Shown one piece after another: positions 1-64,000 of a DNA stretch of 64,000 bases. The notes under the pieces were generated by a model. That model was not told where the DNA came from. It did no database searches and was given only the letters and a program-made list of their open reading frames with translations. The position numbers and the translations under genes were made by a program. Each line of letters starts with the position of its first letter. Position 1 is the stretch's first letter. The stretch comes from Vagococcus sp. CY52-2 (GTDB lineage: Bacteria; Bacillota; Bacilli; Lactobacillales; Vagococcaceae), in NCBI RefSeq assembly GCF_022655055.1, contig NZ_CP093384.1, forward strand, positions 1,674,001-1,738,000, read 5' to 3'.

Positions 1-645
1 TGTAATTGTTAAGTTTTGAATATAAGTTCCTTTAGTAGCAGCTGGTTTAGCTTTTACGATAACATCATTTAACGCTTCAAAGTTTTCAATTAATTTAGCA
101 TCATCAAATGATACTTTACCAATTGGGACATGAATATTCCCTTGTTTGTCTACACGGTAAGTTACTTTACCTGCTTTAACTTCTTCAACAGCTTTTGTTA
201 CGTCCATAGTAACTGTTCCTGTTTTAGGGTTAGGCATTAATCCTTTAGGTCCTAATACACGTCCTAATTGACCAACTTGCGCCATCATGTCTGGAGTAGC
301 TACGACTACGTCAAAACCAAACCATCCACCTTTAATTTTTTCTACCATGTCAGCTTCACCAACAAAGTCAGCTCCAGCAGCTTCTGCTTCTTTAGCTTTT
401 TCACCTTTAGCGAAAACTAATACAGATTGAGTTTTACCAGTTCCATTAGGTAATACCATAGCTCCACGTATTTGTTGATCAGCTTTTTTAGGGTCTACAT
501 TTAGACGGTAAGCAACTTCTACAGTTGCGTCGAATTTAGCAATGTTTGTTTCTTTAGCTAAAGCTACTGCTTCTGCTACAGAGTATTCTTTTGTTACATC
601 TACTTTTTTCAATGCTTCTTGCATTTTTTTACTTTTCTTAGCCAT
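1..645 (-). CDS. rplA: 50S ribosomal protein L1 (3' end outside window)
   Basis: Ribosomal protein L1 forms the L1 stalk of the large subunit, contacts 23S rRNA and helps release E-site tRNA; in many bacteria it also represses its own operon. The reading frame starts at an ATG (643-645) with a TTTCCTCCTT-complement ribosome site just upstream. It runs without a stop for 215 codons to the left edge. The family is usually about 229 residues, so roughly the last 14 are missing. The L1 hallmarks [13 protein letters not shown] and a final [11 protein letters not shown] are readable. It follows rplK by about 105 bp on the same strand, the normal rplK-rplA order. Confidence 0.97.
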
Positions 646-750
646 TTTGTTTCCTCCTTGATTGTGGTTATAACGGTTGTACCTCCCACGTATTTATATT
701 TTTCAATATAAATTCGACTGAGAAGCTACTTCAAGACTCGCTGTAGAAGT

Positions 751-1173
751 TTACTCTACAGTGATACCCATGCTTCGTGCAGTACCTTCTACCATGCGCA
801 TAGCTGCTTCAATATCAGCTGCGTTTAGGTCTTGCATTTTAGTTTCAGCGATTTCTTTTACTTGATCTTTAGTAACAGTTGCTACTTTTTTAGAGTTAGG
901 CTCTCCTGAACCTTTTTCAATGTTAGCTGCTTTTTTAAGTAAAACTGCAGCTGGTGGTGTTTTTGTAATAAATGTAAATGAACGGTCTTCATATACAGAA
1001 ATTACAACTGGAATAATTAAACCAGCTTGATCTGCTGTACGAGCGTTGAATTCTTTTGTGAATCCCATAATGTTAATACCCGCTTGACCTAACGCTGGAC
1101 CTACCGGTGGAGCTGGTGTTGCTTTCCCTGCAGGAATTTGTAATTTAACTAATTTTTCAACTTTCTTTGCCAC
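751..1173 (-). CDS. rplK: 50S ribosomal protein L11
   Basis: L11 sits at the base of the stalk that recruits translation factors and is needed for RelA-type stringent signalling. The 140-residue protein begins [20 protein letters not shown] and carries the conserved [14 protein letters not shown] segment. I place the start at GTG 1171-1173 rather than at upstream codons, because an AAGGAGGT ribosome site lies 7 nt upstream and family members start here. A longer open frame to 1233 would add a non-family N-terminus. prmA at 26-27 kb encodes the methyltransferase that modifies this protein, and relA at 23-25 kb depends on it. Confidence 0.97.
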
Positions 1174-1276
1174 GAGACATACCTCCTTAAGTCCGTGATG
1201 TGGTTTAATGGAGATGTAAATTTCTCCTCCCACACTGTAAATAAAAAAGAAATACGTGTATTACACGCACCTTCAT

Positions 1277-1304
1277 ATTATACTATCATTTTTAAAATAA
1301 TCAA
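1277..1304 (-). promoter_or_regulatory. promoter of rplK-rplA
   Basis: On the minus strand TTGATT (1304-1299) is followed after 16 bp by TATAAT (1282-1277). This lies about 100 bp upstream of the rplK start, in the divergent gap with the acetyltransferase gene. Confidence 0.7.
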
Positions 1305-1336
1305 TACTCTTTTTTATATTTTTACTTTTTTGCAAG

Positions 1337-1365
1337 TTGCTACTATATTATACGCATGATATAGT
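1337..1365 (+). promoter_or_regulatory. promoter of the GNAT gene
   Basis: TTGCTA (1337-1342) and TATAGT (1360-1365) are separated by 17 bp, with a TGn extension before the -10. The element points at the acetyltransferase gene that starts 41 bp further on. Confidence 0.55.
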
Positions 1366-1405
1366 AACAGTACTTAATTTATAGCAAAAGGAGGAACCGT
1401 TCAAA

Positions 1406-1975
1406 ATGATTCGTTTTGCAGAAAAAAAAGATGCTAGCCAAGCCATCGACTTAGTGATGATCGTTCTAAGAGATATGGAATTAGATATCTTCGATAAATT
1501 ACCTGAGGATGAGGTAAAAAATTTACTCGTTACTGGTTTTATAGAAAAGCCAACCCATCGTTACGGTTACAAAAATGCATTGGTAAAAGAAATTAATGGT
1601 GAAGTCGCTGGTGTGGCTTTTGGCTACCCACAACATTTAGAAAAAAATATTGATGAAGGATTCTTTGACATTCTAGAACAACACAACTTACCAATAGAAA
1701 AATATCGTTTATTTACTGAAAAAGAAGCCTTTGATAATGAATGGTATTTGGATACATTAGTAACCTCTCCTAATCATCGTGGTAAAGGTGTCGCAAAAGA
1801 GTTGCTTAACTCTCTTTCTGAATTAGCGACACAATCAAATCTTTCTACTATAGGTTTGAATTGTGATTTAGTTAATGACAATGCCAAAAGAATTTATTTG
1901 AACAATGGTTTTGAAAAATCAGGTGAAATTGATATTGCCGGTCATAGATACGAGCATTTACAGAAACATATTTAG
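1406..1975 (+). CDS. GNAT family N-acetyltransferase
   Basis: This is a 189-residue single-domain acetyltransferase that would move an acetyl group from acetyl-CoA to an amine substrate I cannot name. The acetyl-CoA loop reads NHRGKGVAKELL (about residues 122-133), a good match to the Q/R-x-x-G-x-G/A motif. The C-terminal NDNAKRIYLNNGFEKSGE is the typical last strand-helix pair of the fold. The start has an AAAGGAGG ribosome site. The gene is monocistronic, with its own promoter and a terminator 10 bp after the stop. It diverges from rplK; that placement gives no hint about the substrate. Confidence 0.85.
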   Translation: MIRFAEKKDASQAIDLVMIVLRDMELDIFDKLPEDEVKNLLVTGFIEKPTHRYGYKNALVKEINGEVAGVAFGYPQHLEKNIDEGFFDILEQHNLPIEKYRLFTEKEAFDNEWYLDTLVTSPNHRGKGVAKELLNSLSELATQSNLSTIGLNCDLVNDNAKRIYLNNGFEKSGEIDIAGHRYEHLQKHI

Positions 1976-1985
1976 CCAAAATTAT

Positions 1986-2025
1986 AAAACCTCGATTATT
2001 CGAAAAAATAATCGAGGTTTTATTT
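1986..2025 (+). terminator. terminator of the GNAT gene
   Basis: A perfect 15-bp stem (AAAACCTCGATTATT, 1986-2000, with its complement at 2007-2021) has a 6-nt loop and a T-rich tail. It overlaps the -35 region of the next promoter. Confidence 0.85.
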
Positions 2026-2074
2026 GCTTTTTCTTGTATAAGGATATATAATTTAAACATGAACAAATATTCAT
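2024..2074 (+). promoter_or_regulatory. promoter and putative repressor operator of the metal ATPase gene
   Basis: TTGCTT (2024-2029), a 17-bp spacer and TATAAT (2047-2052) predict transcription from about 2059. The inverted repeat ATGAA-N6-TTCAT occupies 2059-2074, exactly at the start point. That geometry, and the likeness to operators of ArsR/SmtB-type metal sensors, suggests derepression by metal. The regulator is not encoded next to it. Confidence 0.6.
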
Positions 2075-2110
2075 ATGATTGCCCACTTATATAAAAAGGA
2101 GTTGAACCAC

Positions 2111-4039
2111 ATGTCACAATCACAACATGCCGTTGACCATAATCATGAAAAATGTAGCCACGCACATAATCACAATCATGGTAATCTACCAGTCGTTCTA
2201 TTCTTTCTAGGTTTCGCAACATTTCTGATTAGTTTATTTTTACCAGTTGGCACTTTAAAAACCATTCTTTCCGTTTCAACTATTGTTCTTTCTGGGTATC
2301 ACATTATGATTGAGGGTTTTGAAGATACCATTAAAGAAACCAAACGACTTAAAAAATTTATGCCAAATGTCCATGTTTTAATGTCCCTTGCAGCAATCGG
2401 TGCAGTACTTATCGGAGATTATACCGAGGGGGCTCTTCTAATTCTTATCTTTGCTGCCGCTCACTTTTTAGAACATTATGTGGAAAATAAAAGTAAAAAA
2501 GAAATTACTTCTTTAATGAAAATGAATCCAACTGATGCTAAATTAATACTTTCAGACGGTTCTACTAAGACAGTAGATATTGCTCAACTAAAAATTGGCG
2601 ATCATTTGAAAGTATTAAATGGGGAACAAATTCCAACTGACGGAATCATTCTAACTGGATACACATCAATTGATGAATCATCAATCAACGGTGAAAGTAT
2701 TCCTGCTGAAAAAACAGTTGGTGATAATGTTTTTGGTAGTACAATCAATGGTGATGGAACTATTACAATGGTTGTAACAAAAGATAGTACAGACACTGTA
2801 TTTGCTAAAATTTTACAGTTAGTCAATGAATCTCAATCAAACCTATCTAAAACTGCCACAAAGATTAAACGTTTAGAACCCAAATATGTCACGAGTGTTA
2901 TGGTTCTTGTATTCTTATACATTGTATTAATGCCACTTGTTTTCAATATGGCTTGGTATGATAGTTTTTACAAAGGCATGGTATTCTTAACAGTTGCTTC
3001 GCCTTGTGCCCTTGCTGCGAGTGATATTCCAGCGACACTATCTGCCATTTCAAACTTAGCTAAACGCGGAGTTCTATTCAAAGGCGGCTCTTACCTTTCA
3101 AACCTTTCAGAAATTAAAGCTATCGCATTTGATAAAACTGGTACATTAACCGAAGGAAAACCAAAAGTCACTGATGTTCACTTTATTGATCACATCACAA
3201 ACGAAGAAACATTCTATACTGATTTAATTATAGCCATGGAAAAACAAGCCAATCATCCATTAGCTAATGCGATTGTCGAATCAATTGAAATAGTTAATGA
3301 CATTCCATTAACTATTGAAAATCAAATTGGGAAAGGACTCGTATCAACTTATAAAGGACATACATACAAAATCGGGAAAGCTTCTCAATTTACTAACGTA
3401 TCTTCTGACATTGAATCATTTGAAAGAAAATATGCTGAAGAAGGAAAAACAGTCGTACTATTTTCTGAAGATGATGTGGTCATTGGCTTAATCGCCATGA
3501 TGGACTTACCAAATCCAAAAGCACAACAACTTGTTGCATATTTCAAAGAACATAATATTCACACTACAATGATCACCGGTGATGCTGAACGTACTGGTCG
3601 TGCTGTAGCAAATACACTTAAAATTGACGAAGTTGCAGGAAATGTTCTACCTGAAAACAAATCACAAATTGTTAGCTCACTTCAAGACAAATATGGTTTA
3701 ACAGCCATGGTTGGTGATGGGATCAATGATGCACCAGCTCTTGTAAAAGCTGATATTGGTGTGGCTATGGGTGATGGAACGGACGTTGCCATTGATGTAG
3801 CAGATGTTGTTTTAATGCAAAACGACTTAGACAAACTAGGTTACGCTTATCGTCTATCTAAAAAATTAGATAAAGTGGTTAAACAAAACATTATTTTCTC
3901 TATGGGTGTTGTCGCATTACTTGTTGTATTAAATATTTTTGGTCAAATGAACTTACCTATTGGTATTTTAGCCCATGAAGGATCTACATTAGTTGTCTTA
4001 TTTAATGGATTAAGACTTTTAACACCACTTAAAAATTAA
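2111..4039 (+). CDS. P1B-4-type heavy-metal exporting P-type ATPase
   Basis: This membrane pump hydrolyses ATP to export a divalent transition metal (Fe, Co or Zn in characterised P1B-4 relatives such as PfeT and CoaT). The 642-residue protein starts at ATG 2111 behind AAAAGGAG. A frame 12 codons longer has no ribosome site. A His-rich N-terminus (HNHEKCSHAHNHNHG) replaces a CxxC metal-binding domain. The transmembrane metal motif is SPCALAAS, not CPC, and the last helix carries HEGST; both are P1B-4 signatures. Also visible are the actuator loop NGESIPAEK, the phosphorylation site DKTGTLTEG, and the hinge MVGDGINDAPAL. It is a single gene with its own regulated promoter and terminator. The metal is inferred from class only. 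Confidence 0.9.
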   Translation: MSQSQHAVDHNHEKCSHAHNHNHGNLPVVLFFLGFATFLISLFLPVGTLKTILSVSTIVLSGYHIMIEGFEDTIKETKRLKKFMPNVHVLMSLAAIGAVLIGDYTEGALLILIFAAAHFLEHYVENKSKKEITSLMKMNPTDAKLILSDGSTKTVDIAQLKIGDHLKVLNGEQIPTDGIILTGYTSIDESSINGESIPAEKTVGDNVFGSTINGDGTITMVVTKDSTDTVFAKILQLVNESQSNLSKTATKIKRLEPKYVTSVMVLVFLYIVLMPLVFNMAWYDSFYKGMVFLTVASPCALAASDIPATLSAISNLAKRGVLFKGGSYLSNLSEIKAIAFDKTGTLTEGKPKVTDVHFIDHITNEETFYTDLIIAMEKQANHPLANAIVESIEIVNDIPLTIENQIGKGLVSTYKGHTYKIGKASQFTNVSSDIESFERKYAEEGKTVVLFSEDDVVIGLIAMMDLPNPKAQQLVAYFKEHNIHTTMITGDAERTGRAVANTLKIDEVAGNVLPENKSQIVSSLQDKYGLTAMVGDGINDAPALVKADIGVAMGDGTDVAIDVADVVLMQNDLDKLGYAYRLSKKLDKVVKQNIIFSMGVVALLVVLNIFGQMNLPIGILAHEGSTLVVLFNGLRLLTPLKN

Positions 4040-4055
4040 AATATATCATTATATT

Positions 4056-4090
4056 CAGGAGAGAGACTAAATTCTATCTCCTGTTTTTTT
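4056..4090 (+). terminator. terminator of the metal ATPase gene
   Basis: CAGGAGA (4056-4062) pairs with TCTCCTG (4077-4083), followed by a run of seven T. Confidence 0.8.
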
Positions 4091-4100
4091 GTATCGCCGA

Positions 4101-4461
4101 TTGTAAAATTAAGCTAGACAACCAAAGAAAACAAGGAAAGTGATCACAATAGTTTAAATAATTGGTTTAAAAAAATTTCCATGCCATCTATTTAAATCAA
4201 TCAGCAAGCTAAATAATATTGATATTTATTTTGCCAATTCAGGAACACCCTAAAAAAGACTTAAACGAACTCTTTAATGGGTTATTACGCAAAGATAGAT
4301 TACCTAATCAAATTGATTTCAATGGAGTTAAGGAATCTTTTATCCAATCTATCGCATCTAAAAGAAATAATATCCCTAGAAAATCATTAGACTATAAAAC
4401 ACCATTGGAAGTATTTTTGAGTTATATAGATAATGATATTTTGTCTAGCTTAATTTGACAA
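4101..4461 (+). mobile_element. IS30-family element, internally deleted remnant
   Basis: The left end TTGTAAAATTAAGCTAGACA (4101-4120) matches the complement of the right end (4442-4461) at 19 of 20 positions. Both ends match those of the longer copy at 56466-57515. About 50 bp of the left end is retained, then most of the transposase frame is missing. This is a dead, about 360-bp relic in the same orientation as the second copy. Confidence 0.85.
4219..4458 (+). pseudogene. IS30-family transposase, C-terminal remnant
   Basis: The fragment keeps the end of the transposase: LNELFNGLLRKDRLPNQIDF, then NNIPRKSLDYKTPLEVF, the usual C-terminal block of the IS30 DDE domain. The N-terminal DNA-binding part and the first catalytic acidic residues are gone. 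It aligns with the same region of the copy at 57320-57490, but with many differences, so the two copies are not a recent duplication. The first codon is arbitrary, since no real start survives. Confidence 0.8.
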
Positions 4462-4474
4462 ATAAAAAAAATAA

Positions 4475-4501
4475 AAAATAGCACTTAAAAAGTACTATTT
4501 T
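4475..4501 (-). terminator. terminator of the ruvAB-queA-tgt-yajC run
   Basis: AAAATAGCACTT (4475-4486) and AAGTACTATTTT (4490-4501) form a 12-bp stem with one mismatch and a 3-nt loop. On the minus strand it is followed by a T-rich run and lies just past yajC. Confidence 0.7.
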
Positions 4502-4505
4502 CTTA

Positions 4506-4871
4506 TTATTCGTTATCTTTTTTTTCTTCTTCAGTGACTGGTTCTTCAACCACTTCAACTTCAGTTACTTCAACTTCTGACGTATTATCCTCTATAGGTT
4601 CATTAGATGTAGGTGCTGCAGGTGCTTTAACTGTTTTAATTGCTCCTCGTTCAAATTCTAAATAGATTCCTTCACAATCAAGAGTCACTGTGCCTTTTTC
4701 TTTATCTACTTCATGAACGATTCCGTATAGTCCACCAATAGTCACAACTTCACTACCAGGTTGCATACTATCTAATAATTGTTGACGTTGAGCTTGTTGT
4801 TTCTTTTGAGAACGACTCATAAAAAACATCATTCCACCCATCACTAATATCAATGGTATCAATGTTTGCAT
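4506..4871 (-). CDS. yajC: preprotein translocase subunit YajC
   Basis: YajC is a small inner-membrane accessory of the Sec translocon. This 121-residue protein has a single N-terminal transmembrane helix (about residues 3-18, LIPLILVMGGMMFFMS). A basic, glutamine-rich stretch follows, then the conserved core PGSEVVTIGGLYGIVHEVD. The C-terminal 35 residues are strongly acidic (runs of E, T and V), as in enterococcal relatives. The start has an AGAGGTGA ribosome site. It is the last gene of the run from ruvA through tgt, an arrangement shared by many Firmicutes. Confidence 0.93.
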   Translation of the reverse strand: MQTLIPLILVMGGMMFFMSRSQKKQQAQRQQLLDSMQPGSEVVTIGGLYGIVHEVDKEKGTVTLDCEGIYLEFERGAIKTVKAPAAPTSNEPIEDNTSEVEVTEVEVVEEPVTEEEKKDNE

Positions 4872-4954
4872 AACTTAGTTCACCTCTTTCTTATTTCACT
4901 CAACTATAACTGTAACAAATTTTTAATTATTTAACTACAAAAATTCTATAAATT

Positions 4955-7152
<2,198 letters not shown>

Positions 7153-7232
7153 ATCCTCACCTATTTCCTTTCTGTTCTATCTCCTGTTGTATTTTAACAC
7201 TTTTACTCTTAAATAAAAACAGTCAAGATAGC

Positions 7233-8246
7233 TTAACTATTTTGATTATAAGGATAACCTAAATGTTGATACGCGTATTCTGTCACAACACGTCCTCGTT
7301 GTGTGCGTTTGATGAACCCTTTCTGTATAAGGTAAGGTTCATACATATCTTCTACTGTTTCACGTTCTTCGCTGATATTTACAGAAATGGTCGTTAATCC
7401 AACTGGTCCACCATTGTATAACTCAATCATCGCACGAAGCAATTTCTGATCGACATAATCTAATCCTTTATCATCGACTTGGAGCATTTTTAATGCATCA
7501 TCAGCAATTTGTTTTGTGACTACACCTTCCCCTGTGACTTGAGCAAAATCTCTCACACGTTTTAATAAACGATTGGCAATACGCGGCGTGCCACGTGAAC
7601 GTCTAGCAATTTCATACGCACCACTTTCCTCTATCACCACATCAAAAATATCTGACGAGCGAATAACAATTTCTTTCAAATCAGCTTCATCATAGTATTC
7701 CATATGACAAATAATCCCAAAGCGATCTCTCAAAGGTGCTGATAACATACCAGCTCGTGTCGTTGCCCCTACCAAAGTAAATGGAGGCAACTCAAAATGA
7801 ACAGGATGAGAAGTAGGCCCTTGTCCTATCATAATATCGACATAAAAATCTTCCATAGCTGAGTACAAAAGTTCTTCCGCCACACGTGGTAAACGATGAA
7901 TTTCATCAATAAATAACACGTCCCCTGGTTCTAACTCATTTAGTATTGCCACTAAATCTCCTGGTTTTTCAATGGCTGGTCCACTCGTTGTTTTAATGCT
8001 GACATCCATTTCATTTGCTATCACCATAGCCATCGTTGTTTTTCCTAATCCCGGTGGTCCATAGAGTAAGACATGGTCAAGTGCTTCATTTCGTTGTTTG
8101 GCTGCCTTGATGTAAATTGTCAATTCATCTTTCACTTTTTGTTGACCAATGTATTGCGATAATCGTGTTGGCCTAAGCGACTTTTCTACCATTTCTTCCG
8201 CGTCTAATGTTTCAGAAGAGACAAGTCTTTCTTCTTGTTCTGACAT
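7233..8246 (-). CDS. ruvB: Holliday junction branch migration helicase RuvB
   Basis: RuvB is the hexameric AAA+ motor that drives branch migration on RuvA-bound Holliday junctions. Visible are Walker [10 protein letters not shown], Walker B DEIHRL, sensor 1 GATTRAGML and the C-terminal winged-helix region ending [15 protein letters not shown] use the ATG that gives [13 protein letters not shown] (337 residues). An ATG four codons earlier would sit directly against the GGGG of the ribosome site, with no spacing. The ruvA stop is about 15 bp upstream. Confidence 0.96.
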
Positions 8247-8261
8247 CTTCTTTACCATCCC

Positions 8262-8879
8262 CTACTTTTTCATTAATAATTTCAACCCAATACGTAAGTA
8301 CTCGTCTGTTGTCTTATCTTGATAACTTTCAAGCTCTTTTTTGATTTTCTTAATCTCTCTTTCAGAATACCCAAGTGCTTTTAGGGCTTCGATTGCTTCA
8401 TCTAATTGTTGCGTTGTCTCTACAGTAAATAAATCTTCTTGTGTGGAAATAGTGGTCGTTTCAGATGCTTCGACTGCAACATCATCTAATTTACCTTGTA
8501 AATCTAAAATCATTTGTTGTGCTGTTTTCTTTCCAACACCTGGGAATTTCGTTAAATACGTCGCGTCTTGCGCTTCGATTGCTTGAACTAAACCTGAATG
8601 GTCATCTAACGCCATAATCGCTAATCCACTTTTTGGTCCAATTCCTGAGACACTAATTAATTTTAAAAATAGTTGTTTTTCCTCTAATGTGGCAAACCCA
8701 TAAAGTAAATGGGCATCATCACGAATAACCTGATGCAAGTAAACCGTCACCTCTTGATTTAAATAAGCTGAATAGCGAAATGGATTTGCCACCGCAATTT
8801 GATAACCTAATCCATTTGTTTCAACGACTATATAATAAGGACTAGTAAATGTTACTGTCCCTTTGATGTATTCATACAC
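8262..8879 (-). CDS. ruvA: Holliday junction DNA-binding protein RuvA
   Basis: RuvA binds the four-way junction as a tetramer and loads RuvB. The protein starts at GTG 8877-8879 ([20 protein letters not shown]), behind AAAGGAAG, and is 205 residues, the family norm. A longer frame to 8936 would add 19 residues not found in relatives. Domain I is the OB-fold. Domain II contains the helix-hairpin-helix segments [14 protein letters not shown] and [14 protein letters not shown]. Domain III (about residues 150-205) is the RuvB contact, joined by an acidic, Thr-rich linker. Confidence 0.96.
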
Positions 8880-8915
8880 TTGTTTTCTTCCTTTCACGTA
8901 CGCATGTTCCCTAAA

Positions 8916-8921
8916 ATTGTA
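8916..8921 (-). promoter_or_regulatory. likely -10 of the ruvA promoter
   Basis: On the minus strand TGG-TACAAT gives an extended -10 about 37 bp upstream of the ruvA start, after the msrB terminator. No good -35 is seen. Confidence 0.4.
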
Positions 8922-8957
8922 CCATATCCCGAACAATTATCCTATGCTTTCCTTATT

Positions 8958-8985
8958 AAAAAAAGCCCCCATAAATATGGGAAGC
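8958..8985 (-). terminator. terminator of the ymdB-to-msrB run
   Basis: On the minus strand a GGGCTTCCCATA...TATGGGGGC hairpin is followed by TTTTTT, just past the msrB stop. Confidence 0.7.
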
Positions 8986-8990
8986 CCTAG

Positions 8991-9416
8991 TTAATTAAAC
9001 AGTGCTAAATATTCAGCATAGCCTTCTTTTTCTAAATCTTCAACTGGAACAAAACGTAACGCAGCACCATTAATACAATACCTTAGTCCACCTTTGTCTT
9101 GTGGTCCGTCTGGAAACACATGACCTAAGTGTGAATCAGCTTGGGAACTTCTGACTTCAGTTCGCACTCTTGCAAGCGTAGTGTCTTCAAGTTCTTTTAA
9201 TGTTGCTATAGGCTTTGTAAATGATGGCCACCCACATCCAGCGTCATATTTATCCGTTGAAGAAAACAATGGTTCCCCACTAACGATATCTACGTAAATG
9301 CCATCTTTATCAAACTGGTCATACTCACTTGAAAAAGGACGTTCTGTGCCATTTTCTTGAGTGACTTGATACTGTAAAGGGGTTAATGTTTGTTTTAACT
9401 CTTCTTTATTTGCCAA
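8991..9416 (-). CDS. msrB: peptide-methionine (R)-S-oxide reductase MsrB
   Basis: MsrB reduces the R form of oxidised methionine in proteins, using thioredoxin. The 141-residue protein carries [10 protein letters not shown] (about residues 61-70), [17 protein letters not shown] and the catalytic Cys in [11 protein letters not shown]. The two CxxC zinc motifs found in many MsrB proteins are absent, so this is the zinc-free form. It follows maf by 6 bp and closes the mismatch-repair run. It encodes no MsrA domain. Confidence 0.96.
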
Positions 9417-9422
9417 CTTTCT

Positions 9423-9974
9423 TCACCTCCCTAATTCTTTAAATAGTTGGTTTAAATAACCAACTGGTAAGCCAACGATAGAAAAATAATCCCCTTTTAT
9501 CTCTTTGACAAACACACTTGCTTTTCCTTGGATACCATAAGCCCCTGCTTTATCCATTGGTTCACCAGTTTTAATGTAACCAGTGATGTCTTCTTCATCC
9601 AAATCATAAAACAACACATTCACAACTTCGATATGTTCATATATTTTTTCAGGGGTTATCACACAAACGGCTGTCATTACGCTATGTGTCTTACCACTTA
9701 GTTTTTCTAACATATCGTAAGCATCTTTTTCATCAATCGGCTTCCCCATAATGTCATTATCTAACACAACTGTTGTATCACACCCAATTACTGTTTCATT
9801 TGGATAAAGTTTAATAATTTCTTTAGCTTTTTCTCTGGCCATGCGACGAACATAATCTTTGGATAATTCATCTAAATTGACCGTTTCATCTATATCGGCT
9901 GGGCTTATCGTAAAATGACTTGTCACAAATGACAATAACTCTTTTCTTCTAGGTGATGCTGACGCTAGTATCAT
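9423..9974 (-). CDS. maf: Maf/YhdE-type nucleoside triphosphate pyrophosphatase
   Basis: Members of this family hydrolyse non-canonical or modified nucleoside triphosphates (dTTP/UTP and methylated pyrimidine nucleotides in tested cases). The 183-residue protein opens ILASASPRRKELL, the family signature. It retains IGCDTTVVLDNDIMGKP and the GAYGIQGKASVFV and GDYFSIVGLPV blocks. AAGGAAG lies upstream of the ATG. It sits between mutL and msrB, 14 bp after mutL, consistent with a nucleotide-pool-cleaning and repair operon. Confidence 0.94.
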   Translation of the reverse strand: MILASASPRRKELLSFVTSHFTISPADIDETVNLDELSKDYVRRMAREKAKEIIKLYPNETVIGCDTTVVLDNDIMGKPIDEKDAYDMLEKLSGKTHSVMTAVCVITPEKIYEHIEVVNVLFYDLDEEDITGYIKTGEPMDKAGAYGIQGKASVFVKEIKGDYFSIVGLPVGYLNQLFKELGR

Positions 9975-9988
9975 GTACGTCTTCCTTT

Positions 9989-11914
9989 CTAATGTGGCTC
10001 TTGAATTCGTTTAAATAATTTTTCCATATCCTGATTGGTAAAGTGAATCAACACAGGGCGACCGTGCGGACAATTAAACGGATTCTCACATGTTTCTAAC
10101 TCGTCTAATAAGGCTCGTGCTTGACGTTCATCCAAATGATGGTTGGCCTTAATTGATTGCTTACAACTCATCATAATTGCTGTAGCCTCACGAAAGGATT
10201 TTACTTCAACTTTTCCTTCTTCTAGGAAAATATCAATCATTTCACGGATGGTCGACTCTTCTTTTCCAACTGGATACCACGTTGGATGAGAACGGATAAT
10301 AAAACTCTGTTGTCCAAAATCCTCTAACTCAATCCCGACTTCTTCAAACACCGATAGATTTTCTTTAATCTTTATGTAATCATCTACTGAGTATTCCAAA
10401 ATAATTGGCACAAGAAGTTGTTGTTTGTCTTCCCCAACGTCTCCTATTTTTTCTCTAAAATACTCATACTTGATACGTTCTTGAGCGGCATGTTGATCAA
10501 TAATATAAAGTCCCTCATCACTTTGGGCAAATAAATAGGTGCCATGCATTTGACCAAAATATTCTAAATGGGGAAAACTGTGCGTTGATGTTTCTTGCGT
10601 ATCAGTTTTTGGTAGATCAACCACTTCTTCAATCACTTCATGAGAAACAGTATTTGATTCTATGTCACTCTCTTGCGTATAAGTCGCATCATCTAATTTT
10701 TCTGAGACACCATTTGTGTAATCTTTTGCTTCTTTAAATAGTTCTTTTTCTTCATTATTTTTTAAATAAAATTCACCCGTCAATGAATCATACGCTAAAT
10801 TGGTATCTTTAATTTGTTGTTCACGCTCTAGTGGTTTAGCAGAATGCTCAAATGGTAATTGTTGTTGCTCTACTTTAATCGTTTCAACTTGTTTTTTAAA
10901 TGGTTTGCTATCATTCACGCGAGGAATCAGCACTTCCTCACCCAACGTTTTAGCAATGCTTGTTTCAATTAGCGTAACGAGTTCTTTTTCTTTACTTAGG
11001 CGAACTTCTTGTTTAGTTGGATGAACATTCACATCAACAAGCAATGGGTCCATCTCAATTGATAACACGGCAATCGGAAATCGACCAACCATCAGTTTTG
11101 AACCATATCCAGATACAATGGCTTTATTTAAAATAAAATTTTTGATGTAGCGACCATTGATGATGAGTGAGATATAATTACGGCTAGCTCGTGTCACTTC
11201 TGGTAAAGACACATAACCTGTTAGCTTAAAATCCAAATCATCCCCTGATACTTCAATCATTTTTTTTGCTGTATTAACACCATAAACACCGGCAATCGCT
11301 TGTTTTAAATCACCACTTCCTAGTGTTCGTAACATTCGATGACCATCATTAGTTAATGAAAACGAAATATCTGGATGGCTCATAGCTAACCGATTGACTA
11401 CATCACCAATATTAGCTAACTCTGTTTGTAATGTTTTAACATATTTTAGTCTAGCTGGTGTATTAAAAAAGATATTTTCAACCGTTATACTAGTTCCTTT
11501 ACGCAATGAGTGAGACTTATGCTCTTTCACCACACCTCCCGATAAGAAAAGATAGCTTCCTTCTTCACCAGTGGATGTTTCAAGTGTGACTTCAGATACT
11601 GAGGCAATACTTGGTAATGCTTCACCACGAAAACCGAGTGAACGAATACGAAACAAATCTTCACGTGTATGAATTTTACTGGTGGCATGGCGCTTAAAGG
11701 CATTTAACACGTCATCTGAAGAAATTCCTTCCCCATTATCAATTACTTGAATTTTCTTTAATCCTGATTCTTCAATAAAAATATCAATTTTCGTACTACC
11801 AGCATCAATCGAGTTTTCAAGCAATTCTTTAACGACTGAAGCGGGACGTTCCACTACCTCACCAGCAGCAATTTGGTTGGCTAAAATCTGTGATAACTCT
11901 TCAATTTTCGCCAT
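9989..11914 (-). CDS. mutL: DNA mismatch repair protein MutL
   Basis: MutL couples mismatch recognition by MutS to strand incision. The 641-residue protein has an N-terminal GHKL ATPase (ANQIAAGEVVERPASVVKEL, IDNGEGI, RGEALPSIASV). A low-complexity acidic linker spans roughly residues 335-450. The C-terminal dimerisation domain contains the endonuclease motif DQHAAQERIKYE and the metal-site CPHGRP. So it is an endonuclease-type MutL, as expected for a Firmicute without MutH. It starts 15 bp after mutS. Confidence 0.97.
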   Translation of the reverse strand: MAKIEELSQILANQIAAGEVVERPASVVKELLENSIDAGSTKIDIFIEESGLKKIQVIDNGEGISSDDVLNAFKRHATSKIHTREDLFRIRSLGFRGEALPSIASVSEVTLETSTGEEGSYLFLSGGVVKEHKSHSLRKGTSITVENIFFNTPARLKYVKTLQTELANIGDVVNRLAMSHPDISFSLTNDGHRMLRTLGSGDLKQAIAGVYGVNTAKKMIEVSGDDLDFKLTGYVSLPEVTRASRNYISLIINGRYIKNFILNKAIVSGYGSKLMVGRFPIAVLSIEMDPLLVDVNVHPTKQEVRLSKEKELVTLIETSIAKTLGEEVLIPRVNDSKPFKKQVETIKVEQQQLPFEHSAKPLEREQQIKDTNLAYDSLTGEFYLKNNEEKELFKEAKDYTNGVSEKLDDATYTQESDIESNTVSHEVIEEVVDLPKTDTQETSTHSFPHLEYFGQMHGTYLFAQSDEGLYIIDQHAAQERIKYEYFREKIGDVGEDKQQLLVPIILEYSVDDYIKIKENLSVFEEVGIELEDFGQQSFIIRSHPTWYPVGKEESTIREMIDIFLEEGKVEVKSFREATAIMMSCKQSIKANHHLDERQARALLDELETCENPFNCPHGRPVLIHFTNQDMEKLFKRIQEPH

Positions 11915-11929
11915 GCTTCTAGCCTCCTT

Positions 11930-14524
11930 TTACTGCACTTTTTTTTGTAATTCAGATAAAATATTTAACGCTTCGAGTGGCGTTACACTTAACAGATTTA
12001 AATTTTTAATATCATTCACCACTTCAACTGATTCAGGTGTTTCTTCTGAAAACAATGATAGTTGTGCCGCATCTTCTGTTGATGTTATTTCTTTTTCAAA
12101 AATTAGATGTGCGTCACTAACTTCTGTTGTATGAACTGCTTGTGATTCAAAATTTTCTAATAAATCAGATGCTCTATGTAGTAAATTCGTTGGTAATCCT
12201 GCTAGTTTAGCTACATGAATCCCGTAACTTTTATCAGCTGGACCTTCCATCATTTTGTGTAAAAAGACGACTTCACCATTTTCTTCCACTGCTCCAACAT
12301 GACGATTGCTAACACCTTTTAATTCTTGTTCAAGTGTTGTAATTTCATGATAATGCGTAGAGAAAAGAGTTTTAGCTCCCACATATTCGTGAATATATTC
12401 GATAATTGCTTGAGCTAATGCCATTCCGTCATACGTTGCAGTTCCACGACCTAACTCATCAAATAAAATCAAACTATTTGGTGTCGCATACTGCAATGCT
12501 TGATTTGCTTCCATCATCTCAACCATAAACGTACTTTGTCCTGATATCAAATCATCTGATGCCCCAATTCGGGTAAAAATCTGATCAAAAATAGGTAAAA
12601 CTGCTTTTTCAGCGGGAACAAAACAGCCAATTTGAGCCATAATAACTGTTAGAGCTAGTTGCCTCATATAGGTACTTTTTCCTGACATGTTTGGTCCAGT
12701 TATTAGTAAAATCATCGTGTCTTTATCCATCTCAATACTATTTGGCACATATTCTTGACTGCCTAATACTTTTTCAACAACCGGATGTCTTCCATTATCT
12801 ACTTGAATAATCGATTGATTCGTTGTCATTTCAGGTCGAACATATTGATATGTTTCACTAATTTCAGCAAATCCTTGTAAAATATCAAGTGTTGCCACAG
12901 CTTTTGCGAGTGACTGCAACCGTTCAATTGACTCTTTGACCGTTTCTCTTACTTCTAAGAACAAACGATATTCTAATTCTTGTGATTTTTCTTGTGACTC
13001 TAAAATTAGTGTTTCCATCTCTTTCAACTCAGGTGTAATATATCTTTCTGCGTTGGCTAGTGTTTGCTTTCTTTCATACCGATCAACTGGTACATCTTGA
13101 ATATTACTTTTTGTCACTTCAATAAAATAGCCAAATACTCGGTTAAATTTAATTTTTAATGTTTTTATGCCTGTCGCTTGGCGTTCTTTGGCTTCCATTT
13201 CGGCTAACCATTGTTTGCCATTTTTCATAGCATCACGGTATTTATCTAACTCATCATTAAAGCCATCTTTAATAACATTCCCCTCAGTAATCGATAAAGG
13301 GGCTTCTTCATTAATTGACTCACTAATAATCGCAACTAAATCATCTATTGGTGTAATTTGTTCTAACAATGTACCAAACTGACCATTATCTAATCCTTGA
13401 ATGATATTTTGAATCATCGGAATTTGCTCAAGTGATTGTTTTAATTGAAGCAAATCACGCCCATTAACTGTCCCAAATGCCACGCGTCCGGCTAATCGCT
13501 CTAAATCATAGACATGGCGTAAATACTCTTTTAAATCCATTCGCTCAAAATAAGCTTGAGTCAAACTTTCAACCATTTCTTGCCTCTCTTTAATAGCTGA
13601 TAACTTTAATAAAGGGCGATCAATCCATTGTTTTAATAAACGCCCACCCATCGCTGTTTGGGTTTCATCAAGTAGCCAGAGCAATGTGCCTTTTTTATCT
13701 TTTGATCGAATGGATTGCGTTAATTCTAAATTATATTTAGAGTAATAATCCATTTTTAAAAAGTGACTTGGCTCATAGACTTGAGCTTGCTGTAAATGAC
13801 TTAACTGTCTTTTTTGTGTGTTGGAAAGATACGTTAGTAATATCTGTGTTGATAATTTGGCTAACTTATCCTCTATTTTTTCCATCAAATAACTAAATTC
13901 AGATTCTATTTCGCCTATCGTTTGAGGTGACTGAACAATCGATTGTGATTCAAGCCACTCTAATAACGACTGTGGCAAGTCACTTCCGATTACGATTTCT
14001 TTCGTTCTTAACCCACTACACTCATTTTGAACTGTCTCTTCATCTAGCAATGTGGCAACATTCATTTCCCCTGTACTTAAATCCGTATAAGAAAAACCAT
14101 AGCGGCCACTAACCTCATCATAGACAATCGCTGTTAAAAAATTATTTTGCTTTGCATCGGTTTCTTGCTTTCCTAGCGCAGTCCCTGGTGTGACTAACTG
14201 AACGACTTCACGTTTCACCATACCTTTTGTGGTTTTAGGATCTTCAACTTGCTCACAGATTGCCACTTTATACCCTTTTTCAACTAAAATATCAATATAA
14301 TTGGCAGCAGAATGATGGGGCACCCCACACATTGGTATCGGATTTTCTGCATTTTTATTTCGACTAGTTAGCGTTAATTCTAATAATTGAGATACCTTTT
14401 CTGCATCCTCATAAAACATTTCATAAAAATCACCCAAACGATAAAATAAAAAAGCGTCTGGATATTGCGCTTTGATTTCAAAATACTGCTCCATCATTGG
14501 CGTATGTTTTGTTTTTTGTGGCAT
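11930..14524 (-). CDS. mutS: DNA mismatch repair ATPase MutS
   Basis: MutS recognises mismatches and small loops. The 864-residue protein has the mismatch-wedge motif FYEMF near residue 33, Walker [10 protein letters not shown], Walker [12 protein letters not shown] and the signature [11 protein letters not shown]. The start ATG lies about 12 bp downstream of the ricA stop. The position ymdB-ricA-mutS-mutL parallels the B. subtilis ymdB...ymcA-(cotE)-mutS-mutL region, without the sporulation gene. Confidence 0.97.
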
Positions 14525-14536
14525 ACAATCACTTCC

Positions 14537-14923
14537 CTACTCTTTTTCATTTAATAACTTTTCTAATGACTCGTTCACTTGCGATTGCAATAAAGACGTT
14601 AAATGATGCAACAAATCATTGGCTTCAACCAAACACTCCCTATATTCAAGTACTAGTGGATGATGATCAAATGCTTCTTGCAGTTCATCGGCTTGTCTTA
14701 ACATTTCTTTTTCAGCATTTGGTTTGTCATAGTGAGCAAACTTCACTGCTTCTTTTTGCAGCTGTTTGATTTGTTCCACCATCTCTTTTAATCCATCGTG
14801 TTTATCAATTTTTTTCTCTATTCTTTTATAAGCTTTTATGGTGTCGTGATCTTCTAAACTCTCTAACAAGATAGATAAAGACTCATTTATTTGTGCATCA
14901 TAGACTTCTCTTTTCTCCATCAT
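14537..14923 (-). CDS. ricA: YlbF/YmcA family protein, RicA-like
   Basis: This 128-residue, almost entirely helical, charged protein belongs to the YlbF/YmcA (DUF964) family. In B. subtilis YmcA (RicA), YlbF and YaaT form the Y-complex that steers RNase Y in mRNA maturation. I assign it to YmcA by position between ymdB and mutS and by the sequence from IKAYKRIEKKIDKHDGLKEM onward, including the typical YDKPNAEKEMLRQADELQ. Only one Cys (in ECLVEAN) is visible, so an iron-sulphur role is not evident from this subunit alone. Two adjacent ATGs follow AAGGGGC; either may be used. Confidence 0.8.
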   Translation of the reverse strand: MMEKREVYDAQINESLSILLESLEDHDTIKAYKRIEKKIDKHDGLKEMVEQIKQLQKEAVKFAHYDKPNAEKEMLRQADELQEAFDHHPLVLEYRECLVEANDLLHHLTSLLQSQVNESLEKLLNEKE

Positions 14924-14944
14924 AAAAGCCCCTTTCTTATTACA

Positions 14945-15745
14945 CTATTCTCTAAACGGACTATCTGCACTAATGGTATTTGCTTCTATTTTTTTCGCTT
15001 TTCCTGTCTTATCATCAATATCAATCACACAATAAGATAAGATTGAACGCCCACTTGTAACCACTTCAAAACGATGTGGCAAAGCGGTACGAAACTTTTC
15101 AATAACAGCTGTTCTTTCCATACCTAAAATACCATCATATGGCCCTGTCATCCCAACATCTGATAAATAAGCTGTTCCTTCTGGCAAAATACGTGCATCA
15201 TTTGTTTGAACATGTGTATGTGTCCCAACAATAGCAGAAACACGTCCGTCTAAAAACCAACCCATTGCTTGTTTTTCACTCGTTACTTCTCCATGAAAAT
15301 CAATAAAAATATGAGATGTTCTTTGTGATGCTTCTTCAACTAATTTATCAATCACATCAAATGGATCATCTATTGGTATCATAAACGTTCTTGCTTGTAA
15401 GTTAATGACGGCTAACTCAATCGTATTTACTTTGACATAAACAATCCCTTTTCCAGGTGTTGTGTCTTTTGGAAAATTCACTGGTCGAACCATTTTTTTT
15501 GCGTCCTGTATAAACTCAAAAATATCGCGATTATCCCAAGCGTGGTTACCCAAAGTCACCACATCTGCCCCATATTGTAAGATTTCTTTGTATATTTTTT
15601 CTGTAATCCCACGACCTGCTGCGGCATTTTCACCATTCACAATCGTGACTTGGGGATGATATTTTTTCTTTAACTTTGGAAGATAGGTGCCTAAGGTTTC
15701 TCTTCCTAATGACCCGACAACATCTCCAACAAATAATAAACGCAT
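14945..15745 (-). CDS. ymdB: YmdB-type metallophosphodiesterase
   Basis: YmdB proteins are dimetal phosphodiesterases that hydrolyse 2',3'-cyclic (and tested 3',5'-cyclic) nucleotides, and affect RNase Y-linked gene expression in Bacillus. The 266-residue protein shows the metallophosphoesterase ligands FVGDVVG near the start, NGENAAAGRG, LGNHAWDN, FIDFHGEVTSEK and GTHTHVQTND. A GAGGAAA ribosome site precedes the ATG. It is first in the minus-strand run ymdB-ricA-mutS-mutL-maf-msrB and diverges from the coenzyme A genes. Confidence 0.93.
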   Translation of the reverse strand: MRLLFVGDVVGSLGRETLGTYLPKLKKKYHPQVTIVNGENAAAGRGITEKIYKEILQYGADVVTLGNHAWDNRDIFEFIQDAKKMVRPVNFPKDTTPGKGIVYVKVNTIELAVINLQARTFMIPIDDPFDVIDKLVEEASQRTSHIFIDFHGEVTSEKQAMGWFLDGRVSAIVGTHTHVQTNDARILPEGTAYLSDVGMTGPYDGILGMERTAVIEKFRTALPHRFEVVTSGRSILSYCVIDIDDKTGKAKKIEANTISADSPFRE

Positions 15746-15891
15746 TTATTTTCCTCTTTTCTAATTAGCTACCTATATATTTTAACAAGTTTCAAACCTA
15801 AATAAAAGAAATCAAAATTTTTTCTATCTTTCATTCTATTATTTTTATGTTAGAATGGAAAAAATAGTGTTTCTTGAAAGGGTGAAACATC

Positions 15892-16524
15892 ATGCCAAAC
15901 ACACTACTTATCTTCGGAGGAAGCGGTTTTATTGGACAAAAAATTTGTCAAAAAGCGATAGAACAAGGCTATCACGTTTACAGCATTTCAACGCACGGTA
16001 AACCTAGTATAAATGAAAAATGGGTACATCATGCAAACATGACTTGGATTGCCAGTGATGTAGTAAAACATGACACTTGGCAAAACGATATTCCAAATTC
16101 TATTCACTATTGCATTAATTTAATTGGCATTTTAAAGCAAACAACGAAACAAACCTATGTTAATAGCATTATCAAACCAAATGACATTATTAGTAATTGG
16201 GCAACAACAAAGCAGATACCTTATCTGTTTCTCTCAGCAAAATTTGGGCCGTTAGGCTATATCAAAGCAAAAAAAGAAGCTGAATCTTTGATTATCTCTC
16301 AAGACAATCAAAATACTATTGTTTATTCTGGTTTAGTAACGGATAAAAACCATCTCTTAAAACAAACACAAGGCGTTTTATTGAAACTCGGTGCTAAGAC
16401 ACCTGTGCTTTCTCATTGGTGTAAACAAGTTTATCCAATAGACGTCAATCATTTGGCATGCGCCATTTTAAATGTCGTGAAGTCACCTAGTAAAACAAGT
16501 AAGTATGTTGATTTAACACAATAA
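15892..16524 (+). CDS. atypical NAD(P)-binding SDR/epimerase-like protein
   Basis: The 210-residue protein has a Rossmann nucleotide-binding N-terminus, LLIFGGSGFIGQKICQKAIE, with the GxxGxxG loop. The rest resembles NmrA/YbjT-like atypical short-chain dehydrogenases: INLIGILKQTTKQTY, a YIKAKKEAE segment where the YxxxK pair would be, and a short C-terminal part. Such proteins often bind NAD(P)H without clear catalysis, or act on quinone or isoprenoid partners; I cannot assign a substrate. A ribosome site (AAAGGGTG) precedes the ATG, and coaB begins 15 bp after its stop, so the gene may lead the coaB-coaC operon. Confidence 0.7.
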   Translation: MPNTLLIFGGSGFIGQKICQKAIEQGYHVYSISTHGKPSINEKWVHHANMTWIASDVVKHDTWQNDIPNSIHYCINLIGILKQTTKQTYVNSIIKPNDIISNWATTKQIPYLFLSAKFGPLGYIKAKKEAESLIISQDNQNTIVYSGLVTDKNHLLKQTQGVLLKLGAKTPVLSHWCKQVYPIDVNHLACAILNVVKSPSKTSKYVDLTQ

Positions 16525-16538
16525 AGGAGTGCGTTAAC

Positions 16539-17297
16539 GTGAATATTTTAATTACGGCAGGAGGAACATCTGAAGCAATCGATTCAGTAAGAAATTTAAC
16601 CAATCATGCAACAGGTTCGTTAGGGAAAGTAATAGCAGAAACATTTGCTGAATATGTTGATACTATTTTTTATGTTCATGGACCAAAAGCAGTCCTACCA
16701 AGTAATCCAGCTATCAAATTTTTTCCTATTGCTTCTGTTAGAGATTTAGAAAAAACGATGCAAGACATTTTAACTACGACACCTATCCATACTGTCATTC
16801 ATAGTATGGCTGTTAGTGATTATGAGTTAGACTATACGACATCGGAAATTGACATAGCAAAAAACTTAGCCGATATGATATCAACTAAATCCCCTTCAAC
16901 TAAAGATGAACTAGAAAATTTAATAAAAATAGCTCTTACTTCTGACGTATTAGCATCAAATACTGGTGAGAAAAAAATACGTTCAACTTCTGAACAACTC
17001 ATTATTGCATTAAAAAAAGCACCTAAAGTAATTCACTCTATAAAAAAATGGCAACCAACCACTCAATTAATTGGGTTTAAGTTATTAGTTGGTGTGAGTG
17101 ATGCTGATTTAGTAGCTGCTGCAACCGACAGTATCAAAAAAAATAAGGCTGACTACATTGTAGCCAATGACTTAGAAAATATTTTAGCAGATAAACACGA
17201 AGCCTTAATTATTAATCATCAAGGGATCAAAGAGAGATGTCATACGAAACAAGACATTGCAAACACACTACTGACATTGATTAAACAGGAGGGATAA
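16539..17297 (+). CDS. coaB: phosphopantothenate-cysteine ligase (stand-alone CoaB)
   Basis: CoaB joins cysteine to 4'-phosphopantothenate in coenzyme A synthesis. In most bacteria it is fused to CoaC, but streptococci and enterococci carry it as a separate protein, as here (252 residues). The N-terminal nucleotide site is ILITAGGTSEAIDSVRNLTN. HSMAVSDYELDY, LIGFKLLVGVSDADL and DYIVANDL match the family. Translation starts at GTG 16539, since AAAGGAG is correctly spaced and no ATG is nearby. coaC follows after 4 bp. Confidence 0.94.
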   Translation: MNILITAGGTSEAIDSVRNLTNHATGSLGKVIAETFAEYVDTIFYVHGPKAVLPSNPAIKFFPIASVRDLEKTMQDILTTTPIHTVIHSMAVSDYELDYTTSEIDIAKNLADMISTKSPSTKDELENLIKIALTSDVLASNTGEKKIRSTSEQLIIALKKAPKVIHSIKKWQPTTQLIGFKLLVGVSDADLVAAATDSIKKNKADYIVANDLENILADKHEALIINHQGIKERCHTKQDIANTLLTLIKQEG

Positions 17298-17301
17298 ACT
17301 T

Positions 17302-17844
17302 ATGCCAAAAGTATTATTAGGAGTTTCTGCGAGCATTTCTGCCTATAAAGCAGCTGATATTATCAGTCAATTAAAAAAACAACAAATCGACGTCGAAGTA
17401 ATTATGACAAAAAATAGCACACAAATAATTCCACCACTAACCCTTCAAGTGCTATCAAAAGAAACAGTCCATACAGACGTTATGTATGAACATAAACCAA
17501 GTGATATTAATCACATTGATATGGTAAAACGTGCGGATTTATTTTTAGTTGCACCTGCTACTGCTAATATTATTGGGAAAATGGCTAATGGAATTGCAGA
17601 TGATATGCTATCTACCACAGCTTTAGCTGTCCATGATATTCCCAAATTGGTTGCTCCTGCCATGAATACCTATATGTATACAAACCCTGCGATGAAGCGT
17701 AATCTCACACAACTAGAAGAAGATGGTTACACGATTATTGAACCAAAAGAAAGTTTACTAGCTTGTGGTGATTATGGTAAAGGTGCCTTAGCTGATGTTG
17801 AGGTTATCGTTGATATAATCAAAAAGCAATTAATCAAAAAATAA
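17302..17844 (+). CDS. coaC: phosphopantothenoylcysteine decarboxylase
   Basis: CoaC is the flavin enzyme that decarboxylates phosphopantothenoylcysteine to phosphopantetheine. The 180-residue protein has VSASISAYKAADI at the FMN site, the active-site His in INHIDMVKRADLFLVAPATA, APAMNTYMYTNPA with the conserved Asn, and the reactive Cys loop LACGDYGKGAL. AGGAGG lies upstream of ATG 17302. It sits between coaB and the S component; together they suggest a pantothenate uptake and use operon. Confidence 0.96.
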   Translation: MPKVLLGVSASISAYKAADIISQLKKQQIDVEVIMTKNSTQIIPPLTLQVLSKETVHTDVMYEHKPSDINHIDMVKRADLFLVAPATANIIGKMANGIADDMLSTTALAVHDIPKLVAPAMNTYMYTNPAMKRNLTQLEEDGYTIIEPKESLLACGDYGKGALADVEVIVDIIKKQLIKK

Positions 17845-17858
17845 AAAGGAGTTTCATT

Positions 17859-18488
17859 GTGAAAACAAAACGTTTAACACTTACCGCTATATTTTTAGCA
17901 ATCATCATTTTATTTTCTTTTACACCACTAGGGTTTATCAACTTAGGTTTTATAAAAGCTACACTCGTACACATACCTGTTATTATTGGAGGAATTGTCT
18001 TAGGACCAAGAATCGGAGCATTTTTAGGGTTATCATTTGGATTACTGAGTATGACAATTAATACCATGACGCCATCTGCTTTATCATTTGCTTTCTCTCC
18101 ATTTATACCAGTCATTGGGACAAACAATGGGAGTTTATGGGCAATTGTCATTGCGCTTATTCCTAGAATATTAACTGGTGTTGTCCCTTATTTTGTCTAT
18201 AAATGGCTAAATTCAACTAATAAGCTACCTGATAGACTATCGCTCTTTATATCAGGTATTGCTGCTTCAATGGTTAATACACTTCTGGTTATGAATTTAA
18301 TCTATCTATTATTCCAAGATGCCTATTCTCAATTAAAAGGGGTAGCCATCGGAGCTGGTCTTTATAAAGCTGTTTTAAGCGTTATTTTTATTAATGGTGT
18401 CCCAGAAGCATTAGTAGCTGGTATTGTAGTAAGTGCTATTACTGGCGTGTTGTTGAAAATCTATCAAAAAGGTGGACAACATCTATAG
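17859..18488 (+). CDS. ECF transporter S component, probably pantothenate (PanT-like)
   Basis: S components are small membrane proteins that bind a vitamin and dock onto the shared ECF energising module encoded elsewhere. The 209-residue protein has about six hydrophobic helices (for example residues 6-24, 34-66, 84-112, 125-150 and 168-200). The N-terminal segment RLTLTAIFLAIIILFSFTP and the ATLVHIPVIIGGIVLGPRIG stretch are typical of the group. Pantothenate is inferred from the position directly after coaB and coaC. It starts at GTG 17859 behind AAAAAGGAG. A minus-strand open frame across 17834-18151 is a shadow. Confidence 0.75.
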   Translation: MKTKRLTLTAIFLAIIILFSFTPLGFINLGFIKATLVHIPVIIGGIVLGPRIGAFLGLSFGLLSMTINTMTPSALSFAFSPFIPVIGTNNGSLWAIVIALIPRILTGVVPYFVYKWLNSTNKLPDRLSLFISGIAASMVNTLLVMNLIYLLFQDAYSQLKGVAIGAGLYKAVLSVIFINGVPEALVAGIVVSAITGVLLKIYQKGGQHL

Positions 18489-18497
18489 AAAAAATCG

Positions 18498-18525
18498 TTG
18501 TTTTTTTGAACAATTATGATAGAAT
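18498..18525 (+). promoter_or_regulatory. promoter of the small RNA candidate
   Basis: TTGTTT (18498-18503), a 16-bp spacer and TAGAAT (18520-18525), with a TGn extension, predict a start near 18531, about 40 bp after the preceding stop codon. Confidence 0.55.
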
Positions 18526-18530
18526 AATAA

Positions 18531-18622
18531 CTGACTTTATTATGAGACATAACCCGTATATCACTTACGCTTGCTTATGTACTTGTATCAGTCTACCCCA
18601 CTTTAACCAAAGTGGGGTTTTA
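18531..18622 (+). ncRNA. putative stand-alone structured small RNA, about 90 nt
   Basis: The stretch has its own promoter and ends in a strong terminator: CCCCACTTT (18596-18604) pairs with AAAGTGGGG (18609-18617), then TTTT. Between them three nested helices can form: ACTGA (18530-18534) with TCAGT (18588-18592), ACATAA (18547-18552) with TTATGT (18575-18580), and CGTA (18555-18558) with TACG (18566-18569). The next gene lies on the opposite strand, so this is not a leader for a downstream gene. I do not recognise the family. It could also be a 3' end of the coaBC transcript. Confidence 0.5.
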
Positions 18623-18708
18623 TATTTAAATTAATCTACTAAAGAACAGAACATTTCCCTTAACTAATTAAAAATATAAAGTGCATTAACATGGTTGTTC
18701 TAACATCA

Positions 18709-19023
18709 TTAATATTTTTCAAGTTTATTAATTGTCTGTCTCACTACTTTTCTAGGTGGTAAATATCTTCCTGATTCCTCATATCGTGTTGCTTTTAAAT
18801 CCAATTGACCTATATTTGATAATTGACTCAACTCAGATAATGACATTCCATTTTTCTCAGCCAAATGCCACATATAATTTAATTCTTTTTGCCGTTTAAT
18901 AGAATAATATTTTGCAACAGATAACATGGTTAGGTAAGCTATCATTAACCACATTTTTCCAGATATTAATAATACAACACAATAAATCCCAATCACTAGA
19001 TATAAATAATATATTTTTTTCAT
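18709..19023 (-). CDS. small membrane protein of unknown function
   Basis: I do not recognise this 104-residue protein. Residues about 4-20 and 24-42 are hydrophobic and would form a helical hairpin in the membrane. The remainder (KRQKELNYMWHLAEKNGMSL onward) is charged and probably cytoplasmic, and ends in a short predicted coil. The ATG follows a GGAGGTATCATAATA-type ribosome site. It lies on the minus strand downstream of the NusG-II-like gene, with that gene's terminator in between. No partner gene suggests a role. Confidence 0.65.
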   Translation of the reverse strand: MKKIYYLYLVIGIYCVVLLISGKMWLMIAYLTMLSVAKYYSIKRQKELNYMWHLAEKNGMSLSELSQLSNIGQLDLKATRYEESGRYLPPRKVVRQTINKLEKY

Positions 19024-19060
19024 TATTATGATACCTCCTTCTCTCTATTAGTATAACAAA

Positions 19061-19088
19061 AAAACTCTTACTTTTTCGTAAGAGTTTT
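19061..19088 (-). terminator. terminator of the NusG-II-domain gene
   Basis: AAAACTCTTAC (19061-19071) and GTAAGAGTTTT (19078-19088) make an 11-bp perfect stem. On the minus strand a T-run follows. It overlaps the last codons of the gene. Confidence 0.8.
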
Positions 19089-19515
19089 AGTAAGTCATAA
19101 TCATATCATCTTCATCATTTTCTGGATTTTTTGCTTTTATCTCAATCACTAGTTTATGTGGTAAACAGATACTGGTTTGGCCCACACGACTAATCCAACT
19201 TGTCATGACTGCTATTTGATCAGGACTATTGTCTTCTTTTACTCGAATACGTGTGCCGTCCACTTCCACTATATTATATTTATCTCCACCTGGATAATAC
19301 GTTTTTTCAAAATGTTTGGTGTCCTCATTTAAATCAAACCGATCAACTTCTTTACCATTGATAGTTACAATAGCTATTGTGCCACTATCGTCTTTTTCTT
19401 TTGCTTGACTCATTCCAAAAACCACATACGGAACAAATGACAACACAACCAAACAAATGATTACAACGCCATCCATATATCGCCATTGTTTTTTTAATTC
19501 ATGCCATAATTTCAT
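19087..19515 (-). CDS. NusG domain II-like secreted or membrane-anchored protein
   Basis: This 142-residue protein has a short cytoplasmic N-terminus, one transmembrane helix (about residues 16-37, VVIICLVVLSFVPYVVFG) and an extracellular domain. That domain resembles the NusG domain II superfamily: IAIVTINGKEVDRFDL, then YNIVEVDGTRIRVKEDNSPD and a CLPHKLVIEI strand. Such proteins are common in Firmicutes and of unknown function. I choose the ATG at 19515, which has AAAGGAAA upstream; a longer frame begins with TTG inside that ribosome site. Confidence 0.75.
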   Translation of the reverse strand: MKLWHELKKQWRYMDGVVIICLVVLSFVPYVVFGMSQAKEKDDSGTIAIVTINGKEVDRFDLNEDTKHFEKTYYPGGDKYNIVEVDGTRIRVKEDNSPDQIAVMTSWISRVGQTSICLPHKLVIEIKAKNPENDEDDMIMTY

Positions 19516-19684
19516 CTTTTTATTTCCTTTCAAGCACTACTCTTAGTAAGATAACGTTAATTTCAAAAATCGTCAACTTTTTTATTTAAATATCTTTTTA
19601 TGTACTTGTGAAAAAAACATCAATATTGCTATTTTTAAAACTTTTATCTATAATTGTTTGATACAAACTCTAGGAGGAATTACT

Positions 19685-20662
19685 GTGTCAAAGTATCAAG
19701 TATTATTATATTATTTATATGTCCCTATTGAAAATCCTGAAGAATTTGCCAAAGAGCATTTAGAATTATGTAAATCATTTAATCTTAAAGGTCGTGTATT
19801 AGTTGCCAAAGAAGGCATCAATGGTACTCTGTCTGGTCTAACTGAAGACACACAACGTTATATGGATTACATGCATGCTGATGAACGTTTCAAAGATATT
19901 TTCTTTAAAATAGATCCAGCTGACGAGCAAGCGTTCAAAAAAATGTTCGTCCGTCCTCGTCCTGAACTAGTCTCTTTAAAATTAGAAGATGATATCAACC
20001 CGTTAGAATTAACTGGAAATTATTTATCACCTCAAGAGTTTAAAGAAGCTATTTTAGATGAGGATACCATTGTCATTGATGCAAGAAATGATTACGAGTA
20101 TGATTTAGGTCACTTTAGAGGAGCTGTTCGTCCAGATATTCGTACATTTAGAGAATTGCCTCAATGGATCCGTGATAACAAGGAAAAATTTATGGATAAA
20201 CGTGTTGTGACTTACTGTACAGGAGGCATTCGTTGTGAAAAATTCTCTGGTTGGTTAGTTCGCGAAGGTTTTAATGATGTTGGCCAATTACATGGCGGTA
20301 TCGCTACTTACGGTCGTGATCCTGAAGTTCAAGGTGAGCTATGGGATGGAAAAATGTATGTATTTGATGAACGTATTAGTGTCCCTATCAACCACGTTGA
20401 TCCTGTTGTCGTCGGAGTTGATTGGTTTGATGGCACGCCTTGTGAGCGTTATGTCAACTGTGGTAATCCAGAATGTAACCGACAAATTTTATGTTCAGAA
20501 GAAAATGAAGCAAAATATGTTCGTGGTTGTTCTCATGACTGTCGTATTCATGAAAGAAATCGTTACATCACTGAAAATAACATTACACCAGAAGAATGGA
20601 TTAAAAGAATTCATGACTTAGGTGAAGAATTTGATGTTGAAAGAATGGAAACAGTTGAGTGA
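19685..20662 (+). CDS. trhO: tRNA uridine(34) hydroxylase TrhO (rhodanese domain)
   Basis: TrhO (YceA/UPF0176) hydroxylates U34 of certain tRNAs using molecular oxygen, a first step to 5-methoxyuridine in Gram-positive bacteria. The 325-residue protein has an acylphosphatase-like N-domain ([16 protein letters not shown]), then a rhodanese domain with active-site loop [15 protein letters not shown] Cys-rich tail follows ([18 protein letters not shown], then [13 protein letters not shown]). It starts at GTG 19685 behind TAGGAGG; a TTG nine codons earlier is not supported. Monocistronic, with its own terminator. Confidence 0.93.
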
Positions 20663-20679
20663 TCAATAAATATCTAAAG

Positions 20680-20708
20680 GAATCTTGCATTTTGCAAGAT
20701 TCTTTTTT
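20680..20708 (+). terminator. terminator of trhO
   Basis: GAATCTTGCA (20680-20689) and TGCAAGATTC (20693-20702) form a 10-bp stem with a 3-nt loop and a T6 tail. Confidence 0.9.
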
Positions 20709-20712
20709 ATAT

Positions 20713-20808
20713 AAAAAAGCCACTAGTTTTCACTAGTGGCAAAAAGGAGTTATTTATTTACTTTGGAGGAGTAAATAAAATGAAAAAGTTTGTTAGGGTT
20801 GTTTTGTT
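20713..20808 (-). ncRNA. candidate antisense RNA of the peptide unit (one per unit)
   Basis: On the minus strand TTTTCA (20842-20837), 16 bp and TATAAG (20820-20815) predict a start near 20808, inside the peptide frame. The transcript would cross the start codon and ribosome site and stop at the hairpin 20740-20719 followed by TTTTTT. The same elements recur at +195, +390 and +585. In unit 4, where the sequence has diverged, TTATCA-16-TATAAG still fits. Expression is not shown. Confidence 0.45.
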
Positions 20809-20839
20809 GGTATGCTTATATACTAACCTCTTTTTATGA
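20780..20839 (+). CDS. 19-residue hydrophobic peptide, unit 1 (toxin-like candidate)
   Basis: The frame encodes MKKFVRVVLLVCLYTNLFL: three basic residues near the start, then a hydrophobic stretch able to span a membrane. GGAGGAG lies 8 nt upstream of the ATG, an excellent ribosome site. Size and character match type I toxins such as Ibs or Ldr, but the sequence itself is not one I recognise, and there is no Fst-type proline/glycine pattern. The ribosome site is in the loop of a perfect TTTATTTAC/GTAAATAAA stem that abuts the ATG. Function is inferred from layout only. Confidence 0.5.
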   Translation: MKKFVRVVLLVCLYTNLFL

Positions 20840-20974
20840 AAAAACGATGTCCTTTTTCATGCTTTTTGTGACCTTTTACTTAAGAAAACGTAAAGAACAT
20901 CCCACATAAAAAAGCCACTAGTTTTTACTAGTGGCAAAAAGGAGTTGTTTATTTACTTTGGAGGAGTAAATAAA

Positions 20975-21034
20975 ATGAAAAAGTTTGTTAGGGTTGTTTT
21001 GTTGGTATGCTTATATACTAACCTCTTTTTATGA
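20975..21034 (+). CDS. 19-residue hydrophobic peptide, unit 2
   Basis: The peptide is identical to that of unit 1 (MKKFVRVVLLVCLYTNLFL), exactly 195 bp downstream, with the same ribosome site and hairpin. The preceding terminator-type hairpin has a TTTT loop in place of TTTC. Confidence 0.5.
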   Translation: MKKFVRVVLLVCLYTNLFL

Positions 21035-21169
21035 AAAAACGATGTCCTTTTTCATGCTTTTTGTGACCTTTTACTTAAGAAAACGTAAAGAACATCCCAC
21101 ATAAAAAAGCCACTAGTTTTTACTAGTGGCAAAAAGGAGTTGTTTATTTACTTTGGAGGAGTAAATAAA

Positions 21170-21229
21170 ATGAAAAAGTTTGTTAGGGTTGTTTTGTTGG
21201 TATGCTTATATACTAACCTCTTTTTATGA
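21170..21229 (+). CDS. 19-residue hydrophobic peptide, unit 3
   Basis: The third identical copy of the peptide frame, again at a 195-bp interval. Differences from unit 2 fall outside the frame, for example two single-base changes shortly after the stop codon. Confidence 0.5.
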   Translation: MKKFVRVVLLVCLYTNLFL

Positions 21230-21364
21230 AAAAGCGATGTCCTTTTTTATGCTTTTTGTGACCTTTTACTTAAGAAAACGTAAAGAACATCCCACATAAA
21301 AAAGCCACTAGTTTTTACTAGTGGCAAAAAGGAGTTGTTTATTTACTTTGGAGGAGTAAATAAA

Positions 21365-21424
21365 ATGAAAAAGTTTGTTAGGGTTGTTTTGTTGGTACAC
21401 TTATATAGTAATATCAAACCATGA
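21365..21424 (+). CDS. 19-residue peptide, diverged unit 4
   Basis: The frame encodes MKKFVRVVLLVHLYSNIKP. The first 11 codons and all upstream elements match units 1-3; then the end changes and loses hydrophobicity. The length and stop position are kept. This could be the oldest, partly inactive unit at the array edge, or a distinct variant. Confidence 0.4.
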   Translation: MKKFVRVVLLVHLYSNIKP

Positions 21425-21493
21425 TAAAACAATGCCTTTTTTTATTAGTTTATTTAAACTTTTACTTAAGAAAATATAAAGATAAATTCCTCT

Positions 21494-22678
21494 CTACTTT
21501 TCTTTATATAATTTAAATCCTGGAATAGTCAGCATGATACATAAACTTACTAAGTAAATAGCCGATAAACACACCACTACAGCTGTTAGGGAATAATTGT
21601 CCATTAAAAAGCCAATCACAACAGAAGAAAAACCACCAATTGCGCGACCTAAGTTCATAATCACATTATTAGCTGTCGCACGTATTTCAGTTGGGTAAAG
21701 TGAACTGATTATTGCACCGTATCCACCATACATACCATTAATAAAGTAGCCAACTAACATCGTTGACAGTAGTAAACTCCATTGACCTTTTGACAATATA
21801 ATCAGATAAACTGATAAAGACGAAAAAATCAAAAATAATCCAAAAGATAATTTAGGGCCTAACTTATCCATCACCGTTCCAAATGTTAACATCCCTAAAC
21901 TCATACCAAAGATAGTACTAATCATCCACAATGACGATCCTGATACAGACAAGCCTAGTTGTATTTGCATAATAGATGGTAACCAGTTCATCAACCCGAA
22001 ATATCCCGCAATTTGGACCGTTACCATTAAAGTTAGTCCCACCGTTTGCCAAGTCGTTTGAGCGTCTTTAAATAATAAAGATAATGTTGGTTTTTCACCA
22101 CTTTCTTGACGTTCTTTAAAACTTTCTGGCTCTGTTAGCCCTCTTCGAATAAACAAGACAAAAAATATTGGTAAAACACCTATAACATACAACATCTTCC
22201 AACCTAGTACAGGAATAATCAATGAGGCTAAAATAGCCGCAACAATTGCTCCTACTTGTCCACCAATCGCAACTACCGACGTTGCTCTTGCTAAGTTTTT
22301 CTTTGAAAATGTTTCTGAAACAAGTGACATACATGCCCCATACTCTCCACCTGCTCCCACACCTGCAATAAAACGGAATAAATAAACCAAATAAATATTT
22401 GAAGCAAAAAACATCAACAATGATGCCATAGAAAAAGTAACAACTGTATATGAAAAGACTTTAACTCTTCCTATTTTATCGGCTAAAAGGCCAAAAAAAA
22501 TACCACCTGCCAACATGCCCAAATTAGTAATAGTGGAAATAAATCCCGCTTGAGCACTTGTAACCTGTAGTGATGAAATAATAGATGATAATGAAAATGC
22601 TAAAAACATGATATCCATGTTCTCTAACCCGATACCTGCTGCTGTTGATACTAAAACTTTTCGTTGATACTTAGACAC
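21494..22678 (-). CDS. MFS transporter, metabolite:H+ symporter type
   Basis: This 394-residue integral membrane protein has twelve hydrophobic helices and the MFS loop motif GLLADKIGRVKVF between helices 2 and 3, with a related TVMDKLG motif in the second half. RFIAGVGAGGEYGACMSLVSE is typical of the aromatic-acid/sialic-acid/sugar-acid symporter group (AAHS/NanT-like). The substrate cannot be read from sequence, and no catabolic gene is adjacent. I prefer GTG 22676-22678, which lies 9 nt from AAGGAG; a TTG two codons earlier is too close. Confidence 0.85.
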   Translation of the reverse strand: MSKYQRKVLVSTAAGIGLENMDIMFLAFSLSSIISSLQVTSAQAGFISTITNLGMLAGGIFFGLLADKIGRVKVFSYTVVTFSMASLLMFFASNIYLVYLFRFIAGVGAGGEYGACMSLVSETFSKKNLARATSVVAIGGQVGAIVAAILASLIIPVLGWKMLYVIGVLPIFFVLFIRRGLTEPESFKERQESGEKPTLSLLFKDAQTTWQTVGLTLMVTVQIAGYFGLMNWLPSIMQIQLGLSVSGSSLWMISTIFGMSLGMLTFGTVMDKLGPKLSFGLFLIFSSLSVYLIILSKGQWSLLLSTMLVGYFINGMYGGYGAIISSLYPTEIRATANNVIMNLGRAIGGFSSVVIGFLMDNYSLTAVVVCLSAIYLVSLCIMLTIPGFKLYKEK

Positions 22679-22786
22679 GAACAATCGCTCCTTCTTTTAA
22701 CCATTTTTACTATTAAATCATAATTATTCACAAAAAGAAAGAAAAATTTTCGTTTTTTATTATTTTGTTTTTTACAGCAATTAAAA

Positions 22787-22824
22787 AAGACATCAAACAC
22801 CTCTTATTAGATGTTTGATATCTT
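22787..22824 (-). terminator. terminator of relA-dtd
   Basis: AAGA-C-ATCAAACA (22787-22799) pairs with TGTTTGAT-A-TCTT (22812-22824). On the minus strand a TTTTTT run follows. Confidence 0.8.
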
Positions 22825-22829
22825 TCTAA

Positions 22830-23267
22830 TTATTTGTCATAAATAATCGTTACAGGTCCATCATTTTTTATATCAACTAACATATCCGCTCCAAAAATAC
22901 CTTCTTTAACTTCTAGTCCTTCTTGACGTAATCGTTTATTAAAGTAATCATAGAGTTTACTTGCCATATTCGGATGACCTGCTTTAGCAAAACTTGGACG
23001 ATTACCCTTTTTAATATCTGCTAATAAAGTAAACTGTGAAATGGATAAAATGCTACCTTCAATTTGATGGATATCAAGATTCATCTTTCCATCGTCATCT
23101 TCAAAAACTCTTAGTTTACTTATTTTTTTTGCCAGATAATCTGCTTCTTCTTTCGTATCTTCTTCTGCAATACCAACTAAAAGCATATATCCTTTTTTAA
23201 TACTCGCTACTTTTTTGTTATCTATTGAGACACTTGCTTCTGATACACGTTGCAATACTACTCGCAT
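22830..23267 (-). CDS. dtd: D-aminoacyl-tRNA deacylase
   Basis: DTD removes D-amino acids (and glycine from tRNA-Ala) mischarged onto tRNAs. The 145-residue protein has the two active-site signatures SQFTLLAD (about residues 78-85) and NDGPVTI near the C-terminus, with the cross-subunit Gly-Pro pair. AGGTGAG precedes the ATG. It starts 11 bp after the relA stop; relA-dtd is a conserved pair in Firmicutes. Confidence 0.96.
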
Positions 23268-23278
23268 ACTGTTCTCAC

Positions 23279-25495
23279 CTACCCTTTTGTTCGCTTCACG
23301 CTATGAACGTCTGGTATATTTTTTATCTTATCAACAATTTGTTCTAGATGAGCCAAATTACGAATACTTATTGTTAAATGGATGACACCCATTTTATTCT
23401 TAGCTGTCTTTGCTTCTACACTCATCAGTTTTTTAGTATTAGCATTCACAACGAGTAGCACATCATTTAATAATCCTGAGCGATTGTAGCCGTAAATTTC
23501 TAAATCAGCATTGTACTCCGTTTCACTATTGGCTGCTGTATCTTCCCACTCAACTTCAATTTGACGCTCTTTTACTTCAGGAGAACTATTCATATTTGGG
23601 CAATCCTTACGGTGAATAGACACACCCCGACCTTTTGTAATGTAACCAACAATTTCATCACCTGGTACAGGATTACAACAACGACTAATTCGGACTAATA
23701 AATTATCCGCACCCTGAATAACGACGCCACCTTCATGGCGAATTTTCATTCGATTAGCTTCTTTTTTCTGTGCAGATTGTTTCATTAATTCTTCGTTTTC
23801 TTCTTGTTGCTTTTTAATGCCTCGTTCTTTACGTTCTTTTTCTGTTAGACGATTAAACACAACTTGTGCGGTGATTTCACCAAAACCAACAGCCGCATAC
23901 AAATCATCTAATTGCTGGAATGCAAATTTTTCTAATGCATCATCAACTTTTTCTTTTGTTAAAAAATCTTTGGCGACAAAATCATTGTCTTCAAACATTT
24001 TTTCAAGTTGATGTTTTCCTTTATCAATGTTTTCTTCTCTATCACGAATTTTGAAGAATCGTTTGATTTTATTTCTGGCTTTACTTGTCACCACCATATT
24101 AACCCAATCTTGACTAGGTCCAAATGAATTTTGAGAAGTTAAGACCTCAATGATGTCCCCGTTTTTTAGCTTATAATCAAGTGGAACCATCTTACCATTA
24201 ACTTTTGCACCTGTAGTCTTATTTCCGACTTCAGTATGGATATTATAAGCAAAATCAAGGGGGCCTGAGCCTTTCGGTAATTCCGTTACGTCTCCTTTTG
24301 GTGTGAACACGTATACTTTATCACTAAAGATTTCACCTTTAACATTAGCCATAAACTCAGAGGCATCATAATTTTCATCTTGTAACTCAATGATTTCACG
24401 AAGTAGACTAATTTGGTTAGCATTATTATCCGTTTGTTGCTCTGTTTTTCCTTCTTTATACGCCCAATGAGCTGCTACCCCAAACTCGGCAATTTGATGC
24501 ATCTCATGCGTTCTAATTTGAATTTCAATTGGACTACCATTAGGTCCAATAATTGTGGTATGGAGTGATTGGTACATATTTGTCTTAGGTACTGCAATAT
24601 AATCTTTAAATCGTCCAGGAAGTGGTTTCCACTTTGTATGAATTGCGCCTAAAACAGCATAACAATCTTTAATTGAATCAACAATCACACGAATAGCTAA
24701 TAAATCATAAATTTCAGAGAATTCTTTTTTCTTATCATGCATTTTACAATAAATTGAATAGATATGTTTTGGACGACCATAAATTTCACCGTAAATTCCC
24801 AACTCTTCTGTCGCTTCTCTAATCTCTTCTACTGCTTGAGCGACATATTGTTCTCGTTCACCACGTTTTGATTTCATCAAGTGAACAATGCGATAATATT
24901 GACGAGGATTCAAATAATGAAGAGAGCGATCTTCAAGCTCCCACTTAATCAAACTAATCCCCAATCGATGAGCTAAGGGAGCATAGATTTCCAAGGTTTC
25001 CTTTGCAATACGTCGTTGTTTGTCTTCTCTTAAATGATTCAGTGTTCGCATATTATGAACTCTATCTGCTAGTTTCACCATAATCACACGCAAGTCTTGT
25101 GACATGGCTAATAACATTTTACGATGATTTTCAGCGAGTTGTTCTTCATGTGATTTGTATTTAATTTTCCCAAGTTTTGTCACACCATCTACTAGCATGG
25201 CAACGTCTGGACCAAATTCTTTTTCCAAGTCTTCTAACGTAACATCTGTGTCTTCCACCACATCATGTAGAAACCCTGTGGCAACAGTATGAGGATCCAT
25301 GTTTAATTCAGCCAAAATCCCTGCTACTTGGATGGGATGAATAATATATGGCTCCCCTGATTTTCTAAATTGTTCTTTATGTGCTTCTCTTGCGTAATCA
25401 CTTGCTTTCTCAACAAATGCAACATGCTGAGGGTTCATATAAGTCGATACCATTTTTATTACTTCTTCAGCGGTCAAATCTTTTTCTTTTGGCAT
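23279..25495 (-). CDS. relA: bifunctional (p)ppGpp synthetase/hydrolase (RSH)
   Basis: This is the ribosome-associated alarmone enzyme of the stringent response. The 738-residue protein contains the HD hydrolase domain with intact FLHDVVEDT (about residues 75-83), then the synthetase domain ([37 protein letters not shown]). A TGS domain ([14 protein letters not shown]), a zinc-finger-like region with [16 protein letters not shown], and a C-terminal ACT domain follow. Intact HDxxED means it should both make and degrade (p)ppGpp. AAGGAGGGG lies before the ATG. Its leader has a promoter and a terminator-like hairpin. Confidence 0.96.
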
Positions 25496-25512
25496 ATTTT
25501 CCCCTCCTTATG

Positions 25513-25590
25513 AAAAAAAAGTACCACAATAGTACTTTTTAACTTAATTCTATTACTCTTATTATAACGCACTTAATTCACTATTTTCAA
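25513..25590 (-). promoter_or_regulatory. relA promoter with an attenuator-like hairpin in the leader
   Basis: On the minus strand TTGAAA (25590-25585), 18 bp and TATAAT (25566-25561) predict a start near 25553. Some 15 nt later, AAAAGTAC pairs with GTACTTTT (25539-25532 and 25524-25517), followed by a T-run, before the AAGGAGGGG ribosome site. The hairpin may terminate read-through from rsmE, or attenuate relA itself. Confidence 0.6.
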
Positions 25591-25613
25591 TTTATCGTAA
25601 TTTTTTTATTTGT

Positions 25614-26369
25614 TTATTCTTCACATAGTTCCCATTGATAACTCATAGCTGATAACGCGTAAAGTGGTGCTGTTTCAGCTCGTAAAATACGTGGCCCTAA
25701 CGCACAACTTTTAACGTCATACTCTTCTAATATCTTAATCTCTTCTGGTGTTAAACCACCTTCTGGACCAAAAATAATCAGTAAAGACTCACCAAGGTTA
25801 CAAGCCGATAATGTGGTAGTAAACTGGCTTTTCTCACCTTGCTTACTAGACTCTTCATAAGCCACTAAACAATGAGTGAAGCCCTTTGATTTTTCCAATA
25901 ACTCTTTAAAAGAACGATATAGTTGGATATCAGGCACAACTTGTCTATGGGATTGTTCAGACGCTTCTTTTACGATTTTTTCCAATCGTTGCGTTTTCTT
26001 AATTCGTTTTTTCTCATCCCATTTGACGACAGACGTTTTTGAAGGAAAACCGATTAATTCATTCATGCCAAGCTCCGTACCTTTTTGTGCGACTAATTCT
26101 AGTTTATCGCCTTTAGTATACCCACAAGCGATTGTCACATTGACTGGCATCTCTTTTTTCATCTCTTCTTTTGAGACTTCACTAAATATAATCGTAGACT
26201 CTTCTATAGACACAATGATTGCTTTGATGGCCACTTGGTTTTGAAAGACTAAAAAGCATTCATCATCTACTGTCATACGCATCACATGTTTCGCATGATG
26301 AAAATCATCTCCAACTAATTCAAACGTTTCTTGTCCCTCATAATCATATGGCAAAAAATAACGTTGCAT
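25614..26369 (-). CDS. rsmE: 16S rRNA m3U1498 methyltransferase
   Basis: RsmE methylates U1498 of 16S rRNA in assembled small subunits, using a SPOUT (knotted) SAM site. The 251-residue protein has an N-terminal PUA-like part with HHAKHVMRM, and the SPOUT core with KGTELGMNELIGFPSKTSV, LIIFGPEGGLTPEEI and LGPRILRAETAPLYALSAM. It starts 2 bp after prmA, so the two are translationally close; prmA-rsmE is a common pair. Confidence 0.95.
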   Translation of the reverse strand: MQRYFLPYDYEGQETFELVGDDFHHAKHVMRMTVDDECFLVFQNQVAIKAIIVSIEESTIIFSEVSKEEMKKEMPVNVTIACGYTKGDKLELVAQKGTELGMNELIGFPSKTSVVKWDEKKRIKKTQRLEKIVKEASEQSHRQVVPDIQLYRSFKELLEKSKGFTHCLVAYEESSKQGEKSQFTTTLSACNLGESLLIIFGPEGGLTPEEIKILEEYDVKSCALGPRILRAETAPLYALSAMSYQWELCEE

Positions 26370-26371
26370 GT

Positions 26372-27319
26372 TTAATCCTCCAATTGTTTTTTAACAATGA
26401 TGGCATACCAATCTTTTTGTTTAAATAATTGATCCACAATAAACTTTTCTTTTTCTAATTCTTCTAAAATCATTGGTACCTTGTCTTCAATAATTCCTGA
26501 AATAATCAGTGTTCCGTCATCTTTCAGGCAACGATGCGCATCTTTTAACATCAGCACAATAATGTCAGCCAAAATATTTGCCACAATGACATCCGCTTTT
26601 TTATCAACACCATTTAATAAGTCATTAGCCGAAACATGTACGTCTTTTGCAATAGGATTTAATGCCATGTTTTCTTTTGCGGAATTAACCGCAACCTCGT
26701 CTAAATCATAAGCAAACACATCTTCTGCTCCTAAAAACTTACTCGCAATACTTAATACGCCAGATCCTGTCCCCACATCTAATACCATTTCTCCCCCCCG
26801 AAGAGTCACTTCAAGCGCTTGTAACGTCAAACGTGTGGTTGGGTGTGTTCCTGTTCCAAATGCCATCCCTGGATCAAGATAAATGATATGTTCATCAGGA
26901 TTGTTTGGTGTATACTCTTGCCACTCAGGGACGATCGTTAAATAACGACTAATATTTACTGGATGATAATATTTTTTCCAAGCAGTCGCCCAATCACTTT
27001 CTTCTACTTCAGAAGCTGTGATGCTATATTCACCAATATCTAACCCAAAAGAAGCTAGTTCTTCTACTTTTGGTTGAATACTAGGAATAATTTCTGGTAA
27101 AAATAACGTTTCTGGGAAATAAGCAATCACTTCTGCCCCTTCTTTTCGATGAGAAAATGTCTCCTTATCTAGAATCTCACCAAAAGGGTCACTCTCAAAA
27201 TTTACTAAGTCCATCGCGTCTTCTATCGCAACACCATTAGCTCCTGCTTCCATTAAAATACTTGATACTGCTTCTACTGCCTCACTGGAAGTAATAACAG
27301 ATAATTGATTCCACTTCAT
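26372..27319 (-). CDS. prmA: ribosomal protein L11 methyltransferase
   Basis: PrmA trimethylates L11 (rplK at 0.75-1.2 kb) at several lysines and its N-terminus. The 315-residue protein has the substrate-recognition N-domain, an aromatic linker, and the SAM-binding motif LDVGTGSGVLSIASKFLGA. DPGMAFGTGTHPTTRLTLQAL and the VANILADIIV motif (NPPY-like NIL variant) follow. The ribosome site AAAAGGGAG precedes ATG 27317-27319. Confidence 0.95.
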   Translation of the reverse strand: MKWNQLSVITSSEAVEAVSSILMEAGANGVAIEDAMDLVNFESDPFGEILDKETFSHRKEGAEVIAYFPETLFLPEIIPSIQPKVEELASFGLDIGEYSITASEVEESDWATAWKKYYHPVNISRYLTIVPEWQEYTPNNPDEHIIYLDPGMAFGTGTHPTTRLTLQALEVTLRGGEMVLDVGTGSGVLSIASKFLGAEDVFAYDLDEVAVNSAKENMALNPIAKDVHVSANDLLNGVDKKADVIVANILADIIVLMLKDAHRCLKDDGTLIISGIIEDKVPMILEELEKEKFIVDQLFKQKDWYAIIVKKQLED

Positions 27320-27334
27320 TGTCTAATCTCCCTT

Positions 27335-27808
27335 TTAATACTTTGGATAAGCTACCATAGCTGTCTCGTCATTATTTTTTTTCATCTCTTCAAATGCCTC
27401 ATCATTCCACACTAATTCAAATGTTTCAATGGTTTCATCATTTAAAAAGTCTAGTAAATCATCTTGTCCATTCACTAACACTTCTGCCAAATAGTTTGCT
27501 AACGCTGTGATATCTCCTTTTGTCATCCCTTTTTTACGATTAAATGGAATCATAGCTAAATACTCTAACTCATCAGGTACTTCTTTATCATCAGCATATA
27601 ATACTAAGCTGTCTTCAAATTCAATCACTTCTTCTTCAGATTGTGTTCCTTCTTCATCTTCAATGACATCATTTAATTTGTTTTCAGCAAATAATACGAT
27701 AGATACTTCAATTCGGTGTTGTCTGACATCCCAATCAATAGCAAAGTCAAATTCTTCTAAGACTTTTTCAAGTTGTTTTTCTAATTCTGTTAACATATTG
27801 TCTTTCAT
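27335..27808 (-). CDS. DUF3013 family protein
   Basis: This acidic, soluble protein of about 157 residues matches the DUF3013 group, found next to prmA in streptococci and enterococci. Seen are LEKQLEKVLEEFDFAIDWDV and a strongly acidic middle (VIEDEEGTQSEEE), then the block from RKKGMTKGDITALANYLAEV onward. No catalytic motif or membrane segment is visible and the function is unknown. The start is uncertain: GTG 27820 and two in-frame ATGs all lack a strong ribosome site. It ends 15 bp before prmA. Confidence 0.75.
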   Translation of the reverse strand: MKDNMLTELEKQLEKVLEEFDFAIDWDVRQHRIEVSIVLFAENKLNDVIEDEEGTQSEEEVIEFEDSLVLYADDKEVPDELEYLAMIPFNRKKGMTKGDITALANYLAEVLVNGQDDLLDFLNDETIETFELVWNDEAFEEMKKNNDETAMVAYPKY

Positions 27809-27868
27809 TTTTTCACACACTTACACTTTCTTTGTATTGTCTCTCCTATCATACAAAAGTTGGTAGCA

Positions 27869-27896
27869 TTTGCCAATACTAAACCTATGTTATAAT
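27869..27896 (+). promoter_or_regulatory. promoter of rarA
   Basis: TTTGCC (27869-27874), a 16-bp spacer and TATAAT (27891-27896), with a TGn extension, end 24 bp before the rarA start codon. Confidence 0.6.
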
Positions 27897-27920
27897 GAGT
27901 TTATTAAAGGGGGAAGACAG

Positions 27921-29201
27921 ATGAATAAACCTCTCGCTTATCGTATGAGACCAAAAACAATTGATGAAGTTGTTGGCCAAACCCATTTAGTTGGTGAAGG
28001 AAAAATCATTCGCCGCATGGTTGATGCTAAACAATTATCTTCTATGATTTTATATGGCCCACCTGGAACTGGAAAAACAAGTATTGCTAGTGCGATTGCA
28101 GGCTCAACTCACTATGCTTTTCGTATGCTAAATGCTGCAACCGATAGTAAAAAGGATTTACAAATTGTTGTAGAAGAAGCCAAAATGAGTGGAACACTTA
28201 TCTTGTTACTAGATGAAGTTCATCGACTTGATAAACCAAAACAAGATTTTTTATTGCCTCATCTAGAAAATGGTCGGGTTATTTTAATTGGTGCGACAAC
28301 TGAAAATCCCTATATTTCAATTAATCCAGCTATTCGAAGTCGAACACAAATTTTTGAAGTCAAACCTCTCAATGAAGAGGATATCAAACAAGCGATTGAA
28401 CGAGCCTTAACAGACAGTCAAAATGGTTTAGGTGATTTGGATGTGACAGTGACTGATGAAGCCATGACACATTTAACACGTGCAACAAATGGTGATTTAA
28501 GAAGTGCGCTAAACGGTTTGGAACTTGCTGTAAAATCTACTAAATCTAATGATAAAGGAAAAATAGTTATTACATTAGAAGTGATAGAAGAATGTGTGCA
28601 ACGAAAATCTCTCACGCATGATAAAGATGGAGATGCTCATTATAATGTGATTTCCGCCTTTCAAAAAAGTATTCGTGGAAGTGATGTGGATGCTGCCTTA
28701 CACTATATGGCAAGACTAGTCGAAGCTGGGGATATGATGTCGATTTGTAGACGACTTATGGTGATTGCGTACGAAGACATTGGTCTAGCTAATCCAGGAG
28801 CTTGTGCAAGGACTGTGTCTGCTGTTCAAGCAGCTGAAAAATTAGGGTTTCCTGAAGCTCGTATTCCACTTGCTAATGCTGTGATTGATTTGTGTTTATC
28901 ACCAAAATCAAATTCAAGTATTGTCGCCATTGATAACGCATTAAGTGACATCAGACAAGGAAATACAGGAGACGTGCCTGATCATTTGAAAGACTCACAC
29001 TACAAAGGTGCTGAAAAACTAAATCGAGGTGTTGATTACAAATACCCACACAGTTTTGATAATCATTGGGTTAAACAACAATACTTACCAGATAAAATAA
29101 AATATGCCACTTACTACGAACCTGTTCAAACAGGGAAATACGAAATAGCTTTAGGAAAACAATGGGAATGGCTAACTTCACAAAAGAAACGTCAGCCCTA
29201 A
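27921..29201 (+). CDS. rarA: replication-associated recombination AAA+ ATPase RarA (MgsA)
   Basis: RarA acts at stalled or blocked replication forks and at single-strand gaps. The 426-residue protein carries Walker A LYGPPGTGKTS, Walker B LLLDEVHRLD, GATTENPY and the arginine-finger region AIRSRTQIF. The C-terminal tetramerisation domain contains YEDIGLANPGA and NAVIDLCLSPKSNSS. The ATG at 27921 follows AAAGGGGGAAG. A longer frame from 27870 starts upstream of the promoter and is not used. 6S RNA follows. Confidence 0.94.
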   Translation: MNKPLAYRMRPKTIDEVVGQTHLVGEGKIIRRMVDAKQLSSMILYGPPGTGKTSIASAIAGSTHYAFRMLNAATDSKKDLQIVVEEAKMSGTLILLLDEVHRLDKPKQDFLLPHLENGRVILIGATTENPYISINPAIRSRTQIFEVKPLNEEDIKQAIERALTDSQNGLGDLDVTVTDEAMTHLTRATNGDLRSALNGLELAVKSTKSNDKGKIVITLEVIEECVQRKSLTHDKDGDAHYNVISAFQKSIRGSDVDAALHYMARLVEAGDMMSICRRLMVIAYEDIGLANPGACARTVSAVQAAEKLGFPEARIPLANAVIDLCLSPKSNSSIVAIDNALSDIRQGNTGDVPDHLKDSHYKGAEKLNRGVDYKYPHSFDNHWVKQQYLPDKIKYATYYEPVQTGKYEIALGKQWEWLTSQKKRQP

Positions 29202-29250
29202 CAATTGAAGAATCTAATTTCCTGTGATATTATATAACTATAATATCTGT

Positions 29251-29433
29251 GATGTACGCAGTATCCCCATTAGTGTTGACCGAACAAATCGTTTTACTTT
29301 GGGAATCAACGAGTATTTATTAAAAACAGGCCTTTTCATTTGGTAGTTTGAGATATTTACAGCGATTCCCACCTGCATTTTTTAGCGGGTTCAACCATCA
29401 GGGATACAAAACGGCATCGACGGATATTTTTTT
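29251..29433 (+). ncRNA. ssrS: 6S RNA (lacto-usp RNA type)
   Basis: A TATAAT at 29239-29244 predicts a start near 29251. The closing stem is GATG...CAGTATCCC (29251-29267) with GGGATAC...CATC (29401-29418). Inside, GGGAATC (29301-29307) pairs with GATTCCC (29364-29370), flanking an open region like the promoter-mimic bubble that binds RNA polymerase. A T-run ends it near 29433. The location, upstream of a hypothetical gene plus usp, is the published context of the lacto-usp motif, proposed to be the 6S RNA of lactic acid bacteria. 6S RNA modulates the housekeeping polymerase. Confidence 0.8.
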
Positions 29434-29461
29434 GCGTTTAAAATGAAAAGGTTGTGATACG

Positions 29462-29731
29462 TTGTATAAATTTATCCTTATAATTTTTGCTTTTATTTTA
29501 TGTATAATCAGTTATTTTTTATCAAAAAAACAAAAGGCTTTGTTAGTTGTCTTTACAGAAAAAAATCAACCAATATTAAAAAAATTTTCAATATCACTTC
29601 TTTTATTAGCAATTATTGGCATAATTATTGGATTATTTTTTGCAACAAAGTTAACTAGCTTAGTTTTCATCATTATTGTACTTTGCGTATCGGCTGTATT
29701 TAGTGTAATATTATCTCAAAACATTCACTAA
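29462..29731 (+). CDS. small three-helix membrane protein, usp operon
   Basis: The 89-residue protein has hydrophobic helices at about residues 2-20, 43-62 and 66-85, with one Lys-rich cytoplasmic loop (KKQKALLVV to KKFSISL). Function is unknown. The start appears to be TTG 29462, with AAAAGG upstream; there is no ATG nearby. It fills the place of the hypothetical gene that accompanies usp behind lacto-usp RNAs, and usp starts 17 bp later, so the two are likely co-transcribed. Confidence 0.65.
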   Translation: MYKFILIIFAFILCIISYFLSKKQKALLVVFTEKNQPILKKFSISLLLLAIIGIIIGLFFATKLTSLVFIIIVLCVSAVFSVILSQNIH

Positions 29732-29748
29732 GGGGAGTATGGATTATC

Positions 29749-30210
29749 ATGCAAAAAGAATACAAAAAAATATTGGTCGCAATGGATGGATCAAAAGAAT
29801 CAGAACGTGCACTAAAAAAAGCAGTGCATGTAGCCAAACGAAACGATGCCACCCTTTATATCGCTCATATTGTTGATATGCGCGCATTTGAGACTGTTTC
29901 ATCTTATGACGAGACACTTGCAACAAATGCTAAAAAAGAGGCTGATGAAGCCTTAAAACAATATATTGAGTATGCTCATGAGCATAATTTTGACAAAGTG
30001 GAAACAGTGATTCGCATCGGTGTGCCCAAAATCGTCCTATCAGAAGATTTACCAAAAGAATTAGGAATCGACTTAATTATGCTAGGAGCGACTGGGTTAA
30101 ATGCTATGGAGAGAATTTTACTTGGCTCTGTATCAAGTTACGTCTCTATACATGCCAAAAGTGACGTTTTAGTTGTTCGTACAGATATGGATAATAAAAC
30201 AATAAAATAA
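29749..30210 (+). CDS. universal stress protein UspA family
   Basis: The 153-residue Usp-fold protein has the N-terminal strand KKILVAMDGSKESERALKKA and the nucleotide-binding signature GATGLNAMERILLGSVSSYV (G-2x-G-9x-G-S/T), so it probably binds ATP. YIAHIVDMRAF is the second strand. The ribosome site is AAGGGGAG. It is cotranscribed with the small membrane protein and ends in a long bidirectional terminator shared with ackA. Confidence 0.93.
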   Translation: MQKEYKKILVAMDGSKESERALKKAVHVAKRNDATLYIAHIVDMRAFETVSSYDETLATNAKKEADEALKQYIEYAHEHNFDKVETVIRIGVPKIVLSEDLPKELGIDLIMLGATGLNAMERILLGSVSSYVSIHAKSDVLVVRTDMDNKTIK

Positions 30211-30275
30211 ATTAATTAAACAAAAAAGCTGGGATCACCTACTTTAGGATCCCAGCTTTTTTGTTTAATTAATTT
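30209..30275. terminator. bidirectional terminator between usp and ackA, 28-bp perfect stem
   Basis: Bases 30209-30236 are the exact reverse complement of 30248-30275, with an 11-nt loop. The central part AAAAAAGCTGGGATC is a classic intrinsic terminator in both directions. It includes the stop codons of both convergent genes. Confidence 0.9.
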
Positions 30276-31458
30276 ATTTTTTTAACGCTTCAACATCTCT
30301 AGCAATCATTAATTCTTCATCCGTTGGAATTAAAAATACTTTAACTTTAGAATCATCTGTCGAAATAACACGTTCTTCCCCACGAATATTATTTTTATCA
30401 GCATCGATTTCACAGCCGAAAACACTTAAGCCGTCAATAATATTTTTACGAATTTCGATAGCATTTTCACCAATACCTGCTGTGAAGACAATAGCGTCAA
30501 CACCATTCATTGTTGCAACATAACTACCAATATATTTACGGATACGGTCTTCAAAAATTTCAATCGCTACTTTAGCTTCTTCTGTTTCAGATTGTTGTAA
30601 GTCACGCATGTCACTTGAAATACCTGATAAACCTAATAAACCAGATTTTTTGTTTAAAATCTCAACCATTTCTTTAATATCAGTAATGTTTAATTTACCC
30701 ATTAAATATTGTAATAAAGACGCATCAATATCACCTGAACGAGTTCCCATTGTTACACCAGCTAGTGGAGTGAATCCCATTGATGTATCAATTGATTTAC
30801 CACCATCAACTGCTGTAATAGATGCACCGTTGCCTAAATGACAGGTAATAATTTTTGTTTCTTCAATTGGTTTGCCTAACATATCTGCCGCACGTTCTGC
30901 TACATAACGGTGACTAGTTCCATGAGCACCATATTTTCTAGCTCCATATTTTTCATAGTATTCTGTTGGAATGCTATATAAATAGTTTACTTTAGGCATT
31001 GTTGTATGGAATGATGTATCGAATACTCCAACATTTAATGTGTTTGGTAATAATTTTTGGAATACACGAATAACCTTTGCTTCTGCTGGATTGTGCAATG
31101 GAGCAAACTCTGCTAAATCATCTACTAAAGCAAGAGCTTCATCATCAATAATTGCTGACTGTTTAAAGTGCTCTCCACCTGCTACAATACGATGTCCTGC
31201 ACCGGTAATTTCTTCAAATGAGTCAATAATATTTAATTCAGTTAATTGTTCTAATAACATATTAATGGCAATTTCATGATCTTCAATATCTTTAATCACT
31301 TCATATTTTTTATCTTCACCATATTTAATCGTAAAAATTGAATCATTTAATCCAATTCTTTCCACAATTCCTTTAGCGATAACTGTTTCTTCCGGCATTG
31401 TATATAATTGCCATTTTAAACTTGAACTTCCAGCATTAATTGCGATTGTTTTTGACAT
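30274..31458 (-). CDS. ackA: acetate kinase
   Basis: AckA makes ATP from acetyl phosphate and ADP, releasing acetate. The 394-residue protein starts [19 protein letters not shown], with [61 protein letters not shown] and a C-terminal [10 protein letters not shown] use ATG 31456-31458, which has GGAG upstream; the frame extends 13 codons further without support. It follows the ytxK-type methylase, as in many Firmicutes. Confidence 0.97.
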
Positions 31459-31472
31459 GTTTATTTTCTCCT

Positions 31473-32495
31473 CTATTTTATATTCGATTCGCACCATTGA
31501 CGAAACTGATTGACAAAGTTTAATACACTTTTATTTTCCTTTAAAGATGGTAACTCTGCTAGTAATACCTCTTGGGCTTGCTTAGCTTTATTTCCTTTGT
31601 TTTGGACAAGTACAATCGATTTTCCTAAACTTTTTTGACTAAAAAGAGTTTTTGGTAACTGTAATATACCTTGCAGATAAACTTCTTCAACTAACCATTT
31701 TTTAAGAGAATCAGCTTGTTCAGTTTCTAGGAAATTATTTGGCACTAAGAATAGGCCAAAGCCGTCCTCTTTCACATACTTCATACTCTGTTCCATTAAT
31801 AAATGATGTGCATAACTGTGTTCAGTAGCAAAAGATGTCATGAAGTCTTTTGCTACATCATCTTTTGGGTAATACCCAATCGGTAAATCAGCAACTGCTA
31901 CATCTAATGGTTCCATAAGCAATGGCTCTAAAGAATCTTGATGAAATAACTCTGCTTCTAATCCTAACCAATTTTTATTCACAGCAGCTACTTCTAATAA
32001 TAACTCATCGATATCAACACCAATTCCTTTAATATTAGTATAACCGGCTACGCTTAAATTGCTTAAAATTGTATAAAGTAGATTACCCATACCAACAGAC
32101 AAGTCCCCAACAACCATATCGTCTTGCTTATCTTTCATCAATTGTTCAATCATATAAACAAATAAAAAGCCAATACCATCTGGTGTTAGTTGATGATTTG
32201 CTTGAAGTGGTTCCACTTTTAATCCACTAAGTAATGTTAACTGAGTGATTTTTCTCTTTTCTTCAGTTGACAACGTCATGCCTAATAACTCTTGATAATA
32301 CGCTTCAAGCTGTTTAACTGCTACTTGATTTGGAACATTATCAATAACACGAACGCTACCACCATCCAATAAATTCTCTCCGTTTTCGACATAAGCATCA
32401 AAAAAAGATGTATCCAGTTCTTGCTGAAGCAATTTCACAGATTCATGCATATTTTTAAAGCCCATCTCCACATTCGTTTGAGACAATTGTGTCAC
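31473..32495 (-). CDS. class I SAM-dependent methyltransferase, YtxK type
   Basis: This 340-residue protein belongs to the N6-adenine-methylase-like family that sits between comG and ackA in Firmicutes. An all-helical N-domain (about residues 1-110) precedes a Rossmann SAM domain with [15 protein letters not shown] and a motif IV variant [13 protein letters not shown], where DLPIGY replaces the typical [19 protein letters not shown] follows. Target is unknown. The start is probably GTG 32495 (AAGGAAGAG close by), with an alternative at [10 protein letters not shown] ten codons in. It ends 14 bp before ackA. Confidence 0.8.
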
Positions 32496-32610
32496 CTCTT
32501 CCTTGTCTTAATTCACAAATCCCTTACTTTCCTATTCTATCGAAAGCACTTGGATATTTCAAGGTATTAAAACTGAAAATGATAGGGTTTTTTGGAAGTT
32601 TTGATAGCCT

Positions 32611-32940
32611 TTACTTAATCTTTACAAAAACCTGTCGTTTAAAACCTGTATTTAAATCAATAAAAATAGTAACATACGCACCATACTTACTTTTTTCAAG
32701 TTGCACTGTTCCAATATTATATTCAATTATTTTTGATGTATTATCTTCCATTTCTAAAGCGTAATTTCGATATTTTTCTTCTAGAATATCTGCTAAATAA
32801 GCATCTGTTGCTTGTTTTATAACAAATTGTTTATGTTGATAATCATCGATAAAATATAATGTCGTTATTGTAAATAATAAAAGGACTGCTAAAAAAGGAA
32901 GAGCAATACTTCCTTCTTTATTTTTTAAGAAAGTAAACAT
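32611..32940 (-). CDS. comGG: competence pseudopilin ComGG
   Basis: The last gene of the comG operon encodes a 109-residue minor pseudopilin. It starts with a basic KNKEG, then a 20-residue hydrophobic helix (SIALPFLAVLLLFTITTLYF), as in ComGG, which lacks a standard prepilin cleavage site. The C-terminal globular part is short and charged. It overlaps comGF by 23 bp, implying coupled translation. Assignment rests on position plus architecture, since ComGG sequences diverge quickly. Confidence 0.8.
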   Translation of the reverse strand: MFTFLKNKEGSIALPFLAVLLLFTITTLYFIDDYQHKQFVIKQATDAYLADILEEKYRNYALEMEDNTSKIIEYNIGTVQLEKSKYGAYVTIFIDLNTGFKRQVFVKIK

Positions 32941-33310
32941 ATCGCTCCCCCTGTAATGTAATCAGTGTCATCTCAATTAAAGAATCAAGTTCGACAAATG
33001 TTGCTGATTTCAAACCAACTATAATAGGCTGAAATCCTGGTTTTTTTCGTAACTTGTCCTCATACATATCAAAAATAATCCGTTCATCTGCTTTTCCATC
33101 CACTGCTTTTTTATAAACTAATTCAGTTGGTTTTACTTCTAACAACGTTAAAGACTCAATTTCATGCTCTAACTGTCTCTTACCAATATGTATTTCTAAA
33201 TATGAAGCATTTTCTTGATAAGCCCATAATTGATTTATTTGTTTAATAAACGGCATTAAAAACAATAACAAACCCACCAGAAGACTTAATGCTATTAAAC
33301 ACTCTAACAA
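32918..33310 (-). CDS. comGF: competence pseudopilin ComGF
   Basis: A minor pseudopilin of the DNA-uptake pilus, 130 residues from the first usable codon (TTG 33310). The frame is open further upstream and reads NDGFTLLECLIALSLLVG, a complete prepilin motif. Yet no ATG, GTG or TTG lies in frame between the comGE coding region and this motif. So either a rare codon or coupling with comGE starts it, or the annotated start is too short. The C-terminal half (ERIIFDMYEDKLRKKPGFQP) matches ComGF. Confidence 0.8.
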   Translation of the reverse strand: MLECLIALSLLVGLLLFLMPFIKQINQLWAYQENASYLEIHIGKRQLEHEIESLTLLEVKPTELVYKKAVDGKADERIIFDMYEDKLRKKPGFQPIIVGLKSATFVELDSLIEMTLITLQGERYVYFLKK

Positions 33311-33324
33311 AGTAAAGCCATCAT

Positions 33325-33633
33325 TTAATTCGCATCTAAAATCATTATCTCTAAAATTGTTCCTTCTTTTTCTATAATAAAAGAGTCCTCACTACTTTCT
33401 ATTAATTGAATCTTTTGTCTAACTGCTTTCTCTTGTAATCCTTGTTCATCAATTTTAGTTTCTATATATTCCCATTCTTTAGCAAAAATCGCTAACTCTA
33501 AATATAATTGATTTTGATTTTCTTGTTGCCTTACAAATAATATTATTTGTATCATAAACAAAATACCAACTGTTAATATAAATAAAGCTAACAAACTCTC
33601 GAATAATAAAAAGCCATCATTGCCTTTCCACAT
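33325..33633 (-). CDS. comGE: competence pseudopilin ComGE-like
   Basis: A 102-residue minor pseudopilin: NDGFLLFESLLALFILTVGI combines a G-F cleavage-like site, the +5 Glu and the hydrophobic helix of type IV pilins. A helical, Gln/Glu-rich segment and two short strands follow. The name follows gene order; sequence conservation in this gene is low. It overlaps comGD by 17 bp. Confidence 0.8.
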   Translation of the reverse strand: MWKGNDGFLLFESLLALFILTVGILFMIQIILFVRQQENQNQLYLELAIFAKEWEYIETKIDEQGLQEKAVRQKIQLIESSEDSFIIEKEGTILEIMILDAN

Positions 33634-34060
33634 ATTTAAACACCTTACTACTTCCTAATTGAACAATATAGTCAATCTTTGTTTGTGTTGATTGATCAAA
33701 AAAAGTGAACGTTTCCAATTTACTAGGACTTGCTGTTCCAGCTTGTAACTCAAGAGAACTTTCTCTCATAATGAGTAATGGTTTCTCTATGTAAAGAAAC
33801 TCTTCCTTCTTTTGGCCTTTTAATGTGTAATTAAATATGATTCTCTGTGAATCTTTATCTGCAAATATTTTACTACTTTCCTTTTCTATCACTGCACTAT
33901 GCTGACTTTTTTCATATAGTCTTTCAAACATTATTAATTGTGAAGCAATCGTCTTTTGTTCTTTCCACTTTTCTATTTTGATAATTGGTAGTAATCCAAA
34001 AATACTGATAATAAGCAACACACATAGGCATTCCCATAAAGTAAACCCATCATTACTCAA
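33617..34060 (-). CDS. comGD: competence pseudopilin ComGD
   Basis: A 147-residue pseudopilin with leader MSNDG and the helix FTLWECLCVLLIISIFGLLP. It then has a C-domain that carries ITS-type strands (RIIFNYTLKGQKKEEFLYIE) usual for ComGD. Translation probably begins at TTG 34060, overlapping the end of comGC. The prepilin peptidase (comC) is not in this window. Confidence 0.85.
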   Translation of the reverse strand: MSNDGFTLWECLCVLLIISIFGLLPIIKIEKWKEQKTIASQLIMFERLYEKSQHSAVIEKESSKIFADKDSQRIIFNYTLKGQKKEEFLYIEKPLLIMRESSLELQAGTASPSKLETFTFFDQSTQTKIDYIVQLGSSKVFKYVERQ

Positions 34061-34352
34061 CTTTAATGCCTATTTTTTCTGCCTTATCTTTTTGGTCTTT
34101 TGAAATATACCCACCTTGTACTAACTCATTTAAGTCTTTTGGTCTTTCATTATTATCTAAATAATACATTTCTGTTTGCGTTTGAATGACTTTACTTAAA
34201 GCATCATCACCTTGTTTATTAATACTAGCTTGTTGTTTAGAAAGATTTGGTACAAATAAAATAATTAATACAGCAATAACTAGTAATACGATCAACATTT
34301 CCAGTAACGTAAATCCATCATTCTTCTTTTTTAGTTTCTGTAATAGTTTCAA
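34053..34352 (-). CDS. comGC: competence major pseudopilin ComGC
   Basis: ComGC is the main subunit of the transformation pilus that binds external DNA. The 99-residue prepilin has a basic leader (KLKKKNDG), cleavage before F, +5 Glu in FTLLEMLIVLLVIAVLIILF, and the signature VPNLSKQQASINKQGDDAL. LYYLDN-type and LVQGGYISKDQ segments follow. The start is TTG 34350-34352 (GGGGG upstream), overlapping the comGB stop as TTGA. Confidence 0.92.
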   Translation of the reverse strand: MKLLQKLKKKNDGFTLLEMLIVLLVIAVLIILFVPNLSKQQASINKQGDDALSKVIQTQTEMYYLDNNERPKDLNELVQGGYISKDQKDKAEKIGIKVE

Positions 34353-35398
34353 TAAAAATCCCCCATTCCATTATATATTGGCAATAATAATGAGCCATAA
34401 ACGGACACAATTAATATGGCAATGATTAAAAAAGTTATTGGTTGAAGCAATTGAATCTTTTTCTCACATTCTGTCATAAAATTCTCCCACTCTCGTTCGC
34501 CAAAAATGGTTAATTCTTGTCCAAGTCTCCCATGAATTTCACCTTGTCTAATAAGCCACGTCAGTTCTGGTTTCAAAAAACGCCATTGGCTAATCGGTTC
34601 ATCAATAAAAATACCTTGTTCCAATTTTATTTTTATTTCTTTTGACATCTCTTGCATTAATTGTGAATACCCTTTTTGTTGCATAACCAATACAACCTCT
34701 TTAAATTCCATTCCTTGTGATAATAAGTTCCCCCATTCAGTTGCAAACAATGATGTATAGTAACTGGTTAAAAGTTTTCCAATAACAGGTAATCGAGCAT
34801 AAAGCATCAGTTTCTTTATTTGCGAATATCGATTTAACTGGTTTACTACTAAATACCCAGATAATATCAAAGTACTAATGAAAAATAGGCCATATTTCAA
34901 TCCCTTATCAATCAAACTAAACATCGATGGTGTCGCAGGATCTTGTGATAGTTCTGAAAGCTGCGGCAATATCACCCACTTCATTCCAATAATTATCCCT
35001 ATTAAAAAGATTAATAACAAAATAGGATAGCTTAATACTTTTATCATTTCTTTTCGCTGCTTTTGTCGTTCTTTCATTTGTGAAGACATTCTCTTTAATG
35101 TTCCAACTAAATCCCCATGAACTTCTGAGAATTTAATTGGCGCTAACTGTTCTTTTGAAAAACCTACTCCCAGTAAACACTTCGCTAAAGACTCACCTTT
35201 TAGTAGTTTTCTTTCAATATAATTCAATTGTTTCCCTTGTTTGAAAGAAATAGTCTTCATGAATTGAATACTTTGTTCCAAACTAAACCCATTTTCTAAC
35301 AAATTACCTAATAGATAGATAAACTCATATTTTTCTTGATGATTATACGGTTTAATTTTTATAGATTTGATAAGTTTTTTGTGTGATTTTCTTTTCAT
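34349..35398 (-). CDS. comGB: competence pilus platform protein ComGB
   Basis: ComGB is the polytopic inner-membrane platform of the pseudopilus (GspF/PilC family). It has two T2SS-F domains (about residues 25-140 and 220-345) with transmembrane segments LLLIFLIGIIIGMKWVIL, LFFISTLILSGYLVV and a C-terminal LLQPITFLIIAILIVSVYGS. The start is ambiguous: the frame is open to 35470, with ATGs at 35458 and 35431 too. I take 35398 (MKRKSHKKLIK) because it gives family length and the smallest overlap with comGA, though its ribosome site is poor. Confidence 0.88.
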   Translation of the reverse strand: MKRKSHKKLIKSIKIKPYNHQEKYEFIYLLGNLLENGFSLEQSIQFMKTISFKQGKQLNYIERKLLKGESLAKCLLGVGFSKEQLAPIKFSEVHGDLVGTLKRMSSQMKERQKQRKEMIKVLSYPILLLIFLIGIIIGMKWVILPQLSELSQDPATPSMFSLIDKGLKYGLFFISTLILSGYLVVNQLNRYSQIKKLMLYARLPVIGKLLTSYYTSLFATEWGNLLSQGMEFKEVVLVMQQKGYSQLMQEMSKEIKIKLEQGIFIDEPISQWRFLKPELTWLIRQGEIHGRLGQELTIFGEREWENFMTECEKKIQLLQPITFLIIAILIVSVYGSLLLPIYNGMGDFY

Positions 35399-36302
35399 AA
35401 TAGGCTTTTTGTAAACTTTTTTCCCACTCATCTTCTCCTTCTTTATAAAACATGTCATATAACACTCCATAATTTTTTCCTGATGTTAACGGTAACATCT
35501 CTTGATAGACAATTCCTTGTACACTTTGATTCATTTCTTCTCTAGGAATCCCTAATTCGATTAATCTTTCCTCAACTCCTTTCCTGTTTTTAGCATGTAT
35601 AGTTGAAAAGACTAAATGTCCCGTTAAAGCTGCTCTCATAGCCATTTGTGCTGTTTCTGTATCTCTTATTTCTCCTATCATCAAGCAATCTGGTCGATGT
35701 CGTAAACATACCTTAATCAGCTCCTGATACGTTAAACCGATTTTTTCATTGACTTGAAATTGGAGACAATCTGTATCCTCTATTTCCACTGGATCCTCTA
35801 TCGTGATAATATGTTTTTTTTCCTGATGAATTAAGTATTGCATCAATAAATGCATCGTAGTTGATTTTCCCGAACCTGTAGGACCAGAAAATAAGAATAA
35901 GCCATTGCGTGTAATTTGTTTTTTTATTTTTTCAATTTGATTATTATCAACAAACTGAAGACTTTTACTCGACATCGGGTATAAAAAACGAATCACAAGT
36001 GTTTCACGATTCAAGAAATCACCTACAACAGATAATCGAATCCGAAAGGTTTCTTTTTTAACTTTAATAGTCGTTCCACCCATCTGAACTTTACGCTTTT
36101 CGGCAATATCCATTCCTGCAAGATATTTAAAATATAAAATTAATTGTTCAGCTGTTTTATAAGATAATAAATCATAACTTGTCATATCATGATGCTTCCG
36201 AAATGATACGTCATACATTGATGAAGTTTTAGGGAGAATATACAAATCACTCACTTGGTTTTTATAACCAACTTCCAATAATTTTTTAGCTAGTTTTTTC
36301 AT
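35352..36302 (-). CDS. comGA: competence pilus assembly ATPase ComGA
   Basis: ComGA is the cytoplasmic GspE-type ATPase that powers assembly of the DNA-uptake pilus. The 316-residue protein shows Walker A GPTGSGKSTT, the Asp box ITIEDPVEI, Walker B CLMIGEIRDTETA and the His box ALTGHLVFSTIHAKN. The start ATG at 36302 has AAAGGA 7 nt upstream; the frame extends six codons more. It heads the comG operon. No clear competence sigma-factor box was found upstream. Confidence 0.94.
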   Translation of the reverse strand: MKKLAKKLLEVGYKNQVSDLYILPKTSSMYDVSFRKHHDMTSYDLLSYKTAEQLILYFKYLAGMDIAEKRKVQMGGTTIKVKKETFRIRLSVVGDFLNRETLVIRFLYPMSSKSLQFVDNNQIEKIKKQITRNGLFLFSGPTGSGKSTTMHLLMQYLIHQEKKHIITIEDPVEIEDTDCLQFQVNEKIGLTYQELIKVCLRHRPDCLMIGEIRDTETAQMAMRAALTGHLVFSTIHAKNRKGVEERLIELGIPREEMNQSVQGIVYQEMLPLTSGKNYGVLYDMFYKEGEDEWEKSLQKAYYEKKITQKTYQIYKN

Positions 36303-36368
36303 ATTTTTTTCCTTTCTCATCTTTAATATTTGCTTTTTTAAAAAAATACTCTGAAAAAACCAAAAAAA

Positions 36369-36398
36369 AAAACAACCAGAATTTTTTCTAGTTGTTTT
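36369..36398 (-). terminator. terminator of yebC
   Basis: AAACAAC-C-AGAA pairs with TTCT-A-GTTGTTT around a short T loop, followed on the minus strand by eleven T. It separates yebC from the comG operon. Confidence 0.8.
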
Positions 36399-36409
36399 TT
36401 GCTTTATTG

Positions 36410-37132
36410 CTACATGTCTGCAGATGTGAATACCTCTGAAACATCATCATCATCTTCTAAAATATCAACAATCTTCTCTAATGTTTCTTTATCTGATTCA
36501 CTCAATGCAACAAGTGTTTGTGGCACCATAGTTAATTCTGCTTGTGCTAACGTATACTCTTTTTCTAATTCATCTCGTACTGCTGTGAATGCACTTGGAT
36601 CAGTATAAATTTCAAATACTTCCTCTGATACTTCTATATCATCACCACCAGCTTCTAGCACACTTAGCATCATAGTGTCTTCATCTACATCTAGTCCTTC
36701 TCTTTCAATCACAATGTAGCCTTTTCGATCAAACATATAAGAGACAGAACCAGATTCCCCTAGAGAACCACCATTTTTATTAAATGCAACACGTACGTTA
36801 GTTGACGTTCGGTTACGATTATCTGTTAAAGCATGAACTAAAATGGCCACACCTGCTGGGCCATAACCTTCATAAACTACTTCATCATAATTTTCACCTT
36901 CACCAGCACTTGTTGCCTTTTTGATTGCACGTTGAATATTATCATTTGGCATATTCGCAGTTCTTGCTTTATCTAACACTAATCTCAGCGAAGGGTTAGA
37001 AGACGGATCTGGACCACCACTTTTTGCTGCCATATAGATTTCACGTGATAATTTTTGAAACACTTTACCCCGTTTAGCATCCTGTGCTCCTTTTCTATTC
37101 TTAATGTTATTCCATTTTGAATGTCCTGCCAT
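36410..37132 (-). CDS. yebC: YebC/PmpR family translation/transcription factor
   Basis: YebC proteins bind DNA in some studies, and in Firmicutes have been linked to relief of ribosome stalling at polyproline. The 240-residue protein begins [20 protein letters not shown], the family hallmark, with [25 protein letters not shown] and TDNRNRT later. GCGGGGAA lies near the ATG. It is monocistronic, upstream of comG, separated by a terminator. Confidence 0.94.
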
Positions 37133-37210
37133 TTCAATTCCCCGCTTTCTAGCATAATATTAAACATATAATACCATTTTATCATAAGTTGATTAAAAAA
37201 GAGACCTCAC

Positions 37211-37714
37211 CTATTTTGACTGTTTGCGACCAAATTCAAAATAAATTACTAACATCACACAAGCTGTTAATGCTCCCATGCTATCAAGCATCACATCTTG
37301 AAACAACGGCGTTCTATCACCTGTTAACATTTGATGAAACTCATCCATTGCTGCATAACCTGTCGCACTAAACCACGCAAAAAACAAACTCCAAATTGAT
37401 TGCTTTAATTTAGAATGTAACACTAAAAACAAACTTCCCCCTAGAATAAAAAATGTAAAAAAATGAGCGGCTTTTCGGATAAAAAATTCAACAAATTTAA
37501 AATAACCCATTGCTCGAATACTGACTTCACTGTCACCATAATTAAACATTATTCCTTGAAGTTTTGATGCAAATGGCTCACTTTGCAACCACTTTTGAAG
37601 TAGCGGAACAGAACTTTGCTCTGTATAGGTTTTTGATGAACTATAAAATAAAATAATCATAATCACAATCGCGATTGCAGTATACACTTTAGGTTGACTT
37701 AATTTACTTTTCAT
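37211..37714 (-). CDS. VanZ-like membrane protein
   Basis: A 167-residue membrane protein with four hydrophobic helices: an N-terminal one (about residues 8-24), then HFFTFFILGGSLFLVL, WSLFFAWFSATGYAAMDE and SMGALTACVMLVIYF. It carries the VanZ-type motif DEFHQ, preceded by RKAAHF. VanZ itself gives low-level teicoplanin resistance; chromosomal VanZ-like proteins are widespread and mostly uncharacterised, and no van genes are nearby. The ATG 37714 has TTGGAG upstream; the frame could start 14 codons earlier. Confidence 0.75.
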   Translation of the reverse strand: MKSKLSQPKVYTAIAIVIMIILFYSSSKTYTEQSSVPLLQKWLQSEPFASKLQGIMFNYGDSEVSIRAMGYFKFVEFFIRKAAHFFTFFILGGSLFLVLHSKLKQSIWSLFFAWFSATGYAAMDEFHQMLTGDRTPLFQDVMLDSMGALTACVMLVIYFEFGRKQSK

Positions 37715-37810
37715 AATGAACTTCTCCAATCTTAGATTTTTTTGCTTTTTTATCATTGTTTTTTAATAGTATAGGGTATAATATAACCATAATGAAAGGA
37801 GTCAGATAAA

Positions 37811-39625
37811 ATGACATATTCAATAACATGGGATTTAGATTCAATTTTTAACGGAGGTATTGACTCAAAAGAATTAGAACAACGCCTATTATTACTAGAT
37901 GACGAGATTACAGAATACCAATCACTTGTCACAGACTGGAATCCAGAAACAGATGCGCCTGATTTTCAAACATTTGAGGCAATCATGACTGTTCAAGAAA
38001 AACTATCTAAAGGATTTGGGCAAACAATTAGTTTTGTCAATGCCATTCAATCTGCAGATGTAAACAATAAAAAAGCTGGTAGTGTATTAGCTGGTTTATT
38101 GACTAAATTGACTGGTTTTAAAAACGCTAATGTCTTATTTAATAAGAAACTAACTAACCTTTCAACTGATACTTGGAACACACTTCTTCATTCTGACTTT
38201 GCAAAAAAACAAGGCGTGGCTTTTAATTTAACAGAAGCTCGTGAACAAAGCAAACGCTTATTAAGTGAAAATGAAGAGTCAGTTATTAACCAATTATCAA
38301 CAGATGGATTCAATGCTTGGAGCTCTCACTACGACACAATTGTAGCAAACATCCAATTTCCATTTGAAGAAGATGGTAAAACAACGTATCTTTCAGCAGG
38401 TCAAGCTTTTAACCGCATGATGGGGGACGCTGATAAAGATGTTAGACAACGTTTGTTTGATACATGGGAAACAACTTGGGCAAATTATGCACCACTTTTT
38501 GCAGATACCTTAAATCATTTAGACGGATTCCGATTAACAAATAACAAACTACATGGTATCACTGATCATTTGCAAATTCCATTAGAGTATAACCGTATGA
38601 AAAAAGAAACATTGGATGCTATGTGGGGAACAATCGCTGCAAACAAACAACCATTCGTTGATTTCTTAACTCGTAAAGCACAATTATTTGGTAAAGAAAA
38701 AATGGATTGGCAAGATCAAGATGCACCTGTTATTTTAGGTGAGTTTGAAGAAAAACGTTACACATTCAATGAAGCAGCTGATTTTATTATTGAAAATTTC
38801 AATAAATTTAGTCCTAAAATGGCTGACTTTGCTAAAATGGCCTTTGAAAAAAGTTGGATTGAAGCAGAAGATAGACCAGGTAAACGTCCAGGTGGTTATT
38901 GCACTGGATTACCAGAAAATGAAGAATCTCGTATCTTCATGACATACGGTGAATCAATCAACGAAGTCTCTACATTAGCTCATGAATTAGGACATGCTTT
39001 CCATTCACACGTGATGTGGGATTTACCATCCGTTAGTCAAGATTACGCCATGAACGTAGCCGAAACAGCTAGTACATTTGCCGAACTGATTGTCGCTGAC
39101 GCAACGCTGAAACAAGCTAAATCAGCTGAAGAAAAAATCAATTTACTTGATATTAAAATGCAAAATGCCACAGCGATGTTTATGAACATTCACGCGCGTT
39201 TCATTTTTGAAAATAATTTCTATACTGAACGAAAAGAAAAAGTCTTAACAGATACAGAAATCACTGATTTAATGGTCGCTGCTCAAAAAGAAAGCTACTG
39301 TGATTCATTGAATTCTTATCATCCACATTTCTGGGCAAGTAAACTGCACTTCTACATTGATGATGTGCCATTCTACAACTTCCCGTACACATTTGGGTAC
39401 CTGTTCAGCTTAGGTATTTATGCCTTCGCTCAAAAACAAGGAACATCATTTGAAGATGACTATATCGCTTTATTACGTGATACAGCGTCAATGACAACTG
39501 AAGAATTAGCTAAAAAACATTTAGATGTTGACTTAACATCAAGTGAATTCTGGCAAGCTGGAATTGATATGATGATTCAAGACGTTAATACTTTCTTAGA
39601 ATTAACCGAAGACTACGTTAAATAA
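37811..39625 (+). CDS. M3 family oligoendopeptidase (PepF-like)
   Basis: A 604-residue cytosolic zinc peptidase of the M3 family (thimet oligopeptidase/PepF type) that cuts short peptides. The zinc motif is HELGHAFHSH (HExxH at about residue 393), and the third ligand Glu lies in NVAETASTFAELIV. N-terminal helical oligoendopeptidase domain and C-terminal PYTFGYLFSLGIYAFAQ are typical. The ATG has GAAAGGAG upstream, with TATAAT about 30 bp before the start. The gene is monocistronic and convergent with queT. Confidence 0.9.
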   Translation: MTYSITWDLDSIFNGGIDSKELEQRLLLLDDEITEYQSLVTDWNPETDAPDFQTFEAIMTVQEKLSKGFGQTISFVNAIQSADVNNKKAGSVLAGLLTKLTGFKNANVLFNKKLTNLSTDTWNTLLHSDFAKKQGVAFNLTEAREQSKRLLSENEESVINQLSTDGFNAWSSHYDTIVANIQFPFEEDGKTTYLSAGQAFNRMMGDADKDVRQRLFDTWETTWANYAPLFADTLNHLDGFRLTNNKLHGITDHLQIPLEYNRMKKETLDAMWGTIAANKQPFVDFLTRKAQLFGKEKMDWQDQDAPVILGEFEEKRYTFNEAADFIIENFNKFSPKMADFAKMAFEKSWIEAEDRPGKRPGGYCTGLPENEESRIFMTYGESINEVSTLAHELGHAFHSHVMWDLPSVSQDYAMNVAETASTFAELIVADATLKQAKSAEEKINLLDIKMQNATAMFMNIHARFIFENNFYTERKEKVLTDTEITDLMVAAQKESYCDSLNSYHPHFWASKLHFYIDDVPFYNFPYTFGYLFSLGIYAFAQKQGTSFEDDYIALLRDTASMTTEELAKKHLDVDLTSSEFWQAGIDMMIQDVNTFLELTEDYVK

Positions 39626-39630
39626 ATTAA

Positions 39631-39668
39631 AAACCTCTATGATTGAGCAATATCAATCATAGAGGTTT
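39631..39668. terminator. bidirectional terminator between pepF-like gene and queT
   Basis: AAACCTCTATGATTGA (39631-39646) pairs perfectly with 39653-39668 around a 6-nt loop, with T-rich sequence on both sides. Confidence 0.85.
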
Positions 39669-39670
39669 GT

Positions 39671-40183
39671 TTATTTAGTAAAATCAATTTTTTTACTCAT
39701 CCAGTATATCATAACCCCACTAACTATCATGGAAAATAGTTCTCCTAAGCCAATAATCAGCCAGTTATAGAAAAATGGTAAATTATATAATATTGTGAGT
39801 TGTCCTGCAACAGTAAACATAGATATCGCAAACGTCATAGCTGTTATAACCATTTTTATTTTCATATTGTTGATACGTTTCGTGATGACATAATTGATGA
39901 CCAATACTAGAAACGTACTAATACTTCCAACCAATACATCAATAATTCCTAATGGTGAAAAAGCATTGGCTATCGCCACACCTAATGTCACAGCAACTAT
40001 ATAGCGTTTGTTATAAAGTGACAAATAATTAAACATTTCAGATAATCTTAACTGGATCGCACCAAAACTAATGACCGATAACACTAACGTCACTACAACA
40101 TACAATCCTGCCACAATGGCCATTTTTGCTGTATCTTGTGTTGTCCAAGACGCCACAGCAGATTGTTCTTTTTTATTTTCCAT
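39671..40183 (-). CDS. queT: queuosine precursor ECF transporter S component QueT
   Basis: QueT (COG4708/DUF988) is the membrane substrate-binding component for preQ0/preQ1-type bases, working with a shared ECF module. The 170-residue protein has five to six helices and the signature QLRLSEMFNYLSLYNKRYI with the LGVAIANAFSPLGIIDVLVG stretch. tgt and queA at 5-7 kb would use the imported base. AAAGGAG lies before ATG 40181-40183. The ribosome site is part of a predicted pseudoknot in the leader, described separately. Confidence 0.9.
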   Translation of the reverse strand: MENKKEQSAVASWTTQDTAKMAIVAGLYVVVTLVLSVISFGAIQLRLSEMFNYLSLYNKRYIVAVTLGVAIANAFSPLGIIDVLVGSISTFLVLVINYVITKRINNMKIKMVITAMTFAISMFTVAGQLTILYNLPFFYNWLIIGLGELFSMIVSGVMIYWMSKKIDFTK

Positions 40184-40190
40184 TTACATT

Positions 40191-40280
40191 TCTCCTTTAC
40201 AAGGAATTACCTTGCTAATAACTACAACCAAAGGATGTGAGAAATATTTCCCAACGAAGTGTTGTAGTGCGAAAACCCGC
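40191..40280 (-). promoter_or_regulatory. queT leader, preQ1-II-like riboswitch candidate
   Basis: On the minus strand CTACAAC (40267-40261) pairs with GTTGTAG (40228-40222). The large loop contains TCCTTT (40235-40230), which can pair with AAAGGA of the queT ribosome site (40193-40198). A small CAAGG-TAATT-CCTTG hairpin (40214-40200) lies between. A helix plus loop-to-ribosome-site pairing with an embedded hairpin is the architecture of preQ1-II riboswitches, which control this transporter family in streptococci. The primary sequence differs from the motif I know, so the class is inferred. Confidence 0.55.
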
Positions 40281-40318
40281 TAATTAATAGGATACACTTT
40301 TTCTACAAAAAAACAATC

Positions 40319-41068
40319 CTATTGTGTCATCCATCCACCATCAATTGGAACTATACTTCCTTGTATATAAGATGATGCTTGACTTGCTAAAAAAAGGGTT
40401 AACTGAGCCACTTCTTCAGGAGATGCCCACCGTTTACAAGGTGTTTCATCTGCTACCCATTTAGCCATGTGTCCATCCCCTGAAAAATCAGCTGCATTCA
40501 TTGGCGTTTTGATTGCTCCTGGTGCAACCCCAACCACATGAATCCCTTGTTCAGCATAATCTAAAGCCAATTGTTTTGTAAATCCAACGATAGCATGTTT
40601 TGACATGGTGTAACTAACTCCACCACCACCACCAATTAACCCAGCGATAGACGCCATATTGATAATCGTACCACCTTGTTGTTCTAACATCATTGGTAAT
40701 ATTAATTTAGTCAGTCGAAAATAACTTTTCACGTTCGTTTCATAAATATTATCCCATAGTTCCTCAGATGTTTCATTCAATGGCTTAAACTCATCCAATT
40801 TACCAGCAGTATTTAATAATATATCTATTTTGGGATACTTGGCTAGGCACTCACTAACTGCTTGCTCCAAATCATCTTTTTTAGTGACATCACCTTTAAA
40901 AAAAGTAAAATATTTTGAGTATTGTTTTTCTATTTCTTCTTTATCAAAGCCAAACACATATGCTCCTTGTTCTAAAAATAAACGAGCTTGTTCTTTACCT
41001 ATACCAGATGCCACTCCTGTGACAAAGACTACTTTTCCTTTAAACTCTGTATAATTAATAGAATTCAT
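40319..41068 (-). CDS. short-chain dehydrogenase/reductase
   Basis: A 249-residue classical SDR with cofactor motif TGVASGIG (about residues 16-23), NTAG, the catalytic Ser and YxxxK in SYTMSKHAIVGFT, and PGAIKTPM. The tail IQGSIVPIDGGWMTQ is typical of the 3-oxoacyl-ACP reductase-like group, but the substrate is unknown. The start ATG shares a base with the stop of the upstream DUF2829 gene (TAATG), so translation is probably coupled. A TTG start six codons earlier is less likely. Confidence 0.88.
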   Translation of the reverse strand: MNSINYTEFKGKVVFVTGVASGIGKEQARLFLEQGAYVFGFDKEEIEKQYSKYFTFFKGDVTKKDDLEQAVSECLAKYPKIDILLNTAGKLDEFKPLNETSEELWDNIYETNVKSYFRLTKLILPMMLEQQGGTIINMASIAGLIGGGGGVSYTMSKHAIVGFTKQLALDYAEQGIHVVGVAPGAIKTPMNAADFSGDGHMAKWVADETPCKRWASPEEVAQLTLFLASQASSYIQGSIVPIDGGWMTQ

Positions 41069-41289
41069 TAATCTACTATCTCCCAATCATCTGCTAAGAT
41101 ATCGCACACAGTTGGCGCAAAACTTGAAAAACCTTCATCACTTGTTTTAATTAAAAAATAATCAGTCACGGGACAGTCATCATATGTTTTTCCTGACACA
41201 AGTGTGACATATAACTCAAAACCGCCCCAACCTTTTCTAATCACTTTTTTTCCTGTTTTTAATTCTGGTAGTATTTTTTCAAATGTCAT
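41068..41289 (-). CDS. DUF2829 family protein, Tad2-like
   Basis: A 73-residue single-domain protein with the DUF2829 pattern: an N-terminal TFEKILPELKTGKKVIRKGW, then GFELYVTLVSG, and a C-terminal DILADDWEIVD. This family includes Tad2, a phage protein that sequesters the cyclic ADP-ribose signal of Thoeris defence. Here the gene is chromosomal, with no phage gene nearby, and is coupled by TAATG to an SDR gene. The usual SQ-D-ILAEDW block appears as TVCDILADDW. Whether it binds such a nucleotide is an open inference. Confidence 0.7.
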   Translation of the reverse strand: MTFEKILPELKTGKKVIRKGWGGFELYVTLVSGKTYDDCPVTDYFLIKTSDEGFSSFAPTVCDILADDWEIVD

Positions 41290-41299
41290 GTTGTTCTCC

Positions 41300-42049
41300 T
41301 TATTTATTTACTATTGATATTATACGTTGTAATTCACTGATTGCATCCACATCTTCTGAATAACTAAACTCTTTTACATTAATTTGGCTTCTTGGAATAG
41401 TTCCTTCATCGCTTGCTTCATTAAAACCAGTTGATAATGATACATTACTTTTTAACTCATAAATCATACCATTATCACATAGAATATACTTAACAATTGG
41501 TTTAGTGGTATCAGCTACTTCACTAAATCCAGCTGCAAATGAACTTTGTTGACGCTCATTTGTGGCTCCAAGAATACCATTAGTCGAATAATAAAATGTT
41601 ACACCACCTACGACATGAAGCGGGAAAAAATCATAGCCAGGATTTTCCAGATCTTGTGCCATAGCTAGTCCATCTGGTGTTACAGCAAACCAATCTCCTC
41701 GACCTGCTGCTCCGTGATCAAAAAACTCAGATGTAACAGCCATACCGCCCACCTTCGCTCTATCACTTGCCCAATTTAAAAATTGCTGATTTATGTTTTG
41801 TAACACGCCAGTTTGATAAAACATCTCTTTTGATAGAGTTGTTTCACCAGAACCATTTTGGTTTGTCTCTTCAGATGTAGTTGAACTCTGTTCAGATATT
41901 TCTGTCGTTGAACTTTGTTTTGTTGTTGATTGACTAGCTTCTTCACTAGAACTAGTTTGACTAATTTCCGTCTCGTCATTATTTGAGTTTTGACTACAAC
42001 CAACCAACACTAAAGATAATAACAATAATGCTACCCATTTTTTCATCAT
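41300..42049 (-). CDS. putative lipoprotein with Ser/Thr-rich linker
   Basis: A 249-residue protein with a lipoprotein signal, KKWVALLLLSLVLVGCSQN; the lipobox LVGC predicts cleavage before Cys 18. A low-complexity Ser/Thr/Glu linker (about residues 25-70) leads to an extracellular domain. That domain has WASDRAKVGGMAVTSEF, a Gly/Asp-rich GRGDWFAVTPDG stretch and a closing helix. It resembles DUF4767-type surface lipoproteins of enterococci; I am not sure of the family. Two adjacent ATGs are possible starts. It ends 10 bp before the DUF2829 gene. Confidence 0.75.
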   Translation of the reverse strand: MMKKWVALLLLSLVLVGCSQNSNNDETEISQTSSSEEASQSTTKQSSTTEISEQSSTTSEETNQNGSGETTLSKEMFYQTGVLQNINQQFLNWASDRAKVGGMAVTSEFFDHGAAGRGDWFAVTPDGLAMAQDLENPGYDFFPLHVVGGVTFYYSTNGILGATNERQQSSFAAGFSEVADTTKPIVKYILCDNGMIYELKSNVSLSTGFNEASDEGTIPRSQINVKEFSYSEDVDAISELQRIISIVNK

Positions 42050-42115
42050 ACTCGCCTCATTTTTTATTTTGATAGACTAAGTTTAACACGAAATGATAAC
42101 CGACTCGATAAAAAA

Positions 42116-42146
42116 ACTAGCATAAGTCAAATAGACTTATGCTAGT
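42116..42146 (-). terminator. terminator of rpoB-rpoC
   Basis: ACTAGCATAAGT (42116-42127) pairs with ACTTATGCTAGT (42135-42146), and on the minus strand TTTTTT follows. Confidence 0.9.
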
Positions 42147-42154
42147 GATAGAAT

Positions 42155-45100
42155 TTATTCTTGATTTTTTAACGCTTCTGCAGCGGCCATTTGTGCTTCA
42201 ATATCACTGATACTATACACATTTTCACTTGCTACACCCACTTCTTTTGGTTCCATGTTACGGTATTTCGCCATACCAGTACCAGCTGGAATGATTTTAC
42301 CAATGATAACATTTTCTTTCAATCCAAGTAAGTGGTCTTTTTTACCTCTAATTGCAGCATCTGTCAAGACACGAGTTGTTTCCTGGAATGATGCAGCAGA
42401 TAAGAAACTGTTTGTTTCAAGTGAGGCCTTAGTGATACCTAACAAGACTGGACGTCCAGTTGCAGGTGTTCCACCAGAAACAAGTGTGTTGTAGTTGCGG
42501 TCTTTAAATTCACTAATATCAACTAGTGTGCCTGGTAAGATATCTGAATCACCTGGATCCATAACTCTTACTTTACGTAACATTTGACGAACCATAACCT
42601 CAACGTGTTTATCTCCGATTTCTACCCCTTGCATACGATAAACTTTTTGTACTTCTTTAAGCAGATAATTTTCAACAGCTAATACATCTTTAACTGTTAA
42701 TAATTGTTTTGGATCAATTGATCCTTCTGTTAATGGAGTACCACGGTCAATAATATCACCTTCAGCAACTTTCATACGAGAAGTATAAGGCACAGAATAT
42801 GTTCTTGTATCTGTTGTACCTTTTACTATCACTTCTTTTGTACGATCCGCTTGATCTTCTGTAATTTCGATGACTTCACCAGCTACTTCAGAGATAACAG
42901 CTTGTCCTTTAGGATTACGTGCTTCAAAAATCTCTTGGATACGAGGTAAACCTTGAGTAATATCGTCTCCGGCAACCCCACCCGTATGGAATGTACGCAT
43001 GGTTAACTGAGTACCAGGCTCACCGATTGATTGGGCAGCAATTGTACCAACTGCTTCTCCAACTTCAACTTCAGAACCAGTCGCTAAGTTACGGCCATAA
43101 CAATGTTTACATACACCATGTTTTGTATTACATGTGAAGACTGAACGAATCGTAATTTGTTCAATACCTGCATCAACTATTTGTTTTGCAATGTCTTCTG
43201 TAATGATTTCATTCGCACCAACAATCACTTCTTTTGTTTCAGGATGAATCACTGATTTACGTGTATAACGACCTAACATACGCTCTTCAAGAGTCTCAAT
43301 GACTTCGTTTCCTTCTTTCATCACCGAAATATCTAAACCACGGTCAGTTCCACAGTCAGTTTCACGAATGATGACATCTTGAGCCACATCAACTAAACGA
43401 CGAGTTAAGTAACCTGAATCGGCTGTCTTAAGGGCTGTATCGGTCATACCTTTACGAGCACCGTGAGTCGAGATAAACATTTCTAAGACGGTTAACCCTT
43501 CACGGAAGTTAGATACGATAGGTAACTCCATGATACGACCATTAGGAGCGGCCATAAGTCCACGCATACCAGCTAACTGAGTAAAGTTGGAGATGTTACC
43601 ACGGGCCCCAGAATCACTCATCATGAAGATTGGGTTACGTGCATCTAAACTTTCCATTAATTTTGCTTGAATAGCATCTTTTGTTGCATTCCAAATACCA
43701 ATAACTCGTTCATAACGCTCGTCATCTGTGATTAAACCACGACGGAATTGTTTTGTTACTTTTTCTACTTGGTCATGTGCTTCTTCAATCATTGCTTGTT
43801 TTTCATGTAAAACAACGATATCGGCAATCCCTACAGTCATACCTGCATAAGTAGAATGTTTGTAACCTAAGTCTTTCATTCTATCTAACATTTTAGATGT
43901 TTCAGTAATTTTGAAACGTTTGAAGACTTCAGCGATAATATTACCAAGATTTTTCTTCTTGAATGGTCCAACTTCTGGTTGTTCTTTGATGAATGCAGGA
44001 ATGTCTGATCCAGCTTCAACAAAGTATTTATCAGGTGTTTGAACTGTCAAGTTATAATCAGTTGGTTCATTTAAGTAAGGGAATTCTGGAGGCATAATCT
44101 CATTAAAGATTGCTTTACCAACAGTTGTTGTTAAAATACGTTCACGCTGCCACTCTGTAAATGGTTTCTCAGGCATTGAGCTTGTTTGTAAACCAATACG
44201 AGTATGTAAGTGGACACAACCATTTCTCCATGCTAAAACAACTTCGTCTAAATCACGGAAAATCATTCCTTCACCAATTTGTCCTGACTCTTCCATTGTT
44301 AAGTAGTAGTTACCAAGGACCATATCTTGAGATGGTGTAACAACTGGCTTACCATCTTTTGGATTAAGGATGTTTTGAGCAGCAAGCATTAACATACGTG
44401 CTTCAGCTTGAGCTTCTTCATTTAATGGAACGTGAACCGCCATTTGGTCCCCATCGAAATCGGCATTGTAAGCCTCACATACTAATGGGTGAAGACGAAT
44501 TGCGCGTCCTTCAACTAAAACTGGCTCAAAAGCTTGGATACCAAGTCTATGTAGCGTCGGTGCTCGGTTAAGTAATACAGGATGTTCTTTAATAACATCT
44601 TCTAATACGTCCCAAACAGCGTCTTCTTGACGTTCGATTTGGCGTTTTGCATTTTTTATGTTGCTTGCAATTTCACGCTTAACTAATTCATGCATCACAA
44701 ATGGTTTGAATAATTCAATTGCCATTTCTTTTGGCAACCCACATTGATACATTTTTAAGAAAGGTCCAACAACGATAACTGAACGGCCTGAGTAGTCAAC
44801 ACGTTTACCTAATAAGTTTTGACGGAAACGACCTTGTTTCCCTTTCAACATATGAGATAACGATTTAAGTGGACGGTTACCTGGTCCAGTAACTGGACGG
44901 CCTCGACGACCATTATCGATCAACGCATCTACCGCTTCTTGAAGCATACGTTTTTCATTTTGAACGATAATTCCTGGTGCATTTAAGTCTAATAAACGTT
45001 TCAAACGGTTATTACGGTTAATGACACGACGGTATAAGTCGTTCAAATCACTTGTTGCAAAACGTCCACCTTCTAATTGAACCATCGGGCGTAAATCTGG

Positions 45101-45805
45101 CGGGATAATTGGTACAACATCCATTACCATCCAGTCAGGATCATTTCCTGATGTACGGAATGCTTCTAAGATATCTAAACGACGAATAGCACGCGTTCTT
45201 TTTTGTCCAGACGCTTTTTTCAATTCTTCTTTTAATTCAGCGACTTCTTTTTCTAAATCAACTTGTTCTAATAAACGCTTGATTGCTTCAGCACCCATAC
45301 CAGCTTTAAATGCTTGGCCATATTGCTGACGTTTTTCACGGTATTCACGTTCAGTTAGGAGTTGTTTTAATTCTAAGTTAGTGTCACCTGGATCTGTTAC
45401 CACATAAGAAGCAAAATAAATGATTTCTTCTAGCGCTCTAGGACTCATATCTAATACAAGACCCATACGACTAGGAATCCCTTTAAAATACCAAATATGT
45501 GTTACTGGAGCTGCAAGTTCGATATGACCCATACGTTCACGACGAACTTTAGAACGTGTTACCTCAACCCCACAGCGGTCACAAACGATTCCCTTATAAC
45601 GGATACGTTTATATTTACCACAAGCACATTCCCAGTCCTTAGTAGGACCGAAAATACGCTCGCAGAAAAGACCATCACGTTCTGGTTTTAAAGTACGGTA
45701 GTTTATTGTCTCTGGTTTTTTCACTTCACCATATGACCAGCTTCTAATTTTTTCAGAAGAAGCTAGTCCAATTTGCATACTTTCAAATTTATTTACATCG
45801 ATCAA
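42155..45805 (-). CDS. rpoC: RNA polymerase subunit beta'
   Basis: The 1216-residue beta' subunit has the zinc site [20 protein letters not shown] near the N-terminus, the catalytic magnesium motif [12 protein letters not shown], and the bridge helix region. The second zinc cluster is CGTDRG...[13 protein letters not shown]. No lineage insertion beyond the Firmicute norm is apparent. The ATG follows GAGGGACAT. It starts 45 bp after the rpoB stop in the usual rpoB-rpoC order. Confidence 0.99.
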
Positions 45806-45850
45806 AAGATGTCCCTCCGTTTCTTTGTCTGTCAGAATAATTCAGCTGGA

Positions 45851-48800
45851 TTATTCTTGGTTTTCTTGTGCATCTTTCAACGATTTTTCTGCTAATGCTT
45901 TTTCTTCTTGCTCTTTCGCATATTTTGCTAAGGCATCAACAGTAATCAAATCATCGTCCTCATCATCCATATCACGTAATTCAATCTCTTGATCGTCTGC
46001 ATCTAATACTCGCATGTCTAATCCTAAAGCTTGTAACTCTTTAACAAGTACGCGGAATGATTCAGGAACACCTGGTTTTTGAATTGGTTCACCTTTAACG
46101 ATAGATTCGTAAGTTTTCACACGACCTACAACGTCATCTGATTTATAAGTCAAGATTTCTTGTAAAGTGTAAGCAGCTCCGTATGCTTCAAGAGCCCAAA
46201 CTTCCATCTCTCCAAAACGTTGTCCACCAAATTGTGCTTTACCACCAAGTGGTTGTTGTGTAACTAGTGAGTAAGGTCCAATAGAACGAGCATGTAACTT
46301 ATCATCAACCATGTGAGCAAGTTTCAGCATGTACATTACACCTACAGAAATACGGTTATCGAATGGTTCACCTGTACGTCCATCATAAAGAACAGTCTTA
46401 GCGTCGCGAGCAAGTCCTGCTTCTTCAACAGTACTCCATACATCTTCTTCATTTGCCCCATCAAATACCGGTGTTGCAACATGGATGTTTAATGAGCGAG
46501 CTGCCATACCTAAATGCAACTCTAATACTTGTCCAATGTTCATACGAGAAGGTACCCCTAATGGGTTTAACATGATATCAACTGGTGTCCCATCTGGTAA
46601 GAATGGCATATCTTCTTCTGGCATAATACGAGATACTACCCCTTTATTACCATGACGACCAGCCATTTTATCCCCTTCATGAATTTTACGTTTTTGAACG
46701 ATGTACACACGAACTAACATGTTAACCCCTGGAGATAACTCATCTCCGCCTTCACGAGTAAAGATTTTAACATCATGAACAATACCGCCCCCACCATGTG
46801 GAACACGTAGAGATGTATCACGAACTTCACGAGCTTTTTCTCCGAAGATTGCATGTAACAGACGCTCTTCTGCTGATAATTCTGTTACCCCTTTAGGAGT
46901 GACTTTACCAACAAGCAGATCACCATCTTTTACTTCAGCACCGATACGGATAATACCCATTTCGTCTAAGTTTTTAAGTGCATCTTCCCCAACGTTTGGT
47001 AACTCACGAGTAATTTCTTCAGGTCCTAATTTTGTGTCACGTGCTTCTGATTCATATTCTTCAATATGAATGGATGTGTACACATCATCTTTAACTAATC
47101 GGCGACTCATAATAATCGCATCTTCATAGTTGTAACCTTCCCAAGTCATGAAAGCTACTAAAACATTTTGTCCTAACGCCATTTCCCCTTCTTCCATAGA
47201 AGAACCGTCAGCTAATGTATCGCCTCTTTCAACGATTTCACCTTTTCTAACAATTGGGCGTTGGTTATAACTTGTACCAGCATTTGAACGGTGGAATTTA
47301 ATCACATTATATTTATCTAAAGCACCGTCATTACGACGAACACGTACTTCACGTGCATCAACGTACTCAACGACACCATCATGTTTACATAGAAGTGCTG
47401 CTCCTGAGTCATGGGCAGCTTTGTATTCCATACCTGTTCCAACAAGTGGAGAACGTGGTTGAATCAAAGGTACTGCCTGACGTTGCATGTTCGCTCCCAT
47501 AAGCGCACGGTTAGAGTCATCGTTTTCCAAGAAAGGAATGCATGCTGTCGCTACTGCAACTACTTGTTTAGGTGAAACGTCCATGTAGTCCACTTTATCT
47601 ACTGAAACTTCCAAGTTTTCACTTTGAATACGGGCCATTACAACATCTTCAGCAAATGTACCATCTTCATTTAATGGAGAGTTCGCTTGCGCTACCATGT
47701 AATGGTCTTCCTCGTCAGCTGTTAAGTAATCAATATGTTCTGTAACACGTTTCGTTTCACGGTCAACACGACGATATGGTGTTTCGATGAAGCCGTATTT
47801 ATTTACTTTCGCATAACTTGATAAACTATTGATTAACCCAATGTTTGGTCCCTCAGGCGTTTCAATCGGACACATACGACCATAATGTGAGTAATGCACG
47901 TCACGAACTTCATATCCAGCACGGTCACGTGTTAAACCACCAGGTCCTAAAGCTGATAGACGACGTTTATGCGTCAACTCACCTAATGGATTAGTTTGAT
48001 CCATGAATTGTGATAACTGAGAAGAACCAAAGAATTCTTTCATTGAAGCCACAACTGGACGAATGTTAATCAATTGTTGTGGTGTTAATGTTTCGGTGTC
48101 TTGGATAGACATTCTTTCACGAACCACACGTTCCATACGAGATAACCCGATACGGAATTGATTTTGTAATAACTCACCAACCGAACGAATACGACGGTTT
48201 CCTAAATGGTCAATGTCATCTACTTTTCCAATATCTTCCATTAAGTTTAAGAAATAACTGATTGTAGCCACGATATCAGCAGGACGAATTGTTCTTACGT
48301 CTGCATCAAGTTGGCCATTTCCAATCACGTTTACAACACGTTCAGGATCTTTTGGTGACACAACTTTAATAACTTGAACAGTCATTGGTTCAGTGACAAC
48401 GCCATCTTCACTTGGATAGTATGTTTCGTTGTTTAATCCGTTGTCTAAATGTTTTTCTAGCTCGTCCATCACTGTATGCGTGATAACTGTTCCTTTTTCT
48501 ACAAGGATTTCTCCAGTTTCAGGATCAACTAATGTTTCAGCTAACGTTTGGTTTAACAAACGTGTTTTAAGGCTTAATTTTTTATTTACTTTGTAACGAC
48601 CAACTGCTGCTAAGTCGTAACGTTTTGGATCAAAGAAACGAGAGTTCAATAAGTTTCTTGAACTTTCAGCAGTCTTTGGCTCGCCTGGACGAAGTCTTTC
48701 ATAAACATCTTTTAAAGCTTCTTCCGTACGAGAATCGCTAGAATTTTTATGAATATCTTTTTCAATTGTTAATTGTAAACTTTCGCTTTCACCAAAAATT

Positions 48801-49426
48801 TCTGTAATAGTCGTATCTGAACCAAATCCTAATGCTCTAACTAATACTGTTAAAGGAATTTTTCTTGTTCTATCAATACGAGCATAAGAAAGGTTTTTCG
48901 CGTCTGTTTCAAGTTCTAACCATGCACCACGGTTAGGAATAACAGTTGTTCCAAACCCCTCATGTCCATTTTTTTCTTTCTTCTCATTGAAATAAACTCC
49001 GGGTGATCTTACTAACTGTGATACCACTACACGCTCAGCACCATTGATAATAAATGTTCCCATCTCTGTCATTAGCGGGAAATCTCCAAAGAACACTTCT
49101 TGTGACTTGATTTCTCCTGTCACTTGATTATCCAAACGTAATGTTACGTGGATAGGAGCTGAGTAGTTAGCATCATGCGCACGAGCTTCCTCAACTGTAT
49201 ACTTTGGTTCTTTCATTTCGTAATCGACAAATTCTAATGATAATTTATCACTAAAATCTGTAATTGGCATAATGTCCTCAAACATTTCGCGCAAACCTTC
49301 ATCTAAAAACCACTTATAAGAATCAGTTTGAATTTCAATTAAGTTTGGCAATTCTAGTACTTCACTAATCCTAGAATAGCTACGTCTTTCTCGGTGTTTT
49401 CCGTATTTCACTACGTGTCCAACCAA
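45851..49426 (-). CDS. rpoB: RNA polymerase subunit beta
   Basis: The 1191-residue beta subunit has the rifampicin-region sequence [20 protein letters not shown] followed by [14 protein letters not shown], and later [15 protein letters not shown] and [22 protein letters not shown] place the start at TTG 49424-49426 ([16 protein letters not shown]), because GAGGGGTGA lies 5 nt upstream and relatives begin at this GHVVKYG segment. The frame is open nine codons further to 49453 with no support. The rifampicin cluster keeps the sensitive-type residues S, D, H, R and S. Confidence 0.97.
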
Positions 49427-49530
49427 ATTAGTCACCCCTCTGAGTTTTTTCAAAAATACCTTATGTTACAAATGTTAAAAAAATATAACAATTTCATTAC
49501 TTATCTGTTTTAAAGTAAAAAAAAACCAAA

Positions 49531-49570
49531 AATAGATGGTGAACATATCTCGATATGGTCTATCTATCTT
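49531..49570 (-). promoter_or_regulatory. hairpin in the rpoB leader, lacto-rpoB-like
   Basis: ATAGAT (49532-49537) with ATCTAT (49562-49567), and CATAT (49544-49548) with ATATG (49553-49557), form a bulged stem-loop about 100 nt before rpoB. A conserved lacto-rpoB RNA motif is known from this position in lactic acid bacteria. Location and shape fit; I cannot verify the consensus. Confidence 0.5.
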
Positions 49571-49651
49571 TGTTTTCCTATAAAATAAAGGCTGATGGAC
49601 AATATTTCATCACCTTTCACATTTAAAACATAAAGGTTTCTGCAACTAACC

Positions 49652-49680
49652 ATTTTAGCCTATAAAAGTAAAAATGTCAA
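49652..49680 (-). promoter_or_regulatory. rpoBC promoter
   Basis: On the minus strand TTGACA (49680-49675), a 17-bp spacer and TAAAAT (49657-49652) predict a start near 49645. This gives a leader of about 220 nt ahead of the TTG start of rpoB. Confidence 0.75.
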
Positions 49681-49689
49681 CATAAAAAT

Positions 49690-49720
49690 AAAATAAAAAA
49701 AAGCTAGAATTTCTTCTAGC
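49690..49720 (-). terminator. terminator directly upstream of the rpoBC promoter
   Basis: GCTAGAA (49703-49709) pairs with TTCTAGC (49714-49720). On the minus strand eight T follow. It ends whatever is transcribed from the 49721-50134 stretch or from the rsmC-like gene. Confidence 0.85.
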
Positions 49721-50134
49721 CTCTCCCCCATAAAACAATCCCTCATAACAAACTGACCCGTAACTATTTTTCCCCTACAAAAAACAATTACATGAGTTAA
49801 TTATTCAAGACTGGCGTTCCAATATGCTTTCTAAATGCATTCCCCTTAACAGACATTAGATAAGCCATTAAATGTTATTTTGTTTTCATTATATTTAAAC
49901 CATTAACTTGTATGCCCTTACCCATACTTGTATAGTGTTCCAAACACTTGGTCTTCCTTATAGACATAAAAGGTCAATAAGTTTTATAATAAACCATCAC
50001 TAAACGGAACTGCAATTTCATTATAATGATTTTCTATACTTTTTTTATCCCACTTTTTTCCTATGCATATGCAAACCGTTCGTTTAATCGTTTTTGAATA
50101 CTGTTTCTTATAATTCAATGTTCGTGTTTTATTT
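49721..50134 (-). other. unexplained 414-bp gap, possible small RNA or long 3' region
   Basis: No convincing gene is present. On the minus strand TTGCAG-18-TATTAT (near 50010-49980) could be a promoter. Local hairpins follow: AGTGTT-TGG-AACACT, GTATG...CATAC and ATGC...GCAT. A terminator stands at the end. A 23-codon open frame (49797-49868) lacks a ribosome site. Confidence 0.35.
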
Positions 50135-50737
50135 TTATGATTTATAACTTTTGAAAATATAATATCCTTTCGAACTCGTCACTACTTCAACTTGTCCAAA
50201 GACTTCTTCCATCTTTTTCTTTGCACTTGGTGCACCTTGTTTTTTCTGAATAACAATCGTTAAAGTACCTTTTTGTTGTAAATGTTCCTTAGCTCCTTCA
50301 ATAATACTATGAACAATTTTTTTTCCAGCACGTATTGGTGGATTACTTACAATCGCTGCAAAATCTTTTTTTGTTACATTCTCATAAACGCTTGATTCAT
50401 ATACTTCAATATTTTCAATTTTATTTAAACTAGCATTTTCCTTAGCTAATTCCATTGCTCTTTCATTCACATCAACCATATGAACAACTCGTTTGGTTGA
50501 ATGAGCCAAAGATAAACCAATAGGACCATATCCACAACCGACATCTAAAATTTCTCCTCTAGGGATATCTTCATCTGAAAAAGCTTCTATTAAAAGACGT
50601 GACCCAAAGTCCACTGTATTTCTTGAAAACACATTACTATCCGTTACAAATTGATATGTTTCACCTAATAATGGGTATGTCCATGTTTTTCTATCATGAG
50701 CCGTTTCTGGTTTATGCGTATAATAATGGGCACTCAT
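50135..50737 (-). CDS. RsmC-like class I methyltransferase (YbxB type)
   Basis: A 200-residue SAM-dependent methyltransferase of the RsmC/RlmG fold (MTS domain). The SAM motif is ILDVGCGYGPIGLSLA, and the catalytic NPPI sits in VSNPPIRAGKKIVHSIIEGA, typical of guanine-N2 rRNA methylases. The B. subtilis homologue ybxB lies directly upstream of rpoB, as here. The exact rRNA target is not established by sequence. It starts 4 bp after the SGNH hydrolase gene. Confidence 0.88.
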   Translation of the reverse strand: MSAHYYTHKPETAHDRKTWTYPLLGETYQFVTDSNVFSRNTVDFGSRLLIEAFSDEDIPRGEILDVGCGYGPIGLSLAHSTKRVVHMVDVNERAMELAKENASLNKIENIEVYESSVYENVTKKDFAAIVSNPPIRAGKKIVHSIIEGAKEHLQQKGTLTIVIQKKQGAPSAKKKMEEVFGQVEVVTSSKGYYIFKSYKS

Positions 50738-50741
50738 TTTT

Positions 50742-51305
50742 TCACACTCTTTCTTTAATTGTTTCTACTATTAATTTTGCTAACAAATCATAACCCTCAT
50801 CTGAGAAATGAAGCCCGTCTGGTTCTAAAAAACGCGTTGGAGCTTCTGAAACAATCATCTCTTTTAGTATATCAATATAACGAATATTAAATGTTTTCGC
50901 AACACGTTGAGCCGCATTATTATATTGCATTAATTCAACTAAAGGACGTTCATCACGATACATCATTTGATGGGCATAAGGTGGGCCAATCAGTACGACC
51001 TTTTTTGCCCCAATCTGTTCCACTAAATAAGTTAAATTCTCTTCATATTGTAATAATGAAATACCTGAACGTTTTTCAGCATCATTAGCACCAAAAAAGA
51101 TGGTCACAATATCTGGTTCATAAAAAATAACATGTTCTTTAAACCGACTTAACGCTCCTTTAGTTGTATCACCAGGAATACCAGCATTAATAATTTCTAT
51201 TTTAGTATTGAGTAGTCGCTTAATTTTAGTATTCAATACAATATCAATTTCACCATTTCTATAGCCAGCTGTGATACTATCACCAAATAATATGATTTTT
51301 TTCAT
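50742..51305 (-). CDS. SGNH/GDSL-type hydrolase
   Basis: A 187-residue cytoplasmic esterase or lipase of the SGNH superfamily. Block I is ILFGDSITAGY with the nucleophile Ser. GIPGDTT provides the block II Gly, GANDA block III, and DGLHFSDEGYD carries the catalytic Asp and His. There is no signal peptide. The substrate is unknown; enterococcal relatives are annotated as acyl hydrolases or arylesterases. It is first of a two-gene unit with the RsmC-like gene and diverges from the thioesterase. Confidence 0.88.
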   Translation of the reverse strand: MKKIILFGDSITAGYRNGEIDIVLNTKIKRLLNTKIEIINAGIPGDTTKGALSRFKEHVIFYEPDIVTIFFGANDAEKRSGISLLQYEENLTYLVEQIGAKKVVLIGPPYAHQMMYRDERPLVELMQYNNAAQRVAKTFNIRYIDILKEMIVSEAPTRFLEPDGLHFSDEGYDLLAKLIVETIKERV

Positions 51306-51396
51306 CTTTCAAACCTCATTTCCTTATCTCAGCGTTTATCTATGATATAATCAGTTAGACTTTATAATATCATACCACGAAAAAGGAGTTTTTAAC

Positions 51397-51939
51397 GTGT
51401 TTGTACCATTACCTAACGAAAAAAAATGTAAAGAGTCTTACGCTATCCAAACACATCGCGTTTTTCCAAATGATCTTAACTCGTTTGGTGCGTTATTTGG
51501 AGGGAAATTGATGGCGTTAATTGACGACACGGCTTCTATCGCTGTATCGCGTCATTGCCGTATTCCAACAATGACTGCCTCAACAGATAGTTTAGATTTT
51601 TTACATCCAATCTATGAAAATGATGCTGTAACGGTTGAAGCATATGTTTCAGGTACAGGAAAAAAATCGATGGAAGTTTTTGTCAAAGTAACTGGCGAAG
51701 ACTTAAACACAGGACAACACTATTTAGCTGCAACATGTTTTATGACGTTTGTTGTCGTAAAAGTGGATGAGACATTTACAAGCGTTCCTGCGATTATACC
51801 TGAATCTATTGAAGAAAAAATGATTCATAAAGGATACAAAAAAAGACGCGAAAATAGATTAAGAGAATTGTCATTTAATAAAGAATTAGGTCAATATATC
51901 ACTCAACAATTACCCAATTTGATTGAAGATAATAAGTAG
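51397..51939 (+). CDS. acyl-CoA thioesterase, hotdog fold (YkhA-like)
   Basis: A 180-residue hotdog-fold thioesterase of the YciA/BFIT/YkhA group, which hydrolyses acyl-CoAs. Key features are HRVFPNDLNSFGALFGGKLM with the conserved Asn and Gly-Gly, the long helix ALIDDTASIAVSRHC, and TASTDSLDFLHPI. The C-terminal 40 residues are basic and helical. Translation starts at GTG 51397 behind AAAAAGGAG. coaA follows after 12 bp, so CoA use and CoA synthesis are cotranscribed. Confidence 0.9.
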   Translation: MFVPLPNEKKCKESYAIQTHRVFPNDLNSFGALFGGKLMALIDDTASIAVSRHCRIPTMTASTDSLDFLHPIYENDAVTVEAYVSGTGKKSMEVFVKVTGEDLNTGQHYLAATCFMTFVVVKVDETFTSVPAIIPESIEEKMIHKGYKKRRENRLRELSFNKELGQYITQQLPNLIEDNK

Positions 51940-51951
51940 AGGATACTGTTT

Positions 51952-52875
51952 ATGGATGAAAAAACGAATTTCTATCATTTAACTCGTGATGAATGGCAAA
52001 GCTTTTATCGTAATGGAACAGCGCCTCTAACAGATGAAGAACTACAACAAATTAAAAGCTATAATGACACTATCTCATTACAAGATGTGCAAGATATTTA
52101 TATTCCGCTAACTCATTTAATCAATATTTATATGAAAGAGTACGAATCCCTCCATCTTAGTAAAGGATTATTTATGCAAAAATTTTTACCTTCCTCTCCC
52201 TTTATTATTGGGGTTGCTGGTAGTGTAGCTGTTGGAAAAAGTACGACAGCTCGTTTGTTACAAATGATGCTCTCCCGTATTTTTAAGCGACGTCATGTCC
52301 AACTGATTACAACAGACGGATTTTTATATTCAACGGATGAACTAACCAAACAAGGTATTTTAAATAAAAAAGGATTTCCTGAGAGTTATGACATGGAAAA
52401 ATTACTATCTTTTTTAAATGCTGTTAAAAATGGTGGAGATAATTTAAAAATTCCTATCTATTCTCATGAGATTTATGATATTATTCCTGGAGAATTTGAA
52501 ACAATTTCGCAGCCAGATATCTTAATAGTCGAAGGGATTAACGTCTTGCAATCACCAGCCAACCAACACATTTATATCAGTGACTTCTTCGACTTTTCAG
52601 TCTATGTTGATGCCGATCCAAAACTGATTGAAAGTTGGTATTTAAAACGCTTTGAAGATTTATTGGTTCTTGCAAAAAATGATAAAACTAATTATTATTA
52701 TGAATATGCTAATGGTCCGCGTGAAGATGCATTAGCAATGGCTCGTCGTGTGTGGAAAGATGTCAATCTAAAAAACCTCAATGAGTTCATTTTGCCAACT
52801 CGTAGTCGTGCAGATGTTATTTTACATAAAGCACTAAACCACGAGATTGATGAAATTTATTTACGTAAGTTTTAA
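51952..52875 (+). CDS. coaA: pantothenate kinase, type I
   Basis: CoaA phosphorylates pantothenate, the first step of coenzyme A synthesis. The 307-residue protein has the P-loop GVAGSVAVGKSTTARLLQ (about residues 83-100), TTDGFLYS, KGFPESYD, the pantothenate-site PIYSHEIYDI and VEGINVLQ. The YYYEYANG segment near residue 242 is also typical. Downstream steps are encoded by coaB and coaC at 16.5-17.8 kb. Confidence 0.96.
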   Translation: MDEKTNFYHLTRDEWQSFYRNGTAPLTDEELQQIKSYNDTISLQDVQDIYIPLTHLINIYMKEYESLHLSKGLFMQKFLPSSPFIIGVAGSVAVGKSTTARLLQMMLSRIFKRRHVQLITTDGFLYSTDELTKQGILNKKGFPESYDMEKLLSFLNAVKNGGDNLKIPIYSHEIYDIIPGEFETISQPDILIVEGINVLQSPANQHIYISDFFDFSVYVDADPKLIESWYLKRFEDLLVLAKNDKTNYYYEYANGPREDALAMARRVWKDVNLKNLNEFILPTRSRADVILHKALNHEIDEIYLRKF

Positions 52876-52909
52876 TAAAATTAATATATAGAAAGAAAAG
52901 GTGAAGTAA

Positions 52910-54463
52910 GTGACGAAAGTATCTGAACTTAAAGATATGGAAAAGATTATAGTGTTAGATTTTGGTAGCCAGTACAATCAATTAATTACGCGACGTATTC
53001 GTGAATTGGGTGTATTCTCAGAATTATTGAGCCACAAAATCACTGCAGCAGAAATCAAAGAAATTGCTCCTAAGGGAATTGTTTTCTCTGGTGGGCCAAA
53101 TAGTGTCTATGATGAAGGAAGTTTTAACATTGATCCAGAAATATTTGAATTAGGGATTCCTATTTTAGGTATTTGTTACGGTATGCAATTAATGACACAT
53201 AAATTAGGTGGCGTTGTATCTGAAGCTAACAGCCGTGAGTACGGTAAAGCTATGTTGTCTTTAACAACTGAATCAACTTTATTTGATTCTTTACCAAAAG
53301 AACAACAAGTTTGGATGAGTCATGGTGATTTAGTGACAGAAGTTCCTGAAGGATTTACTGTTACAGCGACAAGTGAAAACTGCCCAATCTCCGCTATGGA
53401 AAATCATGCGAAAAAAATGTATGCTGTTCAGTTCCATCCAGAAGTTCGTCATTCAATCAATGGTAATGACATGCTACGTCAATTTGCTTTTGACATCTGT
53501 GGATGTAAAGGGGATTGGTCAATGGATAGCTTTATCGATATTGAAACTGCTAAAATCCGCGAACAAGTTGGCGATAAAAAAGTCTTACTTGCTTTATCAG
53601 GTGGGGTTGATTCAAGTGTTGTTGGGGTATTATTACAACGCGCGATTGGGGATCAATTAACTTGTATCTTTGTTGATCATGGTCTATTACGTAAAGGTGA
53701 AGCAGAACAAGTAATGGAAAGTTTAGGTGGAAAATTTGGCTTAAATATCATTAAAGTGGATGCAAAAGATCGCTTCTTGGATAAATTAAAGGGTGTATCT
53801 GACCCTGAACAAAAACGTAAAATCATCGGTAATGAATTTATCTACTTATTTGATGATGAAGCAGCAAAACTTGATGGGATTGAATTCTTAGCTCAAGGAA
53901 CACTTTATACAGATGTTATCGAAAGTGGAACTGACACAGCTGAAGTGATTAAATCACATCATAACGTTGGTGGACTTCCTGAGGATATGGCGTTCAAATT
54001 AATTGAACCATTAAACACATTATTTAAAGACGAAGTTCGTGCCTTAGGTACTGAACTTGGCATGCCTGACTCAATTGTATGGCGTCAACCATTCCCAGGT
54101 CCTGGTTTAGGAATCCGTGTCTTAGGCGAAATTACTGAAGAAAAATTAGAAATCGTGCGTGAAAGTGACGCTATCTTACGTGAAGAAATCGCAAATGCTG
54201 GTTTAGATCGTGACATTTGGCAATACTTTACTGTTTTACCAGGTATCCGTTCTGTTGGGGTTATGGGAGACGGTCGTACTTATGACTACACTATCGGTAT
54301 CCGCGCGATTACATCTATTGATGGTATGACTGCTGACTTTGCTCGTATTGATTGGGACTTACTACAAAAAATCTCAGTACGTATCGTAAATGAAGTCGAT
54401 CACGTTAACCGTATCGTGTATGATATTACAAGTAAACCACCTGCAACTGTAGAGTGGGAATAA
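52910..54463 (+). CDS. guaA: GMP synthase (glutamine-hydrolysing)
   Basis: GuaA converts XMP to GMP with glutamine and ATP. The 517-residue protein has the class I amidotransferase domain first ([19 protein letters not shown], nucleophile in [15 protein letters not shown] triad). The ATP-pyrophosphatase P-loop [10 protein letters not shown] follows, and then the dimerisation domain ending PATVEWE. The start is probably GTG 52910 (AAAGGTGAAG upstream); an in-frame ATG lies nine codons in. No guanine riboswitch is seen in the short gap after coaA. Confidence 0.96.
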
Positions 54464-54600
54464 AATTGTTATTTTATATAACAATAAATACTTACACATA
54501 GCTTATACATCAACATCTATAAAAATAAAACCGTCATATATTTATACCTATTTTCATAATATGGCATTAACTTTTTATCATTTATTGGGGAACAAACTGA

Positions 54601-54630
54601 AACACTTACCTTAAGTTGGTAGGTGTTTTT
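54601..54630 (+). terminator. terminator downstream of guaA
   Basis: AACACTTACC (54601-54610) pairs with GGTAGGTGTT (54618-54627) with one G-T pair, followed by a T-rich tail. It is 137 bp past the stop, and I see nothing else in between. Confidence 0.75.
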
Positions 54631-54641
54631 GTTTATAAAAA

Positions 54642-54667
54642 ATACCATCTAAATTAATAGATGGTAT
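54642..54667 (-). terminator. terminator of the HNH nuclease gene
   Basis: ATACCATCTA (54642-54651) pairs with TAGATGGTAT (54658-54667). On the minus strand TTTTTT follows. Confidence 0.8.
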
Positions 54668-54713
54668 CAAAATAAATTATATTATTATCTTTCATATAGA
54701 TAAAAAGTTACAT

Positions 54714-55850
54714 TTAAATTATATTTTTAACATAATAAATTTTTCTATGTATCTTCATAAATTGTTTTTGCTTATCACTCATTTTGATTTGCATGTCTTT
54801 GTGTATCCCTAGTGAATCATAGTGTTCTTCTTTTATTTTACTTGATATTAATACATTACCATCATCATCAAAACTTATCAAGTATTTATCAAATAACTTA
54901 TCATGGTTAGCACATAATAAAAGTATATTATTAATATCTCCTCTTATATTATATCCAAATTTAGTAATAATTTCTTTTTTGTCAGAATCCCTCCAAGGAA
55001 TAATATGAGAAGCTATCAATAGTTCAGGATAATTTATTTCACATAATTGACAGCTTCTAAATTTTTTTAAAATTGCATTTCTTACTACGTCCTGACCTAC
55101 TCTCGAATTAATTTTTCTTTCGATAGTGCCTGTTGTATATATAGATTCGGTTTCTTCCACATAATCTTCAAAAAGAAGCTCATTTCGTATATCACTATTC
55201 GAGTCCCTACCATTGCTTTCTAAAAAATTAACCCAAGATTCTGGAGCATATTTTTGACTATTTTCTATACCTATGGTTAAAGAGTTTAACCATTCTCTTG
55301 TAACTATTGTCGTCGAATCTATTGTAAATAAAAATTTATAATTATCAATAACACCATTTCCAGATTGGATTTTTATATTTTTGCAAACCTCTTCCAATTT
55401 TTTATTTTTAACAAAAGGATACGCAATCCCCATATATCTATAGTTACGACCTTTATCACCAATTTTTTCAAAATAAAAACATGGGAATATTTTTATCAAG
55501 TTACCAGAATATACCTGTTCAAATAATCCTTTCACATTTATATTACCTTTATGCTTAGTTTCTGAATAGTGTTTATTAGCTACTCTTTGATCACCATAAT
55601 AAGTTAACACACTATTAGAAATATCAAACTTATCGGGATATTCATGGAAATTAGCTGGGTTACTTAGTAAAACAATATATGCTATTTCTTTGTCCTGATT
55701 TACTTTCGACCTCATTCCTCCCGAATTACCTACTCCTAATAGACGAGTAATGGGATCATCTCCGACATGTCCTTTGTTTCCTCCTTGATAGATAAATCCA
55801 GGAATTAATGAAGCAGTAGATAATTCATTAAAATGTATTGTGTTTTTCAT
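54714..55850 (-). CDS. HNH endonuclease, candidate modification-dependent restriction enzyme
   Basis: A 378-residue protein with a C-terminal HNH nuclease domain (about residues 265-340). A Cys pair, CQLCEINYPELLIASHIIPW, holds the catalytic His, and NILLLCANHDKLFDK completes the fold. The first 200 residues form a separate domain that I cannot name (FIYQGGNKGHVGDDPITRLL, SVLTYYGDQR, then IFPCFYFEKIG and GRNYRYMGIAYPF). Such a reader-plus-HNH layout is typical of McrA-like enzymes that cut modified DNA, and no methyltransferase lies beside it. The gene is more AT-rich than its neighbours and lies next to IS debris, which suggests transfer. Confidence 0.75.
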   Translation of the reverse strand: MKNTIHFNELSTASLIPGFIYQGGNKGHVGDDPITRLLGVGNSGGMRSKVNQDKEIAYIVLLSNPANFHEYPDKFDISNSVLTYYGDQRVANKHYSETKHKGNINVKGLFEQVYSGNLIKIFPCFYFEKIGDKGRNYRYMGIAYPFVKNKKLEEVCKNIKIQSGNGVIDNYKFLFTIDSTTIVTREWLNSLTIGIENSQKYAPESWVNFLESNGRDSNSDIRNELLFEDYVEETESIYTTGTIERKINSRVGQDVVRNAILKKFRSCQLCEINYPELLIASHIIPWRDSDKKEIITKFGYNIRGDINNILLLCANHDKLFDKYLISFDDDGNVLISSKIKEEHYDSLGIHKDMQIKMSDKQKQFMKIHRKIYYVKNII

Positions 55851-56080
55851 ATTTAAATCTCCAAACTATATAGTTTCTACCAAGAATCTTCTAACATTTA
55901 TACTAAGGTTTTAAATATTAAAATTTGTTTTATAATCTATAATATCTTAGAAAAATTACTAACTATTTTTATCTACACTTCAGTATACAATTTCCTTATT
56001 TAAAACTCCATAAAACAAGTAGTAATATTAATTTTTTTAAATAAGAGAATCAATATAACACTATATAATAATTATAAAAA
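55851..56080. other. AT-rich intergenic stretch, nothing recognised
   Basis: Some 230 bp of very AT-rich sequence lies between the HNH gene start and the terminator of the truncated bgl gene. It must hold the HNH promoter, but no convincing -35/-10 pair or other element stands out. Confidence 0.5.
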
Positions 56081-56116
56081 ATAAAGGAAGAGAAAAAATT
56101 TTTTCTCTTCCTTTAT
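56081..56116 (-). terminator. terminator of the truncated bgl gene
   Basis: A perfect 16-bp stem (ATAAAGGAAGAGAAAA, 56081-56096, with 56101-56116) has a 4-nt loop. It works in either direction. Confidence 0.75.
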
Positions 56117-56133
56117 ACTTACATAACACTTTA

Positions 56134-57515
<1,382 letters not shown>

Positions 57516-57530
57516 ATGAAAATATAAAAA

Positions 57531-57557
57531 AATCCTCTGACTTTTTGCCAGAGGATT
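57531..57557 (-). terminator. terminator of adhE
   Basis: AATCCTCTG (57531-57539) pairs with CAGAGGATT (57549-57557). On the minus strand a T-run follows. Confidence 0.85.
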
Positions 57558-57568
57558 CAATCATTCAT

Positions 57569-60154
57569 TTAAACACCTTCGTAAGCATCTATAATAATTT
57601 GTTTTAATTCACTTACTAGTGGTTCTTTTGGATTCGCTGTAGTACATTGATCTTCAAAGGCTAATTCTGCCATATGATCAACTGTTGAATCTAATACTTC
57701 TTGCGTTACACCTTGTGATTTCAGACTCATATCAATACCCACACTCTTACCTAAGTCAATAATCGCTTGAACTAAGCTATCAACTAATTCTTGTGTTGTG
57801 TTTCCTTTGAGTCCTAAAATGCGTGCAATGTCTGCATAATCTTCATCTGCTTTAAAGTACTCATATTTAGGGAACGTTGCATGTTTTACGGGTTTTGTCG
57901 CATTGTATGTCACAATATGTGGTAATAAAATCGCATTCGTACGTCCATGGGGAATATTGTACTCTCCACCAATTTTGTGAGCAATAGAGTGACAAATTCC
58001 TAAGAAAGCATTGGCAAACGCCATTCCCGCTAAAGCCGAAGCATTATGCATTTTTTCTCTTGCATCAAAATCTTGTGTTTTCACAGATGTTTCTAAGTTT
58101 TCAAAGACTAATTTAATAGCTTCGATACTTAAGCCACGAGAATAATCTGATGCCATAACTGATACATATGATTCTAACGCATGAGTTAACACGTCCATTC
58201 CAGTATCTGCTGCGATTGCTTTTGGAACGGATATTACAAATTGTGGATCAATAATCGCAACGTCTGGTGTTAAGGCATAATCTGCTAATGGATATTTCAC
58301 ATGCGTGTCACTATCTGTAATAACCGCAAACGGTGTTACTTCCGCACCAGTACCTGATGTTGTTGGAATACAGACTAATTGTGATTTAACAGCTTTAGGG
58401 AATTTGTAGATACGTTTACGAATATCTAAGAATTTTTGTTTTGCGCCAAAGAATTCTGCATCTGGATGTTCATAGAATAACCACATACCTTTAGCCGCAT
58501 CAATCGCTGATCCTCCACCAAGTGCGATGATTGTATCTGGTTGGAAATCAACAATTTGTTCTGTACCTTTATAAACAGTATTGGTTGAAGGATTTGGCTC
58601 AACTTCAGAGAAGATTCTCACGGATACATCATTGTCACGACTATTCAGCATACGTGTTACTAAGTCTGCATAACCTAATTTAACCATACCAGGGTCACAT
58701 ACTAAGAATACACGTTCAACGTTGTCCATAGAGCGTAGATATTGTAATGAATTTTTCTCAAAGAATATTCTTGAAGGTAATCTGAACCATTGCATATTTT
58801 TTCTCCTTCTTGCTAGTGTTTTGACGTTAATTAAATTGACAGCAGAAACGTTTCTAGATGTTGAGTTTTTACCTTGAGATCCACAACCTAATGTTAATGA
58901 AGGAATCATTTCGTTATAGATATCTCCAATACCACCTAAAGCTGCTGGTGTATTAACTAAGATACGGTTAGCTCTCATACGCATACCAAATGCTAATTCA
59001 ACTTCTAAGTCAGTCGTATGAATACTTGCTGTATGTCCTAAACCAAACTCTAACATATTCTCACATAGTACAAAGGCATCTTCTTGCGATTTTGCTTTCA
59101 CTATTGCTAAAACAGGTGATAATTTTTCAAGAGATAATGGATATTTAGCTCCTGTCCCTTCTAATTCAGCAATTAATACTTGTGTTTTTTCAGGAACTTT
59201 AATACCTGCTAATTTGGCAATTTCAGTTGCTGGTTTACCCACAATTGCTGCATTAACAGCCGTTTTTGTTTCATTCATTACCACATCTTCTAATTGTGAT
59301 AATTCACTTGATTTAACAAAATAAACATGATGACGTTTGAATTCTTCTTTTACTTCATCATAAATTTCTTTATCAACAATCACACCTTGTTCAGTCGCAC
59401 AAATCATTCCATTATCAAATGATTTTGATAATACTAAGTCTTGTACTGAACGGCGGATGTTGGCTGTTTTTTCTAAGTATGCTGGTGTGTTACCTGGTCC
59501 AACTCCTAATGCTGGTTTTCCAGTTGAATAAGCAACCTTCACCATACCACTACCACCTGTTGCTAAAACAATAGCCACATCTGGATGATTCATTAGCGCA
59601 TTTGTTCCTTCTAAGGAAGGTGTATCAATCCATTGAATACAATTTTCAGGAGCCCCTGCTGCTATTGCCGCATCTCTTACAACTTTTGCCGCTGCTGCAG
59701 ATGATTTTTGTGCACTTGGATGGAAAGCAAAGACGATTGGATTTCGTGTTTTAATAGCAATTAATGATTTAAAGATAGTTGTAGAAGTTGGATTCGTTGT
59801 TGGTGTCACACCACAAATAATACCCACTGGTTCGGCAATTTCAATTAATTCAGATTGTAAATCTTCAGAAATCACACCAACTGTTTTGTCATCTTTGATG
59901 TCATTCCAAATACTTTCTGAAGCAAACATATTTTTGATTGCTTTATCTTCAAAAACACCTCTGCCTGTTTCTTCCACAGCTAATTTAGCAAGTGGCATAT
60001 GTTGATCCATCGCTGCAATTGCCATTTTTTGAACGATAGTATCGACTTTTTCTTGGTCAAAAGCCATCATCTCTTTCAAAGCAACTTTAGCATTCACTAC
60101 TAACTTATCTACTTGAGTAATAATTGTGTTCTCTGTCTTTTTTTCAGAAACCAT
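57569..60154 (-). CDS. adhE: bifunctional acetaldehyde-CoA/alcohol dehydrogenase
   Basis: AdhE reduces acetyl-CoA to acetaldehyde and then ethanol with two NADH, and forms spirosome filaments. The 861-residue protein has an N-terminal aldehyde dehydrogenase domain with the catalytic Cys in NGMICATEQGVIV and GVTPTTNPTST. The C-terminal iron alcohol dehydrogenase domain shows GGGSAIDAAKGMWL, TTSGTGAEVTPFAV, and the iron ligands in GICHSIAHKIGGEYNIPHGRTNA. ATG 60154 lies 9 nt after AGGAGG; a frame six codons longer is not used. A cre-like site lies in the leader. Confidence 0.96.
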   Translation of the reverse strand: MVSEKKTENTIITQVDKLVVNAKVALKEMMAFDQEKVDTIVQKMAIAAMDQHMPLAKLAVEETGRGVFEDKAIKNMFASESIWNDIKDDKTVGVISEDLQSELIEIAEPVGIICGVTPTTNPTSTTIFKSLIAIKTRNPIVFAFHPSAQKSSAAAAKVVRDAAIAAGAPENCIQWIDTPSLEGTNALMNHPDVAIVLATGGSGMVKVAYSTGKPALGVGPGNTPAYLEKTANIRRSVQDLVLSKSFDNGMICATEQGVIVDKEIYDEVKEEFKRHHVYFVKSSELSQLEDVVMNETKTAVNAAIVGKPATEIAKLAGIKVPEKTQVLIAELEGTGAKYPLSLEKLSPVLAIVKAKSQEDAFVLCENMLEFGLGHTASIHTTDLEVELAFGMRMRANRILVNTPAALGGIGDIYNEMIPSLTLGCGSQGKNSTSRNVSAVNLINVKTLARRRKNMQWFRLPSRIFFEKNSLQYLRSMDNVERVFLVCDPGMVKLGYADLVTRMLNSRDNDVSVRIFSEVEPNPSTNTVYKGTEQIVDFQPDTIIALGGGSAIDAAKGMWLFYEHPDAEFFGAKQKFLDIRKRIYKFPKAVKSQLVCIPTTSGTGAEVTPFAVITDSDTHVKYPLADYALTPDVAIIDPQFVISVPKAIAADTGMDVLTHALESYVSVMASDYSRGLSIEAIKLVFENLETSVKTQDFDAREKMHNASALAGMAFANAFLGICHSIAHKIGGEYNIPHGRTNAILLPHIVTYNATKPVKHATFPKYEYFKADEDYADIARILGLKGNTTQELVDSLVQAIIDLGKSVGIDMSLKSQGVTQEVLDSTVDHMAELAFEDQCTTANPKEPLVSELKQIIIDAYEGV

Positions 60155-60173
60155 GAATCTTCCTCCTATCATT

Positions 60174-60187
60174 TGTTTGCGTTTTCA
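60174..60187 (-). promoter_or_regulatory. cre-like site (CcpA) in the adhE leader
   Basis: TGAAAACGCAAACA on the minus strand matches the consensus TGWAARCGYTWNCW at 13 of 14 positions. It lies 20 bp upstream of the adhE start codon, downstream of any likely promoter, so CcpA bound here would block elongation when sugar is plentiful. Confidence 0.55.
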
Positions 60188-60292
60188 TTTACATTTATAG
60201 TTTATTAAATTTCACAAAGATGTAGGTAGGACTTTTTTAAGATGTTTTTGGATTTTTTAAATCAACACAATAAATATTACATTTTCGTGTGG

Positions 60293-60298
60293 TATAAT
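60293..60298 (+). promoter_or_regulatory. extended -10 for the response-regulator gene
   Basis: TGG-TATAAT gives an extended -10 about 75 bp upstream of the regulator's start. No good -35 is visible. Confidence 0.5.
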
Positions 60299-60371
60299 AA
60301 AGATAATTACAACATTTTATATTGTGTCACTCTGAAAGTTTGTGAAACCATTTATTAAAGGAGTGTTATTT

Positions 60372-61142
60372 ATGTGCTATATGATGATTGTTACGAATGA
60401 CAAGAAAGTTAACGCTAAAATAAAAGATTTAGTGAATACCTATTTTATTAATGTTTTTTTACTACCTGATTCAACTTCTTATGACGATGCCATCCGTGTG
60501 ACTAATAACTACTTTCCCGAAATTATTCTCTTAGATATTACTCTAAAAGATGCTAATCCATTCGATTTACAAAAAAAATTACAAACTATCCGTCCAAATT
60601 GTCGTTTTATCACTATCGACCATGAAGAAAATTTTTCTCATATCAAACAGTCCGTGCAATTAGGTTCTCTTGACTATTTAACCTTTCCATTTAACGAACA
60701 AGAAACCCTAGAATCTATCCATCGGGCAATTATCTCCTTAAACCAGATTTCTTTATTGGGCAAATCAACTAAAGACCGAGTATCGACAAATAATGATATG
60801 ACCTATTCCATGATTGATTATATCCATACAAATTACCAAAATCAACTGACACTAGATAAATTAGCTGACTATCTTCATTTGAACAAGTACTATGTCTCTA
60901 ATCTTTTCAAAAAAGAAACTGGAATGACATTCAATAATTACTTAACAGACTATCGTATTGAACAAGCCAAAGTATTATTAAAAGAATCCACTGATTTACT
61001 AGCTGACATTAGCCATCAAGTCGGGTATAGTGATCCTGCGTACTTTAGTCGTATTTTTAAAAAGAAAACAAACATGTCACCTATTAGCTATCGGCAATTA
61101 TATTACGGGGATACTAGACCTATTGTCTCTATGATGAATTAA
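60372..61142 (+). CDS. AraC-type response regulator with atypical receiver domain
   Basis: A 256-residue regulator: a receiver-like domain (about residues 1-120) joined to an AraC DNA-binding domain with two helix-turn-helix units (LTLDKLADYLHLNKYYVSNL and LLADISHQVGYSDPAYFSRI). The putative phosphoacceptor is the Asp of LLDITLKD. The acidic pair after strand 1 is reduced to one Asp (VTNDKK), and the conserved Lys of the KPF motif is Phe (LTFPF), so normal phosphoryl switching is doubtful. No histidine kinase is adjacent. It diverges from adhE, which may be its target. ATG 60372 follows AAAGGAG; a GTG ten codons earlier is weaker. Confidence 0.85.
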   Translation: MCYMMIVTNDKKVNAKIKDLVNTYFINVFLLPDSTSYDDAIRVTNNYFPEIILLDITLKDANPFDLQKKLQTIRPNCRFITIDHEENFSHIKQSVQLGSLDYLTFPFNEQETLESIHRAIISLNQISLLGKSTKDRVSTNNDMTYSMIDYIHTNYQNQLTLDKLADYLHLNKYYVSNLFKKETGMTFNNYLTDYRIEQAKVLLKESTDLLADISHQVGYSDPAYFSRIFKKKTNMSPISYRQLYYGDTRPIVSMMN

Positions 61143-61178
61143 AAAAAGATGGTTCCCAAAAGCGGGATCCATCTTTTT
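61143..61178. terminator. bidirectional terminator between regulator and HAD gene
   Basis: AAAAAGATGGTTCCC (61143-61157) pairs with 61164-61178 with one mismatch; A- and T-runs flank both sides. Confidence 0.85.
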
Positions 61179-61839
61179 ATACTAAAACCATTTCAACAAA
61201 TTTAGGTGTCAACACTCTAAAATCATCAATTATTTTGTCAGCTTTTGATTGATCAATTGGATCATATTCAGGATTTGAAAAAGCCAGACAATACATCTCC
61301 GCATGTTTAGCTGCTAAAATCCCATTAGTTGAATCTTCTACAACAATGCATTTATCTGGAGTCACTCCAAATTCCTTAGCTGTTTCTAAAAATATTTTAG
61401 GATTAGGCTTTGAAGCACCCACTTCTTCGGCTGATTTTATTAAAGAAAAATAGTCTTTTATTCCTAGTTGAGTCAAATGTTCTAAAATCAGGTTTTTACC
61501 AGTTGATGAGGCAACTGCCATAGGGACATTCCCCTCTTTTAATCCTTTTAATATCTCTAAAACACCAGATATCAACTCTACTGGTTCTGTTTCAAATAGA
61601 TATTCTAAAGACTCTTTACCTTGGACTTTTAACTCATCGACACTTTTGGATAAATCAAAATCAGATTTTATCCCACTCCAAATGTTTGTCTGAGTCATCC
61701 CACAATATTTTCTAAAATCTCTGATACTGGCTTTTTTCCCAAAAGATTCGACCACACGTTGTTCACTCTTCATGTAAAACTTCTCTGAATCAATCAATAC
61801 ACCATCCATATCAAAAATAACTAATCGATTATCCGTCAT
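61177..61839 (-). CDS. HAD-superfamily sugar phosphatase/phosphomutase-like
   Basis: A 220-residue HAD hydrolase of the beta-phosphoglucomutase/sugar-phosphatase group. Motif I is IFDMDGVLIDSE with the nucleophile Asp, motif II AVASSTGKN, motif III Lys in ASKPNPKIF and motif IV VVEDSTNGILAA. The helical cap (about residues 15-80) is present. As last gene of the glucitol-type PTS operon it likely dephosphorylates or isomerises a sugar phosphate, but the substrate is not shown. Confidence 0.88.
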   Translation of the reverse strand: MTDNRLVIFDMDGVLIDSEKFYMKSEQRVVESFGKKASIRDFRKYCGMTQTNIWSGIKSDFDLSKSVDELKVQGKESLEYLFETEPVELISGVLEILKGLKEGNVPMAVASSTGKNLILEHLTQLGIKDYFSLIKSAEEVGASKPNPKIFLETAKEFGVTPDKCIVVEDSTNGILAAKHAEMYCLAFSNPEYDPIDQSKADKIIDDFRVLTPKFVEMVLV

Positions 61840-61856
61840 CGTCTTCCTCCTAGTGA

Positions 61857-62528
61857 TTACTCAATAGAATACTTATCATACAAACTAAACCAATCATCTC
61901 TAAAATCTTCGACTGCTTGATCAACAGATGCCAGGTTCAATCCATTATCTAATACATCTGTTCCAATTGTGACAGCATGAGCGCCTGAATAAATAGCCGA
62001 ATTCACCTGTAACACATTTTTAAAACTAGCAGCTAAAATTTTTGTTGATGATTGACTTGTTTTAATAACCTCACTTAATTCTAACAAGACTTCACTAGAT
62101 TGAACACCTAAATTTTCCATGCGATTATAGTAAGGAGCGATATAATCCACCCCCACATTAATCGCCATAATTCCTTGAAAGGTTGAATAAATAGCTGTAG
62201 CAGTCACACCTATTTCCATTTTTTTCAACTCTTTCATCACTTTTAATCCATCCAAGGTTGTTGGAACTTTTATATAAATATCTGAATCAATCTCCCTAAT
62301 CAATGCCTTAGCATCTGTCATCATCTCTTCATATGTTTTTCCTATCACTTGAACATGCAACGTTTTATCAAAACCTATTACTTGTCGAATGGCTTTCATA
62401 TGTTGATAGAAGTCTACTCGACCTTCCTTTTTAACAATAGATGGATTGGATGTTACCCCATCAATTTCTAAACAATCATTATACAAACGAATGGTTTCAA
62501 GATTAATTGTATCTAATAAAAATTCCAT
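61857..62528 (-). CDS. transaldolase-family aldolase (fructose-6-phosphate aldolase-like)
   Basis: A 223-residue protein of the small transaldolase subfamily (FSA/TalC). FLLDTINLETIRLYNDCLEI is the start, then GVTSNPSIVKKEG and the Schiff-base Lys in DIYIKVPTTLDGLKVM. VTATAIYSTFQGIMAINVGVDYIAPYYNRMENLG and KILAASFKNVLQV follow. FSA-type enzymes split fructose 6-phosphate to dihydroxyacetone and glyceraldehyde 3-phosphate. The product of glucitol-6-phosphate oxidation is fructose 6-phosphate, so the placement makes sense, though the true substrate may differ. Confidence 0.88.
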   Translation of the reverse strand: MEFLLDTINLETIRLYNDCLEIDGVTSNPSIVKKEGRVDFYQHMKAIRQVIGFDKTLHVQVIGKTYEEMMTDAKALIREIDSDIYIKVPTTLDGLKVMKELKKMEIGVTATAIYSTFQGIMAINVGVDYIAPYYNRMENLGVQSSEVLLELSEVIKTSQSSTKILAASFKNVLQVNSAIYSGAHAVTIGTDVLDNGLNLASVDQAVEDFRDDWFSLYDKYSIE

Positions 62529-62544
62529 TTAATAACCACCTTTT

Positions 62545-62904
62545 TTATTGAATTGAAATAATTGTGCCAATACTAATCATTGGTAATTCTTTTTCTTCAA
62601 CATAAAGTGTTCCCGGTAATTCCGCTTCTGTTGATCCATCAAATTTGATGGTGATATGACCTAAATCTGAGAGATTTTTTTTCACAACATCTCCTACAGC
62701 TGTAATGGCATAAGTATTGTCATCAAAACTCACTGTCATACCTTTTTCAATATCTTTTTCGATGTTTTTTACTTCAATGTTAAAGCAATAATCTGATAAT
62801 GTACTTGGGGCATTTTCACCAAATAAGATAATCATGTTTTCTGATTTAAACATTTCTGCTTCGCTACCAATGTTAATTACGTTTGTTTCAAATACTTTTT
62901 CCAT
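62545..62904 (-). CDS. srlB: PTS glucitol/sorbitol-specific EIIA
   Basis: A 119-residue cytosolic EIIA of the glucitol PTS family, which passes phosphate from HPr to the EIIB domain. The family normally uses a His early in the protein. Here MIILFGENAPSTLSDYCFNI occupies that region and I do not see the usual His with certainty. VGDVVKKNLSDLGHITIKFDG is the most conserved block, and its His (LGHI) is a candidate. It sits 30 bp after the EIIB gene, in the standard C-B-A order. Confidence 0.85.
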   Translation of the reverse strand: MEKVFETNVINIGSEAEMFKSENMIILFGENAPSTLSDYCFNIEVKNIEKDIEKGMTVSFDDNTYAITAVGDVVKKNLSDLGHITIKFDGSTEAELPGTLYVEEKELPMISIGTIISIQ

Positions 62905-62934
62905 TTAAAAAATCTCCCTAATCATTTAAAAATT

Positions 62935-63933
62935 TTATTGATATAATCCAAAACTTGCTAACCATGCTACTACAACACGAGGAACACCATTTAAGAATCG
63001 TGAATACAATACTGATGGCACACCAACTTCTACTGTTTCAGCTTCTGCTTCTTCTAATCCTAATCCTACTGGAATAAAGTCACATGCATTTTGTGTGTTA
63101 ATGGCAAATAATGCAGGTAATGCTAATTGTGGTGGAATATTTCCACGACCAATTTCAACACCAATTAATGTTCCGATAACTTGACTGATAACAGCACCAG
63201 GTCCAAGTAATGGAGATAAGAATGGTAATGAACAAATAAATCCAATCACCATCAAACCAATTGCATTCCCTGCAAGTGGTGACATAATTTTAGCAAACCA
63301 ATCACCCACACCTGATCCTTGGATAATTCCGATTAATAATGACACAAATGCCATAAATGGAATCACCGTATTAATCATTGTTTGAACACCTTCACGAGCT
63401 GATTGGTTAAAGGTTGCTACGACTTTACCAGCTCCCATACCGATTTTAGCAATAAAACTTTGTTGTTCAGCACGTTGTTCAGTGATTTTTTTATCTGTGC
63501 TGTATTTGTATTCTTTTTTCGGCTCTTCTGCCTTAACAGTAACCGTTGCATTTTCTTTGGCATCTACTAGTTCAATTTGGTTGACACCAACAGCAGAAAC
63601 ATAGATTGATTCCGTAATATATTGTGCTAATGGACCACTTTTTCCAGTTGGAACAATGTTAATCGTTGGAATATCTTTTTTAGGATAAATCCCACATCTT
63701 AATGTTCCACCACAATCAATAATAGCTAAAGCGATTTCAGAATCAGGAATAGATGTTTTAAAACCGTTCACTGCTTCCATACCTGTTAATTCAACAATTT
63801 TATCGACGATAGCAGGTTTTTCTCCCCCACCAGTGATATAAATAAATTTATGTTTTTCTTCAGTTGGTGTAATAATAAGTGGACCACCAAATCCCCCACT
63901 ACCTTTTGTTACTTTTATACTTTTATATGACAT
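62935..63933 (-). CDS. srlE: PTS glucitol/sorbitol-specific EIIB (EIIBC)
   Basis: A 332-residue glucitol PTS subunit. The N-terminal cytosolic EIIB domain starts [20 protein letters not shown]. Its phosphoryl-accepting Cys is probably the one in [19 protein letters not shown]. The C-terminal half is membrane-embedded (helices near residues 190-215, 225-245 and 265-285), with [25 protein letters not shown], the family's conserved segment. It sits between the EIIC gene, cut by the window edge, and the EIIA gene. Confidence 0.92.
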
Positions 63934-63950
63934 CGTTAATCCCTCTTTTC

Positions 63951-64000
63951 CTAGTTTGCTAATGTATCAACTGTTTTGCTTAATGTAATGCCTTGTTGTT
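63951..64000 (-). CDS. srlA: PTS glucitol/sorbitol EIIC, C-terminal end only
   Basis: The final 15 codons before a TAG (63951-63953) read [15 protein letters not shown]. The frame is open to the right edge. Identity is inferred from operon order (EIIC precedes EIIB in glucitol PTS operons); the fragment alone is not diagnostic. Confidence 0.5.

Follow-up and report, generated by a model that had tools for sequence, protein, structure and literature searches.

Class II preQ1 riboswitches (preQ1-II; Rfam RF01054) are described in PMC11625349 as HLout pseudoknots with helices P1 to P4, in which the Shine-Dalgarno sequence (SD) is buried in P3. According to the same source, C30 and U41 read preQ1, A71 forms the floor of the pocket, and the ceiling pair is not conserved (G-A in L. 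rhamnosus, G-C in S. pneumoniae); the L. rhamnosus RNA has an EC50 of 19.5 nM preQ1 and gives 11.8-fold repression. The printed L. rhamnosus construct, whose P1 is engineered, reads CGACGAU-A-CUU...UCCUUU-G-AUCGUCG...CACAAAGGAGA (PMC7996396). The class is described as mainly streptococcal in PMC11625349 and is placed in Lactobacillales generally in PMC9495176. PreQ1-III (RF02680) has ten pocket nucleotides in common with class II, but its architecture is a different one and its SD lies far from the pocket (PMC11625349).

Anatomy of the queT leader

In this work we analyzed a queT leader in a stretch of 64,000 nucleotides from Vagococcus sp. CY52-2 (contig NZ_CP093384.1, positions 1,674,001 to 1,738,000; hereafter the window). 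The leader occupies window positions 40184-40280 on the minus strand and holds P1, P2, an anti-SD loop and P4. Leaders of all 41 QueT genes found in 29 genomes of the family were compared by eye: 11 are of the window type, 29 are preQ1-I-like, and one (L083, genome G014) has neither a preQ1-I nor a preQ1-II leader. Alignment A1 of the 11 window-type leaders (10 distinct rows) was used to build model R1. From 102 R1 matches we took a set of 100 leaders, the window's own plus 99 others (94 distinct rows; 10, including the window, from the R1 training family), omitting L087 (genome G012, a near-copy of the window's leader) and L146 (a second copy in genome G214). L146 and L095 are equal-scoring variant leaders near opposite ends of one G214 contig, perhaps because the overlap of a circular assembly was left untrimmed. 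A second model, R2, was built from the 100 leaders. The features of the locus are listed below in the direction of transcription.

40319 to 41071, minus strand: SDR oxidoreductase gene, upstream of queT (NCBIfam NF005118, 352.5 bits)
40190 to 40272, minus strand: riboswitch core as modelled, comprising P2, loop hairpin, anti-SD, P4 and SD (R2 86.1 bits, E 9.6e-15; R1 101.5 bits)
40269 to 40280, minus strand: P1 hairpin GCGG-GUUU-UCGC at the 5' end, 40280-40277 with 40272-40269 (minimum-energy fold)
40261 to 40267, minus strand: P2 5' strand CUACAAC, seven pairs with 40222-40228 (both-sided changes in all seven among 100 leaders)
40260, minus strand: A facing G40229 (positions 29 and 42), predicted pocket ceiling (base counts and the printed L. 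rhamnosus RNA)
40257 to 40259, minus strand: C30, U31 and U32, predicted preQ1-binding strand (CUU in 100 of 100 leaders; roles from PMC11625349)
40238 to 40253, minus strand: inserted loop hairpin UGGGAA-AUAU-UUCUCA, 40253-40248 with 40243-40238 (minimum-energy fold)
40231 to 40235, minus strand: anti-SD UCCUU, 5' side of P3 (invariant in 100 of 100 leaders; complementary to 40193-40197)
40229 to 40230, minus strand: U41, predicted preQ1 contact (U in 100 of 100 leaders), and G42 (G in 97 of 100)
40222 to 40228, minus strand: P2 3' strand GUUGUAG (covariation in 11 and in 100 leaders)
40200 to 40214, minus strand: P4 hairpin CAAGG-UAAUU-CCUUG between P2 and the ribosome site, 40214-40210 with 40204-40200 (covariation)
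40192 to 40198, minus strand: A70 and SD AAGGAG (A71-G76), 3' side of P3 (AAAGGAG in 100 of 100 leaders; 8 bases before the queT AUG)
39671 to 40183, minus strand: queT, preQ1 transporter gene, intact, 170 aa (PF06177 QueT, E 1.5e-34, 119.8 bits against a cut-off of 33.7)

Read 5' to 3', the leader consists of P1, one A, P2, the A facing a G, CUU, the hairpin UGGGAA-AUAU-UUCUCA, UCCUUU, the P2 return, UUAUUAG, P4, a U, AAAGGAGA and the AUG. The original prediction had described a stem CTACAAC/GTTGTAG, a loop TCCTTT complementary to AAAGGA of the ribosome site and an intervening CAAGG/CCTTG hairpin ahead of a queT gene. The stem is present on the minus strand (40267-40261 with 40228-40222), UCCUUU at 40235-40230 is complementary to AAAGGA at 40198-40193, the CAAGG/CCTTG hairpin lies at 40214-40210 with 40204-40200, and the PF06177 match (E 1.5e-34) identifies the downstream gene as queT. 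P1 and the hairpin in the P2 loop went unmentioned there; both are contained in the minimum-energy fold (-23.9 kcal/mol, z -2.18; 6 of 200 shuffles were equally good). P1 was rejected as a defining element because it is weakly conserved, with at least four pairs in 74 of the 100 leaders and only 36 of 100 beating shuffles at 0.1. The core match is the sole R2 match with E <1 in the window. Just before the queT start, window 40181-40189 (minus strand) reads AUG-UAA-AUG, an in-frame start followed immediately by a stop; the same arrangement occurs in three sister leaders.

The preQ1-II-like topology proposed for the locus was supported: the order P2-P3-P4 is that of the class, and the core matches the L. 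rhamnosus RNA (PDB 4JF2), which has the same A29/G42 and the same CUU ... UCCUUU strands. The CAAAGGAGA tail of the printed construct is also shared. The window RNA differs in a 16-base hairpin with flanks between C30-U32 and the anti-SD, so that its loop has 30 bases vs 13 in L. rhamnosus. Having the same A, G and strands, the window RNA belongs with the L. rhamnosus form, and it is the loop insert that differs. The streptococcal RF01054 form shares the topology, the CUU strand, the UUU before the P2 3' strand and AAAGGAG, but it carries G-C in place of the A/G, UUCUUU as the anti-SD in 27 of 30 leaders, and a loop of 12-13 bases without a hairpin in 30 of 30. This streptococcal motif is a narrow branch: its P2 is CUUGGUG/CACCAAG in 28 of the 30, with a one-sided change in one leader and a two-sided change in another. 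PreQ1-I (RF00522) has the predicted ligand and the target gene in common with the window RNA, and a paralogous queT of the same genome has a preQ1-I-like leader, but preQ1-I is a small H-type pseudoknot with an A-rich tail. Of the two options left by the original prediction, a variant or a new class, the first was upheld and the second was rejected, since both topology and pocket are those of preQ1-II.

We concluded that the leader is very probably a preQ1-II-type riboswitch that turns queT off, a reading in which the ligand, the formation of the pseudoknot and the direction of control are carried over from the solved relatives. The leader would fold into P1, P2, the loop hairpin and P4. At high preQ1 the ligand would sit between P2 and P3, where C30 and U41 would read it, and would lock UCCUU onto AAGGA; the SD would then be buried and no QueT would be made. 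When preQ1 is scarce, P3 would open and the importer would be translated. The leader has no terminator-like site (the sole one lies past queT), which fits translational control, and there is no consensus promoter on the minus strand immediately before it, so that transcription may start at a promoter of another form or enter from the SDR gene. Given the lack of a terminator, the position of the SD in the predicted P3 and what has been published on the L. rhamnosus RNA, preQ1-dependent translational repression is the best reading.

Covariation, pocket bases and the loop hairpin

P2 and P4 are supported by covariation. Among the 11 family leaders P2 is 100% paired with both-sided changes in 4 of 7 pairs; the corresponding figures for P4 are 89.8% of cells and 4 of 6 pairs. 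In the 100 leaders both-sided changes are found in all seven P2 pairs (99.4% of cells paired) and in all six modelled P4 pairs (94.5%). The entire structure is 93.3% paired vs at most 62.7% with partners slid, and the covariation score is 0.449 (at most 0.114 for slid partners; reached in 0 of 500 shuffles), in an alignment that was fitted to the model and favours the model's own helices. One leader (L206, genome G370, 686-824) carries a P4 insertion roughly 55 bases beyond the usual length, so large extensions are tolerated by P4.

Covariation of the pseudoknot in relatives had been set beforehand as a test. P3 is invariant in the 11 family leaders, and its complementarity is perfect and unchanged on both strands in 100 of the 100 leaders, which were found with a model that fixes those positions. 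No P3 pair varies in the set, and for this reason covariation neither supports nor refutes the pseudoknot. A more distant leader (L344) has UUCUUU instead of UCCUUU, a one-sided change. The invariance of P3 is partly forced by the ribosome site, as would be expected of a protein-binding or thermosensor-like leader whose likeness to preQ1-II arose because hiding an SD takes an anti-SD strand. Complementarity alone, however, leaves the constant CUU, the compact loops of 11-13 bases and the covarying P2 and P4 unexplained, and we consider such a leader very improbable.

CUU at C30-U32, UCCUUU at U36-U41 and AAAGGAG after P4 each occur in 100 of 100 leaders, and the class II pocket bases C30, U31, U32, U39-U41 and A70-A72 are present in the window and in all 100 (roles from PMC11625349). 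Part of this invariance stems from selection, since the model used to find the leaders itself fixes these bases. The numbering, which we take to apply to the window RNA, was transferred by counting along the printed L. rhamnosus form and the S. pneumoniae form. Positions 29 and 42 are A/G in 87 leaders, U/G in 10 and A/A in 3. The J2-4 joint, the site of A55 in class II, is UUAUUAG in the window and exceeds that of the printed L. rhamnosus construct in length; counted together with the final base of P2, it most often reads GUUAUUAC (36 of 100 leaders). Homology with the crystal structure suggests that U41, the final base of UCCUUU, and A70, the initial base of AAAGGA, touch preQ1 instead of pairing, so that P3 proper would be UCCUU/AAGGA (PMC11625349).

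The same fold might in principle serve another 7-deazaguanine (preQ0 or queuine) or a related purine. Positions 29/42 differ from the streptococcal G-C, the window RNA has an extra hairpin, and QueT is termed a preQ1/preQ0 transporter in PMC12519234. Yet none of the 100 leaders departs from those preQ1 contacts of the crystal structure that can be located in it, and repression with an EC50 of 19.5 nM preQ1 is reported for the L. rhamnosus RNA, whose A and G are those of the window RNA (PMC11625349). A change of ligand is therefore improbable, and preQ1 is retained as the predicted ligand.

What chiefly sets the window RNA apart from the described forms is the hairpin in its P2 loop, an insert that 75 of the 100 leaders carry. 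The loop has 25-40 bases in these 75 and 11-13 bases in the other 25. Independently of the model fit, each of the 70 distinct inserts that are 12 or more bases long folds into a hairpin; z averages -2.09 and lies below -1 in 62 of them. Both-sided changes occur in 4 of 6 hairpin pairs among the 11 family leaders (70% of cells paired) and in all 6 modelled pairs among the 100 (73.4%). Neither the 30 streptococcal leaders nor the printed L. rhamnosus RNA has the hairpin. We infer that it is probably a peripheral module lying outside the pocket.

Distribution and relation to the Rfam models

R1 matched 101 of 395 Lactobacillales genomes at E<=0.01, in 33 of 80 genera; stricter filters were used in searches over more than 40 genomes, so the counts for R1, RF01054 and R2 are lower bounds. 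All 100 matches examined, 90 of them outside the training family, lie directly before a QueT-like ORF that starts at most 10 bases from the end of the model and matches the window QueT by phmmer (weakest E 6.3e-20). At L090 (genome G019) queT is interrupted by an internal stop. Named genomes were also scanned with a pattern, blind to QueT; the pattern catches 54 of 100 known members, and the named species are a sample. At least 120 loci were obtained. Sixty-two of them have R1 matches at E<=0.001 (38.8 to 97.9 bits), and these are exactly the loci that precede a QueT ORF. The other 58 listed loci, scattered over unrelated phyla, do not exceed 22.8 bits, and in no case does a QueT ORF follow. 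Among the 62 listed loci are those of Vagococcus bubulae, V. vulneris, 17 named Enterococcus species, Tetragenococcus, Pediococcus, Secundilactobacillus similis, Lacticaseibacillus saniviri, Falseniella, Vaginisenegalia, Fundicoccus and Globicatella, as well as Lysinibacillus, Sporosarcina, Kurthia and Viridibacillus; a look-up assigned Lysinibacillus sphaericus and Kurthia gibsonii to the order Caryophanales. R2 matched 12 of 368 genomes of the class, and all seven matches outside Lactobacillales precede QueT. In a phylum-wide draw of 368 genomes R2 matched the window's own genome and 0 of the 367 others.

The Rfam scan proposed with the original prediction gave a sub-threshold result for preQ1-II: in a permissive search of 601 bases, RF01054 aligned to the leader in register up to the AUG with 17.6 bits, against a cut-off of 47. 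Models mir-1302 and rli38 rank above preQ1-II in the same search, yet far under their own cut-offs. PreQ1-I and preQ1-III identity was rejected, as neither RF00522 nor RF02680 gave a match at E<=10 in window 39900-40500. At Rfam gathering thresholds the window contains 6S RNA alone (RF00013, 29241-29430, plus strand, 58.6 bits). The window RNA is thus not a member of RF01054 as now curated, whose 47-bit gathering cut-off it does not reach.

The low RF01054 score would also suit a decayed or non-functional remnant, and the related genome G019 has a stop within its queT. The window queT is intact with 170 aa, however, and no leader scores higher than its own in the R1 or the R2 search, though this leader belongs to the training sequences of both models. 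We regard decay as exceedingly improbable, and take the low score to reflect the model. Two natural leaders near the L. rhamnosus form, L203 and L205, both precede queT and score 51.7 and 44.4 bits with RF01054; they straddle the cut-off, so that the threshold separates near-copies, and we accordingly read a failed cut-off as a limit of the model, not as a missing feature of the class.

Over 395 Lactobacillales genomes, RF01054 matched 92 at E<=0.01 and exceeded its cut-off in 66. Of these 66, 65 belong to one genus and family (g11, f4), where R1 finds none. The RF01054 cut-off was passed in 0 of the 29 genomes of the window's family and in 1 of the 101 R1-positive Lactobacillales genomes (G329). 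In 25 of the 101, RF01054 has a match at E<=0.01 at the same place (tables compared by eye), and this coincidence links both sets as one family. Eighteen named loci, chosen to span the genera of the 62, gave no match to Rfam at gathering thresholds. Surveys that apply the Rfam cut-off would therefore miss the form in the 18 tested Vagococcus, Enterococcus, Tetragenococcus, Pediococcus, Lacticaseibacillus, Aerococcaceae-type and Caryophanales loci.

Gene context, evolution and significance

The genome holds two QueT genes, which are 38% identical. The second (L002, 2023-2071, minus strand) has a preQ1-I-like leader that scores 16.9 bits with RF00522 against a cut-off of 39, and by eye 14 second-type queT leaders of the genus share such a leader. 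Two preQ1 riboswitch classes thus appear to serve two QueT paralogs in one genome. The window also encodes tgt, the queuine/preQ1 tRNA-ribosyltransferase (4988-6049, minus strand; PF01702, E 2.1e-165). QueF was not found in the genome, and the sole QueC match is a gene that scores as ThiI. With tgt present, QueF absent and the QueC match being ThiI, the genome probably imports preQ1.

A same-strand SDR gene lies upstream of queT in 70 of the 100 loci. It is found in 29 of 29 loci with at least 1000 bases upstream, which are the best-scoring matches (most of the other loci hold only 300 bases), and in 55 of the 62 listed named loci. Six of the remaining seven hold 1500 bases upstream and one holds 276; because six listed named loci lack the SDR gene within 1500 bases, the SDR was rejected as a constant partner. 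The 30 streptococcal and the 19 preQ1-I queT genes have no SDR gene in the preceding 1500 bases (streptococcal loci were cut at base 1500; L123 is shorter and its cut was misplaced). The riboswitch model starts 6-12 bases past the SDR match in several loci, which leaves little room for a promoter there, and hundreds of bases past it in others. From its position, the SDR is a candidate partner in preQ1 or queuosine salvage.

A QueT protein tree (155 rows, midpoint root, several long branches meeting) places all 19 QueT rows with preQ1-I leaders on one side of a branch (100/100). The 30 streptococcal rows group together (100/100), nested among other preQ1-II genes and beside L203, L205 and the f5 rows (80/97, fork not starred). 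Six preQ1-II rows (f6, f8 and f9) fall on the preQ1-I side. Given the midpoint root, the long branches and these six stray rows, a derived streptococcal form is offered as a suggestion only. Having the hairpin requires about 10 changes on the tree and lacking it about 8, so the insert was gained or lost repeatedly, and the hairpin was rejected as the mark of a single lineage.

A broader scenario, which we put forward tentatively and which is rather unlikely in its entirety, is that the widespread and possibly original preQ1-II form in Lactobacillales and Caryophanales is the A/G-capped aptamer, in most cases bearing a loop hairpin; that the streptococcal form dominating Rfam hits is a side branch; that the hairpin is a functional module and tunes docking of the anti-SD; and that the SDR acts in preQ1/queuosine salvage. 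We found no earlier description of the hairpin-bearing form and no earlier report of the SDR partner in the open-licence literature, and any claim to novelty on either point is accordingly weak.

The set of leaders found here extends the preQ1-II class to a second order. It also gives the class covariation in P2 and P4, while the 30 streptococcal leaders have nearly none in P2. The natural series of leaders with and without the loop hairpin would allow a test of how distant parts of the RNA tune a pseudoknot switch. The recurrence of the SDR-riboswitch-queT arrangement suggests a candidate enzyme of preQ1 salvage.
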